A stretch of DNA of 64,000 nt, taken from assembly GCA_963281255.1 (NCBI GenBank), contig OY725501.1, positions 310,001 to 374,000 on the forward strand. Direction: 5' to 3'. The notes beneath the pieces were generated by a model that saw only the letters and a list, made by a program, of their open reading frames with translations, was not told the DNA's origin and ran no database searches. The DNA comes from Aphrocallistes beatrix (taxonomy: Eukaryota; Porifera; Hexactinellida; Sceptrulophora; Aphrocallistidae). This document shows, piece after piece, positions 1 to 64,000 of this stretch; the stretch's first letter is position 1; every line of letters begins with the position of its first letter. The translations under genes and the position numbers were made by a program.

Positions 1-840
1 CCAGGTAAGGGACCTCTAATCTTTTGCAGGGCCCTCTGAGCAAATCCTTAAAAAAAACCTGGCCAGGCCTAACTAAATAATGTTAGCAAATCGTAGCAAA
101 TCGTGAGAGGTAAAAAAGCATTACAAACAGTGGTTCTAAATCGTGAGAAAACAGTGAGTAATGGTCTCATACAACAGCGAAATCGTGAGACACATAACGA
201 GATCGTGAGAGTTGAGAGGCCTGTATAGTGATAATAGGGTTTTTTTGATTAAATTGTCACTATATCCAATAAATTAGTATGGAATATCATTAACGGGGGT
301 GCCTCAAACTATAGAAAACTATCTCTATATCTAATATCACTATATAAAATATCTATTATATATTAGTAAATGTGGTATTTAAGCATTTTCTTGCGGATAT
401 AATGAATCCACCTGATTGAAAATTTCCCTTTATATATATATAGATTCATTAGTAATGATTTAGTAATCATCTTAGTAAAACAATACTATCTTAGGCACGA
501 AGAGGAAAAGGTATGACTTGATTACAAATTGTCAGTTTTAATCAATGCTATTCTAATTTTAGAGATGTCATATTACATAATTAGAAAATGATCATATTAA
601 AAACAAAAAAAATGCATGTAAATATTATCTAATATTAGTTTCAGCATGAAATTTCAAAGAAAAAATGGAAATATACTTAGTAAAACTATGATGTAGTAAT
701 CATTATGATGACATGTTTTCAAACCTTAATCGTATTAGAGCAAATAAATTCCCCTCTCATTACCAAGTAATAAAAATATTCTAAAGGAAAATCTCGGGAT
801 TTTTTGTTTTTTTAGCTGTATAGTAATATGTTTACCATAA
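1..840. other. Non-coding, Pol lambda intron or 3' flank
   Basis: I see no exon on either strand. Positions 60-230 hold several spaced copies of an ATCGTGAGA word, related in text to 29440-29540 (TCTCACGATTT), so this is probably a fragment of another interspersed repeat. The rest is AT-rich and unremarkable. Confidence 0.5.
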
Positions 841-854
841 ATTATATATAAATG

Positions 855-1152
855 AAGGTGACTCCGCTTAATCAGGAAACTTCCCGGATATTTTGTCCCG
901 ATTAAGCGGAGTTCACAATTACCCGATGAAACTTAGTACTAGCTTCTATGTATGAGAACCATTCCGCTCCTGGAGATTTGTCCTGATTAAACGGAGTTGA
1001 CTGTACATACAGTCAACTCCGTTTAATCGGAACAAGTCTCCTGGGACGGAATGGTTCCAATGCATATAAGCTAGTACTAAGTTTCATCGGTTAATTGGGA
1101 ACTCCGCTTACTCGGGACAGAATATCCGGTCCCGATTAAGCGGAGTCACCTG
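855..1152. mobile_element. Head-to-head pair of pogo/Tc1-like MITEs (family A) forming a hairpin
   Basis: Two copies of the same roughly 140-bp element lie in opposite orientation around position 1012, so the whole segment can fold back on itself. Each arm carries the family signature CTCCGCTTAATCGGGAC. The same family recurs at 20637, 26831, 32673, 47641, 49790, 55284 and 59813. It sits in a Pol lambda intron. Confidence 0.8.
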
Positions 1153-1188
1153 TCTATTTGCACATGAATTTGTTGAGAATATTCTTAC

Positions 1189-3826
1189 CTGTTGAAATAC
1201 CCCTTTATGAGATTTTCCATCAGGGTGTGAAACTAAACAGTCAACATCTCCACAGGTACTCTTACCCCTTCGATAGGATCCACATGTTAGAACAATTAGT
1301 CCATGGTTTATTTCTTTGACTAATCCTTTAACGACACTCTCAATTTCATCTACTTCTTTACGGGGTATTCGTTCGATAAATTCATCGTAGTATTTAAGAC
1401 CGATTTGCTGCTGTCTAGAGGACGCAAAATTATGAAGAATATGCATACCGCCTTTCCCTAAATAAGCGATAAGATGTGAACTTTTAAGGTAGGTAACCAT
1501 TTATTATGGTGAATTGCATTCGATAATACTTTTAGTGATTAGTAATGAGATTGGAAATCGTCAATCTTCTCCAAATGCGACTGTTTTTCAACCGATACGG
1601 CGCTTTAAATTTTTGAGCACGAAAAAGAGCGACAGGACGCTTATTCAGGGAAAGACGGTACACATATAACTCTGTTCAAAGATAGGAGAGCAAAAAGTGT
1701 ACAGTTGGCCAAAGGGAAAATAAGAAATACAGTCAAAGAAAAACCTCGTTAATTCAGCTTTCTCTCTAATATCATCTAGTGTACGATACCCCTGAGCAAT
1801 CCAGTTGTTAGCTGTGACAAGACCAGCACCCCATATCTTAGACAATATAGCTATCGAATTGGTGTCCTTATCCTCTGAGAGATGATCCAACTTCCTTAAT
1901 TTGCCGCTTGAGATAATCTCCCATATCTTATCTGCGAGATTTTCTCCTAAAATTTCGATAATCAAGTATGGTTTTAAATGAAAAATTTACATATTTTTCA
2001 ATTACAGTAGAACCTCTTAATAGGAACACCAGGGAACGGTCGAAATTTGTCCGGAATTCGTATTAACAGTGTTTCCCGCAAAGCGCGTTAAGGGCGTTAA
2101 ATGACAAGCTTAACTTTTCCTCAAACCAAAATATTTTAAAAATTTCAAAGCGCTTTAAACTGCGTTAAAGCGTGTCAAAACCGCGTCGACGTTGCTAAAT
2201 GAGTGCATTCGAAAAGTCCTGTGCGAAACACCGCATTTACTGTAGTGATTTACATGTATTTTCCTGTGTAGAGGGTAAAATACCTGTTCGTATTATCCGT
2301 GTTCATATTAACGAGGTTCCACTGTACTCACCAATACAAGGTAGATTTTTCGCTTCTTCCCAAGTTGTAATCTCTTTCGTATGTTTCTTGAGGACAGCTA
2401 TAGCCTTGGAATAACTTCTTTCACGCCATCGTTCACCTCTTGTCTTGTACAACACAGCCAACTCCTCCAGTTTATCTGTTATATGTTTATTATGGTTGGC
2501 GGGTAACTGGGATGCTGCAGTCATACAGGAAAACCCTTTCTACATATCAAAACGGGGTTATGACAAAGTTCACAATTACGTAGTATACACAATGTGTACC
2601 AAGGATAGTAACATTTATTCCAAAGATTTCGGGATTATCCAAAACTTTGATTCATTAAACAAATGATTTTACCAATTTTTTCTTTGGGGGCGAGTACTCA
2701 ACCCCTTTCTGAATCGTTTCATCTTCTGTTCCAAACTTAAAACTATCACAGACTTCTTCATCAGGACTGTTGTAATCACTATCTGAGTCTAGTTGGTTGA
2801 GGATATTGTTCAATCTGCTAGTTTTCGTATCTGATACTTTCTTTGCCAATTTCCATCTGCCTAAGGAAAAGGTGTATTTTAAAATTTATTAGAATTTCAT
2901 CATGGGCAAGGAAATAAATGTGATTGCTACAATCGTTTTAAAAACTTATCGAGAAATGCTTAAATAGATTTTACAAACTTTGATGGTAAAAAAAGTGCAT
3001 ACATCCCAACTGTCCCGTTTTTACATTAAATTTCCTAATTATGCCCCGCTTTTTGGATTCCTTGTATAATACCTTTCTATTACGTCCCGCCATGTCCCGC
3101 GAAATTCAACGCCGCGTCCCGCTTCATCATGGCTCAGGTTGGCATGTATGAAAGTGGAATAAATTCGTCGTTAAATTAAATGGCGCCCAGGGAGTCCCGG
3201 GATATGACAAATCCAGGAGTTGGCTAGGTGGGTAGAAGCAAAAACTATGAATACCCTTCACACCTATAATCTGATATACGAAATTATTTAATACTTATAT
3301 GAGCACCTGCACTCGGTTTTTCCTCAACACAGTGTGAAAAAAGGTTATCGTCAGGCAATTCATCCTTTTCCATTGAGCTTTCTCTCTTTCTGCCTGAAAT
3401 AGGAAGAATTGGTTCTTTCTTTGGGTATAATTCTGGTGGAGCTTCCACGCCTTTTGTAACTGTTTTCTCCAACATTGGTTTGGATGGGGGTGGACTTTTG
3501 CCTTTTAAAGGCTCTGTCTTAAATCGTCGAACATATGAAGTTGTCGGTAGCAATTTGGAGTCTCTAAAGCACATACTTAACCATTCTATGTCCACGATTG
3601 GGCATTTTATATCCTCAATCTTCAAACCAAGTTGTTTTTCAATTGTTGCCTGTGTATTGCTTGAAACTGTTAAAATATGAGTCGTGTCATTGTTGTCAAA
3701 TTGGGGAGATTCTTTCCCGCCAAATTTATCAAGTTGTTTCCGGAGTATATTAGCACGAGCTTTCACAAGACCAGTATTTATAAATGTCAGATTTACACCC
3801 TCGAGATATAATCCACCTTCTGCCAT
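1189..3826 (-). CDS. POLL: DNA polymerase lambda, 5' five exons (3' part outside window)
   Basis: X-family repair polymerase that fills gaps in base excision repair and end joining in the nucleus. Exons are 3307-3826, 2673-2860, 2332-2539, 1745-1946 and 1189-1414; phases agree at every junction and give 448 codons. In order: an N-terminal BRCT domain (about residues 1-105), a Ser/Pro/acidic linker, the 8-kDa helix-hairpin-helix domain starting at NHNKHITDKLEELAVLY, then fingers and the start of the palm with SIWGAG-type text (KIWGAG) and CGSYRRGK...GDVD. The two first catalytic aspartates fall at residues 429 and 431, almost the human positions. The third palm aspartate and the thumb are not in the window; the intron after 1189 contains a transposon hairpin and runs off the edge. 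Exon 3 must use the acceptor at 2540, not the nearer CAG at 2515, to stay in frame. The start ATG is 443 bp from a divergent neighbour. Confidence 0.93.
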
Positions 3827-4269
3827 ATCTTGCTAATATCTGATGGTACATATACTAATCAAAAAATATTTAAAAGTCTTCCCATGTAAATGTACTTTCA
3901 TTATTTTTAAGCAGAAATAAATTATTGTGCCAATCGTACAAATATCCACTAAAAATGTCAATGAACATTCAATTTAAATTTGTTTCGTTGAGGTGTGAAA
4001 TGTTTACTTAAAGCTTCTAGTTTGTTTTCATTTCACAACTATATTCCAAATTTCAAATTAAATTCCTAGGACTTGCCAGTTCTACACTCAATTCAGACAA
4101 AAATGTAATAATCTAGACTAGAAGAAAAGTGTATCAATTACATTTTGATATGTTACACCAAGAAAGTAATCTAATCTAACCATATATTCAGCATATATAT
4201 GCCATTTTAAATACCACTGTTGCTAAGGTTAGTAAATTCAGTAAGATCTTTCAAACAAATTAACTACGA
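3827..4269. promoter_or_regulatory. Divergent intergenic region shared by Pol lambda and SPATA2-like gene 1
   Basis: The two start codons face away from each other across 443 bp, so both promoters must lie here or overlap. The same DNA is duplicated at about 7448-7861, upstream of gene 2, where the Pol lambda side has decayed. No TATA box or other core element is convincing. The conserved stretch ending in GTTGCTAAGGTTAGTAAATTC just before the plus-strand ATG probably belongs to the 5' UTR. Confidence 0.5.
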
Positions 4270-6588
4270 ATGGCCAGTTCAGATGAATTATTAGATGATA
4301 CCAATGCCGAAATTCCTGGCGAATCTCAAGATAAAAGTAAAACTGAATTCCTAAATCGTGTGAAAAAAATTCAATCTGAGATAAAGACTAAATTTCAGAA
4401 TGCACGGAAGAAACTAGACGAGCAAGAATTGAAAATACTTAAAAGAGTTGAAGAGACTGAAAAAGAAATAATTGATGATTATGAGAAAAACGCTATTACA
4501 TTGAAAGAAATTACTCAAGCAAAGGGACAGCTCTTGAGTAGTTTTAAAAGTAATACAACCAATATTTTGCTCAAGAAGAATCTCGAAATTATCGATCAAG
4601 AAATCGAAAAGATAAAAAAGAATTCTAAGATTGATTCTACGATTGAGCTGGTTTGGAAGATGGAACAATTGGATTTATCTAGAAATGACATGTGTCAAGT
4701 CAATATCAATACAAAGAGTTCACCACCTAAAATTCCAACTAATCAGGCAGGAGGAGGGAATGTATTCGAGACAAGTGAACCTAGCAAGAATATTTCTCAA
4801 CCACTCCCACTACCTCGTGCAAAAACCCTAAAATTACAAAAGACTCAATTCCAACAAATGCCACCTCTTTCCCAGCAACAAGACCAACAATTGCTACCAC
4901 CTTTCCAGACTCAAAATATTCAGTCTAACCAACCTCCTTACCAACAAAATCCTGGACTGTCACCATATGGATTTGTGGAGGAAAGTCCGTTTGAAAATCA
5001 ACCTATTGAAGAACCAAAGTCTAAATTGGAAGAAGATGACGAAAATTATGCATTTTCAGAACTAATAAGCTATATTGACCATTTGAAAAAATTAAAAGTC
5101 ACTTTAGCAACAGCTGACCCTGAAATATTTGCAGAATTGGCCAAAAAGTCCTCAAGCCTACCGATGCAAGAAAAATACAAACATCTCCCAATACATAATG
5201 TTATCAGCCGTAATTTATCGAATGGAAGAGATCTCGGCAGTATTAAGGTTGGATTCTGTGGCCTCTTCAAATTCACATTCTGTATCATCATAAATAAAGG
5301 GAGCACAGAGATTAAACAATTGATGGTAAGTATTGATTCTACAAGGAAATAAAAGTAGAAATTTACTTAGCTGAATTATATTTATGCTAAGTTTAGCTAT
5401 CTTCTACTTTTAATATGCTTCTTCTAGGTTAATCAAGGACCTTTTGAAAAGTATGTTTCAGGCCACATTTTGTATGGAGATGAAATTATGCAGAAAATAG
5501 GATATAAACTAAATTCTAACTCATCATCGCTATATCTCTCACCATCGCTAAAACCTGACTCGAAACAGGATATGAATCTAATCTCAATGTGTTGTGAATT
5601 GTTGATTGCTATCCAGGAATTGAAAGATTTTAATCCAGCGACACATGGTAATCCAAATAAATATTTTGCTTCACAATCAGAACCAAACCTAAAACGTTTT
5701 CCAGGTAAAAAGATAGAGCCACATCTAGGAACACCTGCTACAATTGAATCGCATTCAAGTACTCTTGCTCAATCCAAACCTGCAGGTTCCGAAATGCCAA
5801 CTAATCAGGCGGAAAGAGAGAATGTATTCGGGACAAGTGAACCTAGCAATTATATGTCTCAACTACTTCCACATCCTCATGCGCAAACCCAACAATTACC
5901 ACAGACTCAATTCCAACAAATGCCACCTTCCCAGACTCAATTCCAACAAATGCCACCTTCTCAACAGCGAAACCAACCATTGCTACCACCTAGCAATTAT
6001 ATATCTCAACCTTCACCACCTCATGCGCTAACCAAAATATTTCCACCTTCCCAGGCTCAAAATTTCCATTCAGTAATTTCTCAGTCAACAACGCATGGAT
6101 ATTCATCAGGTATGCCACCGCAGAGGCAGAATGAACCGAATCCAAACAATTTTAGTGTCGCAGCTCAACCCAGCTCTGCTTATAATCATCCTCACAGATA
6201 CCCTCAAGACCCACACAGTAATCCCTCTATGAATATGCATTCTCAAGCCGGGAGAGATTTACCTTCTGGGGTACCTTTCCAGTCGATGCAAAATCAACAT
6301 ATCGGTCTTAATCCACCTTCAGGTGCTGGTGAATGGAGTTGCCCTCATTGTACTTTTAAGAACTCTACTCGTTATCGTGTATGTGAAGCTTGCGATAGGA
6401 CACCTGATTTTAAAGTTGATCAACCATCAGCACAAAGCATGCAGCCTCAACCACATAAAAAGCTGTGCCCTCGTTGTAACAGAATGAATAGGATGCGGAA
6501 GCACAATGTGGACACTGTGGTGCATCATTTGTGTGACTGTAAACACGTATACTATATATCCAAAACTTTCCCCTGTTTAGATTTTTAG
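4270..6588 (+). CDS. SPATA2/Tamo-like protein 1: coiled coil, PUB-like domain, NZF zinc finger
   Basis: Two exons, 4270-5325 and 5428-6588 (GTAAGT donor, TTCTAG acceptor, phase 0), encode 738 residues. Residues about 20-150 are a charged Lys/Glu coiled coil, followed by a Pro/Gln-rich linker. Around the splice junction the text GPFEKYVSGHIL...IMQKIGYKL resembles the PUB core of SPATA2 (GPF-x2-YV, then a hydrophobic helix ending in GY). After a second long Pro/Gln-rich stretch, residues about 653-678 form an NZF (RanBP2-type) finger, W-x-C-x2-C-T-x2-N...C-x2-C, with ubiquitin-binding as the usual role. SPATA2/Tamo proteins tether CYLD-type deubiquitinases to ubiquitin-ligase complexes; applying that here is inference. 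The final Cys pair seen in paralog 2 is lost through a one-base deletion near 6500, which also alters the last 25 or so residues. A more conservative name would be NZF protein. Confidence 0.72.
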
Positions 6589-6768
6589 CTTCAGTAAGTA
6601 GTGATTAGGTTTTGTAAATAGTTTATTGATTGAGTCTTGAACATTTTTGTTACCAGAATGGATCTGGAGTATATATACCATTTATAAGATTTAGATTGGT
6701 AGTACTTTGAGTAATGATTAACAGAGTCATATGCAAGCAATCCCTGTTTATTTTAATTCGGTTATAAC

Positions 6769-7086
6769 CAGGGATGGTGGAAATGCTGTTAACAGCCACT
6801 TTGGCTGTTTGCTGTTAACAGCTCACAATTGGCTGTTAACAGCTACAATTTCCAAACAATTAACAGTCTAGCTCTGCTGTTATTTGAGCTTTTAAAGCAA
6901 ATTTTTTTTGCTGTTAACAGCCCAATTCGAGCTGTTAACAGCCAAAATATTTACATAACAGTCAAGGTTAAGCTATATGGTTCTATAATAATATCTATAT
7001 TTTTGAATAATTTATCTCAAATTTAAATTATAAAAATAGATAGACAGATATAAATTAAAATTTAGCGATAGCTGTTTCCATCCCTG
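6769..7086. mobile_element. hAT-like non-autonomous element with GCTGTTAACAGC repeats, copy 1
   Basis: Terminal CAGGGATGG...CCATCCCTG is flanked by an 8-bp duplication GTTATAAC (6761-6768 and 7087-7094). The interior repeats the palindrome GCTGTTAACAGC several times. It lies in the 3' flank of the SPATA2-like gene and was copied with it. Confidence 0.85.
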
Positions 7087-7204
7087 GTTATAACTAAAGT
7101 TGCTTCTACATACTAATAAAGCTATAGTCAAAAATCGAAGTTATCCGGATATAAGATTTGATTACATTAGACGAAATAACTAAAGCGGTCGTGAATGAAT
7201 TTAT

Positions 7205-7345
7205 GAGAATTATAGAGTAATGCAACAAACATTTTAATGAAAAATAATTTAGAGATAATGGATAAAGAAATATAGCAAAATTCTAAATTATATTCTACTG
7301 CTGATTTGATATGAAAGATGAAAAAGCTGGATTTACTAAGGAAGC
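7205..7345 (+). pseudogene. Relic of a third SPATA2-like coiled-coil exon (fragment)
   Basis: Aligns without large gaps to the coiled-coil coding part of the two intact genes (for example 8135-8275): matching words include AATTCTAA, GAAATATAG against GAAATCGAA, and a diverged TTGGAAGATGGA. Stops and frameshifts interrupt it. A longer relic of the same kind is at 10511-10905. Confidence 0.7.
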
Positions 7346-7361
7346 CTCTGATCTTTCGATC

Positions 7362-7447
7362 AAGTTGTTTCCGGAGTATTTTTAAATATCTCTCAGTATT
7401 GATAAATATCAGATTTACACTTTCAAGAAATAATCCAATTTCTGCCA
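7362..7447 (-). pseudogene. Decayed copy of Pol lambda exon 1 (BRCT start)
   Basis: Reads MAEIGLFLESVNLIFINTE, against MAEGGLYLEGVNLTFINTG in the true gene, then continues through RKQLD before losing frame. About 86 bp correspond to 3729-3826. It marks the junction between the two duplication units and has no further exons downstream. Confidence 0.85.
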
Positions 7448-7861
7448 TATCTTGCTAATCCCTGATGGTGCATATATGAATCAAATTAATATTTAAAAGT
7501 CTTCCCATGTAAAATACTTTCATTATTTTTAAGCAGAAATAAATAATTGCGCCATACGTACAAATATCCACTAAAATACCCATTCAATAGGAATGAACAT
7601 ACAATTTAAATTTTGAGGTGTGAAATGTTTTCAAATTAAATTAAATTCCTAGGACTTGCCAGCGCTACACGCAATTCAGACAAACAGACAAAAATGCAAT
7701 AATAACCAGATTAGAAGAAATGTGTATCAATTACATTTCGATATGTTGCACAAGAAAGTAATCTAATCTACCCATAGTTTCAGCATATATATGCCACTTT
7801 AAATACCACTGTTGCTAAGGTTAGTAAATTCAGTAAGATTTTTCAAACAAATCAACTACGA

Positions 7862-9860
7862 ATGGCCAGTTCAGATGAATTATTAGATGATACCAATGCC
7901 GAAATTCCTGCCGAATCTCAAGATAAAAGTAAGACTGAATTCCTAAATCGTGTGAAAGAAACTAAATCTGAGATAAAGACTAAATTTCAGAATGCACGGA
8001 AGAAACTAGACGAGAAAGAATTGAAAATACTAAAAAGAGTTGAAAAGATTGAAAAAGAAATAATTGATGATTATGAGAAAAACGCTAGTACATTGAAAGA
8101 AATTACTCAAGCAAAAGAACAACTCTTGAGTAGTTTTAAAAGTAATACAACTAATATTTTGCTCAAGAAGAATCTAGAAATTATCGATAAAGAAATCGAA
8201 GAGATAAAAAAGAATTCTAAGATTGACTCTACGATTGAGCTGGTTTGGAAGATGGAACAATTGGATTTATCTAGAGATGACATGTGTCAAGTCTCTATCA
8301 ACATAAAGAGTTCATCGCCTAAAATCCCAACTAACCAGGCGGAAGGAGGGAATTTATCCGAGACAAGTGAACCTAGCAATAAGTTTCAACCAAAAACCCT
8401 AAAATTATCACAGACTCAATTCCAACCATTGCCTTCCTGGGTTCAAAAGATTCAGTCTAACCAACCTCGTTACCAAAAAAATCCTGGACAGATTCCAGCT
8501 AATCTAACTCATGGGCAACCTGAAAGATCCGGTCAAATGCCTCCCCAGATGGCACCAGAGAACACTGGACAGAGAGAGTTTAATGTGCAAGGCCCCCATC
8601 AAATGCAAACTAATCCCCCACAACCAATTCCCTCTCAACATCCACAGGTATACTTTATACGGCCAAGGCAAGTGCCTGATGTAGTGAGTCAACTTTACAG
8701 CTCTATCAGGGGGCTTATAGAAAAAGAGATAGGTATAAGTCTTCATAATACAATTCCTGGAGAGTTGAATTTTGGAGCTAATGAGTGCCTCAAGTTAGCA
8801 GCTCAAGACAAGTTTTCACATTCTATAGTTTGTGATATTATTATCGCGAGTTTAAAGAATAAACCTATCAAAGAAGTTGAAATTGGACTTAGCAGACTTG
8901 CTTCTTTCACACTAAATATTCTCACCGATTTAAAACGTTTTACAGGCAACGTTTTTCAAGTAAGTTTTATAAATAGAGATACTGGTCGCTAAGTATCAAT
9001 ATTTATCTCTGCATACCATTTAATAAATTTTTTCTTAACATTAAGGGATTTGTTGAAATATTTTAAAATATATTTGGTTTAAAATGCAATTCATAAATGG
9101 AAATGTCTCATATTATAGACGCTCTAAATCCGTGTATTTTAAAATAATCTTTTTTTTCTAACTCTTTAGGATGGTGGTGGTTACTTCGGGAACGAAGTAA
9201 GTTCTCGTCTTTCACTTGCAAACACTATATTGCCATTCTTGGGATACACTTTTGATTCGTCCAATCGATCATATATCCTGAGTAACGAAAGACAAGCAAT
9301 GCCTGACTGCAGATCTGTTAATGGCTGAGCATGATCTCAAGACTTTTCATGAGATTGGACGGGTTGAGTTGATAAAGTACTATGAACTCTACCCTACACT
9401 CTCCCAAACGCCCGATATGCCACCTTCTAATAGGCATCCTCAGACACAATTGCCACATACATCCGGTAACCAAGGACAATACTCGAGTACTAATACACCA
9501 CTGCAGTCTCATTCTGTAGTTCCTTCCGATGCCCCACCACAACAAGGGTTGGGACGAACACTCGAAGGTCCGTACAACAAGCCTGGGAGACTTTCCGGGG
9601 TACATATCCAACCGTTGAAAAGAGTCGTTTCTAATCCACCTTCACGTGCTAGTGAGTGGAATTGCCCTCATTGTACTTTTAAGAACTCTTCTCGTAATCG
9701 TGTATGTCAAGCTTGTGATAGAAAGCAAGATTTTAAAGTTGATCAATCATCAGCACAAGGCATGCCACCTCAAACACAACAAAAGATATGCCCTAGTTGT
9801 TACAGAATGAATAGGATGCAGGCGGCAGTATGTGCACACTGTAATGCATCATTTATGTAA
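7862..9860 (+). CDS. SPATA2/Tamo-like protein 2, disrupted by a frameshift near 9320
   Basis: Exon 1 (7862-8959, 366 codons) shares its first 150 or so residues almost exactly with gene 1. The central part differs: ANECLKLAAQ...FQDGGGYFGNEV...LPFLGYTFD follows the order of the SPATA2 PUB region (DECLRVAAS...GPFVYYV...SCMGYTPE, from memory of the family). Exon 2 starts at 9170 after TTTAG. In phase 0 it stays open for 52 codons and meets TGA at 9326, while the continuing homologous text (HDLKTFHEIGR) is in the +1 frame from 9321, so one base is gained or lost there. Downstream, 9321-9860 contains an intact NZF finger (W-N-C-P-H-C-T-F-K-N...C-x2-C) and a second CPxC...CxHC zinc-binding knuckle ending in stop at 9858. 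Either a recent pseudogene or a consensus error. Confidence 0.68.
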
Positions 9861-10093
9861 GTGTAAAGACGTATACTATATATCCAAAAACTTTCCCCTG
9901 TTTAGATTTTTAGCTTCAGTAAGTAGTGATTAGGTTTTGTAAATAGTTTATTGATTGAGTCTTGAACATTTTTGTTACCAGAATGGATCTGGAGTATATA
10001 TACCATTTATAAGATTTAGATTGGTAGTACTTTGAGTAATGATTAACAGAGTCATATGCAAGCAATCCCTGTTTATTTTAATTCGGTTATAAC

Positions 10094-10390
10094 CAGGGAT
10101 GGTGGAAATGCTGTTAACAGCCACTTTGGCTGTTTGCTGTTAACAGCTCACAATTGGCTGTTAACAGCTACAATTTCCAAACAATTAACAGTCTAGCTCT
10201 GCTGTTATTTGAGCTTTTAAAGCAAATTTTTTTTGCTGTTAACAGCCAAAATATTTACATAACAGTCAAGGTTAAGCTATATGGTTCTATAATAATATCT
10301 ATATTTTTGAATAATTTATCTCAAATTTAGATTATAAAAATAGATAGACAGATATAAATTAAAATTTAGCGATAGCTGTTTCCATCCCTG
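10094..10390. mobile_element. hAT-like GCTGTTAACAGC element, copy 2
   Basis: Same ends and same target duplication (GTTATAAC, 10086-10093 and 10391-10398) as the copy at 6769-7086. It is 21 bp shorter because one internal repeat unit is missing. The insertion predates the segmental duplication. Confidence 0.85.
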
Positions 10391-10510
10391 GTTATAACTA
10401 AAGTTGCTTCTACATACTAATAAAGCTATAGTCAAAAATCGAAGTTATCCGGATATAAGATTTGATTACATTAGACGAAATAACTAAAGCGGTCGTGAAT
10501 GAATTTTTGA

Positions 10511-10905
10511 GAATTATAGAGTAATGCAACAAACATTTTGCTGAAAAAGAATTTAGAGCTAGCGGATGAAGAAACTGAAGAAATATAGCAAAATTCTAAA
10601 TTATATTCTCTTACTGAATTGATAGGGAAGATAGAAAACCTAGCGAAATCTCAAATTTCGATCAATCTGAAAAGCCAGTAAATGTACCTCTAAATCGAAC
10701 AAATTCTGAATTTAATTTCCAAAATTTTTCCTAGTCAATACCTAAATGTGAAAAAAACAAACAACGAAAATCCTTCCTAAACCAAGATTGTCTAAACCAG
10801 ATGTTCCACTTTAACGTAAATATTCAGACTGACAATAGAGAAGTTTATTACTATTACTATGGGACATTTTCATATGCAGAGGAAATTATGAAAAAATATA
10901 ATTAA
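10511..10905 (+). pseudogene. Relic of a third SPATA2-like gene, coiled coil to PUB segment
   Basis: The first part matches the coiled-coil exon (AATGCAACAAACATTTTGCT and following). The last part reads GTFSYAEEIMKKY, matching GHILYGDEIMQKIGY of gene 1 exon 2, followed by a stop. The middle is scrambled. This is the right edge of the cluster. Confidence 0.65.
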
Positions 10906-11082
10906 GTATAGTTTGAAAAGAAAATAATTATACAAAAATACATGGTTATATAACACATGATAAAAACTATATATTTTAAGTGAGTATGAGGTTAAGAATC
11001 AAGTTTGGAATTATATTGAAAATTATTAGTTTATAAAATTTAATAAGGATCTATATAATAATATTAGCTGATAGGATCTATT
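10906..11082. other. 3' flank, nothing recognised
   Basis: AT-rich DNA between the relic SPATA2-like sequence and the stop codon of the first ephrin-like gene. I see no coding or repeat signal. Confidence 0.4.
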
Positions 11083-12093
11083 TTAACTTTTTATATTCTC
11101 ATAATAATTCTCGGGAGCTGCAATGGGTATAGGTTGAGCAGTTTGTCCCATCTCAATATTTTCTGTCGGACGTTTCATAAAGAAGGAATAATTCTGTTTA
11201 TCACAGGGGAAGATAATTTTACCTTTATAGTAGAGGACCAGGAATACTGTACCACCAGGGGTAACAACAACGATAGCGCCAATAACAGAGCATAACAGAA
11301 AACTCCAACCTATCACAGCATCATTGTTTTCGGGATTTTTTTCTTTTGAGGAGCCTGGTGATCTTATAATAATAGGTGTCTGTGTAGATGTAGATTGTGT
11401 TGTAACTGTTGGAGTTTGTTGAATTGTACCAGTGTCACTAGTCGCACTTGTACTTGTAGTCACAGGATTGGGTGTGGACATTGGGTCGGTACTCATAGTA
11501 GTTGCAGCAACGGAAGTTGAAGTCGTTGGAGAGTCAGGACAACTTAATGGAGACGAATCATTCGTTAGAATGGATGTGAAATCACTACATAAACCATAGC
11601 CACTACATGTACCCCCAGTCACCAAAAAAGACAACTGTAGACAAGTTCCTGGAGTCTTCATTGTATCATTCATTGCGCTCGTTTGAGTGCCATTACTTGT
11701 TGAAATGAAATAGAATATGGTATCTTCAACAAACTGAAAAACAGCACTTGAACCAGAATTTTCAATGGGGATATCTCGCATAGTATTAAAAACAATTGGA
11801 CTTTCGTTGACGGTGTCTGTAGCATTACAATTCCACATATCTTGCACATTATTCACGCGGTACAAATTCTCGTAATGATCATCAGCGTTATTATTAATAC
11901 TCAATGATAAAGTATCCCCAACACAAACAGGGCACGGAGAATTCTGTGGTAGCTTGTAGTTACTAGAAGGATATCGTGATGGATCCATGCAATAAGTTTG
12001 GTCCCAAACAATTACGAAAGTTTGTTGGCCAAATGTTCTATGATTCAATAGGAAAATCCATGTGAAAGTGAGATATAGGGGTGAGCGATTCAT
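11083..12093 (-). CDS. Ephrin-like single-pass membrane protein 1
   Basis: A single-exon gene of 336 residues starting at the ATG at 12093, after which comes a hydrophobic signal peptide (about residues 1-22). The ectodomain (about 23-175) has the order of an ephrin/cupredoxin fold: a first strand FVIVWDQTYC, a Cys-x2-Cys near residue 55, YENLYRVNN and WNCN, then FYFISTSNG and a final strand CLQLSFLV. In ephrins the matching elements are the VYWN strand, a QC motif, YYISKP and CLRLKV. A Thr/Ser-rich stalk with many N-glycosylation sites leads to a transmembrane helix at about 262-289 and a 48-residue cytoplasmic tail with several tyrosines ending NYYENIKS. Ephrins signal through Eph receptors at cell contacts; that function is not shown here. 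A phytocyanin-like protein is the alternative. Confidence 0.6.
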   Translation of the reverse strand: MNRSPLYLTFTWIFLLNHRTFGQQTFVIVWDQTYCMDPSRYPSSNYKLPQNSPCPVCVGDTLSLSINNNADDHYENLYRVNNVQDMWNCNATDTVNESPIVFNTMRDIPIENSGSSAVFQFVEDTIFYFISTSNGTQTSAMNDTMKTPGTCLQLSFLVTGGTCSGYGLCSDFTSILTNDSSPLSCPDSPTTSTSVAATTMSTDPMSTPNPVTTSTSATSDTGTIQQTPTVTTQSTSTQTPIIIRSPGSSKEKNPENNDAVIGWSFLLCSVIGAIVVVTPGGTVFLVLYYKGKIIFPCDKQNYSFFMKRPTENIEMGQTAQPIPIAAPENYYENIKS

Positions 12094-13706
12094 TTTCAAA
12101 GCTAAGCAAGGTTAAAATATTGTAATTAAAGATATTTCACAAAAGTTCACCAAAGAAATAACAAAATATAAATGGTACGAAAATAAGAACACTCGTGTGA
12201 ATAATCCTAATTCTGACTAATAATTTTATTACATTGCCCGAACAAATGTATTCGTCCACCAGCTAATCTTCGATAGAAATATGTAATATTAAAGTAAGCT
12301 TATCATCAAGAATTCTGCATCAAAATTCGCTGAATTTTGAAACAAATTTGAAATAATAGTTTGGAATTAACCAAATGTCATTTTCTCATTCCCTCTATGT
12401 AGATTATGAATTTAAAATTGATATTTATTACAGTATAAGTTTATAATTTTTTTATTATAAATCCACTTTAGTACTAATCTAACGAAAAATCTGCAGACAA
12501 TTACATCTGTCCGGGTAGTATCTATATAGAACTCAGATATGAGAGTTTACTTCCAAAAGTATAAAGTAAAGACTAGTTATAGTGTATATATGGTTAAAAC
12601 CTAAGGTATACACTTATATGCATATTATAACTGCAAATACCTAGTAACTAGTTCGTCCTTTTATTCTCATAACAATTATCTATTGAATAACATATGTGCA
12701 AGTAAAGCTCCTATTCGATCTGTATTTATATAAAATCTTATCAGGTGAGAATCCTACCATCAACAATTACTAAACAAGGAAAGCATGGAACGTATACGTA
12801 GATACCTCATTTATAGAAATGAATTCTCAAAAGGATTCAGAATTTCAAGAATTAGAAGCTAATTGAGTGTTGAGTCTATACCTGTATGTATTCACTAATT
12901 AATTTTTCACATGTTTTATAGATTACTATTATTATGATTATACTTAACTAAATTTAATTGTTCTATAAAATACGTGATAAACTCGTATGATACATGATTT
13001 CAGCAAATATGTATAGAACAATTAAATTTTCAAATTCAAAAAATCTTCCATTACAAGCTTTGCTAGCTTGCTTGCACATCTTGTGGACATTTTGTATCTA
13101 CTAAAGCCATCCTTCGATGCAGAGTTAAATTTTGGAACATTTATTTTTTCTGTGAAAAGGTGTGAAGATTTACAAAAGTTAGACCTAGGTCCCAGGTGCA
13201 AATCTTCACCATATAAGGAATATGTGGCCCGAATTTGGTGCCTTTCGGTACAATAGATTTTCCAGGAACGAACAGATGGTCGAACGTACGGAAAGTACGG
13301 ACGTTACATGATGTTCATGCATACTAGAAGCTATTTGAAAGCCTATCATCAAGTACAAAACTTGAGAATTTGATTGGCTAAAATTTAGCATTCAATTTAA
13401 CCGTTAAAAATTCCCAAATTTGATTGGTTAAAAATTTAGCATTCAATTTAACCATATAAGATTCTCAAATTTGATCGGCTAATATACAGTGCATAGTGTG
13501 TTCCTTTTCACAACAAATTGAGACAAATTTCGTATGTTATAATTTAGTATACGTATTTTTGTATTTATATTAAACCCTTTTATTAAATTCATATTTCGTT
13601 TTGTTCTAAGGCAATACATCCATTGTCACAATCAAACACAATACATTTTGAGAGATTTTCAATCACAAAGCAGAAACATTTAAATAATGTAATCAAAATT
13701 TTGGAT
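12094..13706. other. Intergenic, repeat fragments only
   Basis: No supported gene. It contains a fragment of the GGTGTGAAGATTT...GCAAATCTTCACC palindrome (about 13158-13212), related to text at 54130-54270 and 55800-56120, and then the tandem repeat listed separately. Confidence 0.45.
13365..13490. repeat. Tandem repeat of about 55-60 bp, two to three copies
   Basis: The words GAATTTGATTGGCTAAA and TTTAGCATTCAATTTAACC recur, with spacing of about 58 bp, two full times and once in part. Confidence 0.7.
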
Positions 13707-14006
13707 TTATCCTTCTACGAGTCCCCAAAAGAAAAGGTTTAGCTTCAGGATTTTTTTCTTGAACCAATTCCTTAGGCAGAATATTACTATAATCAGCACA
13801 ATAATGAGTACGCATAAACAGGAAATAGAAATGACAAACGAGATCACCACTGTTAAAACGGTTTGATCACGAATAGTCAGGTTAGTAGCAGATATATTAG
13901 CGCCAAATGTAGTATGAGAATAAACGGTACAATCCCAGATGATATTCAAGCTAGCGGAATGAGTAATAAACTGACAAAAAGACAAGATAAATATTATTGG
14001 GAACAT
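13707..14006 (-). CDS. Ephrin-like membrane protein 3, ectodomain almost entirely deleted
   Basis: A 99-residue frame starting at the ATG at 14006. A signal peptide (1-17) is followed by the first cupredoxin strand only (LNIIWDCTVYSH, matching FVIVWDQTYC and ISILWDSTYIH of its neighbours), about 15 more residues, then a strong transmembrane helix (about 50-78) and a short basic tail. The remaining fold, the cysteines and the stalk are absent. It may be a decaying paralog or a short membrane peptide derived from one. I rate it as possibly expressed but of unknown function. Confidence 0.45.
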   Translation of the reverse strand: MFPIIFILSFCQFITHSASLNIIWDCTVYSHTTFGANISATNLTIRDQTVLTVVISFVISISCLCVLIIVLIIVIFCLRNWFKKKILKLNLFFWGLVEG

Positions 14007-14070
14007 TTTGAATAATATGGTATAGAAATTAAAAAATTCATTAAATATTAGTTGATTATCTATTATGGCC

Positions 14071-14397
14071 TCATGAAGAAAGAATAGGTGATGAGAATTC
14101 ATTAGGATTCAGGATCAACACGTGTTTAGAATGTTCAATAGGAATGGGTTTGCATAGATCAAAATTTGAATATTGAAAACCGTTGCAAGGATATTTGCAG
14201 GGATATAATAGTGTAGAAATAGAATCCATTTTGAAGCAAAGAAATGGAGAATAATGAATCGTGTGAACACTAAGAATGCTGAGAAACGAAAAGAATATGA
14301 AAAATGTGGTCGCCAAACCGATAATGCAGCCAAATAATTTTAACACCAAACCGAGTTGAGAATTCAAGGATATCAGATGGGTCAAAAACTTCACCAA
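14071..14397 (-). CDS. Unrecognised frame with one membrane segment (weak)
   Basis: About 108 codons are open here but no good start context is present; an internal ATG exists at the MDSISTLLYPC text. It has one hydrophobic helix (LFGCIIGLATTFFIFFSFL) and a Cys-containing stretch (YPCKYPCNGF). It overlaps nothing else on this strand except the leader of the truncated ephrin-like gene. It could be part of a decayed ephrin-like paralog or chance. I do not recognise it. Confidence 0.15.
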   Translation of the reverse strand: MVKFLTHLISLNSQLGLVLKLFGCIIGLATTFFIFFSFLSILSVHTIHYSPFLCFKMDSISTLLYPCKYPCNGFQYSNFDLCKPIPIEHSKHVLILNPNEFSSPILSS

Positions 14398-14732
14398 TAA
14401 AAGCGTTAAAAGTTGACTTCAAGAGCGATTCAATATCATCTGGGGAAAATATATGCGAGGTTTCAAAGAATTAATAAATAAGATAGTGGAATGATTGACA
14501 AATGCACTCTATTGTATATCTAATGAATACTAGGGTGTCTCACAAATACATGCTAGTGTCTGATAAATGCATTCCACAGGAATTCTTACAAATGTCTTTG
14601 TCTGACAAGTGCATTCAACTTTTCCTCACTATATTATGTACTACATAGAATCTATTAATAAACTTTATTAATGAAGTAGCATTAACAGACAAGGCAAAAG
14701 GATTGAATAAAAACATGCGACAATACATAAAG

Positions 14733-15662
14733 TCAAACAACTGATACTGAAGGTGTTCTATAGAGGGATATTGTTGAGATAACATTAGAATTTCTTGTTG
14801 CAAATGAAAAATTCGAATCTGAAAAAGATATTGGAGTGGTTCGCTCAGAATGGACTTCTTTATCAAGTTCTTTCCCAATACTCTTAAACTTGTTTATGTA
14901 GCTAGCATCAAGTATTTCGATTTTAATATCGTTTGAATGTCTTTTGGCGCGAAAAAACGCGAAAATGAACAGGAAAGAAGATAATAAACTCAGAAGAATG
15001 ATTGCAATTATAATGGGTAATGCGTAGAGAAGAATATCAGTGTCAGAAAATAACAAAAAGTTGCCTTGTGTAAAATTTTGCGACTTTGTCGGTATAGGAG
15101 CTACTGTAGAAGAAATAGTGGTGGTGTTTGGTGGGGCAGAAGTAGTGTTTAATTGAATTTTTGAATCAGGACCCGCTAGCGAACTAAAAAAGCTGTCGTT
15201 ACATTTCGGGTTCATATCACATATGGTTAAGGGGAATCTCAGGTTAAAACTTAACTTCAATCTGCAATTTGGAAGGACTTTCTGTTCATTTGCGCTTTCT
15301 AGCGAACCATTCGAAGTGGAGAAAAAGTAATAGACAGAGTCAAATGTATATGTGCCGGGGGATAAAGCAAAAGAATGCACATCTGTCACTGGGAATCCGT
15401 TTTTAGCATTTGTTGGGTCGCAGTTTTTAAAATCTTCATAGTTGTCTACACGCCACAAATTCTCATATCTACCAGGAGTGGTAACATGTAACCTAATTAC
15501 CCAGCCTAAATGGAAATCACAGCGATTGGTATTGGGTGGTAAAATCAGACCGCTTTGAAGTTGAGAAACCTCATGGATATACGTTGAATCCCAAAGAATA
15601 GAAATCTCACAACTCTCAATACCAATTATCAATAATAGCAACCCGAAATAAAACACTCTCAT
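14733..15662 (-). CDS. Ephrin-like single-pass membrane protein 2
   Basis: A single-exon gene of 309 residues. The signal peptide is 1-17. The ectodomain (18-160) follows the same plan as protein 1: ISILWDSTYIH, an NRC Cys, YENLWRVDNYEDFKNC, YYFFSTSNGS and CRLKLSFNL, then a Cys pair ICDMNPKC. A short Thr/Ser stalk leads to a transmembrane helix at about 213-240 (LPIIIAIILLSLLSSFLFIFAFF) and a tail of about 68 residues rich in Ser/Thr with one tyrosine near the end (SLYRTPSVSVV), a possible PDZ-binding C-terminus (SVV), as B-type ephrins have. It is paralogous to the genes at 11083 and 13707 and on the same strand. Receptor and function are unknown. Confidence 0.6.
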   Translation of the reverse strand: MRVFYFGLLLLIIGIESCEISILWDSTYIHEVSQLQSGLILPPNTNRCDFHLGWVIRLHVTTPGRYENLWRVDNYEDFKNCDPTNAKNGFPVTDVHSFALSPGTYTFDSVYYFFSTSNGSLESANEQKVLPNCRLKLSFNLRFPLTICDMNPKCNDSFFSSLAGPDSKIQLNTTSAPPNTTTISSTVAPIPTKSQNFTQGNFLLFSDTDILLYALPIIIAIILLSLLSSFLFIFAFFRAKRHSNDIKIEILDASYINKFKSIGKELDKEVHSERTTPISFSDSNFSFATRNSNVISTISLYRTPSVSVV

Positions 15663-16935
15663 GACAATTCAAATAATTAAAATGAGAATAACTATTCATA
15701 AGATCTATTTATACTAAAGTAGAATAATTGCGTTGAGAAACTATAGAAATAGTACAAAGAAGGCAATTAAAGCAAAGGTGCAAAAGGGTATACAAAATTG
15801 TATTGAAACTTTGAAGCCCTTTTCTAGCTGATTTATGGATAGTGGATACGTCGAAGGAAGGATGACTTTAAATAAAGGACAAAGGCGAGAATTTAAATTT
15901 GGATTTGTATTATTAAAAATATGCATGACTATGTATAGCAGTTGGTAATCCTGTTAGAAGTCAAAATTTAGCATTAAAATGACAGGACTCATAAAGTGAA
16001 TTAATGGAAAACATGTCCTTTAAGCAACTTTTGAATATGCATTATCATATTGCTTTAGTATCAAAGTAAAATTTTTGAAAGGATCAATCACATTTTATAA
16101 ACACAAGCGCGCTTTGCTTGCTTGTGCTGCGCGGCTTGCGGATACTTTTGGGCGCTTCAGTCGCCCTTTGGGTGATTCTCCCCTATCAAACAATTCTTTT
16201 GTTCAAAAATACATTTGGAACCTAAGAATCGTATAACTATTTCCAATTTCGATATTCAGGCTATATAACCCATTAACCTTTGAAAGCTAGTCTGTGCTAT
16301 TTTGAAAAAAACTAAAAAACTATATATATCTATTGCAAAGCAACAGCAAATATTTATCAAATCGTTTCAAAAATACGATATTCGGAAACTATACCCCTAA
16401 AAACCCAGGTCATCAGTTGAAAGCTAGCATATTTTTAAGAATTCGCTTTTTTCACAGGGGGTGTGATCATTTCGCTTAGACATTCTAAATTGTCCGTAGA
16501 GTCTCTATTATTTGGCTAATTTTCATAGCCATACAACTTTCCAGTTCTTTAATCAATTCGGACAAAAAAGTCCTAGTGTTTTAATATACGTATAAGATAA
16601 CTGGAACGCGTCTATATTAAAAAAAATCAAAGCCATGAAGTAACGGAATCACATATAAAGAATCATACAAAATTAGTGATTATATGTCGTAAGTATGATA
16701 CATCAATTCAATCATAATATTAATGTTAGCTTATGCTTACTATAAGTTTTAACAGACATACATTTAATTAATCTTATAATTATACAACAATACCGAAATT
16801 TGATGTGAGAAAATTGAATTTTGACATAGCAGAGAATACTTAAGTACAGAAGCGTAGCCAACTGAATTTTAGGGTGCAGCCAGGGTATAAAATTATTGGT
16901 TTGAGGAAGTCGAAAATAAATCGATAAAAAATGAA
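15663..16935. other. Intergenic; one GC-rich repeat fragment
   Basis: No supported gene. Positions 16100-16150 carry AAGCGCGCTT...GCTTGTGCTGCGCGGC, a local GC-rich hairpin that recurs at about 50372-50440 inside a USP9X-like intron, so it is the end of a dispersed repeat. The remainder is AT-rich. Confidence 0.45.
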
Positions 16936-18820
16936 TTAATCTTGTACCTTTACAGTATACGTCGTCCCGCTGGTAAAATTATATTGAGAATATACAAAGT
17001 TAGTTTTCCATCTGGAAGCTCCTACCTCCAAATTCTTATTCACTCCAATAACAGCGCCACTGAAATCTGGATACTTCAGCTTAATACGTTCAATTGCCAT
17101 ATCACACGCTTTCTGTGGTGAAACACCATTACGCATCAACTCAACGATGAAGAAAGTCGGCAAAAACCGCATCATTACGTCACCATCTCCAGTGGCTACT
17201 GCCGCACCAACATCCGAATCAGCGTAAGCTCCTGCTCCAGCTATCGGACTATCTCCAACTCGACCATGGATTTTGTGATTTGCGCCATTTGTGGTCGTTC
17301 CTGTAACAATTTTGCCTTTGGAGTCGATGCCAATCATCCCAATGGTATCACTGGGAGGTTTGTGGGGGGATGTTTCTAAATGATAGAATTTGTGAAAAAA
17401 TAATTGTGCACAGTAGAATTCGCTTATTAGCAACTAGAGTTTTGCTTACAAAAGGTTGCTAATTAAAGTTGCTAATAGGGGAACAGAATTAATTCAAATT
17501 CTATACTTGGGACTTGAAAATTAGTTGCTAATAGGGGAGTTGCTAATAAGCGAACTCCATTGAATTTGCAGCCGGTAGAGTTAGAAGGGGTTAAACAATT
17601 TTAAATCAAAATCAGTGAGAATATAGGAAAATTTTTTTCTGAGGACAGAAATGTTTCAAAACTTACCAAAATATTTCAAAGATCTAATATACTTTTCTTG
17701 ACCTTTAGGAGAATAAGGTCCACACTTTTTCGTATTATCAGGTATAACGTTACGCCAGTAGTTAGGCTGACAATTATTTTCCACCCAGTTTTTCCACATC
17801 GCTTCAGATTTATTCGTTGTAAGAGAAGTTCTTTCAAGTTTTAAGAAATTAGTTGCAAAATCGGTAGCAGATTCTCCAGTCAGGAGAGAATGGTTTGTGT
17901 GCTCCAAGACAGCTTGAGCAACTCGAATAGCACTTTTGATATATCTCAAATTGCCAACAGCTCCTATAAAATGTTGAAAAAAGAAATATATTTATAAATT
18001 AAAGAGCTATTAGCACGAGTGGTTCACAACCTGTGATCAGCATATCAGGGGGTCCAAGGGGTCTGAAATTGTATATCAAAGTAAATGGGAGGGGTCCACA
18101 ATCCACATCAAGGGATTATCTAGGAGAGCGAGACGCTCCTTTAGGCGTATGGTTTTAAGCCCGAACGTGTTTACGAGCGTGAAAATCCAGGATTATACTC
18201 AATTTACCCTATATTAAAATGCTATTTATAGATTTAGGTGTATGAAAATTTAGAGGTTTGAGATTGGGAACATATCTCTGGAAGACTGTACAGTGGAATT
18301 CGCTTATTAGTAATATTGCTCTTTTAGCAACCAATTTTCAGGTCCCAGGTGAAGATTTTGTGTTAATTATGTTCCCTTATTAGCAACTTCTCGTTTTAGC
18401 AACCATTTTATAAGTAAAACTCGAGTTGCTAATAAGCGAATTCTACTGTATAATACCCTGGTTCACATAAGGTAGAAAATTGTTATAGAGGCATGGCCAA
18501 AAAAAGGTTGAAACCACTGTATTAGTCTCACAAAACTAACCAACATTCATTGTATCACCGTCCATCACCATAGCATCAAGAGTTGTCTCACCAGTCTCAT
18601 CCGGACTCCCACCATAACCAACAGTAAAATCACACTGCTCAACCTCACACACACTGCAGCCTCTCACTACTGCTTCTATGGCATCGGCTGAAGAATTTTG
18701 ACGGAGAAAATCGCCAGCTTTTTGAGCGGCGTCTGTGAAAGGCCAAGTGTTGACGATTAACATCGCGTGGCAGAGTATAAGTGGAATTGATGTTAGTATT
18801 AGGATTGTTAGAATATTCAT
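16936..18820 (-). CDS. AGA: Aspartylglucosaminidase (N4-(beta-N-acetylglucosaminyl)-L-asparaginase)
   Basis: Lysosomal N-terminal-nucleophile hydrolase that cleaves the GlcNAc-Asn bond during glycoprotein breakdown. Exons 18541-18820, 17667-17963 and 16936-17375 add to 338 codons with consistent phase-1 introns. A signal peptide (about 1-18) is followed by VNTWPFTDA, then [15 protein letters not shown] and [13 protein letters not shown], all family hallmarks. The autoproteolysis site is SDTIGM: the nucleophile is Thr203, preceded by Asp202 as the mechanism requires. [17 protein letters not shown] supplies the substrate-binding arginine and aspartate, and ATGDGD the beta-chain Thr-Gly pair. 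The precursor should split into alpha and beta chains after Asp202. The C-terminus is slightly shorter than in mammals. Introns carry family B transposon pieces. Confidence 0.97.
17411..17563. mobile_element. MITE family B in AGA intron 2
   Basis: Ends read CAGTAGAATTCGCTTATTAG and GCTAATAAGCGAACTCCATTG, an imperfect terminal inverted repeat flanked by TA-type sequence. Related copies are at 18292-18450 and 34256-34402. Confidence 0.7.
18292..18450. mobile_element. MITE family B in AGA intron 1
   Basis: Starts ACAGTGGAATTCGCTTATTA and ends TAATAAGCGAATTCTACTGT, so the termini are inverted repeats with 2 or 3 mismatches. It is internally AT-rich with GTCCCAGGTGAAGATTTTGT, a block shared word for word with 34306-34330. 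Confidence 0.8.
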
Positions 18821-19007
18821 TTGGGCTATTATTTGAAAGAATTAGTATTAAACATTTTAACATTCTTGATGTGTAGTTTACGAATTTGAATATTTCTTAC
18901 AGTTTGAGTACATTCTTTTATGAATAGACCCACTTTCGCATAATGCTGTTTGTATGGAGGTCTTCGTGGTGGTCGAATAATTTTGTTCGGATTCTATATA
19001 TATATAC

Positions 19008-19045
<38 letters not shown>

Positions 19046-19698
19046 TAAGCAAGCTTCACACATTTGAGCTGCACGGCTGGCAATTTTGCCAATCAAATTT
19101 CAACTATCACATATCCGAAAAATGCACTTTTAGATAATGACACATAATTCCATGATGAGTTGTCATTACGAACTTGCCAAGTCACTCTCAAATACTATGG
19201 GATGCCAAAATCAGCTTTTACGACTGGTAGTGTCTTCAATCAATTCTATGCATACAATATACCATATAACTGTGTTGATTAGGTATCAGCTAGCGAAAGA
19301 AATTTGCGAAATTAAGCCAACTTACAGACTTAAATTTAGAAATTTTAAAAATACTTTTCATTCCATAGAAAAACTGATAAATGGACATGATAAGGTTCTA
19401 AGTACCTCATTAGCTAGCATCAAGTAAATTTCGTAATCAATCGAAACCTTTAATTTGATGTCACTTGAAAATTAAGTAAATTGACATTTTGACTGCTGAT
19501 GGACATCGTAAAAGTTCCTTATCTTTCTGAATCATTCTGTTACTAAAAGTTTACACAAGCCCTACTGCAATGCCAATATTACTCTTATATCATTGGAATT
19601 AGAAACACTATGCAAACTTGATCAAATTCATTCAATAAAATTAAGGATTATATAAGACTAGCTGATAAATTTATCACTAATAAATGAAGCTAAAAAAA
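18821..19698. other. Intergenic between AGA and PPAN; TA microsatellite
   Basis: Positions 18995-19041 are a (TA)n run. Positions 18905-18990 match the right end of family D (Tc1/mariner-like, with GGTGGTCGAATA). No gene is supported in the remainder, although short open frames occur. Confidence 0.5.
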
Positions 19699-22600
19699 TC
19701 ATCTATTTTTCCTAATTCTGAATACTTTACCACCTGAGACTTTACGACTTTGAATCGATTTCGCTTTCGAACCAAACTTCTTGCTAAATTTATGTCTTCT
19801 ATTATTATCAGTGCCAAACTTAGAAATTTTTCGTCTGTCGTCGAATTTATTAGCAGCTGTGAAATTTCGTTTTTTATCATCAGAAAACCCTCTTTTTCTC
19901 CATTTCTCCTTTCCACTGACAAATTTTGATTTAAACTCATCGTTCTTTTGGCGAAATGGCTTTTCATAATTAGGCCTTTTAGTTTTCGACAGCATCAATT
20001 CTTGGCTTGGTTCCGCTCCAACTTCTTGTCTATAATATTCATAATCATCGTCACTACTGTATTGTGCGGGATCTGCTAAGTTTTTCGCTTGCATTCCTTC
20101 TAAACTGCGTTTTCGATGCAATTCTTTCTCGGCTTGTTTGCGTCGAACATTCAATTCCTGCTCTTTACGACGACGATTCTAATAAAAAGTGTAAGAAATA
20201 GTAAGTAACGCTCAAACGTTCAAACATCAAAAGAGTCTTCGGAAGTATTTCTTCGTAGAAAACCTGTGAAATTTATCAAAATCTTGAATTGAGACGATTT
20301 ATTACTTAATCCTGTTAAAATTAACCTTTTCACTGATCTGTCTAGACTTTGCTTTCCTCATTGATACAATTTCTTCCTGTGATTTATGTTCATACTTATG
20401 ATATAACACTTCTCCACCGAAAAGAGATTCCTGTATCTTTATAAGTGAAAGTCTGAGTCGAGGACCAAGTTCGTACAGGCGTATCTTACTCTGTTGCGAC
20501 ACGGTATTACCAGCTCCTGGAAGTTCTTGGGGCAAAGTAACCTAGATTGGCAATAATTCCAGTGTTTTCCAACTGATAGCTATGAACATCAACATGAGGT
20601 TCATTATATGTAGATTAAAAGTCAAATTATTTCAAATACAGTTACTCCGCTTAATTGGGTCCCGACATTTTGTCTCGATTAAGGGGAATTCCCAATTAAC
20701 AGATGTAATTTTGTATTAGCGCTTATGCATGGGAACTATTCCCTTCCTTGATGCTTGATTAAGCGGTCTTCCCGATTAACTGGTATCCCAATTAATCAGA
20801 GTCAACTGTATTTGATTGCTCTCTATCAGTGTATAAGGACAAAAAATTCTAGATTTGAGGACAGGATTTTTAAGACAAAAGCGAAAAAGGAACGACTATC
20901 GCTTGCATACTTAAATGCAATATGTAAAACAATCATGAGGCCGAGAGTCCAAAAGATTAAGACCAGAGCTAAACTCAATTAATGAAAAAAACTACTTTGA
21001 AGGGCAAATATTTTTCAAAAAGGCTTCGAACCCCTGTTTAAGCCTTTCAATCTTTCAGATTCTTATTAAGTTACATGTAAACATACTCCCTGAATATTTT
21101 ACTAATTAGAATAATTCATCACTAATTTACAGACATGTCACAATGTATAAAGGCTTCAAACATTTCCGAAAGTATCAACTCAAACTGAGCATGGGTCCAT
21201 TAAATGGCAACAACGCCAACTCACCTGTGCCTCTGGTAAATCTTCAGCTTCGCTCTCAGATAGGTTTTCTTTCATAAGATACTCACTAATATCATCATAC
21301 TTTGAGAGAGATGGCACTTTGTGCCTAGCCAGTCGATCCACTTGTTTTCGTATACCCAATGCACTTGCTTTAATGCAATAATGACGTAAACTAATTTCTT
21401 GAGATGTGGGGTCATGATGGAACAGAACACAACGCTTGACCTAAAAAAAGTAGGAATAATCAGATATAATACCTCTCTAATATATGTATAGTCAGAAGGT
21501 TTCTAAAAGAATGCTTTTAGGCCAGTAGTATTTGAAATTTGCATATTCATAGGTTCTAAGATGTCTTTAGATAGTTGGGTAGACATTACGATCCCAAGAT
21601 AATTGTAGAGAATCGCGTAAAAATATTTAATTTGAAAAGTCATCTTTAGCAATTCTAAGAAATTGAATGAATTCTGACTCAAATAATTATCACCATTAAA
21701 ACCCATAATATTATACTATATGTATTTTCGAGAAATAAATCTAAAAAAAGCATGATTGAGGCATAAAGAAACTATATCAAATGGTGCACTCGCCTTTTTA
21801 AGTTTTACATCATGAACATTGAGAGTTGGAAACATATTCTGCAGCATAGTTGACAGCAACTTAAGGCAACGAGGTGCAACCTTATTAACGTCAGAACTTA
21901 TCGACTCTTCATCTGGAATAACTACTATGAAAATTAGCACTAGATGAACTTTCATATCATAATCAGATCTAAGATTATTACACCGTTAAATACCTTCTTT
22001 CTGAGAATTTTGTTCATTAAATTGACTCAGAATCAGTAAAGGTGAATTGATATGAAGGTCTTGGATTATTTTAGGCCTTTTTTGGGATGACACTACATCA
22101 CGTACTAAAGAGTACTCTTCCATTTTAAATGTAAATGTCGGTCCATGTGGAAACCTGGCGAAACGAATTGTTGGCATTTCCCCTGAAAACTTCACAACAA
22201 TACAATGCGAAACACCTAAAGGCCCAGCAACATGTAGAAAATCTTTCAAAGAGTTCTTTCTAGTTGCTTTCAGATTGGAAGCTGTATTAGGTTCATAGAC
22301 ACTCTTCAGATCTTTAATTAACTGTTGAAGATGAATATTGAGCTGTCCTCTACCTATGTAGATAAAATAGGCTCCAAAAATATATGTTATGACACATTAC
22401 ATGTAACCATATTCAGTGAGGATGACAATGATCGAATTATAAGGGAACTTGGTTATGAAAGTACTTGCTCAATGTTGCATTCATTTACTAAGGCGGAAGA
22501 GTGATTCCAGCACTATTCGTTTCAACGAATTCTAGTTAAAAAACAGATTTCATATAGGGAAGTGGCTCATTGTTGTACTATAATAGGAGATACTGTGTTT

Positions 22601-22882
22601 ACACTCAAGGGTTGATAGTTAGAGAAAAGTGATTTAAAAGATAATGAAGGTTTGACCCCATTCAAAATATAACCACCTTTCACTTCCCATCATTTCTTAA
22701 AGTATAATTATAGGTGACAATATTTAAAATCGCGATACTAATAACCTACCTAATATGAAGCAAGCTGGTACTTTGATCTTAGAATCAGGTAAGGCCTTAT
22801 TTCCACGTTCACCCACTCCAAGTTTATTAGTGGACTGTGAGCCGAGGTGTGTACGCTTCTTTTTGCGACGAGTTAAGCCCAT
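19699..22882 (-). CDS. PPAN: PPAN / SSF1 (Peter Pan) ribosome-biogenesis protein, Brix family
   Basis: Nucleolar Brix-domain factor needed for 27S pre-rRNA processing and 60S subunit assembly. Six exons (22750-22882, 21994-22353, 21794-21912, 21225-21440, 20326-20541, 19699-20178) give 507 codons in frame. After a basic MGLTRRKKKR start, the Brix domain carries KNSLKDFLHVAGPLGVSH, YSLVRDVVSS, a FPTLNVHDVKL helix, KRCVLFHHDPTSQEISLRHY and YELGPRLRLSLIKIQE, each matching the human protein block by block. The tail is a Lys/Arg-rich coil with HRKRSLEGM and SSDDDYEYYRQEVGAEPS, then a strongly basic end. Exon 3 ends AAAAAG followed by GCGAGT, so intron 3 is a GC-AG intron; no GT donor nearby keeps the frame. 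Its start lies 294 bp downstream of the stop of the neighbouring H3-tail gene on the same strand. Confidence 0.96.
20637..20810. mobile_element. MITE family A in PPAN intron 4
   Basis: Diverged copy with ACTCCGCTTAATTGGGTCCC at the left and AATCAGAGTCAACTGTA at the right. It is in the intron between the exons at 20326-20541 and 21225-21440. Confidence 0.75.
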
Positions 22883-23176
22883 CTTATTTATTGTAAAATA
22901 AAACTAAGTACAAATATTAAAGTACGTACATTAGTTGATTGACCCAAAATTGATAGAAGATTAACCTGGGTGCCAAAATAAATGTAGAGTATAACACACT
23001 AATAATCAAATAAACAAAAGTCTTGTAAATACACATTCCATCACTCTATAATCGAATAGAATAAAATGTTATATACATGCAGAAACTAAAAAAAATAGTT
23101 TTAGAAATAGTCCCTACCTCAAAAGCTTGAAAATAAATCAAAAATAGCATGCAATAGTTCCAATTCATAAACTATT

Positions 23177-26100
23177 TCAGTTTTTAGTAATAGAACGAGT
23201 ATTCTTCTTTCCAGTCAGTTTTTTGACAGGAACTTTAGCAGCATTCGGTTTAGCTAACTTCTTAGTAGGAGATTTAGAAGTTGCCTTTTTAGTTTTCGGA
23301 CTCAGTTTTCTATTAACAAATAGGAAAATATGTAAGAAACTATTTTAAAAAATTGGGAATTTCTAACAGGAATATAATAAATCATTCGGGCTGTGCTAAA
23401 GTCAATTTCTAGTCCTAAATTCATTTGATCATTCTGTTAAAATTATTATCGCTTTGCCTAGAATCAAAATGAATTTGAATAGTCAGATCAAATGTCTCAA
23501 ATAAGGCAATACCAACAGTTATGTTCTAAGCAAACAGTTGTCAACTTTTTGGCTGTGGAACCTTATAGCAATTATTTAACGTAGGTGATCTTATTCTGGC
23601 AATTATATTGCATTTTTTGACAACCAATGGAAAGAATGGAATTTATATGCCAAAATAATGGTACACCCATTATTTAACATATTGACCGAGACTGTATATT
23701 TCAATAAGAAAATATGTAGAATTTGATCAGAAATGTGGAATTTGAATTAATATTGAAATTTTTCTGATCAAAATTCTACATATTTTCTGATCAAAATATA
23801 CAGTATCATGTTGACCTCATCGCATTAACCAAAATACGAATTTTGGTATCCTCTGGACACCAGGGATGGACATAGCAAACCAACTTACATCTTCTTAGGG
23901 CTGAGAGTAGATGCTTTAACAGAAGGCGATTGCCTCTTTCTATCACTTGTGCGAGTTGCACGGGTAGGAGGTAGCGCGAAAGAAACGGTCTTTGGTTCTA
24001 TTTTGACCGCAACTTTGGCAGCTTCCTTTTTAACTTTGACCGGTTCTTTTTTAATTTTGACAGGTTCTTTTTTAACTTTGACCGGTTCCTTTTTAATTTT
24101 GACAGGTTCTTTCTTAACTTTGACAGGTTCTTTCTTCACTTTTGTGGGCGAAGTTTTAACATTTGTCAAGACTGGCTTTTTTCGAATTCCAATTCGCTTC
24201 AAATTCTAAAATAAATTACCCAAAAATATAATCAGTAGTAGTATAGCATTCAGATTTAAAAGCATTAATCAAAATGATTTGGTGGAAAATGGTTTCCGTA
24301 CAGTATACAGTACAGTATATGGCAGTATACAGTACCCGGACAAAAGTATTCGACCACCACGGAAATCCCCATACAAATAGTAATAAAGTGGGTCTATTTG
24401 TAAAGGAATATGTACTCAGATTGGAAAAAATATTATTTTAAATAATAGAATATACGCATATTATTTTGAGTACATATTCCTTTATGAATAAATCCACTTT
24501 AATACCATTTGTTTAGAGGTTTTTGTGGTGGTCGAATACTGTTGTCCGGGTAGCACATTGGTATTCTAAAGAAATTTAATCATATAAAAAAAACCTTTTT
24601 GATCGGCGTTTTAGCAGGATTTATTGTAGAAGTAGTAGAAGTGAATACAGATGAGACATTCGGGGATGTCACAGTATTTGAGTTAGTTTTCGGCTGTTTT
24701 TGGTTTTCCAACTCGAGCTCAATGATCTTATCAATCATTTCAAGATAAGCTAAAACATTTCTTCTCAAACATCGGTCATACTACGAAAATCGAAAAAAAA
24801 ATGTATTACCTAGATTATTCGAGGCTAAAGATTTATCACCTAGCTCCTCCAACTCTTGGGTTATGTGCCTTCTAAAAGACTGAAATCTTTCCAAATGTTT
24901 CACTCCTTTCTTAGCAAAAATGTATTCATTTTGAAGATCGACAAAATGTGTCAATACTATAGCCTTTCTCAGTGCAATATCCGTAACTGAGGATTCCATT
25001 TTGACTGGGATATTCAATGTTGTGTGTTCTGAGGTATAAATATCCTGGAAACTTACCTTAACATTCACAACTTTGCCTAAAATATAAATGATCAATACAA
25101 CCAACAAAATTCAACAAATAATGAATTTTACTTGATATTTTGATAAAGAATGTAAAGTTACTAATCACTAATTATTCCATCACTCCAATATCTGTCAAAA
25201 ATTCGCAAAAAAAGTCGAAAGGACCGAAAAAGGCGTGAAAAGGGTGCGTCAAAAGCGCAACAAAAAGCTTCAAAAGGCGCGAATTAAAATTGAAACCAAC
25301 ATTATACCTGATTTATTAAGTTCTTTAAGTCTAAATAAGAGCACTCCTCCATTAATCTCTCCTGCTTCATTCTGAGCAGAGGCAAACTCAGAAGAAAGTG
25401 TGAATTGATCTTTTTTCTTCAAATTTGAAATCTCTGGAGAACCATAGCCTTTGGATAATTCAAAAAAATTATTCGACTTTGGTACCTCAACTTTGATTTG
25501 GAACGCCGTTATAGTCACATTGTAATCGAATTCTTTCCCTAGAACCTCAACAAACTCTTCTCCAATACTAGCACTAATGTAGTTTGCACCTATGTAAGAA
25601 AATGTAAAAAATTTGTTAAAGTGGGGTAGGAGGGGGTGTATGCAGGCTTTCATCCAGGAGTACTGGGAGCGCCTAGAGGCGCGTATTTGATCTCATGGAT
25701 CATAATTAGGCGTATGATTTTTGGGGGCTAGGCGCGTGGCACAAAACATATATAAAATTGCTATATAAAAATGAGTCTAGGCGCGTCGAAAAAATGGTGA
25801 CGTCCATTTAGGCGTATAACTTTGGAAAGCTGGATGAAACCTTGGGTGTATGGTAGGGCATTAGTCGATCCTCAAAAAAAGGGTCTAGATCCAGATCCCG
25901 ATCCTAACTAATAAAAGGATATTCGATCCGATCACGATCCCCAAAAAGATCTTTTCAAGTTTCAATAATAGTCAGAGGACTATCATTTTAGTACAGCTCC
26001 TGGAAGGAGATGCCTTATGGCATGGACGGCGTGCAACGTCCGTCCAGCCTGGGGCGTACTTAGTGCTTAAGTTAATATTCAAACCATAAAACACATTAAA

Positions 26101-29100
26101 AAATATATTTAATCAACATATATTTCAACACTTTCACCTCCAACTTGGGGATTAAAAAGAAAAGGATCGGATCGAATTCAGTAAAAGTTTCGATCCGATC
26201 TCGATCCTCAAAAAAAGGATCGCGATCCGGATCTTTCGATCATGGATCGAAAGATCCTAATGCCCTAGTGCAGGGCTGTCGGACTATATTTACTTCGGGC
26301 CGCAATACAGGGACGTGCACTCGGGATGGGTATGGATAGAAGCATTTTTGACAATTTGTATCGTGAACAATAGAAGCTAATATCTATTGAAAAGAACATC
26401 TCGTTTTCTCGTTGGTAGGGACCATGGTCTATCAGCCCTATGTCCCTACCAACGAGAAAACGAGATGCATGATATGGAAAAATTTGGAGAATTTGTCTAA
26501 AAGTGGGTAAAAAGGGGGAGATTGAAGCAGGCAACGCGGGCCGCCTGTTGGACAGCGCTGCACTAGTGTATGGTCTATTTTTTACCTGGAGTTGAACTGA
26601 TTTTCTGTACCAATGTTACATTGAAATCCATTCCAATTCCTACAACTGTAGTGTAGATATTGTTCTTAGAATTACTGGTGATGCGAGACAATAATGATTT
26701 CTCATCTGCCACACTATCCACAGTACTGTTAAGATCCGTCATGAAGATTATACGTGAGAACTCGTTCTTCTTTTCACCTAGAGATACATTTTAAAATGTT
26801 ATAACCATGACCTTACTTAAATAAATAAATACAGTAAACTCCGCTTAATCGGGACAACCGTTTTATTGGGACAAGTCTCCAGGAACGGAATAGTTCCCAT
26901 ACATAGAAGCTAATACTAAATTTCAGCGGTTAATTGGGAACTCCGCTTAATCGGGACACTTTGGTTCCGGATATTCTGTCCCGATTAAGCGGAGATCCCA
27001 ATTAACCGATGAAATTTAGTATTAGCTTCTATGTATGGGAACCATTCCGTTCCTGGAGACTTGTCCCGATTAAGCGGAGTCACCTGTATTTATAAATTAA
27101 TTAAATTCACCAGCTTTTTGTAGCATGTCTGAAGCCGTGTCGTATGCTAGAGATAAATTAGTCGCTCCAGTAGGCATCAGCACATCAATTTTATTCTTGA
27201 ATTCGGATTTAATAATGGTTTGCCACTTGGCGAGTTCTTGTTTACACAGAGCCTGAAGATAGTAGCTTTGAAATATACAGAGATAGCATAAGTAAAGAAA
27301 TTGTCCTATCAATTCCAATATATCGGAACTATAATACAGTACAAGGGCGTAGGGAGGAGCTCCCCCCTGGCTGGATGAAGTTTTAATATTCATTTAGTAA
27401 ATTATGAAATAATTGGTGAGAGGGGAGTGTTATCGGAGGTAATTTGTATTTCGAGAACCTCAAAATTAGATAAATCCGTCCAAATTGTGGGAAAAATTGT
27501 TGTTAGCTTCCAAGGGCAAAGCCTCTGGACCCCACTGGGGAGCTTACATCCCCCAGACCCCCCAGCTGGTTTATATACCCCCTACAAAAATTCCTGGCTA
27601 CGCCCATAACATAGTATGCTTATAATCATCAATTTTTAGTATTAAAAACCTGGGGGGGGGGGTAATAAGTAAAATATATATATATTGTCTTATTTTCGAT
27701 AATAAGCAACAGTCATGTTTGAAGGGCAACGATAAACGCTAGAGAATATATATTTAGCATTCTACGTACAAACCAACTCACCCTATCATCAAAGGCCACC
27801 AAACCGACAAAATCATTCTTAGTGAACTTATCACAGATAGCTTCCATACATTTCTTTGCCGCATCCAATTTGCTCTCATTATTCGCGGATTCATTTGACA
27901 TGAGGGAACCCATACTGCCTGAAATGTCGACTACGAGGAGGATGCTGAGACTAGGTCTTGGGTGCTTGTCCATACCAGAGCCGTCAAATTTCGACTTTAG
28001 CTTCATACAGAGCCAAGGTTCATTCTGCTTACTGATTGGGTTGATACTGTAGCCTAGTAACGGAAAAGTTTTGTGGTATGAACTAAAATATTTTTTATTA
28101 ATAGAGCGACACAATCAATATGCTGACAACGGTTGACAAACGGAAAGTGTCGATTCATTAGAACACTAACTAGTTAAGTTGGCCAATTCATTAAAAAAGG
28201 CAAGGAATTATGAATTATTCGAATAATTCGAAATTCAAGCATGAATTAGTCAATCATAAGCTGAGTTGACTAATTCGAATTATGAATTATTCGAAAAATG
28301 CATTCATATAATGTATGATATTTAATTGTAAAAAACTTTTTGAATAATTCATTAATTCGTGAAATAGTCAACTTAGCTAACTTGAGGTGTGAAAATGTGT
28401 ATATATTAATTTTAACATATAAGTATTACTATTAGTTATTAAGTGTAAAAATTGTATTCATAGTTCATTCTAGCAAAATTTGTTCTCAAATTCATTTTAA
28501 ACGATACAATATTTTTCCATAATAAATACATGCCAACTGTTCCGTTTGTGGTGGGACGTTCCACTTAATTATTATTATTATAGGATAATTTTCTCGAGTG
28601 TCTCGTTTTACATGAAATTTCTCCATTATATATCCCGCTTTTTTTGAGTCCATGTCTATAATACACTTGTAGTGTGTCCCGCCATTTCCCAATGCAATGC
28701 ATTCATGCCAACTTGAGCTGTGATGAAAGCGGGACGCAGCGTTGAATCTCGCGGGACATAATGGGTAAATTCCATGTTAAAGCAGGACACTCGCGAAAAT
28801 TAGCTCAATAGAAGAGTAAAAAAGCGGGACGTCCCGCCAAAAATGGGACAGTTGGCATGCATGCAATGGCAAAAATACACACTAATTCTATAATAAAAAA
28901 GTACAGCATTGATACCTGCATCAAACTGAGGTTTGAACGTTTCCTTGATGTGGACACCCATTGGGAAACCAAAAGTTCCGAAAACATTTTCATGGTTCAG
29001 ATACGAGGTTTTCACTTGAGGCTTTTTAGATGAAGTTTGGTAGGTAGCCGATTGCTGGCTAGTCATGTACTGACGAAATTGAGTAGGAGACCTGCAGGCC

Positions 29101-29162
29101 AATTGTTTCCTCGGGGCTTTGCCTCCAACAGATTTCCTTGCAGTCTGTTTTGTTCGAGCCAT
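23177..29162 (-). CDS. Histone H3-tail / von Willebrand A domain / SPKK-tail protein
   Basis: Nine exons: 28916-29162, 27782-28053, 27111-27252, 26586-26777, 25318-approx 25589 (donor at 25307), 24810-25076, 24595-24780, 23889-24205 and 23177-23309; about 679 codons. Residues 1-21 after Met read ARTKQTARKS-V-GGKAPRKQLA, the histone H3 tail with one change (T11V); K4, R8, K9, S10, K14 and K18 are kept. No histone fold follows. A linker leads to a VWA domain (about 117-300) with a complete metal site: DISGS at 125-129, TGATNL (Thr204) and MTDLNS (Asp235). A beta-rich region and a helical region with HFVDLQNEYIFAKKG follow, then six or so KKEPVK(V/I) heptads and SPKK/SPTKK motifs to the stop. 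All phases agree except at 24781-24809. The likely site is the nucleus. I know of no named protein with this layout; the function is unknown. Confidence 0.85.
23692..23808. mobile_element. Palindromic MITE (family L) in the last intron of the H3-tail gene
   Basis: The arms (GAAAATATGTAGAATTTGATC and its reverse complement with few changes) enclose AATTAATATTGAAATTT. Ends read CTGTATATTT / AAATATACAG. A related copy is at about 52617-52717. Confidence 0.75.
24334..24553. mobile_element. Tc1/mariner-like MITE (family D)
   Basis: Terminal inverted repeats ACCCGGACAAAAGTATTCGA and TCGAATACTGTTGTCCGGGT with subterminal CCACCAC/GTGGTGG. The centre is AT-rich. Other copies or ends are at 18905-18990 and 30792-31261. 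Confidence 0.85.
25854..26267. mobile_element. hAT-like element rich in GATCC words
   Basis: Ends TAGGGCATTAG and CTAATGCCCTA are perfect inverted repeats. The target duplication GTGTATGG is at 25846-25853 and, after another element inserted at its right edge, at 26566-26573. The interior repeats GATCC/GGATC palindromic words. Confidence 0.8.
26271..26560. mobile_element. hAT-like element nested at the edge of the preceding one
   Basis: Ends CAGGGCTGTC and GACAGCGCTG. The 8-bp flanks CCCTAGTG (26263-26270) and CACTAGTG (26561-26568) differ by one base. Positions about 26397-26465 contain an internal inverted repeat, CATCTCGTTTTCTCGTTGG and its complement. Confidence 0.75.
26831..27088. mobile_element. 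MITE family A, two arms
   Basis: Starts ACAGTAAACTCCGCTTAATC and ends CGATTAAGCGGAGTCACCTGT; a central pair of ...TTAATTGGGAACTCCGC... blocks gives a partly self-complementary element in an intron of the H3-tail gene. Confidence 0.85.
28170..28385. mobile_element. Diverged family G palindromic element
   Basis: Shares GAATTATTCGAA, GTTGACTAATTC and TAGTCAACTTAG with the better preserved copies at 37497-37731 and 62524-62742. Termini are hard to place. Confidence 0.55.
28525..28868. mobile_element. Family F element with GTCCCGC blocks
   Basis: Two partial copies of a repeat containing GTGTCCCGCCATTTCCC, ACATAATGG and GGACAGTTGGCATGC. Ends are an inverted ATGCCAACT/AGTTGGCAT. The same family appears at 2992-3150, 35085-35320, 43757-43913 and in pieces elsewhere. 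Confidence 0.7.
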
Positions 29163-29228
29163 ACTAATTTCAAATTGAATCAGGAATACTTTATAACAAA
29201 TCAATAGATATTTAATTATCACTACATA

Positions 29229-29413
29229 CAGTCAGGGTCGCTTATTATGAAGCTGCTTAATATGAATATTCGTTTATTATGAACTAACCTCCTGGTCCCT
29301 GTTTCATTTTTTAGATAGGATTTGTATTGAATCAAGTTCGCTTAATATGAAGTATCTCTATTATGAACAGATTTTGTGGTCCCCTGGTGGTTCACAATAA
29401 GCGACCCTGACTG
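29229..29413. mobile_element. pogo/Tc1-like MITE (family C)
   Basis: Ends CAGTCAGGGTCGCTTATTAT and ATAAGCGACCCTGACTG, flanked by TA on both sides, upstream of the H3-tail gene start. A second copy at 58037-58219 is in inverse orientation. Confidence 0.88.
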
Positions 29414-29710
29414 TATATCCAATATCTACTTCTCAACTCTCATGATTTAGAACCACTGTTCGTAATACTATTTCCCATATCTCACGATTTGTCACTTGCC
29501 ATCACACGATTTAATCAAATTACAGGTTGAAAGGCCTAGAGCCTGCTACTGTAAATTAAATTAAAATATTTACTCAAATTACATATATGTTTAAGGAATT
29601 TTCTAATGGAAGCTCAGGATTTTATTCTCTCTTTACCATTCGTTTGAAATCTGAGTAAAGATTTTCCAAATGTTTTGTGAATTTGGTTGCTTAGTATTAT
29701 TTATCTACAG

Positions 29711-29872
29711 CAGTGGTTCCCAACGTTCGCCAACAGAAGATGGAGTGATACTGATGGCCCCAAAAAGAGATTTCAATTTTATATGATGAATATGTATTAT
29801 CGCAGATAAATTCCTAAGTGATCAAATGGCCCCATACATTGAGTCCTGTGGACCACCAGTTGGGAACCACTG
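29711..29872. mobile_element. hAT-like MITE with CAGTGGTTCCCAAC ends
   Basis: Perfect terminal repeats CAGTGGTTCCCAAC/GTTGGGAACCACTG and 8-bp flanks ATCTACAG and TTCTACAG (one mismatch). A related end is at about 56600-56750. Confidence 0.85.
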
Positions 29873-30231
29873 TTCTACAGGGACGTAGGGGCAGGAGGGG
29901 GGTTCAGCCTCAGGTTTGGGCTCACATATGGGGTTTCAATAGCTGCCCCCTCAGGGGAGCTGTTATCCCCCCTCGGTATAAACTTCAAGCACCCCTCCCC
30001 CCCCTTTAAAATCACATCTACGCCCTTGATCTAAGAAAATTCATAGACGAATGAAAGGTTTTGAAACGCACTCAGGAATTTACATACACTGTTATTAATT
30101 GTAGTGAAGAAAACTATTTATATATGGAATAGTAGTGATGAATTTCAAGAATGCTAACAAATGTACATGCATATACAATGTTATATATAAATATTGATCT
30201 AAACGTTTGCGATATATCTCGATCAACTGTG

Positions 30232-33200
30232 TCACCATAATACTGGTATTTCTACATTCGAAAACTCTTCTGCTCTTGAAGTAAAGTAATTTTCTTTATA
30301 AACCCAACTATCTTCGTTATTAGGATGTTTTGAAAAAAAGTTTGGGGTCCAAATGATGCCTGATTCTTCTCTTTTAGCTCTCGCATCTCTCTGAATTTGT
30401 TCGATGCGTTTCTTCTCTTCTTCAGCTTCTGATAGCTGGCCTTGCTCTAATAACTGTTGATCAGGACGAAATCGAGAATCACATCTACATTGTATGGGAG
30501 AATTTTAAAAAGTCAAAAAATCATCTACTTACTAGAAACATATCAACATACTGTATATTCCCGAATAGTAGCCGTGACGAAAAAACAATGTTCCGAAGGG
30601 ATAGAAAAATAACACCCTCTTTAAGATTATTCGAAGGCCGGAAAAAATTATAGTCATATACGATATATATATATATATATGTTACAGTCAATCTGTGTAA
30701 TCAGTTATTTCACGAAATACCTAGTAATTTCGTGAGATCACTAGGCACTTTATGAAATCCCTAATTTCACAATCTGACTGTAACATATACACTACCCGGA
30801 CAAAAGTATTCGACCACCACGAATACTTCCATACAAATAGTATTAAATTAGATCTATTAAAAAAGGAACATGTCCTTAAACAATAGAAAATACTCTTTTT
30901 TTAGTTTCAATTCGTAATCTACACATTCTAATTACTCATAATTGAGAGTTTCAACTTAATTACTTATTCTTATGTAGAAAATTATCAACCTATGCCACTT
31001 TGTGTCACTAAACGTCATCATATATAATGGCTGTGACTTGGGACAAGTAGCATCAAGTATCAAATGTTGATATTTATTAACTTGGGAGTTAGTAATTAAG
31101 CTGAGGCTATCAATTATGAGTAATTAGAATGTGTAGTTTACGAATTTGAAATAAAAAATAGAGTATTCTTTACAGTTTGAGTACATATTCCTTTATGAAT
31201 AAACCCACTTTAATACTATTTGTATGGCGGTTCCTGGTGGCTGAATACTTTTGTCCGGGTACTGTACATATGAGAGAAGTTTAATAGTAGTAGAGCATAG
31301 CTTTATAACAAAAACTTCAAACAACTATCTTTTAAACTCTCGTTAGAGGAGGAATTATGGTCTGCCAAACATAAAACTCAATTTTGAACTGAGCGTCATA
31401 CTATCATATCGGAGTATACGTATATATCCAATATAAAGTATAGGAACCGCACTACAAAAGTATCATATGTAATTCAAATCATGTGCCTACATACTTTGGA
31501 AGGTTTGATCTCAGTTCTTCAGGTAAAAAGTTCAATTCGATAGCAAAATTTGAGAATCCGTAGAAATTCTCAAAACCTGGTGGCATAGGATTTGGTCTCC
31601 AGATACAAGAGTGCTCTCCATTCTCAGATCCAGTGTAGATTCCTTCTCGTAGCATTCCAAATATGTGGCGAACCTAAAATCAGTTAGCACATTCAAACTA
31701 AGGCCAAGGGTAAGATTGGGAATCATAGGAAGGCCAAATTAAGGTCCCCAAATGTGACCACAAAGATCCTATCCAGTATTATGACTTACATGCCAACTTG
31801 AGCCATTATAAAAGCGGGACGGGGTGTTGGATTTCGCGGGACATGGCGGGACGCATAGGAAAGTATTAAGCATGGAAAGGAATGGACATAGTGGATGCTT
31901 TTCAACTTTACTATCCAAAATCCACCATAATCAGGTGATGTATGATTATGGTGGATTTTGGATAGTAACGTTCACCCATAATACAAAACTATATAATCAT
32001 TGGGCATGCCTAATTTCTGGGACGGGACAGGACCGTCCCTGAAAATCTTGATACCTAATTTCCGGGACGGGACGGGATCCCGTCCCGGAAATTAGTATCT
32101 TAACCCGTCCCGTCCCGGAAATTAGGTACCTTTTCTGTCCCGTCCCGGAGATTAGGTACCTTTTCTGTCCCGTCCCGGAGATTAGGCATCTTGACTCGTC
32201 CCGTCCCGGAAATTAGGTACCTAGATTTTCGGGATGGTTCCGTCCCGTCCCAGAAATTAGGCATGCCCTAATCATTGAAACATAACTGTCACATTGGTGC
32301 GTCAATTTGTTATTATATAATGTTGTCTAAGAGTTATACCCAACTTGTCCTTCCTCCTTTACGAAGTTAACATAAAATATAACCTTTTCTCCTGCACTAT
32401 CGGAGATATCTCCTTTAATATCATACTTCTTGGTGCTGAAGTACCCACTTTTGAGGAGATTGACATGACAGCTAAAACCTGTATTCGTACAGTTAATGAC
32501 CATATCTCCGTAATTCTCTATCCATCTGTTTTGAAAGCTCAACACGTTGTGAACGCATGTTGTCACTTTCTTCCAAGTGTAATGTTCTTCGAAGTTTGGG
32601 AGTAGAATATTGATGGTGCCTTGGGAAATAAAGGTTTATAAAGAAATCATATAATTATGCGAAAAATACAAATACAGGCGACTCCGCTTAATCGGGACAC
32701 TTTGGTCCCGATTAAGCGGAATTCCCAATTAACTGATGAAATTTAGTACAGTCAACCCCGCTTAATCGGGACAACCGCTTACTTGGGACAAGTCTCCAGC
32801 AGGGTTCCCTCTAAGGATCCAAAAATTTCGGGCCGACCGGCTGGCGCCGGCAGGGCATCGGCCACACCGTTTTCAAAAACAAATTATATCGGCCGACAAA
32901 TGTAGGGGTGTAACTAGGTTCAGCCCCAATGTACGTCATTTGATCAATGGCATGTCTGGAGGGGCTCTTGTTTAAGGAATCGATTTTTTTCATATTTTTT
33001 ACATTTGTTTATCGGCCGGCCATCGGCCGAAATCCAGTCAAAATCGGCCGGCCGTCCACCAAATTACCAAAATATCGGCCGGCCGGCCTTAGAGGGAACA
33101 CTGGTCTCCAGGAACGAAATGGTTCCCATACATAGAAGCTAATACTAAATATAATCGGTTAATTGGGAACTCCGCTTAATCAGGACAAAATATCCGGAAC

Positions 33201-36200
33201 CAAAGTGTCCCGATTAAGCGGAGTCACCTGTATTTCAAAAACTAATAATTTCACGAAGAATTAATTAAGTAAAATACGAGTTTCAAGTGACCGAATAATG
33301 TAGAAATATTCAATCAGGTCGTTTACCGGTTGGATATAGTTCCATTGACTGGCCCCAGAATTTATATTTGAGTCTGGCATCTTCCCAAAACATGAAATTC
33401 GGCCCTTCAGCATGACAAGCAGCAATAGGAGGATGATGGGATACCTAAATTGTATAAAAAGAAAAAAGATTTTTAAAAATATAAATATAAATCACACCAT
33501 CCCACAATTCTTTAAACAAATCAGATTTAAAATCTTCCATTCACCGAAGACAGTCGAAATCGATCGTAAAAAATCATTTTAACCGATTTTTTGGCCTAAT
33601 TATTGCGAAATTCTATGCTTAATTTACACTTTAAATCTAGTCCAGTACCTGTTCTGCAATAAATTTGAAATTTTTCTCCTCATCAATCAATTCAAACGTT
33701 TCTCCTAAAACAGGATTAAAAACTTTCTGTCCTGCACGATAAAAGGATGTAGAATAAGGTGAAAGTGCGAACACAGTTATATACATCAATCGGTCGATTG
33801 GATCATCGCTTTGACACGCTTTCTCAATCAATTCTGAATATTCCAACTCTTCAGAAAGTCGCTGTAATGCACTGAGAGGTTCGTTTAACGCGACAGGCAT
33901 AGATATACGAGATAGATCTTTCCCAATATTCTTACGTAGAATACTCCAAAGACTTAGTCCACCTGTGGAACATAATAATATATTATTAACAGATCCGACG
34001 AGATTTTAAAAAATAGGAACCTAACTTAGATAGTCTTAGATTCAGTTCTATACATATAAAGAGGTGTGAAAATATGTGAATACACGTAAGTACAAGTAAT
34101 TATTAAAAAGTCACATCAGAAGGTAGTAAACAGAAAGACGTTAGAAAATCCATGGTATAAAATTCATGGTCAACAGACAAACAATGCAGTACATCCGGAT
34201 CCGATATTCTGTTGAAATCAGACTGTTAGATTTCGCAGAATCGCGCATATAGAGGTACAGTGGAGTTCCCTTATTAACAATATTGCTCTATTAGCGACCA
34301 ATTTTCAGGTCCCAGGTGAAGATTTTGTGTTAATTCTGTCCCCTTATTAGCTATCTTTTTGTGAGCAAAATCCGAGTTGCTAATAAGCGAATTCCACTGT
34401 ACGTACTTACGAACGAACAGACGGGTGTAGAATGCCGTCCATGTCATAAAGGCATCTCCCTAATCCCTAATAGGAACTGTACTACAAAATGAATTACCAA
34501 TATCCGGCCTTGGGGCTGGCAATATCCCTCTTTTCTTCACTTTATTTCCTCCACCTTCTACCTCGTTACTGCTAATACCAATCTCTACAGATTTCCCACT
34601 TGAATCAGTATTCGGCGTATCAACTAGTTCGGGATCAGAAACATCATTATCTGAACCTCCAACTTCATCAATTTCGTCTGAAGACTCTTGGGCGGGTTCG
34701 GCATCATAGTAAGGAACTGAGGAACTGTCTTCGTATGCATCGAAGAAGATTGAAGAAGATACGATTGAGGCTTGTCTAGATAGTTCTAATGGGGATGGAG
34801 AGCTCTCGTTTGGATATGTATAATTTGGCACCTCCAATGTTTCCTATAATAGAACAAACTCAAAAGTAAACTCAGTGATTTCTACACTTTTTAGTCATTG
34901 ACTTCCTATATTAATTAACTCTTAAATGGCGCTAGACTTTTGCTAACTCATTTCCGATTAAGTCATTTTGGGCGGGGAAACCTTAGAAGTGTGGGGTATT
35001 TGCTATAAATAGAAATGACTCCAGGTAATTTAAGGGTTTTGATCATCTTTTTTTGTGGATTCCCTGAATTTCCCTCTCTTATTACCATTTCATACTTGCC
35101 AAGTGTCCCGCTTTTACATGAAATTTCCCCATTACGTCCCGCTTTTTTTAATTCTATATACAGTCGAACCTGCTATAACGGCCACTCTATATAACGGTCA
35201 CCTGTGTATAACGGCCAATTTTGTCCAGTCCCTTGGGTGGCCGTTATATACAGGTTCCACTGTATAATACTTTTCTATTGCGTCCCGCTTTATCATGGCT
35301 CAAGTTAGCATGTATGCCATTTACAAATGAAAGATCCCTGATATCTTGTGTGGTGACCCCAAATTGGAAACCACTGCATTAACTATAATGTAAAAGAAAT
35401 CACCTCTATACTTGGCAAAGTATGTACATTCTTCTCTTCCGGGCTATGATCATAATCTAAGTTGACAATATTTTTAATCAGACACAATTGTTCTTGAAAC
35501 TTCGTGTTTTGTGTCAAAGCTTCGTTTAAACTGATTCTGAGATTGGCAATCTGGATTCGCTGATGTGTGTACTTCTCAGATTCTTGCTGAAGAGCAATCC
35601 TAGCAAAAAATTAGGAAGAATTGGAAATCATTTCAAATGATGTTAAGGGGAGATAAAAAGGAATGGAAAGCACGAAAAATGTGTAAACGTGTTAAAAATG
35701 TTCATATCTCGGCCGTTTATTACACATTGTTATTCGATACATTTATATTTGATAATATATTATCAAAAAGATTTTTTAAAAGTAAAAAGTAAATTTTCTC
35801 CTTTTAAGTTTGTAAAGACAGCCTTTTACGGTCAGTTGGACATCACTACTTAATTCAGAACTGTACATATTGTAACGTCTCTAGAACACTAAAAACTCCC
35901 ATGGGTTGACTTCATGAGTTTACCTAGGATTTTTTAGTTTGGCACTTTTTTGAATGTGATAAAGGTTATATGGGACCCAAACAGGGGGTTAAATGGGCGG
36001 GTATGCCTAATTTCCGGGACGGGACAGCCCCGGAAAATCTAGATACCTAATTTCCGGAACGGGACAGGATCCCATCTCGGAAATTAGGTACCTAGATTTT
36101 CCGGGATGGTCCCGCCCCGTCCCGGAAATTAGGCATCTTAATCCGTCCCGTCCCTGAAAATAGGTATGCCCAGTTTAAATTCCAGGGGCACCAAATCGAA

Positions 36201-38550
36201 TCACATTGCAAGCACCTTGGCTCCTAGGACGATACCAGGCTGGCAACTATAAGCGCCGGCCGAGCACCTAGATGAACTCCTGGTTGACTTACTTCAGTTC
36301 TTGCTGTTGCCTTTCTAACATATCGATTAACTCATACAGTTTGCCACAGACAGACTCTACGGTCGATGAAGAGGCGGTATCTCCTACTTGTAGAGTGCTA
36401 TCTGAAAACGCGTAGCTTGATGCTAGACTAGCTTCATCGAAACTCGCTAGAGAATCAAAATTTTGATAAATTAGTGCAAAGTAACAAATGAAGAAATGGA
36501 CAAAGGATAAAGCTTCAATATTGAAGAACCAGGAGCAAAGGTTCTATAGTAAACTTCACTCTATCTATGGAACCGGTCAACCGGTCGGGTATTGATTTTT
36601 GTGAAGTGAATCCTTAAGTTTAACCATTTCTGTCTACAGGGTGTCTCAAAGTTCTTTTCCGGTTTTATTATTAAGTGTACAACCGGAAAAAAACACTTTT
36701 GAGACACCCAATACTTTATTATTATTTATATTATTATTCATAGTTGTGGGTACCCGGTCGAATCCCTTAGAAGCATTTGGGATTTTCTATCTATAGTAGT
36801 AACCCCAAACTTATATGGCTTCCCCATTGAAAATGGCTTAAACCGGAAATGACGCAACACATTCCTGTGGCAAGCGTGGGATATTATATATTATTATTCA
36901 TAGTTGTGGGCACCCGGTCGAATTTCGAATAAAACCTGTCCGACCGTGTCACGAAAATGATGATCTGTTCCATCTCTGTGTTTACCCAAAGTATATGATA
37001 TTGATTGCCCCAGGAATGTGTTGCGTCATTTCCGGTTTAAGCTATTTTCAACGGGGGGAAGCCATATAAGTTTGGGGTAGATACTATAAATAGAAAAATC
37101 CCAGGGGCAAATTAGTTAAAATAACCTACCTTCAATATCAGGTAACGAATTTCTGTTCATTAAATGTGAACTGATAGCTTCTCTGTTGGTAATAACAGGA
37201 ATTGGTGATTGACTTCTACGAGTTCGGTTATACTTATTAGAAGCTTTTTTCAAAGACCTTTCTTTGAGACTCTTATGTTCTGTCGTGGCTGGTGTGTTAA
37301 TAATGGTGTCAAGAGGTAGCGACGAAAACATGGATGGTGACTTCGAAATAACAGTAAGTTGTGATTTAGCTTCGTCAAGTGTAGATTTGAAATCCTGGAT
37401 TATATGAAAAAATGTATAAATGTAATGCATACTTCTCAACTATCCCGTTTTTACATGAAATTTCCCCATTATGTCCCACTTTTTTTTAGTCCAAATCTAA
37501 GTTGACTAATTCATTGAAAGATGATGAAGAATTATGAATTATTCAATTAATGAATTATTCAAAATCTCAAACATTAGTGCAGATTCTATACCCAAAAGTG
37601 GTTAAAAGGTTGCTCATGTTATATGCCTCTAACATTGCTCAGTCCCCAAGTGTATTATCAAATATTTTTTTCATTATTTTAGTCACAAATTTTGAGTAAT
37701 TCATTGATAATTCATGAATTAGTCAACTTAGGTCCAAGTATAACACTTTTCTATTACGTCCCGCCATGTCCTAAAATTCGAGTTAAAAAGTCCCTTCTTT
37801 AGCCATAATATACCTTGACAAAATAATCCGTATTTATAATCCAATTTGCAAGAGTACTGTTCTGTACTGAGCTTGATCGAACTCGTTTCTGTGCATCGTC
37901 CAAAGACTCATCATGTGCTGATACATAACTCTGTCGATACATTCTATGCTTCCTTAATGCTAGCGACCATTGCTCGTACTCTTTATTGCCTTTACTTTTC
38001 ACATGACATAACCCGTGTTCGCTATCTATGTCAAATCTCTTTGCTTGGTTGTAGAAGACGATAGTACTCCGTCCTAGAGGCATGATTGGGTTATACTTGT
38101 TTACATTTGGGACAAATTTTTGATGTAAAATCGCTAAAAATTTAAAAGATATATCTTCAAATGAAAATTTATATTAGGGCTTCAAAATGCTTACTCATCC
38201 AATTAAAAAATCATTCATTAAAGTTTACGCATTGGTTTATTTGGTGGTTACAAACAAGACAAAATCCAATAGATTATCATTTTCAAAAATTTTACATAAT
38301 CATCCAACCTACCTAAGTCGTATATTCCATGGAATTTCTGTTTAACACAATGACCATTACTGACAGCATACCTTAGTATGCCATCTTGTAGTAAAAAGTA
38401 CCGCTTTATCCAACCTTTAGATGGAAATTTTCGTTTCTTAAACAAATATCCTTGTAATGTTTGAGGTGCTGATAGAGATGGAATTTCTGTGGCCTCTTTC
38501 ACTTGGGCTACATTCGTATCAAGAAAACCTTGTGCTGAATTGACGGCCAT
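30232..38550 (-). CDS. OSBPL3: Oxysterol-binding-protein-related protein, ORP3/6/7 class
   Basis: Lipid-transfer protein acting at ER-plasma membrane contacts. Eleven exons (38313-38550, 37814-38073, 37130-37394, 36293-36446, 35404-35599, 34498-34843, 33649-33962, 33327-33444, 32384-32619, 31495-31673, 30232-30484) give 852 codons, all in phase; human ORP3 is of similar length. The PH domain is at about 31-125 ([21 protein letters not shown]...[16 protein letters not shown]). A coiled coil lies near 280-360. An FFAT-type motif for VAP binding, SIFFDAYED, is at 402-410. The lipid-binding domain starts near [21 protein letters not shown], with the signature EQVSHHPP at 590-597 split by an intron, and ends in the usual SWVYK...[11 protein letters not shown]3, ORP6 and ORP7 cannot be separated from this sequence; the symbol marks the class. 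Introns are crowded with transposons. Confidence 0.95.
30792..31261. mobile_element. Family D element, long copy
   Basis: Left end CCCGGACAAAAGTATTCGAC, right end GAATACTTTTGTCCGGGT. The interior between the subterminal CCACCAC blocks is longer than at 24334 and carries a second inverted repeat (ACACATTCTAATTACTCATA at about 30923 and its complement at about 31104). Confidence 0.82.
31785..32300. repeat. Nested repeats in ORP intron: family F piece, 26-bp perfect palindrome, family E element
   Basis: 31791-31870 is a family F end. 31908-31933 and 31943-31968 are a perfect 26-bp inverted repeat with a 9-bp spacer (TTACTATCC...). 32002-32268 is the family E element listed separately. Confidence 0.75.
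32002..32268. mobile_element. Family E: hAT-like element with internal GC-rich minisatellite
   Basis: Ends GGGCATGCCTAATTTC and GAAATTAGGCATGCCC, target duplication TAATCATT at 31994-32001 and 32269-32276. Inside are several units of about 31 bp combining CCGTCCCGTCCCGG, AAATTAGGTACC and TTTTCTGT or TTAACCC. Confidence 0.9.
32673..33231. mobile_element. MITE family A interrupted by a younger element
   Basis: A half copy (32673-32746) abuts a full copy that starts TACAGTCAACCCCGCTTAAT (about 32748) and ends GGAGTCACCTGTA at 33231. The full copy is split at 32799/33104 by the hAT-like element. Confidence 0.85.
32800..33103. mobile_element. hAT-like element, GGCCGG-rich, nested in family A
   Basis: 304 bp with ends CAGGGTTCCCTCTAAGG and CCTTAGAGGGAACACTG (one mismatch) and a perfect 8-bp duplication GTCTCCAG (32792-32799 and 33104-33111). 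The interior is full of CGGCCGGCC palindromes. Confidence 0.95.
34256..34402. mobile_element. MITE family B in ORP intron
   Basis: Starts TACAGTGGAGTTCCCTTATT and ends GCTAATAAGCGAATTCCACTG, with the shared core GTCCCAGGTGAAGATTTTGT. Confidence 0.8.
35160..35267. mobile_element. Small TA-flanked MITE nested in a family F element
   Basis: Ends CAGTCGAACCTGCTATAACG and GTTATATACAGGTTCCACTG, with TA on each side. It interrupts a family F element (about 35085-35320) whose two halves read on across the insertion (TCTATA / TAATACTTTTCTATTGCG). Confidence 0.85.
35913..36282. mobile_element. Family I hAT-like element abutting an ORP donor splice site
   Basis: Starts CATGAGTTTACCTAGGA and ends GCACCTAGATGAACTCCTG, with perfect 8-bp duplication GTTGACTT at 35905-35912 and 36283-36290. 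It contains a family E piece (about 36001-36176). The sister copies at 51369-51573 and 52287-52491 are both exactly 205 bp. The right target copy supplies positions +3 to +10 of the ORP intron whose exon ends at 36293. Confidence 0.9.
36650..37110. repeat. Inverted repeats in ORP intron
   Basis: 36652-36712 is a hairpin with ends GGGTGTCTCAAA/TTTTGAGACACCC. 36780-36890 and 36990-37105 are inverted copies of one sequence (CCCCAAACTTATATGGCTTC against GAAGCCATATAAGTTTGGGG), each with ACCGGAAATGACGCAACACA. Confidence 0.8.
37497..37731. mobile_element. Family G hAT-like element nested in family F
   Basis: Perfect 18-bp ends CTAAGTTGACTAATTCAT/ATGAATTAGTCAACTTAG. Flanks GTCCAAAT and GTCCAAGT are an 8-bp duplication with one mismatch, inside a family F copy. 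Confidence 0.88.
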
Positions 38551-39798
38551 TTTCACATCTATTGCTTATAAATTTTTGGATGAGAAAATAAGTCAGAAAA
38601 ACAAGTAAGAGTTTGATAAGAGCAAATTTCCAATTAGAAATAATCTCAATTTGATTTTCCCCCGTAAATAATCTAATTCATAAATGCAGCAAAATGTAAC
38701 TAGTTGGTTGAAGTGAAAGACTTCAAACTTTTTTTAAAAAATTGAAATAATCCACTCAACATATCAAATGAGAGTATCGGGCAATCGGGATTTATATTCA
38801 AATTGGTCTGCAGATACCGAAATTAATCCCAAATGAAATTATAGAGAATTGTGCATCATGGTAACAAAATATTACTATTTTTCCCAAAGCATTTACATTG
38901 AAATAATTATAAAAGCCATGCAGATATTTACGAAGATATCCATCAAAAGCTGCCAAAAATATATTTTGACACGTTTATGTATTCCAATTATAATCAAATG
39001 GTGATTAAGTGCAAGATCATTTCACAAGATTCAATAACGTTAGGTTTCAACTCTTTAGATATAACACGGTAAAATGTTTGTTTTTTATGCCAAGGGTATA
39101 CATTTTGAGAAATCTCATCGTGCGAAAAATCTCAGGCAATAAAGATCATACAATTTTCATTCTTTTTCCCCCATTTAAAAGTATGCAGTATACTTTCACA
39201 TTAAAAAAAATGATGACACAATTTTAAGGCGAGTATCATATATGAAAAATCACCACCCCAACCAAAGTATGATTTACATATGCATAATTCACCACGAAAT
39301 AAACAAACAACCTAATGGATTCTTTATTTATACATTAATGAATTAAAAATTATATCAGACTAAATGTTGTTGAAGACATAGCAATACAAAGTCAACAACA
39401 AAGAAACTACTAAAGCAATAATAAACAAACAAATAAACACAAAAACACTAATGGATGGTATAGCAATATTAATGTATACTTCTACAAATACCAAAGGCCA
39501 AAGGTTAAAATTATACTACTAAAGAACAGCAAATTCACTATCTAGTATTTACATTAGATAACATACAGAGATAGTAGCTTGTATTCGATATTTCAAAATT
39601 TGCCGCCATAAATAACAAGATATAACATTAACACTAGTTTTTGTGGTGAAAATATATCCCACATATATCGTCTGTTGATTTCAGAAAACTTGCAAGTTCG
39701 GCTCATTTCTGATTTTTGACAGATTGTTTAAAAACTAAAGGGGTTAGCTAAATAGGACTTAAACGGGTGGAGGGGGGGAGGGAAGGGGACAGATTGGA
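38551..39798. other. Intergenic: ORP upstream region and USP9X-like 3' flank
   Basis: AT-rich, with no gene and no repeat I can name. The USP9X-like stop codon is followed on the minus strand by a C-rich tract and then AT-rich DNA with possible AATAAA-type poly(A) signals, none decisive. Confidence 0.4.
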
Positions 39799-42700
39799 TC
39801 AGTCCAGGTCAGGGGTCGTTTTCGAAGGGGTATCTTGACCGACTTTGTCCAAGTTATCTGGATGAGAACTGTGACTGGTCAATTCAGGTTGTTCACCAGT
39901 CGTAGGAGAATTCTCATCTACAATTTCACCTGTAGTATACTCCGTCTCCATTTTCTCGCCCTCATTTGAGTTGACTTCATCTCCAGAGTCTTGATCTTGA
40001 GTTAGAGGAGGGGTAACTTGTTCAGGGACATAGTACAATTTCGCGTTGGCTAGAAGAGAATGTGCTGAATGAGTTCGCTCTAGAAACAGTGAATTTGTTG
40101 ATGACTCGTTGGAAGTAGAGTGAGGCCATGAATTTCCATAGTTTGAGTATGCAGATGACATCATTCGGCGATTTAACTCATCGTTCAACCAGTCGACAGC
40201 TAACATGTACCGACGTTTTATTGCAAAGTCAGTCGTTAAGAATTCCTTCGTAAACGGACAAAATTGGACAATTTGGAGGACAAGTTTTAATGCTAAATAA
40301 GCACGCTTTTGGTAATGCAATCGTGAGTTGTGGATTATGTCGAATAATGAGTCGATTTCGTTGGGAATACCTTTCAACGTAAGAAGTACCCTTTTCCTTT
40401 GCCAAGAATCTTCAATCATTAAAATATGCAGCATTAAATCCATGAACTGTCTCAATTCATAATTATGCGAGTTACTGAGTTCGAAAATAATTTCGCTAAT
40501 CACATGAACTGAAAATTCCCAATTCTCCCAACAAGAGAATTTGAGTAAAAGAATGCCTTCTTCAGATGCTGGGCCTTCTTCAAGCATTTTCTTCACATAA
40601 CTGGTGTGAAGGGAAATTGTGGGTTTAAAAAAGAGTCTATTTTGAATGCTTTCAGGCATTACACAAAAAGGTTCACCGTTTTTAAACGGATTATCTGAAG
40701 GCTGTTCATCTTTATTCGCACTTTCCTGATGCTGTACTATATCATAACAACGTAGAAGTGTGGCTACAAAGGAGAAAAGTTTCGTTAAATCGAGGGACTG
40801 TGAAATTATCGGAGGTCCGGGGCCTTCGTGAAGTGCTGCACACATGAAAAGTTCTGGTACGCCCAATTTCAAAAGATGGTCGCATTCGGTCCGACCGAGT
40901 TTACAATACATCTGAAAAATACCGAAATATTGACTGAGATATTTCGCACAAGGTGACAGATCATAAGCTAATAGGTTGATGCAAGATATCATAATGTGGT
41001 CACGGAGTTCCCCCATTTCAGGATCGATATGGAGAATAGGTTCAGGCACAGGCAAAGTTTGAGGCTTGGTAGAACGGAGTAGAAGTGAAAACGAATGCGA
41101 TTCCTGCTCATCTTCATCACGCTTATCCTCATCCAGATTTTGAGGCCCAAATTCCACTCGTGGGGGATTGTATATACCGTCGTTTACTGAAAATTTCGCG
41201 AGACAAACTAATATTTTCGTGAAGACCACTCGAATATCAGTGCTTGGACAGTCTAAAAGGTACTCACAGAATCGGAACATTGGCTTTTTAAATAGAATTT
41301 CATCAGCAAGCCATTTACGGCAACAAGCGAAGTTATGAATAAGCGCCTGGTAGCATTCATACCATTCATTGGCAAGACCTCGAAGAGATTTTTTGGTATG
41401 AAAACCAATCGTAAACAGGAATCTAGAAGCTAATTGTATCGATAGTAATGCTAAATTTTCTAATTCCTCTTTCGAAGTTGGGCCTGAGGGTGAATTGTCT
41501 TGTAGATGGTCCGTAATAAAATTTTTATTCGCTTTAAAAAGATCTTTCATGAACCCGAAATACTCAATGCCAAATTGAATTTTGGTGTACATATAATCTA
41601 GGTTCTCTCTCTGGACAGATTTACAGATTTCGTAAGGAGCATTCTTTTGATCACTTTTCTCTTCGCTGGACTCAAACTCTTCAACACGCTCATAAACAAG
41701 GAGATACGCGTTCCACCAACGTTTTTGCCGACGAAATTGCATTCGCTTCGCCACTGGATCATAAACTTCACCTTGGAACTCACCACCGAAACAATTACTC
41801 CTCAACTCCTCATAATCATCCATCCGACACTCAGTCACCTCCATATCATCAAATTTGTACCATTTCGTTTCGCCTGATCCGCATTTGAATCGTATAAACG
41901 AGTAATAATGTCCACCGTAAGCTTGACCAGAATGCACGACGATACCGGAGAGAGAATAGTTAGCTGGTTTGTCGTCGGAAGTTTCTGGGATAGTTTCGCC
42001 CTCCTTTTTAGCGAGAGAGTATTCTGTATAAGGAGCTAGAAAAAAATTGAAATAAAAGTTCATTATTTTAATGAAAAAATTTAAAAAGGCACTGTTTGGA
42101 TGCCCACCAAGGACTGGGGTCCATTCTATTTATAGCACATGGACCCCGCATTTCCCCGCCCAAATTGACTTAACCGGAAATGAGTTAGCAAAATCCATAG
42201 TCATTGATGGGTTTAATTGTATACAGAAGAAGATCAGGAAAAATATTAGACGAATATTTTTGTTAGGACCTTTCTGCTAAGCCTCAAACATTGACAACTT
42301 TTATAATATTTTTTGTGATGAGCACTTGATTACTTTCAAAAACCCTTATTATGGATTATAATAGATATACTTTTTCAAAAAAATATAATAAAATTCATTT
42401 ATAAACTGTATTCTTACCTAGATCCAATTCACGAGGGAATTCAAAGTAGTCATTGAACTTGATCGCAGTTTCTCTCTCCCAATCATAGTCAAACCTCTTC
42501 AATTGGATGACCAGCACTTTAGGTAAATGGCGAATACAGGTTCGCATCACTGTATCAACTTTTTTATCACATTTCTCACAGAAAAACGCGTTATTTCCCT
42601 CCAATAAGTCACCCTTTACGAATAAATCTAAAGATTCCTGTAAATGCGATTGGTTTCTAACTTCTACACTGAGGGCTGTGAACTGTTCTTCTTTCACATA

Positions 42701-45700
42701 GCGATGTGGGCAGTCCTTGCAGATCTTCTGACTGGCGAAATTACCTCCTAATTCTGTAGAAGCACTTTTCGTACCTAAAAGATTGAGTATAGTCGAAACC
42801 GATTTTTTAGCACTCCGGTTTATCTTTTCGTTTTTTTCTTACTGTTTGAAAATAGTAAGAAAAAACCGGTTTCAACTGTATAAGGAAGATAAAATGGCCG
42901 TAAAACGTATTTTGGATCATAAATATTAACTTTATTTTGGTATAAATTTTCAAACGTTACGAATGAATACCCAAAGAAAGTCTCATATTTAGGAATTTAA
43001 GGCAAAATGTGGATCTTTTCATTCTATAAGATTCCGACAATTTTGTGTTTTTAACTTACCGAATATAAACTTAGTTCCTTCATCCAGAGAATCTACCAAC
43101 GAATTATAGAACTCCAATGCATCGTGCTGTTCCTTCAGGTTAACAGGCTCTCCCCACAATTTGAAAGCTTTCCAGAAGCCCTGAGGAGTGTAATACTGAA
43201 GCTTCGAAAGCAAAAGATGCCCGAAAATGGCTTGCATTTCCGCCAACACAGCTACATGGTAGGTTCTACGCTCTAAATCAATATTCTGAACTTCGGGAGG
43301 TAATTCCTGGTTAGTTTCTTTATCTTTTGACACTTCAGTATCATTCGACACCTTTTCATCGTCCTTTTTTTCATTATCTTTATCCTTGGTCTCGTTTTCT
43401 TCCACTGAGACTTGAGGCTGAAAAAGCTTATCTTTCGGGAGTGAGATGATTTTACTCTGAATCGCTGGGATCATAAATAACTGTTGGATAACCGAATTCA
43501 TGTAGCAAGTTGCTCCAGCGTTTTTGAGGCCTACAAACCCTTTAGTAGGTCGAGGGCCCATCATTGGATAGTATTCCCAAATGGTTAGCTCACAGTCTTT
43601 AGTCGAGTAGTAGAGAGAAAATAGCTCATTTGAGAGAATAATGATATTCCCATTGCACCCCGTGCATAGAGAACGAATCAACTTGAATGCAGCGATTACA
43701 CTATCCTATGGAGGAAATAATATTGTTAAAAAAAGTGAAATCACATGATTATACATTCCAACTGTCCCGTTTTGGGCGGGACGTCCAGCATTTTTTACTC
43801 TTCTATTGAGCTAATTTTCTCGAGTGTCCCGTTTACATGAATTTTTTCCATTATGTCCCGCGAAATTCAACGCTGCGTCCCGCTTTTAACATGGCTCAAG
43901 TTGGCATGTATGCATTATGGTAATAGTAAAGCTAGAAATCCCCGAGAGTATTTTAGCTGGCAATGCCATATATAATCAACCATTTCCAAACAAACCTGAC
44001 TGGTACAGATAGCGGTAACATCTTCATTTGGATCTGGATCAAAACTTTCTTCTCTCATTTTACGCATCATATAGCTCGCAGGCATAATAAACTCTTTCAA
44101 GATTACTTCGATTAAATTGTCACCTTCCTTCCCTCCTAGCGATATCTTCTTCTCGTTGGATTGGAATTGAATGAGTTCAACAGCTAGATTCAAATGGCCC
44201 TCAAGAAGAGGACCTTCTATAATCACTTTTTTAGGTGACGATGCACCTTCTCTAACTTTGCTTAGCCATTTTAGTTCTTTGGACAGAAGTTCGTCTACGT
44301 TGGGGATGGACTTGTTGGTGGTATAGGCGTAGGACAAAAGTCTATAAGATTAGAGAATTTGACCATGGATTGGAAGTATAAGTTCAACTATGAGACTTTT
44401 AGACTAATTCTAACCATTCAGCAATTTAGTCATTTTTTGAAAAATTGCTCCTGGATCTCAATTCTAATTCACTCCATTTATATAACGCGAAAAGTGACAC
44501 ATGAAATACAAAATAATTAAAACGCCAAAAGTGTTCGTCTTATAAATGATGGTTTATTGATGAAATATTATATAACCATAATTAGAACACGAACTTTGTA
44601 ACTAACAAAAATAAACTATACATAAAAAAACAAACAAACAAATGTTACAACAGAAAACTTGCTTAATAGGAGGCGGAATCTCGTGTGCACTAACTGCGTA
44701 TATTCTATCAAATAAATTAACTCAAAAACAGTTGAAACCAACTGAAATACAGATTCGAGCAAAAGATATCGGCGGACGAATGTTAACCAAAGCACATCCT
44801 AATTTTCCAAATTTGACCTGTGATATCGGGGCACAATATTTCACTACGCAGATTGAAAATGAAGCAACAAAATCCTTTTATCAGATCCTAATGGAAAATG
44901 CCATTATTAGGGAATATGTTGGCCAAATATCAGGGGGAATGCATGTGGAAAATTTGACACATTTCGTGGCCAAAAAGGGTACAAAATCAGTTGTCGATTA
45001 TTTCTTTGAAAACGCGAAAATTGACAGCATCCAAGGCAATGTCAGTAAGATTGAAATAATGGAAGACGGGATATTAATTTCTGATGAAAATAAAACAGAT
45101 TTATTCACATCAGTTATAATTACCATTCCAATTCCAGATCTGATGCAAATTGAAGGAAATATCAAAGATGTTTTGTTACAACCGAAATTTCACACTCTCA
45201 AACAAGCACAATATTCCTCAAGATATGCACTTGCGCTTTTCTACACCAAAGAAATTTCAACGCCTTTCAAAAATGCGATGACATATGTTAAGGAACATCC
45301 TATCATAAGGTTTATCAGTGTTGATAACCAAAAACGCGAAATTTCACACCAAGGAACTTCAATATTGATACACACGAGTGTTCCATTTGGGATTGAAAAC
45401 GCGAAAAGAGACACTGAAGAAGTGAAAAACATCGTGCTCCATTCTTTACAACTTTTATACCCACAGCTACCTCATCCTGATGACGTATACTGTCATTGGT
45501 GGGAAGTTTCGCAGGTATTTAAACCTGTTAAAGATACAAACTTTGATTTCAAAGACGAAATTTTGAACAGTGAAGGCAGTATGGTGATCAATCTCAACCC
45601 CTTGATAATTTTGTGTGGCGACATCTTTACGAAGTCTGGGTTGGATGGGTGCATAATGTCTGCAGTTAATGCATGCGAAAAGTTCGCTTGTGTTAATTCT

Positions 45701-48700
45701 GTCTAATTTTACTAAATAATCAGTAAGCTTGAGTAAATTATTAGTAATGTATTCTAATAATATTAATAAAAATTAGTAATTTTAGTAACTATCACTTTTC
45801 GAAAAAGGAAATAGATCGAATTGCAGATTTAGGAAATAGTTCGACTTTTTATCATAGGATTAATGGTGGGTTTTTTTCGAACTAATATTTCCTTTTTTGG
45901 AAAGTCGAACTATTTCCGGTTTTTGTGCGAACTATTTCCACCATACCCGGTGTTATACTGAATATTTAACCGTACCTGCATAATAACTTGAAATATTCCG
46001 CAGAGGTATGTGCGTGATCTTTCGCGGTAGTATCCAGGGCCGAAACTAAAAGTTCAACAAAAGCCACTGGAATATTGGGATGAGTAGACTTGACTATTAG
46101 CATATTGAACTGATCAAATGCTGTCGTCCTAACAGCTTTCATTCTACATCTGAGTAGAATGTCGAGCACGTAATTCCTCCATTCTTTCTGATTCTGTGCA
46201 AGCTCAGGGAAATAGTCAGGAATTAGTGTTAGAATTATACAGAGGGATTCGATAGCTTCTTTGGCAAGCGTGATCTATACAAAATGTATTGAAAATGTTA
46301 ATGGACGGATAGGCAGAGGACGGGACAAAGAGACGTATTTAGGGACAAAAGGATACACGTACTAATTGATGTACAAAAAAACTGAGAAATAGACAAACGT
46401 ACTAATTGATGGACAAAAAAACGGAGAAATGGACACACGTACTAAGCAGGGTTGCCGTGGGAATGGGAATCTGTGGGTATTCCCATGTGGGATGGGAATG
46501 ACTTTAAGCCTATGGGTATTCCCACATGTGGGTTCTGTGGGTTTTTCTGTGGGTTTCTGTGGTTTTTTTTGTGGGCTTCCTGTGAGTTCTGTGGGTTTTT
46601 GTGGGTATTCCTACAGAAATCCTGTGGGAATGGGATGGGTATTGAAATTCCATTCCCGCGGCAACCCTGGTACTAAGTGATGGACGGACGGATAAACAGA
46701 CAGATGTGTGGAGCAAAGGACAAAGGAATATATTTATGGACAAAGGGAAATGCATACTAATGTACGAGCGGAATATGTACACAAATGAACCTACCTCTTC
46801 ACCCTCTAAAAGTTTAGTGAAAGAAGGCTGGTCTTTAGGGATTTTTCCAACCTCAATTTTAGAAATATCTTTGAGGAACGGAAAAACTCCCAAACTCACA
46901 CCCCATGATAGCCGTATCAGAGCATGGGCAAGCTGATTCCAATCTATCTGAGGTTCGGGAGTTATTCCTCGTAGGGTGCCGAGATTTTTGGCAAAATTTC
47001 GGAGGATCGTTTCTGTATTCGGGTTTGGGATACCTTTGAGAGCCTCCTATATAGTAAGAGAAATTTGTTAAGTCTTGTATTTAAACTTTGGTTAAACGAA
47101 TCATAAACGGGCATGCCTAATTTCCGGGACGGGACGGAATCATCCCGAAAATCTAGGTACCTAATTTCCGGGACGGGACGAGTCAAGTGCCTAATCTCCG
47201 GGATGGGACAGAAAAGGTACCTAATTTCCGGGAGGGACGGGTTAAGATACCTAATCTCCGGGATGGAACAGAAAAGGTACCTAATTTCCGGGAGGGACGG
47301 GTTAAGATACCTAATTTCCGTGACGGGATCCCGGAAATTAGGTATCTAGACGTCCCGAAATTAGGCATGCCCATCATAAACACTGAAAATAAAGATGGAA
47401 AATTTACCTGCAATTGCAAAGCAGCATTATACTCATCATTAGGAGTCGTTTTCTCCTGTTTTTTAATCTGCAGCGTAAATCTATACAATCTCGCATTGGC
47501 AACGCTGGTAAACAGAAGCTTAGAGCATTTCAGCAGTGTAATATAGGCTGCTTTCTTCATTTGATAGTCAGCTGCTGCCATGAACTGATTATCGATCAAG
47601 AGATCCGATACGAGCCTAGATAGAAGCATAATTTAATAACTACAGTCGACTCCGCTTAATAGGGTCACATTGGTCAGGGAATATTTTGCCCCGATTAAGC
47701 GTAGAACCCTATTAAGCGAAAATATTTTGTATTAGCTTCTATGTGTGAGAGCTATTCCAGTCCTGCAAAAAGTGGCCTGATTAAGCGGCTGATCGGATTA
47801 AACAGTGACCCTATTAAGCGGAGTTGACTGTATATCAAGCCCAGCGTTTCCCGCCGAGCGCGTTAAGCGCGCTATTTAGCACGCTTAACTTATCGAATAA
47901 AGTGATTTTGTTGTTAAATAATGCAATTTACCGAAATATACCGCACAAAATTGCAAAAATTAACGCGCTTTACAATAATTCTGAGGGAAACACTGATCAA
48001 GCCTAAAACTGCCGGCTATTTTTAAGACATATATTTCGGGTATAAATTAAGCGAATCTTCTCATAATTTAGCCAAAATTTGCTCTTTAAAAATGGTAAAT
48101 TTTGATTTGTGACGATCTCTTAAGTCAGGATCATCATACCCATGGTTTTCTCAAAAAAATGTTACGGAGGAAAAATTGCTCGCCGGATAATTCAGAAGCT
48201 GGACACTATGAAAGAGCAATCGTCTCGGTATTTACAATTAATGTATTTGTTCTAAGTACAGGAAATTATAATACCTGATACCATATCCATTTACGAAATT
48301 CTTTGGGAAATCCTGCAAATGATTCCCACTATTTTCGCTGGCAGGTAGTAGTAGTGTGTGTATAATCTCAAGCATGTACAGGACTTTGCAAGAGTCGCTG
48401 GCTAAGAAGATAGCGAGCAACTGCTCGTAAGTACAGGCATGTTCTTGACTTATCTGTTGGAAGATTCTAGAAAGAGAAATCAAAAAGTAAGAAGTCTTGG
48501 AAGAGAGTTAAAAATAGGGCCAAAAGATTTTCCCCAGGTTACTGATAGAGGATATACGCAAGAGCATAGCCAAGCAGGGGCGCCGAACTTTCCGAAATCT
48601 AAGGACAATTTCGGGGTTCCAGGGGGGCTCAGCCCTAAATTTTGTATTGCGTCTATGGGCCATCTTCGAATCCAAGGGAGAGTCGAGCCCCACCAGCCCC

Positions 48701-51700
48701 CCCCCGGGTTCGGCGCCTATGTAGCCAAGGGCTTGCCGGTAGGTCTACGGAACTTCTAGAACAGGGGTTCTTAAACTTTTTGACCCCATGCCCCCCTTGG
48801 CCAATATGTGAATGATCACGCCCCCTACGCGGCTACACCTACACTTTTTCAGACTACGAAACTCGGAGAAGACACCTATTTTCTAATATAATTAAGAATA
48901 TATATTTAAATCAAACAAATATATCAATGTGAAGGATGTAACTTTTCTTTTCAACAAGTTTCTTCACATTTTCATCCGGTATTACGCCCCCCTTACAATA
49001 TCCTTACGCACCCCTAGGGGGGCGCGGCTCCTAGTTTAAGAACCCCTGTCTAGAAGGTCCAGCAGGATCTGTAGACTTGTCATCTAGGTAACTGACTAAG
49101 CCCCTAGATATACGGTATTAAGATTAACATATAAATTAATGCGAACATACTTTTTAACTTTGCCTTGCAATTCTGGGTCAGTTGGCAACAACTTCAATAG
49201 CAACCTCACACCATCTCTAATATTAGCATAACCGTTCGCAACAGAGAAATCACACAATTTGAAAAGAATCGTGGACAAATAACGTTGCTTATTCTGGACG
49301 AATAAAACTGATGGAAGACTTTGCTCTTTCATAGATTTCTGTGAGTGTCCCATGCTTGTATGTCCGATACCTCCCTCACCATCATCACTGGAAGACTCTG
49401 GAGAACTATTACCAGATTGGTAGCCAGAAACCTATGAGAAGGATTTTAAGAGTGAAGGAAACGTAACGATTTTACAAATCATTGAGTACTTTTGCAGGCC
49501 AAATAATGGCAAAATTAGGAGTAAATACATTTAATTTACAGAGTAAAATTCCTCAATAACAAATCAACAAAAAGTGAAAGATGTGCTACCAACATGGCAA
49601 CATTGGTAACTAAAATCTAGTCCTTAGGTGAGCTCGGTATAAATTTTCATTTTAAAAACGAAGAGTGACAAAGTGTAACGATTGCTAAAAATCAATAGAC
49701 ACTTCTTTAGTTCAAAACGAGAGCGGACATCTCTCTACAACGGACAAAAACCACGTCCCCAATGTGTCCGTTATTCTGAGACTCACTGTACAGGTGACTC
49801 CGCTTAATCGGGACACTTGGAGTTCCCAATTAACCGATGAAATTTAGTATTAGCTTCTATGTATGGGAACCATTCCGTTCCTGGAGACTTGTCCCGATTA
49901 AGCGGAGTTGACTGTACATATAAACTGGTAGTTACTGCGTTTCACACTTACCTTTACGTTAATAATGGATTTATCCTTGAGGGGCACCGTTACAACTTGT
50001 CTAAAATCCTCCTCCCCGGGCAAGAGTTCCCCATTCACGCCGATATCAATGGATATAGTCTGTTGATGCGAGTGCATCTGCATCATTCTAGACAGAATCT
50101 GTCTACGTACACTCCCAACTGTGTCATTTGAATGGGAAAACACTTCGAAATCTTCCACGCTACGGTTATGTGCTAGAGTTGGTTTAATTATGAATGTTAA
50201 TGGGCGGCCGCGTGCTGATCTTCCGTGTGGAGGGAAATGAACGCGTTCCTTCTCAAAGCCTTCGTCCATGATGTCAAAAAATCCGCGAAGGAGTGTGAGG
50301 CATCGTGTGACCTGTTCCGCATCCTACATTTATTGATTATTAGCTAAGATTCAGGACATTTTATACTTTACACAAGCGCGCTTCGCTTGCTTGCGCTGCG
50401 CGGCTGGCGGACCAAAGTGTCCGCCGGAGGCGCCTGGGGTCACATTGATTAATTATAAGGGAGATAGCATCTCTAAATACGTGTATCCTACTATTATAAT
50501 CGATAGCGCACGAAAAATCACCAAATTTGTCCATTTTAAAAATGTTTGATGCGTAATGATGATGTCATAACAGAGTGATGACTCATCACTTTTTGATGAT
50601 AGTTAATCATATGTGAGGTATATTAATATACACATTCTAATAAAATTTCAGCTTTCTATCACCTAAAATGGCTGAGTTATGGTCGAAAAACTGAAAAAAC
50701 TGAAATTCTATTCCCACGGCAACCCTGGTATGCATGCTACTTTGATAGAATTTAACAAACATACTTGTGACTGAATATTCTTCTTAGGCGAGACATCCGA
50801 ACTTTCGGCTTTATCTTCCTGTAGCTTATCAAAACCCTCTTGCAATTGAGTCATACAACTCAAAATCAGTTGTAAATGAGGAGAGGCATCAGCTTGCCCA
50901 TGATCTGTATGGAAGTTAGTGAATATCTCCTTCAAGAGTTCAATTCCTTGCTGCGCAATACTCTCATCAGCTACCATTATAAGTTTCCAGAGATAGTCCA
51001 GCCCGACTAACTCCAGGGAATTGGTCTGATACCACCCACGACGACGCATGGTCAATTTATCCTCGTTGTAGTTGACGTATTTGAAGAATTTCTCGAAACA
51101 CTTCATACCTTTGATATAAATGAAGACATTTAATAGAGATAAGGAAAGAGGTATCCTTTCATGAAAGGCATCTTAAATTGTATTTTGATAATAATAAGAA
51201 GAGTGTAAGTAAGGTAAGAGGGCATTTTCACTAAAAAAACAAACTCAAAGAATAGAAAAAAATACGGGAAATTTCGGGTGCAATAGAAAAGTATTATATT
51301 AGAATCTAAAAAAACGGGACATCGTGAAAATTAATTCAATAGAAGAGTGAAAAAAACCGGGTTGGCATCATGGGTTTATCTAGGATTTTCCAATCCGGCA
51401 CTTTTTTGGAGGTGATAAAAGTTATATGGCACCTAAACAGGGGTTTATCTTGTAATTCCAGGGGTGATAGCAACCCGAGACCAAAATCGAATCACACTGC
51501 AAGCACCTTGGCTCCTCGGACGATACCAGGCTGGCACCTATAAGTGCCGACCGAGCACCTAGATAAACCTCTGGTTGGCATGTGTGGAAGTTTTGCCTGT
51601 ATCTGAATATGTGTGTGGTAGAAATACAAATGGGGTAGTCATGAAAAGACCAATGACAATTGAATCGATGTTTGCTTAAAAAAGTTTTCACATTACGAAT

Positions 51701-54700
51701 TCCAAAACTTACCCAACTCACTCAACCCTTGAGGTTTGATATCAAGGATATATTGAGTGAACAAAGTCCTACTAGAAGTCCCTTCCAAATCTGGATCATC
51801 ACCCACCAGCCTTGAAAACCACATGAAGCAGTGTTCCATGTCTTCTAAGTACACAGATTTCTCAGTCAAAGCTATCCAAATCTGAATTGCCTGCTGTAAA
51901 GCAAGCCACAATTGCCCATCTTTCAGTATAAAACGAATAAAACTCAATCTCTCTTTTATCTGTTGTGTGTGGGAGTAGTGTCCATCTATGATAAGGTCGT
52001 CTGGAAAAGTGGCTATTCGGTGTGAAGGGGACTTCTCACTGTCAGCTGATTCCTTTTCAAGGTTTTCTCGAATGGATCGAGCATAGTCCATATAGCAGGA
52101 GAGATTGTCAGCGAGCAAATTCAGAACCTAAATCGAGTTTCATCATAATGAGCGAAATATTGATCCTATAAATAAATCCGAAATTTAGCGCCTTGGTAAA
52201 TTTGGGTAAAGAATGAGGCTAGGGAGAGAAAACGCTGGCTTTAACCGTAGAATGCCCAGAGGGGACACAGTGTCCCCGATATCGCGCATGGGTTTATTTA
52301 GGATTTCCCAATCCGGCACTTTTTTGAAGGCGATAAAAGTAATATGGCATCCAAACAAGGATTTATCTTGTAACTCCAGGGGTAATGGCAATCCAATACT
52401 AAAATCGAATCACACTGCAAGCACCTTGGCTCCTCGGACGATAGCAGACTGGCACCTATAAGTGCCGGCTGAGCACCTAGATAAACGCCTGATATCGCGG
52501 ATGTCTCCCAGCCATTTTCTATGGCACTGAAGCCATAAAGGTGCGAAGCCATATAAATGCTGGGGATTCTACAGTTAAGTATTTTGGCATTTAATCCCCA
52601 AAGGATAAAAAGCGAGACTGTATATTTTGATCAGAAAATTGCAGAATTTTGATTAGAAATGCGGAATTTCAATACTAATCAATACATTTTTCACATTTCT
52701 GATCAAAATATAGAGTCTCGAAAAAGGCCTCTCTCTTTTAGAGCGAATATTAGAGGGTCGACTACCACTCAAGTATAAACGGACCTGGCAGTTAAATAGG
52801 TAATAAGAAAACACTGTCTCCCCCATTATATAAAATCCCAAGTATTAAAATACAATTTCCATACACAGACCTGATAATTGGTATCAAGATGACGTAGCAT
52901 TTCACCTCTGAAGCTAACGACTTGATGATGTACGAAGTTACTTGAAGCCTCACTGAACAGACAACAGAGATCTCGAGCTAGCTTAATAGCAGGGAGCACC
53001 CAGGTGTTAGATTGGATCTCTTCTACACATCTGTTGAGAAAGAAATGTCGTAAAATCAACTTTTGTAACTGTTCAAGATGTCATTTACTAGCACATTTTG
53101 CGTCGACAAAGCAACAAAAAGAGATAGAAAAGGAAAGTAACATTATAGTATTTCTGAAAATTAAATAAAAATTAGATGGTGGATATTTCATAGTCAATTT
53201 TGTCTTTTTTTTGTTGAACGAAGAATGCCAAAGTGTGACAATTGTCGAAAATGACAAGGGGACATTTTATCGGTCAAATTAACTCGAAATCCAATGAAAA
53301 ACAGCGTAATTTCCCACTTAAATCTTAAAAATATTCCATCCCAAAGTAAAATGTTAAAACTTGGTATAAAACTTAAGGATTCGCTTATAGCAAATTACCG
53401 TTTTCCAGGGAGAAAATTTATTTATCTTTTCCAAATAAAAAATAAATAAATTAGTTCACTGCATAATCTGGCACTCGTTAGGAAACTAAAAAAGTGTCGG
53501 ATTATGCAGTAGGAATTGAATGTCATGAAGGTCATTGGGATATGAAACAATGCCGGATTAAGAGGTATTCCAGATTATACAGGTGTCGGATTATCGAGGT
53601 TCCACTTACTTCCGAATGTATAATGTCTTCTGAGTTTCTCTATCAAGAGAGCAGGAATATTCCAATATCTTTGTCAGTGCATACAAACTTGAGTCTAGAA
53701 TATCAGTCGGGCATTCAGGGGAATGAGCTAAATTCCACAGTAACCCCAACACTTTCTGGGCCATAACTCCCTCTTTATCATCCTCAGCCAAACGACGAAT
53801 AAACTCAATCAACTTCTCCTGCATACTCTTGCTGGCTCCTGTCCAACTCGATTGAAAGCATTGGAAAAGATGGTCCAACTGCTCTGGACTGAAATCCCAA
53901 GCAACCTTTGCTAACAGATCGTAGATGTTCTTAACTATAATGTCGTGTTTGCCTGCTTGAGCACGCCATACGTCGTTAAGATCGTCAATTGTGAGAGCTT
54001 TTTCTTTTATGATAAACCTAAAATGTATTCAGAAAGATCAGATTTCAATTCAATGTTATTGCTCGTGTATATGCATTGAGTTAGGTATTGCGTATCTCGC
54101 TTTTGATTCTGAAAAATCTGATTGGGTAAGCAACACAATTTGTCACCTTTCGAAAGGTGTGTCATTTTCGCAACCTGATGTGCAAATCTTAACCATATAA
54201 GGAATATAGATTCCAAATTCGGTACAAATCGGTCCACTAGATTTTTCAAAATAGTCTCTACGGCCGCATGTACCTCACCTCTTTAAAACTTCCAAAAAAT
54301 ATTCTACAATTGTCATCATTGTACCGTCTCATACACATGGTTGCATCTATCCACCCCCTCAGTGAGGTGTTAGCTCCCCTGAAAATATTTTAGACCCCTT
54401 GCCCCCTCTCCCCTCTGAAATATTTTAGACCACTTGCCCCCCACCCTGAAAATATTTAGACCCTCTTAACCTCCCATCAAACCAGGGATGAATCCAATCT
54501 TACTTAAAAACTAACCTTAGCAATCGAACCAGTTTATCCACATACTGCGCTTGATGTAGATTATCCTTCAACACAATTTTCAAAATCTCGTGATCCTTCA
54601 ACCAATTCACTAATCGCTGTGCATTTAACCAATCATCCTCCAAAACAGACCTCTGTCCTTGATAATAAACGCCTCCGGAAGCTACGTTAGAAATAATCTT

Positions 54701-57700
54701 ATTCAATTCGTTCAAAGCGTTCATTTTTCCTGAGAACGAACTGAGTCGCAATAGACGTAGAATCATCTCGAGACGCAAATGGTCGATTCGCTCTATTAAT
54801 TCTTGTCTCGGCTCGCGAATCTTTTTGAGAATAGATTTGAGGAAGATTAATGTTGAGCTGAATGCATCTGTACGTGAGGATTCACTTTTTCCTGTTTCCT
54901 TTTTCAGGTCTTCATCTGTGAGATTTTCAAGGTATTCAGTAGCCTAGATTCAAAGAAATATAAATCTTACTTTGAATTATTTTGCTATCTCTGTTTCAGA
55001 TGGCATTAAACAGCTTTACAAAAAATATCGGAAATTTTGATGATTGGGCCTTTTTCAATATATGAGAAACGAACGAAGTGAACGAAAATTTCCCTAAAGC
55101 TTATTCCTCCAGATATATCAGGCAAAATTGGTGCGGTGGGAGTTATGCTATGCACCTCCTACCCACATACTAATTCCCCATCTAGCTATGCCACCGAATA
55201 TTGTCCAATAAATAAGCCTGATTTTATCCAAAAAAATTAAGTAACATCCTGAGGAAAATCCTGATTATAATAACGTTTCAAAATACAGTGACTCAGCTTA
55301 ATAGGGTCACTGTTTAATCGGGTCAATCGCTTAATCTGGCCACTTTTGGCAGGACCAGAATAGCTCTCACACACATAAGCTAATACAAAATATTTTCGGT
55401 CAACAGGGTTCTCCACTTAATCGGGGCAAAATGTCCTCTGATCGATGTGACCCTATTAAGCGGAGTCGACTGTATACCAACACTACACTTACCATCTCTA
55501 CCACTGGCAGCATATCTCTATTCAGACAGGTCTGTGTCAAGTATTCAGCACAATTTCCCCAAGGTTTGACCAGCAGGCACAGCAGAATCAAATTCATCTC
55601 CTGGTCCTTTGTAGGGGTGCAAATTCGTTTCCTGAGTTTATCGAACCCGCCTAACCGTCCGAATATGTTGATTAGGTCAACGAGCCAACCTCGCGTTGGA
55701 CAACCTGGAGAGGAGAAAAAATTTTTTTAAATTATTCATATGAATAATATAAAAGTGGCGGTCAACAGACCGATGGTACAGCTCTAGATGATCCAGATAA
55801 ATCAAGGTGTGAAAATTAAAGATATTCATCTTTGAATAAGTCATGAAATAGTTTTATTAGAGATTTTTTAAATTTTAAAGTCGGCTATGGTTAAAGATCC
55901 TATACATCCGTTGAAATCCCATTAAAGCCTTTATTAAATATACATAACTTAAAGGTGTGAAAGATGAATATATTCGTGTAAAAAGTGTTTAAATTTCGAC
56001 AAAATAACCTAGTTTGCACATCTACGCAATAAAGGGATCCTACATACCAAATTTAATATAAATCGGACTGTAAGATTTCGCAGAATAGCGCGTACGGACG
56101 TACATACGTACTATACTATCCATGCCATAATGCATTTCCCCATAGAACTTGCACTAAAAAGTACATTTCAAATATATACATTTACCTTCAGGACAGTATG
56201 AATACAAACTCTCAGAGAAAGGATCTGACTCAGGAATGCAGTCGTACTGTTTCTCGTGTGTGATGTGATGATGAAAATGATGCGTCACCCTCACAGTACG
56301 CGGTAGCTTAGCTGCATTATACATATGGAAGCGAGAAGATGGGTAGAGTCCAATATGAAGCAGTTCTAGTAATGCTAAGTCATCATCCAACATCTTGACA
56401 GCACACAGTCTTATGAGCAGGAGGAGACAGTCATTGATGGCTAGTTGTATGTGATGTTTCCATCCGTATACTGCATCGTCGGTTAGAACCTATCGTGAGA
56501 CAAAGATAGAGATATATTTTGGGATTCCTAAGGACCAGATGTGTAGCGAGGGTGTGATACATGCGGCCAATGCCTCAATCAGGGGTTCATCTATCTCAGT
56601 GGTTCCCAACCTGGGGTCCATGGACCCCTTAGTGGTCCACAGAAGGTATCAGGGGGGGAGGGGTCCACAGGATTCTAAACTTTGTATTCTGGTTAATAGG
56701 AAGGGGCCCACAGAAATCGGAAAATTGCTTGATACTCAACCGATTTAAGTAGTCTTTATGGTTTTTATATGATAGAACGAATCAATAGAAGTACTTTAAA
56801 AATCATTTGATTGATAAAAGTACAGTAGAACATCGCTAATACAAACAGATATGTTATCCTCTACAAAGGAGAATGCATGTAAATCACTACGGTTAATACG
56901 AATTCTGGATAAAATGGAATATTTTTGACCTTCCCCTTGTGTTTGTATTTCTACTGTAGTTTAAAATCCTACCTTTTGGAATGAAATCGTGAGTCCTTCG
57001 CGATAAAACTTCTTAGAAGAGTCACAGAATGTATCCACACCCAATTCAGCCAGCTTAATACAAGCCTTCAGCAAATGTTCCAGCTCCGAATTGGGCAGAA
57101 CAGGGATAATCCAATGCGGTTTATTCACCAAATCGTCCAGACGCTTCAAGGTATCCTCTGGAAAGGGGGGAGGTGTTTCCATGGTAGCTGTCTTTGGGTC
57201 ATAACCGTTGAGATTGAGGATATCAGTTGAAAGTTGGATATCGCATAGAACTTCCCATTTCTCGACTAACTCTTGCATTTGAGTGATGCGGATGTGTTGT
57301 TGTGGCTGCGGCTGTGAAAGGGAAATCTGCGTAAATAAATACAATTGACTCCGCTTAATCAGGTCACATCAGGCCAAAAATTTTTTAAATCTTAGATGCT
57401 CAAATATCGATATACAGCTATTGTTGTAACTAGGGAAAAGAAAATCTCGGACTATAGTGGAAGAAAAATGTAATTGGGATATATATTTAGACTCAATTAA
57501 CATAATTTTGGGGTTTAGTTGTAACCTATAAGTTTGTGTGGAGTCCTGCCATACCACAGCTTCCTCCACTGTTCCATTGCCCAGCACCACGGCCCCCCAG
57601 GGTCCAAACCTAGGGGGGGCGGCCCCCCCTAGGTACCCACACTTGGCGCCTATGACCCAGTGGCAGCGCGAGGGTGAGGCTAGGTCAGGTATGATGTAAA

Positions 57701-60700
57701 ATACCTGAATTTCAGGCATTATGCATAATAACTGATGGATAATGCTTGGAATTTTCAGGTATTATATATAACAGGGCCGTAGCCGTGGTCAGGTTGAAAC
57801 CGGACCAACCGGACCGGTTCGGTTTCAATCTGACCACTTTTGACCAATTTAGCCTCAAAAGGGACCATTTTGTAAGATCGGACAGGTTTCAACCTGACAA
57901 CCTTTTAGTCTCAAACGGACCACTTCACACCTGGTGACTACGGCCTTGCATAATAACTGGAACTTTCCAGGTATTTTATATAATAACTGATTTGACGTTT
58001 TAACTGTAGGCCCTGACTTGAAAATATAATTTTGTACAGTCAGGGTTGCTTATTGTGAACCACCAGGGGACCAAAAAATCTGTTCATAATAGATACTTCA
58101 TATTAGGCGAACTTGATTCAATACAAATCCTATCTAAAAAATGAAATTGGGACCAGGAGGTTAGTTCATAATAAACGAATGTTCATATTAAGCGGGGTCA
58201 TATTAAGCGACCCTGACTGTATTCGCTGCGTTTCCTACATACACCACTCAATATTCTCACCTGTGTGTGTGTTGTGACAATACTGCTTCTATCATTATTA
58301 TTAACAATCCGAGTGATGGGAACGGCAGCATTACTCTCTTTCGTGTCTGGAGAATTATTCGAAACGTTTGGATCAGGCAACGCTCGTTCGAGATTCATAT
58401 TCTCATCTTCTTGCTCCTTCTCTGGAGTAGAAGGAGTCACTCTAATCTCTAGATTCTGGAATCTAATGGAGAGATAGGAGAAAACGATTATTTAAGACAA
58501 ACACTGTATATTCTGGGGGCATGCCTAATTTCCGGGACGGGACGGCATCCCGTCCCGGAAATTAGGTACCTTTTCTGTCCCGCCCCGGAAATTAGGCATA
58601 TTAACCCGTCCGTCCCGGAAATTAGGCATATTAACTCGTCCCGTCCCGGAAATTAGGCATATTAACCCGTCCCGTCCCGGAAATTAGCATCTTAACCCGT
58701 CCCGTACCGGAAATTAGGTACCTTTTCTGTCCCGACCCGGAGATTAGGTACCTTTTCTGTCCCGTCCCAGAAATTAGGTATTTTAACCCGTCCCGTCCCG
58801 CAAATTAGGTACCTTTTCTGTCCCGTCCCAGAAATTAGGTATCTTAACCCGTCCCGTCCCGGAAATTAGGCATGCCCATATTCTGGATATAAAAATCTGT
58901 TTGTGAACATTAACTGTAGAATGCCCAGCATTTATATGACTTCACTTGCATAGAAAATGGCTGGGAGACATCCGCGATATCAGGGACACTGTGCCCAATT
59001 CTACGGTTAATGTGTCACACCGAATTGACCAAATATAATGAAAGGCGAACTATGGACGTATTTATATTGCCAAAACGAGTTAACCTTTTTAATTGAGACT
59101 CTAACTAGCTCGAGGTAGTCACAAAAGACTCATAATTAACTCAACTGGCAAGTAATAGACAAGTAATGCCTAAAGTTCTAAAACCAATTTAAATTTTTTT
59201 AGTGTCTGAAACTCAATCTTTCTTGAGGCAGTGACAAATAGACCCCTAAGGGTACCGAATTTACTGTCATAGACAACTATGGACAAACTTATACTGCCCA
59301 AACTTATTGAAATTTGACTCAAGCTTACTACTCTACTAAAATAAGGATATGCCTAATTTCCGGGATGGGACCATTCCAGAAAATCTGAATACAGTACCTA
59401 ATTTCGGAATGGAAATTGACTCGTCCCGTCCCGTAAATTAGGCATCTAGATTTTCTGGGTCAGTTCAATCCCGTCCTGAAAATTAGGTATCAGTGGAGTC
59501 TCCCAAAACGGACACTCCGAATGGTAAATTCATTCCGTTCCACGAGGTTTGTCCGTTGTAGAGGGGACAACACCTCTCCAACGGAAAAACCTCGTGGAAC
59601 AGAATCAATTTACCATATAAGTATGTAATAGTCAAGCACTCTCCGAGAAACAGACATCTCTCTAACGAACAAAAGTCATGGGGTATGGTGGAAATAGTTG
59701 GCAAAAAAACGGAAATAGTTCGACTTTCCAAAAAAGGAAATAGTTCACTTAAAAACCCACCATTAATCCTAATGATAAAAAGTCGAACTATTTCCTAAAT
59801 CTGCAATTCGAACTACAGTCGACTCCGCTTAATTGGGTCACTGTTTAATCGGGTCAACCGCTTAATTGGGCCACTTTTGGCAGGACCGGAATAGCTCTCA
59901 CACATAGAAGCTAATATAAAATATTTTCGGTTAATAGGGTTCTCCGCTTAATTGGGGCAAAATGTTCTCTGACCGATGTGGCCCTATTAAGCGGAGTCGA
60001 CTGTATTTCCTTTTTCGAAAAGTCGAACCATTTCCGCATTACCCATGTCTCCAATGTGTCTGCTATAGGAGACCAACATACACATAGGGGACACGGTTTT
60101 TGTCGTTGTAGAGAGATGTCTGCTTCTCAGAGAGTGCTTAACTATCACATACCGTAAACTGGGGCTACTTTGGCCCTAAGAGGTTGCTTTGTCCCACAAT
60201 AGCAATTTTAATAAAATATACTCAAACTTATGAATCAATGTAATCACATTGATAATATGTTGAATGAAACTCTCAATATATCCAAAGGTATTCAAACCGC
60301 AATATTTCTAAGTTTGAGTATATTTTATTAAAATTGTCATTGTGGGATAAAGTCGCCTCTTGGCGGCCAAAGTCGCCCAGTTTACGGAACTATGTCCCAC
60401 TGTACCCTGAAAATAAGTTTCCAGGAAACTTTGTCTCTCTAATCTTACTTGTTATTGAGCTGATTCCCGATCTCATTGATGGGAGGAGCAGGGTGAATGG
60501 GAGCTTCTGGTCCGTAACCTTCGTCAGTGGAGGAATGTCCACCATCTGAACCTGTGTTCTCTCGAAAACTGGCATCCATACTGTCAAAATCTTCCCGAGA
60601 CAATTCCGGAACATCTTCCGTGCTGACGTTAGAGTCTGTTGATATCATTGTACTCACACCTATGGGAGACATTTTAAAATTTACAAAAGATACGCATACT

Positions 60701-61379
60701 TTCCAACCATCCCGGAATTTTACATAGAAGCTAATACAGTAGAACTTCGTTCTATGGGGCATGCCTAATTTCCGGGACGGTACGGGTTAAGATGCCTAAT
60801 TTCCAGGACGGGACGGGTTAAGATGCCTAATCTCCGGGATGGGACAGAAAAGCTACCTAATTTCCGGGACGGGACGGGTTAAGATGCTTAATTTCCGGGA
60901 CGGGACGGGTTAAGATACCTAATTCCCGGGACGGGAGGAGTCAAGATGCCTAATCTCCGGGACGGGACAGAAAAGGTACCTAATTTCCCGGACGGGACGG
61001 GTTAAGATGCCTAATTTCCGGGACGGGATCCCGTCCCGGAAATTAGCCATGCCCGTTCTATGAACACGGATAAGATGAACAAATTTCAAACGTCCCCTGG
61101 TACTCGTATTAACAAGAGAACTCTGCTTAATCGGGATAAAATATCGAAACTTGATGTGCCTCAATTAAGCGGAGTCGGTTATACTAATTTCAGCTAATTC
61201 TCTAATTAATAGGCATTTACAGTATTTGAAAATTCCTGTCAAAACATCCTACCTTGTGCGGTACTAGTATCCTGAGTGGATGTAGTCGGTGAGCTAGAGA
61301 GCTCCGTAGAGATCTCTGCTTCATTTTTCTCCTGTGAAGAGGGAGAGCTGCTTGGGGGGTTCGGGGGCTGTTCGGACAT
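39799..61379 (-). CDS. USP9X: Ubiquitin-specific protease USP9X / fat facets
   Basis: Very large deubiquitinase that removes ubiquitin from trafficking and signalling substrates. I assembled 21 exons, in transcript order 61253-61379, 60449-60659, 58261-58462, 56973-57311, 56186-56489, 55493-55704, 54516-54943, 53610-54017, 52871-53030, 51713-52127, 50765-51108, 49952-50323, 49151-49431, 48275-48466, 47408-47615, 46795-47046, 45976-46274, 43996-44341, 43060-43705, 42418-42774 and 39799-42035. They total 2,779 codons with every phase matching; human USP9X is near 2,570. The long N-terminal helical part carries blocks such as [15 protein letters not shown] and [23 protein letters not shown] ubiquitin-like module is encoded at 49952-50323. 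The catalytic domain has [13 protein letters not shown] (Cys1767), zinc-finger Cys pairs CKDC and [14 protein letters not shown], and [13 protein letters not shown] (His2077). The extra length lies mainly in the acidic/Ser-rich N-terminus. The renalase gene lies in intron 17. Confidence 0.97.
42785..42880. repeat. Palindromic repeat in USP9X-like intron
   Basis: TCGAAACCGATTTTTTAGC... is paired with ...AAAAACCGGTTTCAACTGTA around TTCTTACTG. A related hairpin is at about 62380-62470. Confidence 0.55.
43757..43913. mobile_element. Family F element
   Basis: Full copy: starts ACATTCCAACTGTCCCG, contains GTCCCGCGAAATTCAACGC and ends AAGTTGGCATGTATGC. It is in the USP9X-like intron before the catalytic-Cys exon. 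Confidence 0.8.
44642..45706 (+). CDS. RNLS: Renalase-like FAD amine oxidase, intronless, nested antisense in USP9X
   Basis: One open frame of 354 residues in the intron between USP9X-like exons at 45976-46274 and 43996-44341, on the opposite strand. The N-terminus has an FAD-binding Rossmann start ([16 protein letters not shown]), then [14 protein letters not shown] and CDIGAQYFT. Further blocks matching human renalase are [47 protein letters not shown] and [18 protein letters not shown], the last being the C-terminal FAD-contact region. Length matches the usual 340-350. Renalase oxidises dihydro isomers of NAD(P)H. The ATG at 44642 is the first in frame and follows an A-rich leader. Vertebrate renalase genes have several introns, so this copy may derive from a retroposed transcript, or introns may simply have been lost. 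Confidence 0.95.
   Translation: MLQQKTCLIGGGISCALTAYILSNKLTQKQLKPTEIQIRAKDIGGRMLTKAHPNFPNLTCDIGAQYFTTQIENEATKSFYQILMENAIIREYVGQISGGMHVENLTHFVAKKGTKSVVDYFFENAKIDSIQGNVSKIEIMEDGILISDENKTDLFTSVIITIPIPDLMQIEGNIKDVLLQPKFHTLKQAQYSSRYALALFYTKEISTPFKNAMTYVKEHPIIRFISVDNQKREISHQGTSILIHTSVPFGIENAKRDTEEVKNIVLHSLQLLYPQLPHPDDVYCHWWEVSQVFKPVKDTNFDFKDEILNSEGSMVINLNPLIILCGDIFTKSGLDGCIMSAVNACEKFACVNSV
45790..45957. mobile_element. Family M palindromic element, uninterrupted copy
   Basis: Arms CGAAAAAGGAAATAG...GAACTATTTCC with GGATTAATGGTGGGTTTTTT in the centre. The copy at 59690-60045 carries a family A insertion, so this one shows the empty site. Confidence 0.75.
46447..46669. mobile_element. hAT-like element with GTGGGTTTCTGTGG internal repeats
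   Basis: Ends CAGGGTTGCCGTGGGAATGG and CATTCCCGCGGCAACCCTG, perfect 8-bp duplication GTACTAAG at 46439-46446 and 46670-46677. One terminus of the same family is at 50705-50729. Confidence 0.92.
47108..47372. mobile_element. Family E minisatellite transposon, copy 2
   Basis: Target duplication ATCATAAA at 47100-47107 and 47373-47380. The internal units run GGGACGGGTTAAGATACCTAA, in inverse orientation relative to the copy at 32002. Confidence 0.9.
47641..47832. mobile_element. MITE family A
   Basis: TACAGTCGACTCCGCTTAAT at the left, AAGCGGAGTTGACTGTA at the right; TA flanks. Confidence 0.88.
48764..49049. mobile_element. hAT-Charlie-like MITE
   Basis: Ends CAGGGGTTCTTAAACTTTTT and TAGTTTAAGAACCCCTG; a TCTAGAA word flanks both sides. 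Such CAGNGGTTC ends are typical of animal hAT elements. Confidence 0.85.
49790..49916. mobile_element. MITE family A, short copy
   Basis: GTACAGGTGACTCCGCTTAA to AGCGGAGTTGACTGTA; adjacent to a separate repeat at 49700-49789 (CGGACATCTCTCTACAACGG). Confidence 0.82.
51369..51573. mobile_element. Family I hAT-like element, 205 bp
   Basis: Perfect 8-bp duplication GTTGGCAT (51361-51368 and 51574-51581) inside a family F copy. Starts CATGGGTTTATCTAGGATTT, ends GCACCTAGATAAACCTCTG. Confidence 0.93.
52287..52491. mobile_element. Family I hAT-like element, 205 bp, nested
   Basis: Perfect 8-bp duplication ATATCGCG (52279-52286 and 52492-52499). It splits an older palindromic repeat whose uninterrupted copy is at 58918-59010 (CATCCGCGATATCAGGGACA in inverse orientation). 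Confidence 0.94.
55284..55475. mobile_element. MITE family A
   Basis: Left TACAGTGACTCAGCTTAATA, right TTAAGCGGAGTCGACTGTA; close in sequence to 47641-47832 and 59813-60005, forming a subfamily with GGGTCA instead of GGGACA. Confidence 0.86.
58037..58219. mobile_element. MITE family C
   Basis: CAGTCAGGGTTGCTTATTGT to ATTAAGCGACCCTGACTG, TA flanks, in the USP9X-like intron before exon 3. Confidence 0.88.
58516..58877. mobile_element. Family E minisatellite transposon, longest copy
   Basis: Target duplication ATATTCTG at 58508-58515 and 58878-58885. About ten units of roughly 31 bp, alternating TTAACCCGTCCCGTCCCGG and TTTTCTGTCCCG variants. Confidence 0.93.
59813..60005. mobile_element. MITE family A inserted in family M
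   Basis: Inserted at a TA inside a family M copy (59690-60045). The uninterrupted copy at 45790-45957 reads across the site, so the insertion event and its TA duplication can be seen directly. Confidence 0.92.
60153..60386. mobile_element. Palindromic MITE with ACCGTAAACTGGG ends
   Basis: CCGTAAACTGGGGCTACTTT at the left and AAAGTCGCCCAGTTTACGG at the right, with further arm pairing (TATTTTATTAAAATTG). It is a long imperfect hairpin. Confidence 0.8.
60757..61054. mobile_element. Family E minisatellite transposon in USP9X-like intron 1
   Basis: Target duplication GTTCTATG at 60749-60756 and 61055-61062. Units GGGACGGGTTAAGATGCCTAA repeated about eight times. Confidence 0.93.
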
Positions 61380-62523
61380 TCAAGTGGAAATAGAATCGAT
61401 ATAGGCATTCATAGGCTAATACACTTGTGAATAACTAGAATCAGTTTGAGCAATTCTTAGAAATTCAATTATATATATACATTTTCGTGAGGGAGGGGTT
61501 CAATGGGAGGGAACATTCCCATCTCCCCCCCTGGATAGAACTTGATAAATGTCAAAAAGTGACTGTAGGGAAGACAAATTTTGATTCTCATATACAGATG
61601 TGTCAAAAATTTTCAGATCAGTGACAACATCTAAACTGGGAACGAATATTATTTCCATATAAGGTAAAAAGTATATACAGTGGAGATTTACTTTTTACCA
61701 ATTACTGTAATCACAAGGTTTGTCCATTAGTGAAAGCTACTTTCACATTCCAAATACATTTTCAAAATCTCGTTTTGGTACCTAATAGCAAATTCACAAG
61801 CAACGAATTTCGAACGAAATGCGATTTTCTCCGGCTATTGACATGTTATCAGTTCAAATTTCGCTGATATTACTCATAAGTACGATTATTCGCACGAATT
61901 TTGAACACAGAACCTAAAATATCATAAATCACACAAAAAAATGTATATATTATATGTCTATACAATGCCCTTTTTACTCAAATTCAGAGCTCCTATTAAC
62001 TAATCTCTATGAATAAATGCTATTGTGTAACTAGAGATATAATTACACTGAGCGAAGGTAAAGTGAAGTAATGAAAGTATTTTAACTTTGAACTCTCATT
62101 GCATGTGAGAGTGTACACGAATGACCCAATTATGTGATGACAATATGTGTACTTGTTCTGCTTTTCTGTACAAAATGAGCTAAGAGAATGGGAATTAAGT
62201 TAAAATTCAGTATTTTCGGTGTATTAGAGTGTAATTTCGCGAAAGGAAAGCATAAATATTTGTAATCGAAAGGATTAAATGCAGATTAAAGAGTAATTTC
62301 AATCATAATTACGAGAATTTTTCTTGTAATAGTGATTGAAATTACTCTCTAATCTGCATTTAATCGTTTCTACTGGTTTTTATTAGTATTGAAGTCGAAA
62401 CAGTAAGAAACGATAGAAATTAAAATGGATTTGGGATTTTTTACAAGGAAAAACCGGTCTTGACTGTACTACCTTCTACAGTTAAAATTAATGCTGAAAC
62501 ATCTCATATAAACCAATTAAAAG

Positions 62524-62742
62524 CTAAGTTGACTAATTCATTGAAAGATGATAAAGAATTATGAATTATTCAAAATCTCAAACATTAGTGCAGATTCTAT
62601 ACCCAAAAGTGGTTAAAAGGTTTCTCATGTTATATGCCTCTAACATTGCTCAGTCCCCAAGTGAAATATCAAATATTATTTTCATTATTTTAGTTTCAAA
62701 TTTTGAGTAATTCATTGATAATTCATGAATTAGTCAACTTAG
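62524..62742. mobile_element. Family G hAT-like element
   Basis: Ends CTAAGTTGACTAATTCAT and ATGAATTAGTCAACTTAG with perfect 8-bp duplication ATTAAAAG at 62516-62523 and 62743-62750. Nearly identical inside to 37497-37731. Confidence 0.95.
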
Positions 62743-63312
62743 ATTAAAAGTAGAGTCTAATTCCTAACAAAATGAACACTTTATTTATAGGCAACATTCT
62801 ATTAATAGTAACGGAGTTGATGAAGCAGATAAGACAGAAATAGAATCTGATTATATGAGCACGATATTATTATGTCATTAGTATTTCATAAAGCTTTGGA
62901 ACGTTATGCAGCAAATATTTGTGGCATTGTGGCAAAAGTGACAAAAATGTGTGAATTTTCGATTTTACACTGATCTTATTTAAATTATGATACATTTGAA
63001 AGTCTATTCAGCAGTACTCTTGTCTCACTCAAGTACGTTAGAACCTTCGTTAATATAAACATATATTTTATCCGCTACGAACGAAAATTTATGTAAATCA
63101 CTCCGGTTAATATGAATTCCGGATATTACGAACAAATTTCGACCGTCCCCTGTTAGTATCAACGAGATTCCACTGTCGATCAGGGGAAAATCGAAGTTTG
63201 TAATACTTTTCCGGAGTTTTTTATATCTACCACTCAGGGTTGAAACATGGCCCCTCCCCTGATCCAACACTGTGTACCGTAGGTATTCGAATAGTAACCG
63301 GCCACTTGAATA

Positions 63313-63567
63313 TGGACATAGCTAATTTACGGAATGGAACGAAACCATTCCGGAAAATCTGAGTACCTAATTTATGGAACTTGACGGAACTGTCCCGAAT
63401 TTTAAATGCCTATTTTACGGAATAATCCATTCCGGATATCATAAATGCCTAATTTACGAAACACTCCGTAAATTGGGCATTTATAACATCCGGAATGGAT
63501 TATTCCGTAAATTAGGCATTTAAAATTTCGGAACGGTTCCGTTAAGTTCAGTAAATTAGGTATGTCC
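63313..63567. mobile_element. Family E relative with TAATTTACGGAA units
   Basis: Target duplication CTTGAATA at 63305-63312 and 63568-63575. Same plan as family E (TGGACATAGCTAATTTACGG ends, internal inverted units) but with GGAATGGAAC in place of the GGGACGGGAC core. Confidence 0.85.
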
Positions 63568-63880
63568 CTTGAATATTCAACTTCCCCCAAAGAGTGTACC
63601 AATTTTTCTGACCCTAGAAGCTTTTCAACATCTATATTTCGAAGATTAACGGTATTTCCGTATGCAGGGGATTTTGAAAGATCTTATGAGGAGCATACAT
63701 GCCAACTTGAGCCACGATAAATTTCAGAGAAGTTTCTTCTTATCGACAGTCTTCACAATCTGATCAGAATATGTATATATGGATTTACAAATTGTCAATA
63801 AACACTAATAAGACTATTGAAATTCAAAATTACCCAAATAACTAAACAAATATCTAACTACAGGTGAATAGATAAATTCT

Positions 63881-64000
63881 TCAGTTGTCCTTCCATTCCA
63901 CTTGTAATTGTTCCCCAATAAATGCGAAGACATCAGTGTATTCTTCTATGATTTTCTCAGTTGGTTTACCGTGTCCATGACCAGCTTTCGTCTCAATGCG
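63881..64000 (-). CDS. PREP: Prolyl endopeptidase, last exon (partial)
   Basis: Serine peptidase (family S9A) cutting after proline in short cytosolic peptides. Only the last 39 residues and stop are present. [19 protein letters not shown] contains the catalytic His (AGH, equivalent to His680 of the mammalian enzyme), and the chain continues [11 protein letters not shown] to a C-terminus in the usual place (about 30 residues after the His). The frame is open to the window edge, so the gene extends to the right. The nucleophile Ser and the Asp are outside the window. Confidence 0.93.

Follow-up and report, generated by a model that had tools for sequence, protein, structure and literature searches.

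Histone H3 tails on VWA cores: a eukaryotic protein family in which an H3 N-terminus may serve as bait for chromatin factors

A gene of the glass sponge Aphrocallistes beatrix encodes, with near certainty, a protein in which the N-terminal tail of histone H3 is joined to a VWA core. The gene lies within the window, the stretch of 64,000 nucleotides analysed here, and was at first taken for a peculiar single protein; it belongs instead to a widespread family with relatives in sponges, rotifers, fungi and algae. At the level of sequence, this family displays the fusion itself, a clustering of tail carriers in one clade, a metal site that is intact and, in most of its members, a U-box or RING domain. 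It is proposed, tentatively and with rather more doubt than conviction, that these proteins constitute an undescribed eukaryotic system of histone-tail-baited ubiquitin ligases, in which an authentic H3 N-terminus, captured early in eukaryote history and shown on a VWA core, would trap enzymes that read, write or erase H3 marks for ubiquitination, while sponges would have kept bait and core and replaced the ligase by a basic tail, yielding a decoy or adaptor.

The window gene consists of nine exons on the minus strand, running from 29162 to 23177, whose joining gives one open reading of 668 amino acids (computed mass 74.3 kDa, pI 9.9), and all eight introns are GT-AG. Exon 1 (28916..29162) encodes Met and the H3 tail, an anchor segment and the start of the VWA core. 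Residues 1-22, MARTKQTARKSVGGKAPRKQLA (29097..29162), are Met followed by H3 residues 1-21 with T11V as the sole change, an identification that draws on sequence match, a search of PDB chains and codon comparison. An initiator Met is removed before Ala, and by sequence match the H3 tail would thus occupy the mature N-terminus of the window protein. When the protein was compared with PDB chains, 132 matches were obtained at E<=1, the best 60 of which were all H3 or H3-like (best 6.5e-06). Residues 18-36 (29055..29111) are predicted, from AlphaFold2 models of two homologs, to form a helical anchor behind the exposed tail. The VWA domain (Pfam match 4.8e-14) begins its first half in exon 2 (27782..28053), which carries the DISGS motif of the metal site (residues 125-129, 27914..27928), and continues through exon 3 (27111..27252) with Thr204 and exon 4 (26586..26777) with Asp235. 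Both the fold and the metal-site pattern DxSxS...T...D place it among VWA domains, and the full metal site described in the initial annotation is right, D125, S127, S129, T204 and D235 being present in 71 of 71 proteins of the family alignment.

The remainder of the core was assigned from the gene model together with a homolog AlphaFold2 model and, for exon 5, Foldseek: exon 5 (25308..25589) encodes the end of the VWA domain and part of the beta-sandwich, exon 6 (24810..25076) beta-sandwich and helical parts, and exon 7 (24595..24749) the end of the helical part and the start of a disordered tail. Exon 8 (23889..24205) encodes basic disordered tail, as judged from C-terminal composition, and contains a 21-bp tandem repeat of 6.3 copies (24011..24142), located by a repeat scan, whose VKKEP/IKKEP units conform to the SUMO consensus and make up the KKEPVK heptads reported at the outset. 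The basic C-terminus, its SPxK motifs (by motif count) and the stop codon lie in exon 9 (23177..23309). Among the SPKK motifs previously described, one is strict (S621) and the others are SPxK, and the likeness of this C-terminus to a linker histone has not stood up, as Pfam gave no linker-histone match at E<=1. At the same threshold, Pfam found in the window protein no histone fold (PF00125), no linker-histone winged-helix domain and no RING or U-box, so that membership of the histones and of the linker histones is ruled out; its matches were to VWA families and, below its own cut-off, to Ku_N.

The gene is flanked downstream by a Brix-domain gene and upstream by an oxysterol-binding-protein gene, in a genome of 100.5 Mb in 28 contigs. 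Elsewhere in this genome just three weak matches to the VWA region were found (contigs C8 and C2), and the gene therefore appears to be single copy. Several further features of the locus were recorded. Repeats of the GCTTAATCGGGAC type recur at window positions 26840-27080, 32758-32791, 55291-55344 and 59827-59875, and among them, in intron 3 of the gene, an inverted-repeat-like element was seen by eye. Arrays of 30-31 bp units (CCTAATTTCCGGGACGGGACGGGTTAAG and its complement) occur in both orientations at 58548-58872, 60761-61028, 47155-47328 and 32078-32222. About 10 kb past the window end, a diverged, CENP-A-like H3 (43% to H3, without the H3 tail; C15:384343-384693) shares its locus, L012, with an open frame that by eye resembles FG repeats.

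Whether the joint is real is the first matter to be settled, as exon 1 might have come from a separate histone gene or its tail might have been newly copied from H3, and the joint of the window gene itself is read from genomic DNA. The tail, with its T11V change, is spliced in frame into the VWA domain as initially annotated, exon 1 ending at 28916 and exon 2 starting at 28053. The second half of exon 1 (TSYLNHENVFGTFGF...) encodes VWA core common to the tail-bearing relatives; it is thus no free-standing histone exon, contrary to the suspicion that it belonged to a separate histone-like gene. Compared with H3 genes of the same genome, exon 1 is alike in 21 of the first 22 residues and differs in 11 of 21 codons from the C1 copy and in 9 of 21 from the C18 copy, which argues that the tail was not recently copied. 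The nearest protein found, from the glass sponge Oopsacas minuta (60% identity over 98%; 78% over residues 1-85, the exon 1 portion), carries MARTKQTARKSSGGKAPRK, and a C-terminal pattern KSPxKKLAKxNxxKVPVKKL, seen by eye in this ortholog and in the window protein, lends support to exons 8 and 9. Absence of the joint from all relatives had been named as grounds for abandoning the fusion, an objection removed by its presence in orthologs and in transcript-derived entries from MMETSP (P0013, P0023, P0042) and from EukProt/Trinity assemblies (P0011, P0021, P0027, P0043, P0078, P0123, P0125). An artefact of the gene model is accordingly scarcely credible.

The carriers of the tail that have an organism name come from sponges (Oopsacas, Oscarella, Corticium, Sycon), bdelloid rotifers (Adineta, Rotaria), fungi (Endogone, Jimgerdemannia, Cladochytrium), a green alga (Cymbomonas) and a chlorarachniophyte (Chlorarachnion reptans; P0078, taxid 29199). 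A homolog search returned 308 proteins at E<=1e-3, and 93 among the 120 of these matches listed have the tail, defined here by eight or more H3 residues among the first 12. Together with 37 new proteins from a second search and the window protein, the 120 make up 158 rows, of which 110 agree with H3 at nine or more of 18 residues and count as tail-bearing, and 48 do not. All family proportions refer to proteins retrieved and listed: candidates, up to about 8000 per search, were picked by shared five-residue words, some of them from the tail, and as both this retrieval and the rule of H3 resemblance favour good tails, the share of tail-bearing members is uncertain and the percentages are upper estimates. 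The contrast between tail positions is less exposed to this bias than the absolute percentages. A search for proteins with the H3 N-terminus gave 1113 matches, and nearly all among the 120 listed have a histone domain, so that this search is no measure of how specific the VWA partner is.

Ten of the 48 tail-less rows start at or after the expected end of the tail or anchor and by eye look truncated (P0006, P0012, P0062, P0082, P0086, P0099, P0122, P0128, P0137, P0154), P0128 and P0154 being the least clear. Among tail-less rows that do not look truncated, two have an organism name and both are bacterial (P0110, Clostridia; P0142, Uhrbacteria); P0153, a tail-less relative of eukaryotic source (EukProt), falls outside the tail clade in the 95-row tree described below. 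Two unusual proteins were also recorded. P0158, a metagenome protein of 406 amino acids, consists in part of four imperfect H3-tail-like repeats (ARKSTGGKAPRKQLAT and variants), and no VWA or other Pfam domain was found in it at E<=1. P0091, a Rotaria member, has a PI3/PI4-kinase match after the VWA domain and no RING match, and may be a gene-model fusion.

In a tree of 56 rows from which the tail columns had been removed, 40 tail rows and 16 tail-less rows were split by one branch with support 100/100, present in all of 200 bootstrap trees. The 40 were hand-picked for spread from 71 tail rows, leaving out the long-branch P0028 and 30 others, and the 16 came from 24 tail-less rows, leaving out P0012, P0086, P0137, P0117, P0118, P0153, P0156 and P0157. 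A quick tree of the 95 rows among the 158 that passed length and 62% identity filters recovered the same clade (SH-aLRT 98) together with three truncated-looking tail-less rows, P0012, P0086 and P0137, whose position inside the clade means that four changes are needed in that tree. With unrooted trees of these sequences, a single gain of the tail is the simplest reading and, as no root was inferred, falls short of proof.

As to where the tail came from, P0135 and P0065, which belong to one subclade, keep PHRYRPG[TS]VALREIR, a stretch of H3 that leads up to its first helix and into it, and P0135 has a Pfam Histone match over residues 7-55 (7.4e-05; 23.4 bits, below the 26.4 cut-off). These remnants suggest that the tail descended from a real H3 gene and did not arise by convergence, with a later second capture of H3 in this subclade as an admissible alternative. 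Other sources were considered and rejected. In a scan for tail patterns, 77 viral stretches matched and none encoded a relative, and the window gene, spliced and situated in a 100.5-Mb genome, is not virus-encoded as viral histone mimics are. MARTKQTA matched 13 stretches in the GTDB genome collection, and none of the seven loci returned as relatives had a VWA domain; five, in metagenome-assembled bins, code for ordinary H3, complete or in part, and the other two are short frames of 36 and 32 amino acids.

The pattern of conservation within the tail is informative as to its role. In ungapped counts over the 110 rows already called tail-bearing, the H3 residue is kept at A1 in 107, R2 in 110, T3 in 109, K4 in 107, Q5 in 110, T6 in 109, A7 in 108 and R8 in 108. 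Beyond these, the counts are 91 for K9, 103 for S10, 90 for T11, 105 for G12, 109 for G13, 92 for K14, 106 for A15, 100 for P16, 101 for R17, 74 for K18, 63 for Q19 and 29 for K23. The tail starts at residue 1 in 101 of the 110 rows, and its 17 residues are identical to H3 in 58. Over 71 non-redundant rows, mean conservation was 0.98 for A1-R8, 0.89 for K9-R17, 0.51 for the VWA domain and 0.40 for residues 23-50, and 770 pairs with 30-35% core identity averaged 88.8% over the 17 tail residues. Exceptions exist: the sisters P0124 and P0127 have weaker tails (Gly1; Arg4 or Tyr6), and the Jimgerdemannia paralog P0143 keeps MARTKQTA only. Near the C-terminus, second H3-like motifs were found in two of 120 proteins scanned (P0011, KQTARKQTARKQTARK; P0018, TRTKQTARR), and in the same scan P0055 showed ARKST only.

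Non-basic docking residues have thus outlasted the lysines that are usually marked, a pattern that, as far as sequences can tell, fits a docking peptide for factors that take hold of H3 by its free N-terminus and speaks against any role depending on K9, K14 or charge alone. The suggestion that the protein borrows the H3 tail code is in keeping with A1-R8 as the most conserved part, and a central part for K9 modification across the family finds no support, position 9 being another residue in 19 of 110 rows. The pattern also bears on the possibility that no code is involved and that the tail serves as a signal for nuclear import or as a binding site for an importin or a histone chaperone. H3 tails help nuclear import, and the end of the glass-sponge protein is otherwise basic as well; on the other hand, the non-basic T3, Q5, T6, A7 and G13 (108-110 of 110) outlast K9, K14 and K18, and the sponge C-termini already contain basic clusters resembling nuclear signals, so that import appears an improbable explanation.

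The tail might alternatively work as a reporter, being methylated, acetylated or phosphorylated by H3-modifying enzymes, so that the marks on it turn the VWA core or the ligase on or off and the protein senses chromatin-enzyme activity. A tail of this length suffices as a substrate for H3K4 enzymes, K4 and T3 are kept in 107 and 109 of 110 rows, and two homolog models place a folded anchor next to the tail. Positions 9, 11 and 14, which depart from H3 in 19, 20 and 18 of 110 rows, nevertheless make a family-wide readout of those marks unlikely, and we regard such sensing as possible and rather unlikely. AlphaFold2 gave mean pLDDT values of 73.9 for the Oopsacas ortholog, with residues 1-13 disordered, and 87.2 for the U-box member P0020, with residues 1-8 disordered; both models place helices at 18-21 and 26-35, followed by VWA, beta-sandwich and helical core, and P0020 then ends in a U-box (Pfam, residues 573-638 of 640). 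The low confidence of the tail tip in both models means that no contact between tail and core is confidently predicted, which weakens the sensing role and likewise the notion that the tail binds its own VWA domain in autoinhibition. The latter could draw on the co-occurrence of tail and VWA in every tail row of the 56-row tree, although the query by whose similarity these rows were gathered itself contains both. Acidic ligands are preferred by VWA metal sites, the tail has no acidic residues, and self-binding is, all told, very improbable. For the core, the best Foldseek matches were ArnAB (8s05, titled as an archaeal ortholog of the Sec23/24 core motif) and the bacterial 4fx5, and a second structural search gave mostly single VWA domains, the wider core being spanned by 4fx5 and inter-alpha-inhibitor heavy chain 1.

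What follows the core differs among members. Pfam scans of 71 non-redundant members gave a ligase-type domain for 47, namely a U-box in 38 and a RING in nine others (P0007, P0011, P0029, P0051, P0057, P0060, P0124, P0125, P0127), and the domain lies C-terminal of the core in all 14 proteins with coordinates. Neither domain was found in six sponge-clade proteins, of which the window protein, P0001, P0004 and P0005 were scanned and P0002 and P0003 were covered by precomputed Pfam columns. Lys and Arg account for 33% of the final 120 residues in both glass sponges. Residues 501-668 of the window protein hold seven psi-K-x-E SUMO-consensus sites, six of them in one tandem array (shuffled controls: mean 0.41, maximum 4 in 2000); the P0001 tail has two (FKIEP, IKVEP), and none were found in the corresponding tails of P0002-P0005. 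A SAP-like DNA-binding motif, noticed by eye in bdelloid members, was dropped after Pfam gave no match up to E 5 in ten proteins.

Taken as bait, the exposed tail would dock proteins whose hold on the H3 N-terminus lies around A1-R8, candidates being H3K4 demethylases, methyltransferases or PHD readers, in a manner analogous to SNAG peptides on LSD1, and the rest of the protein would act on the docked factor; we hold this to be evenly poised between right and wrong. That the tail recruits such factors is suggested by its conservation and by analogy. The VWA core may bind a further partner, and in ligase-bearing members the ligase domain would ubiquitinate the captured factor or its neighbours. 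This main mechanism may not extend to the window gene, given that the ligase is absent from sponge proteins; their lack of a ligase, their basic tail and the SUMO-consensus sites in two glass sponges lead us to propose that the sponge form may be an adaptor on chromatin or a decoy that competes for factors binding the H3 tail.

The N-terminal residues of H3 are regarded as a code written on nucleosomes. A copy of a histone tail may also serve cells as bait for proteins of chromatin, and if this is so they could address H3-tail-binding factors away from nucleosomes, and the reading of H3K4 antibodies and peptide pull-downs would be affected in these organisms. The natural pattern of kept and lost tail positions would, moreover, provide a ready-made mutational scan of docking needs.

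The family can be set against several known systems. Histone H3 and the window protein are alike in the first 21 residues apart from T11V and part ways thereafter, the window protein having no histone fold. The prokaryotic VWA proteins P0110 and P0142 have no H3 tail and, by eye, start with hydrophobic segments, and no U-box or RING is listed for them in the precomputed Pfam columns. Among plant ubiquitin ligases, RGLG and WAV3 are of the VWA-RING type. In a survey of plant RING proteins, group FHH02 likewise combines VWA and RING in a single chain, as do RING members of the present family, where U-box or RING follows the core; in this comparison by description, the portions of the survey considered make no mention of an H3 tail (PMC6118397). 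UHRF1 joins the H3 N-terminus to ubiquitin ligation and, in the account drawn on here, reads the tail in trans, whereas in the present family the tail is part of the ligase-like protein (PMC5012860). The words histone and VWA are absent from the main text of two glass-sponge genome papers by word search, and no description of an H3 tail fused with a VWA, U-box or RING domain was found in the open-access literature among the matches listed, by titles and abstract starts, a scope that leaves subscription journals mostly outside. As we could find no family with an authentic H3 tail displayed on a non-histone core, the arrangement is rated as new. The closest likeness is that of SNAG-domain factors such as SNAI1 and GFI1, whose exposed N-terminus, according to the sections of the sources used, takes the place of the H3 tail in docking the demethylase LSD1 (PMC5896174, PMC12612597), filling its cleft in a manner blocked by a P2A change (PMC5896174). 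By this analogy, an H3-like N-terminus working as a docking hook has a precedent, SNAG being, in those sections, a short mimic on transcription repressors, whereas the tail of the present family, which in 58 of 110 rows is identical to H3 over 17 residues, is carried on a VWA core and often accompanied by a ligase domain.
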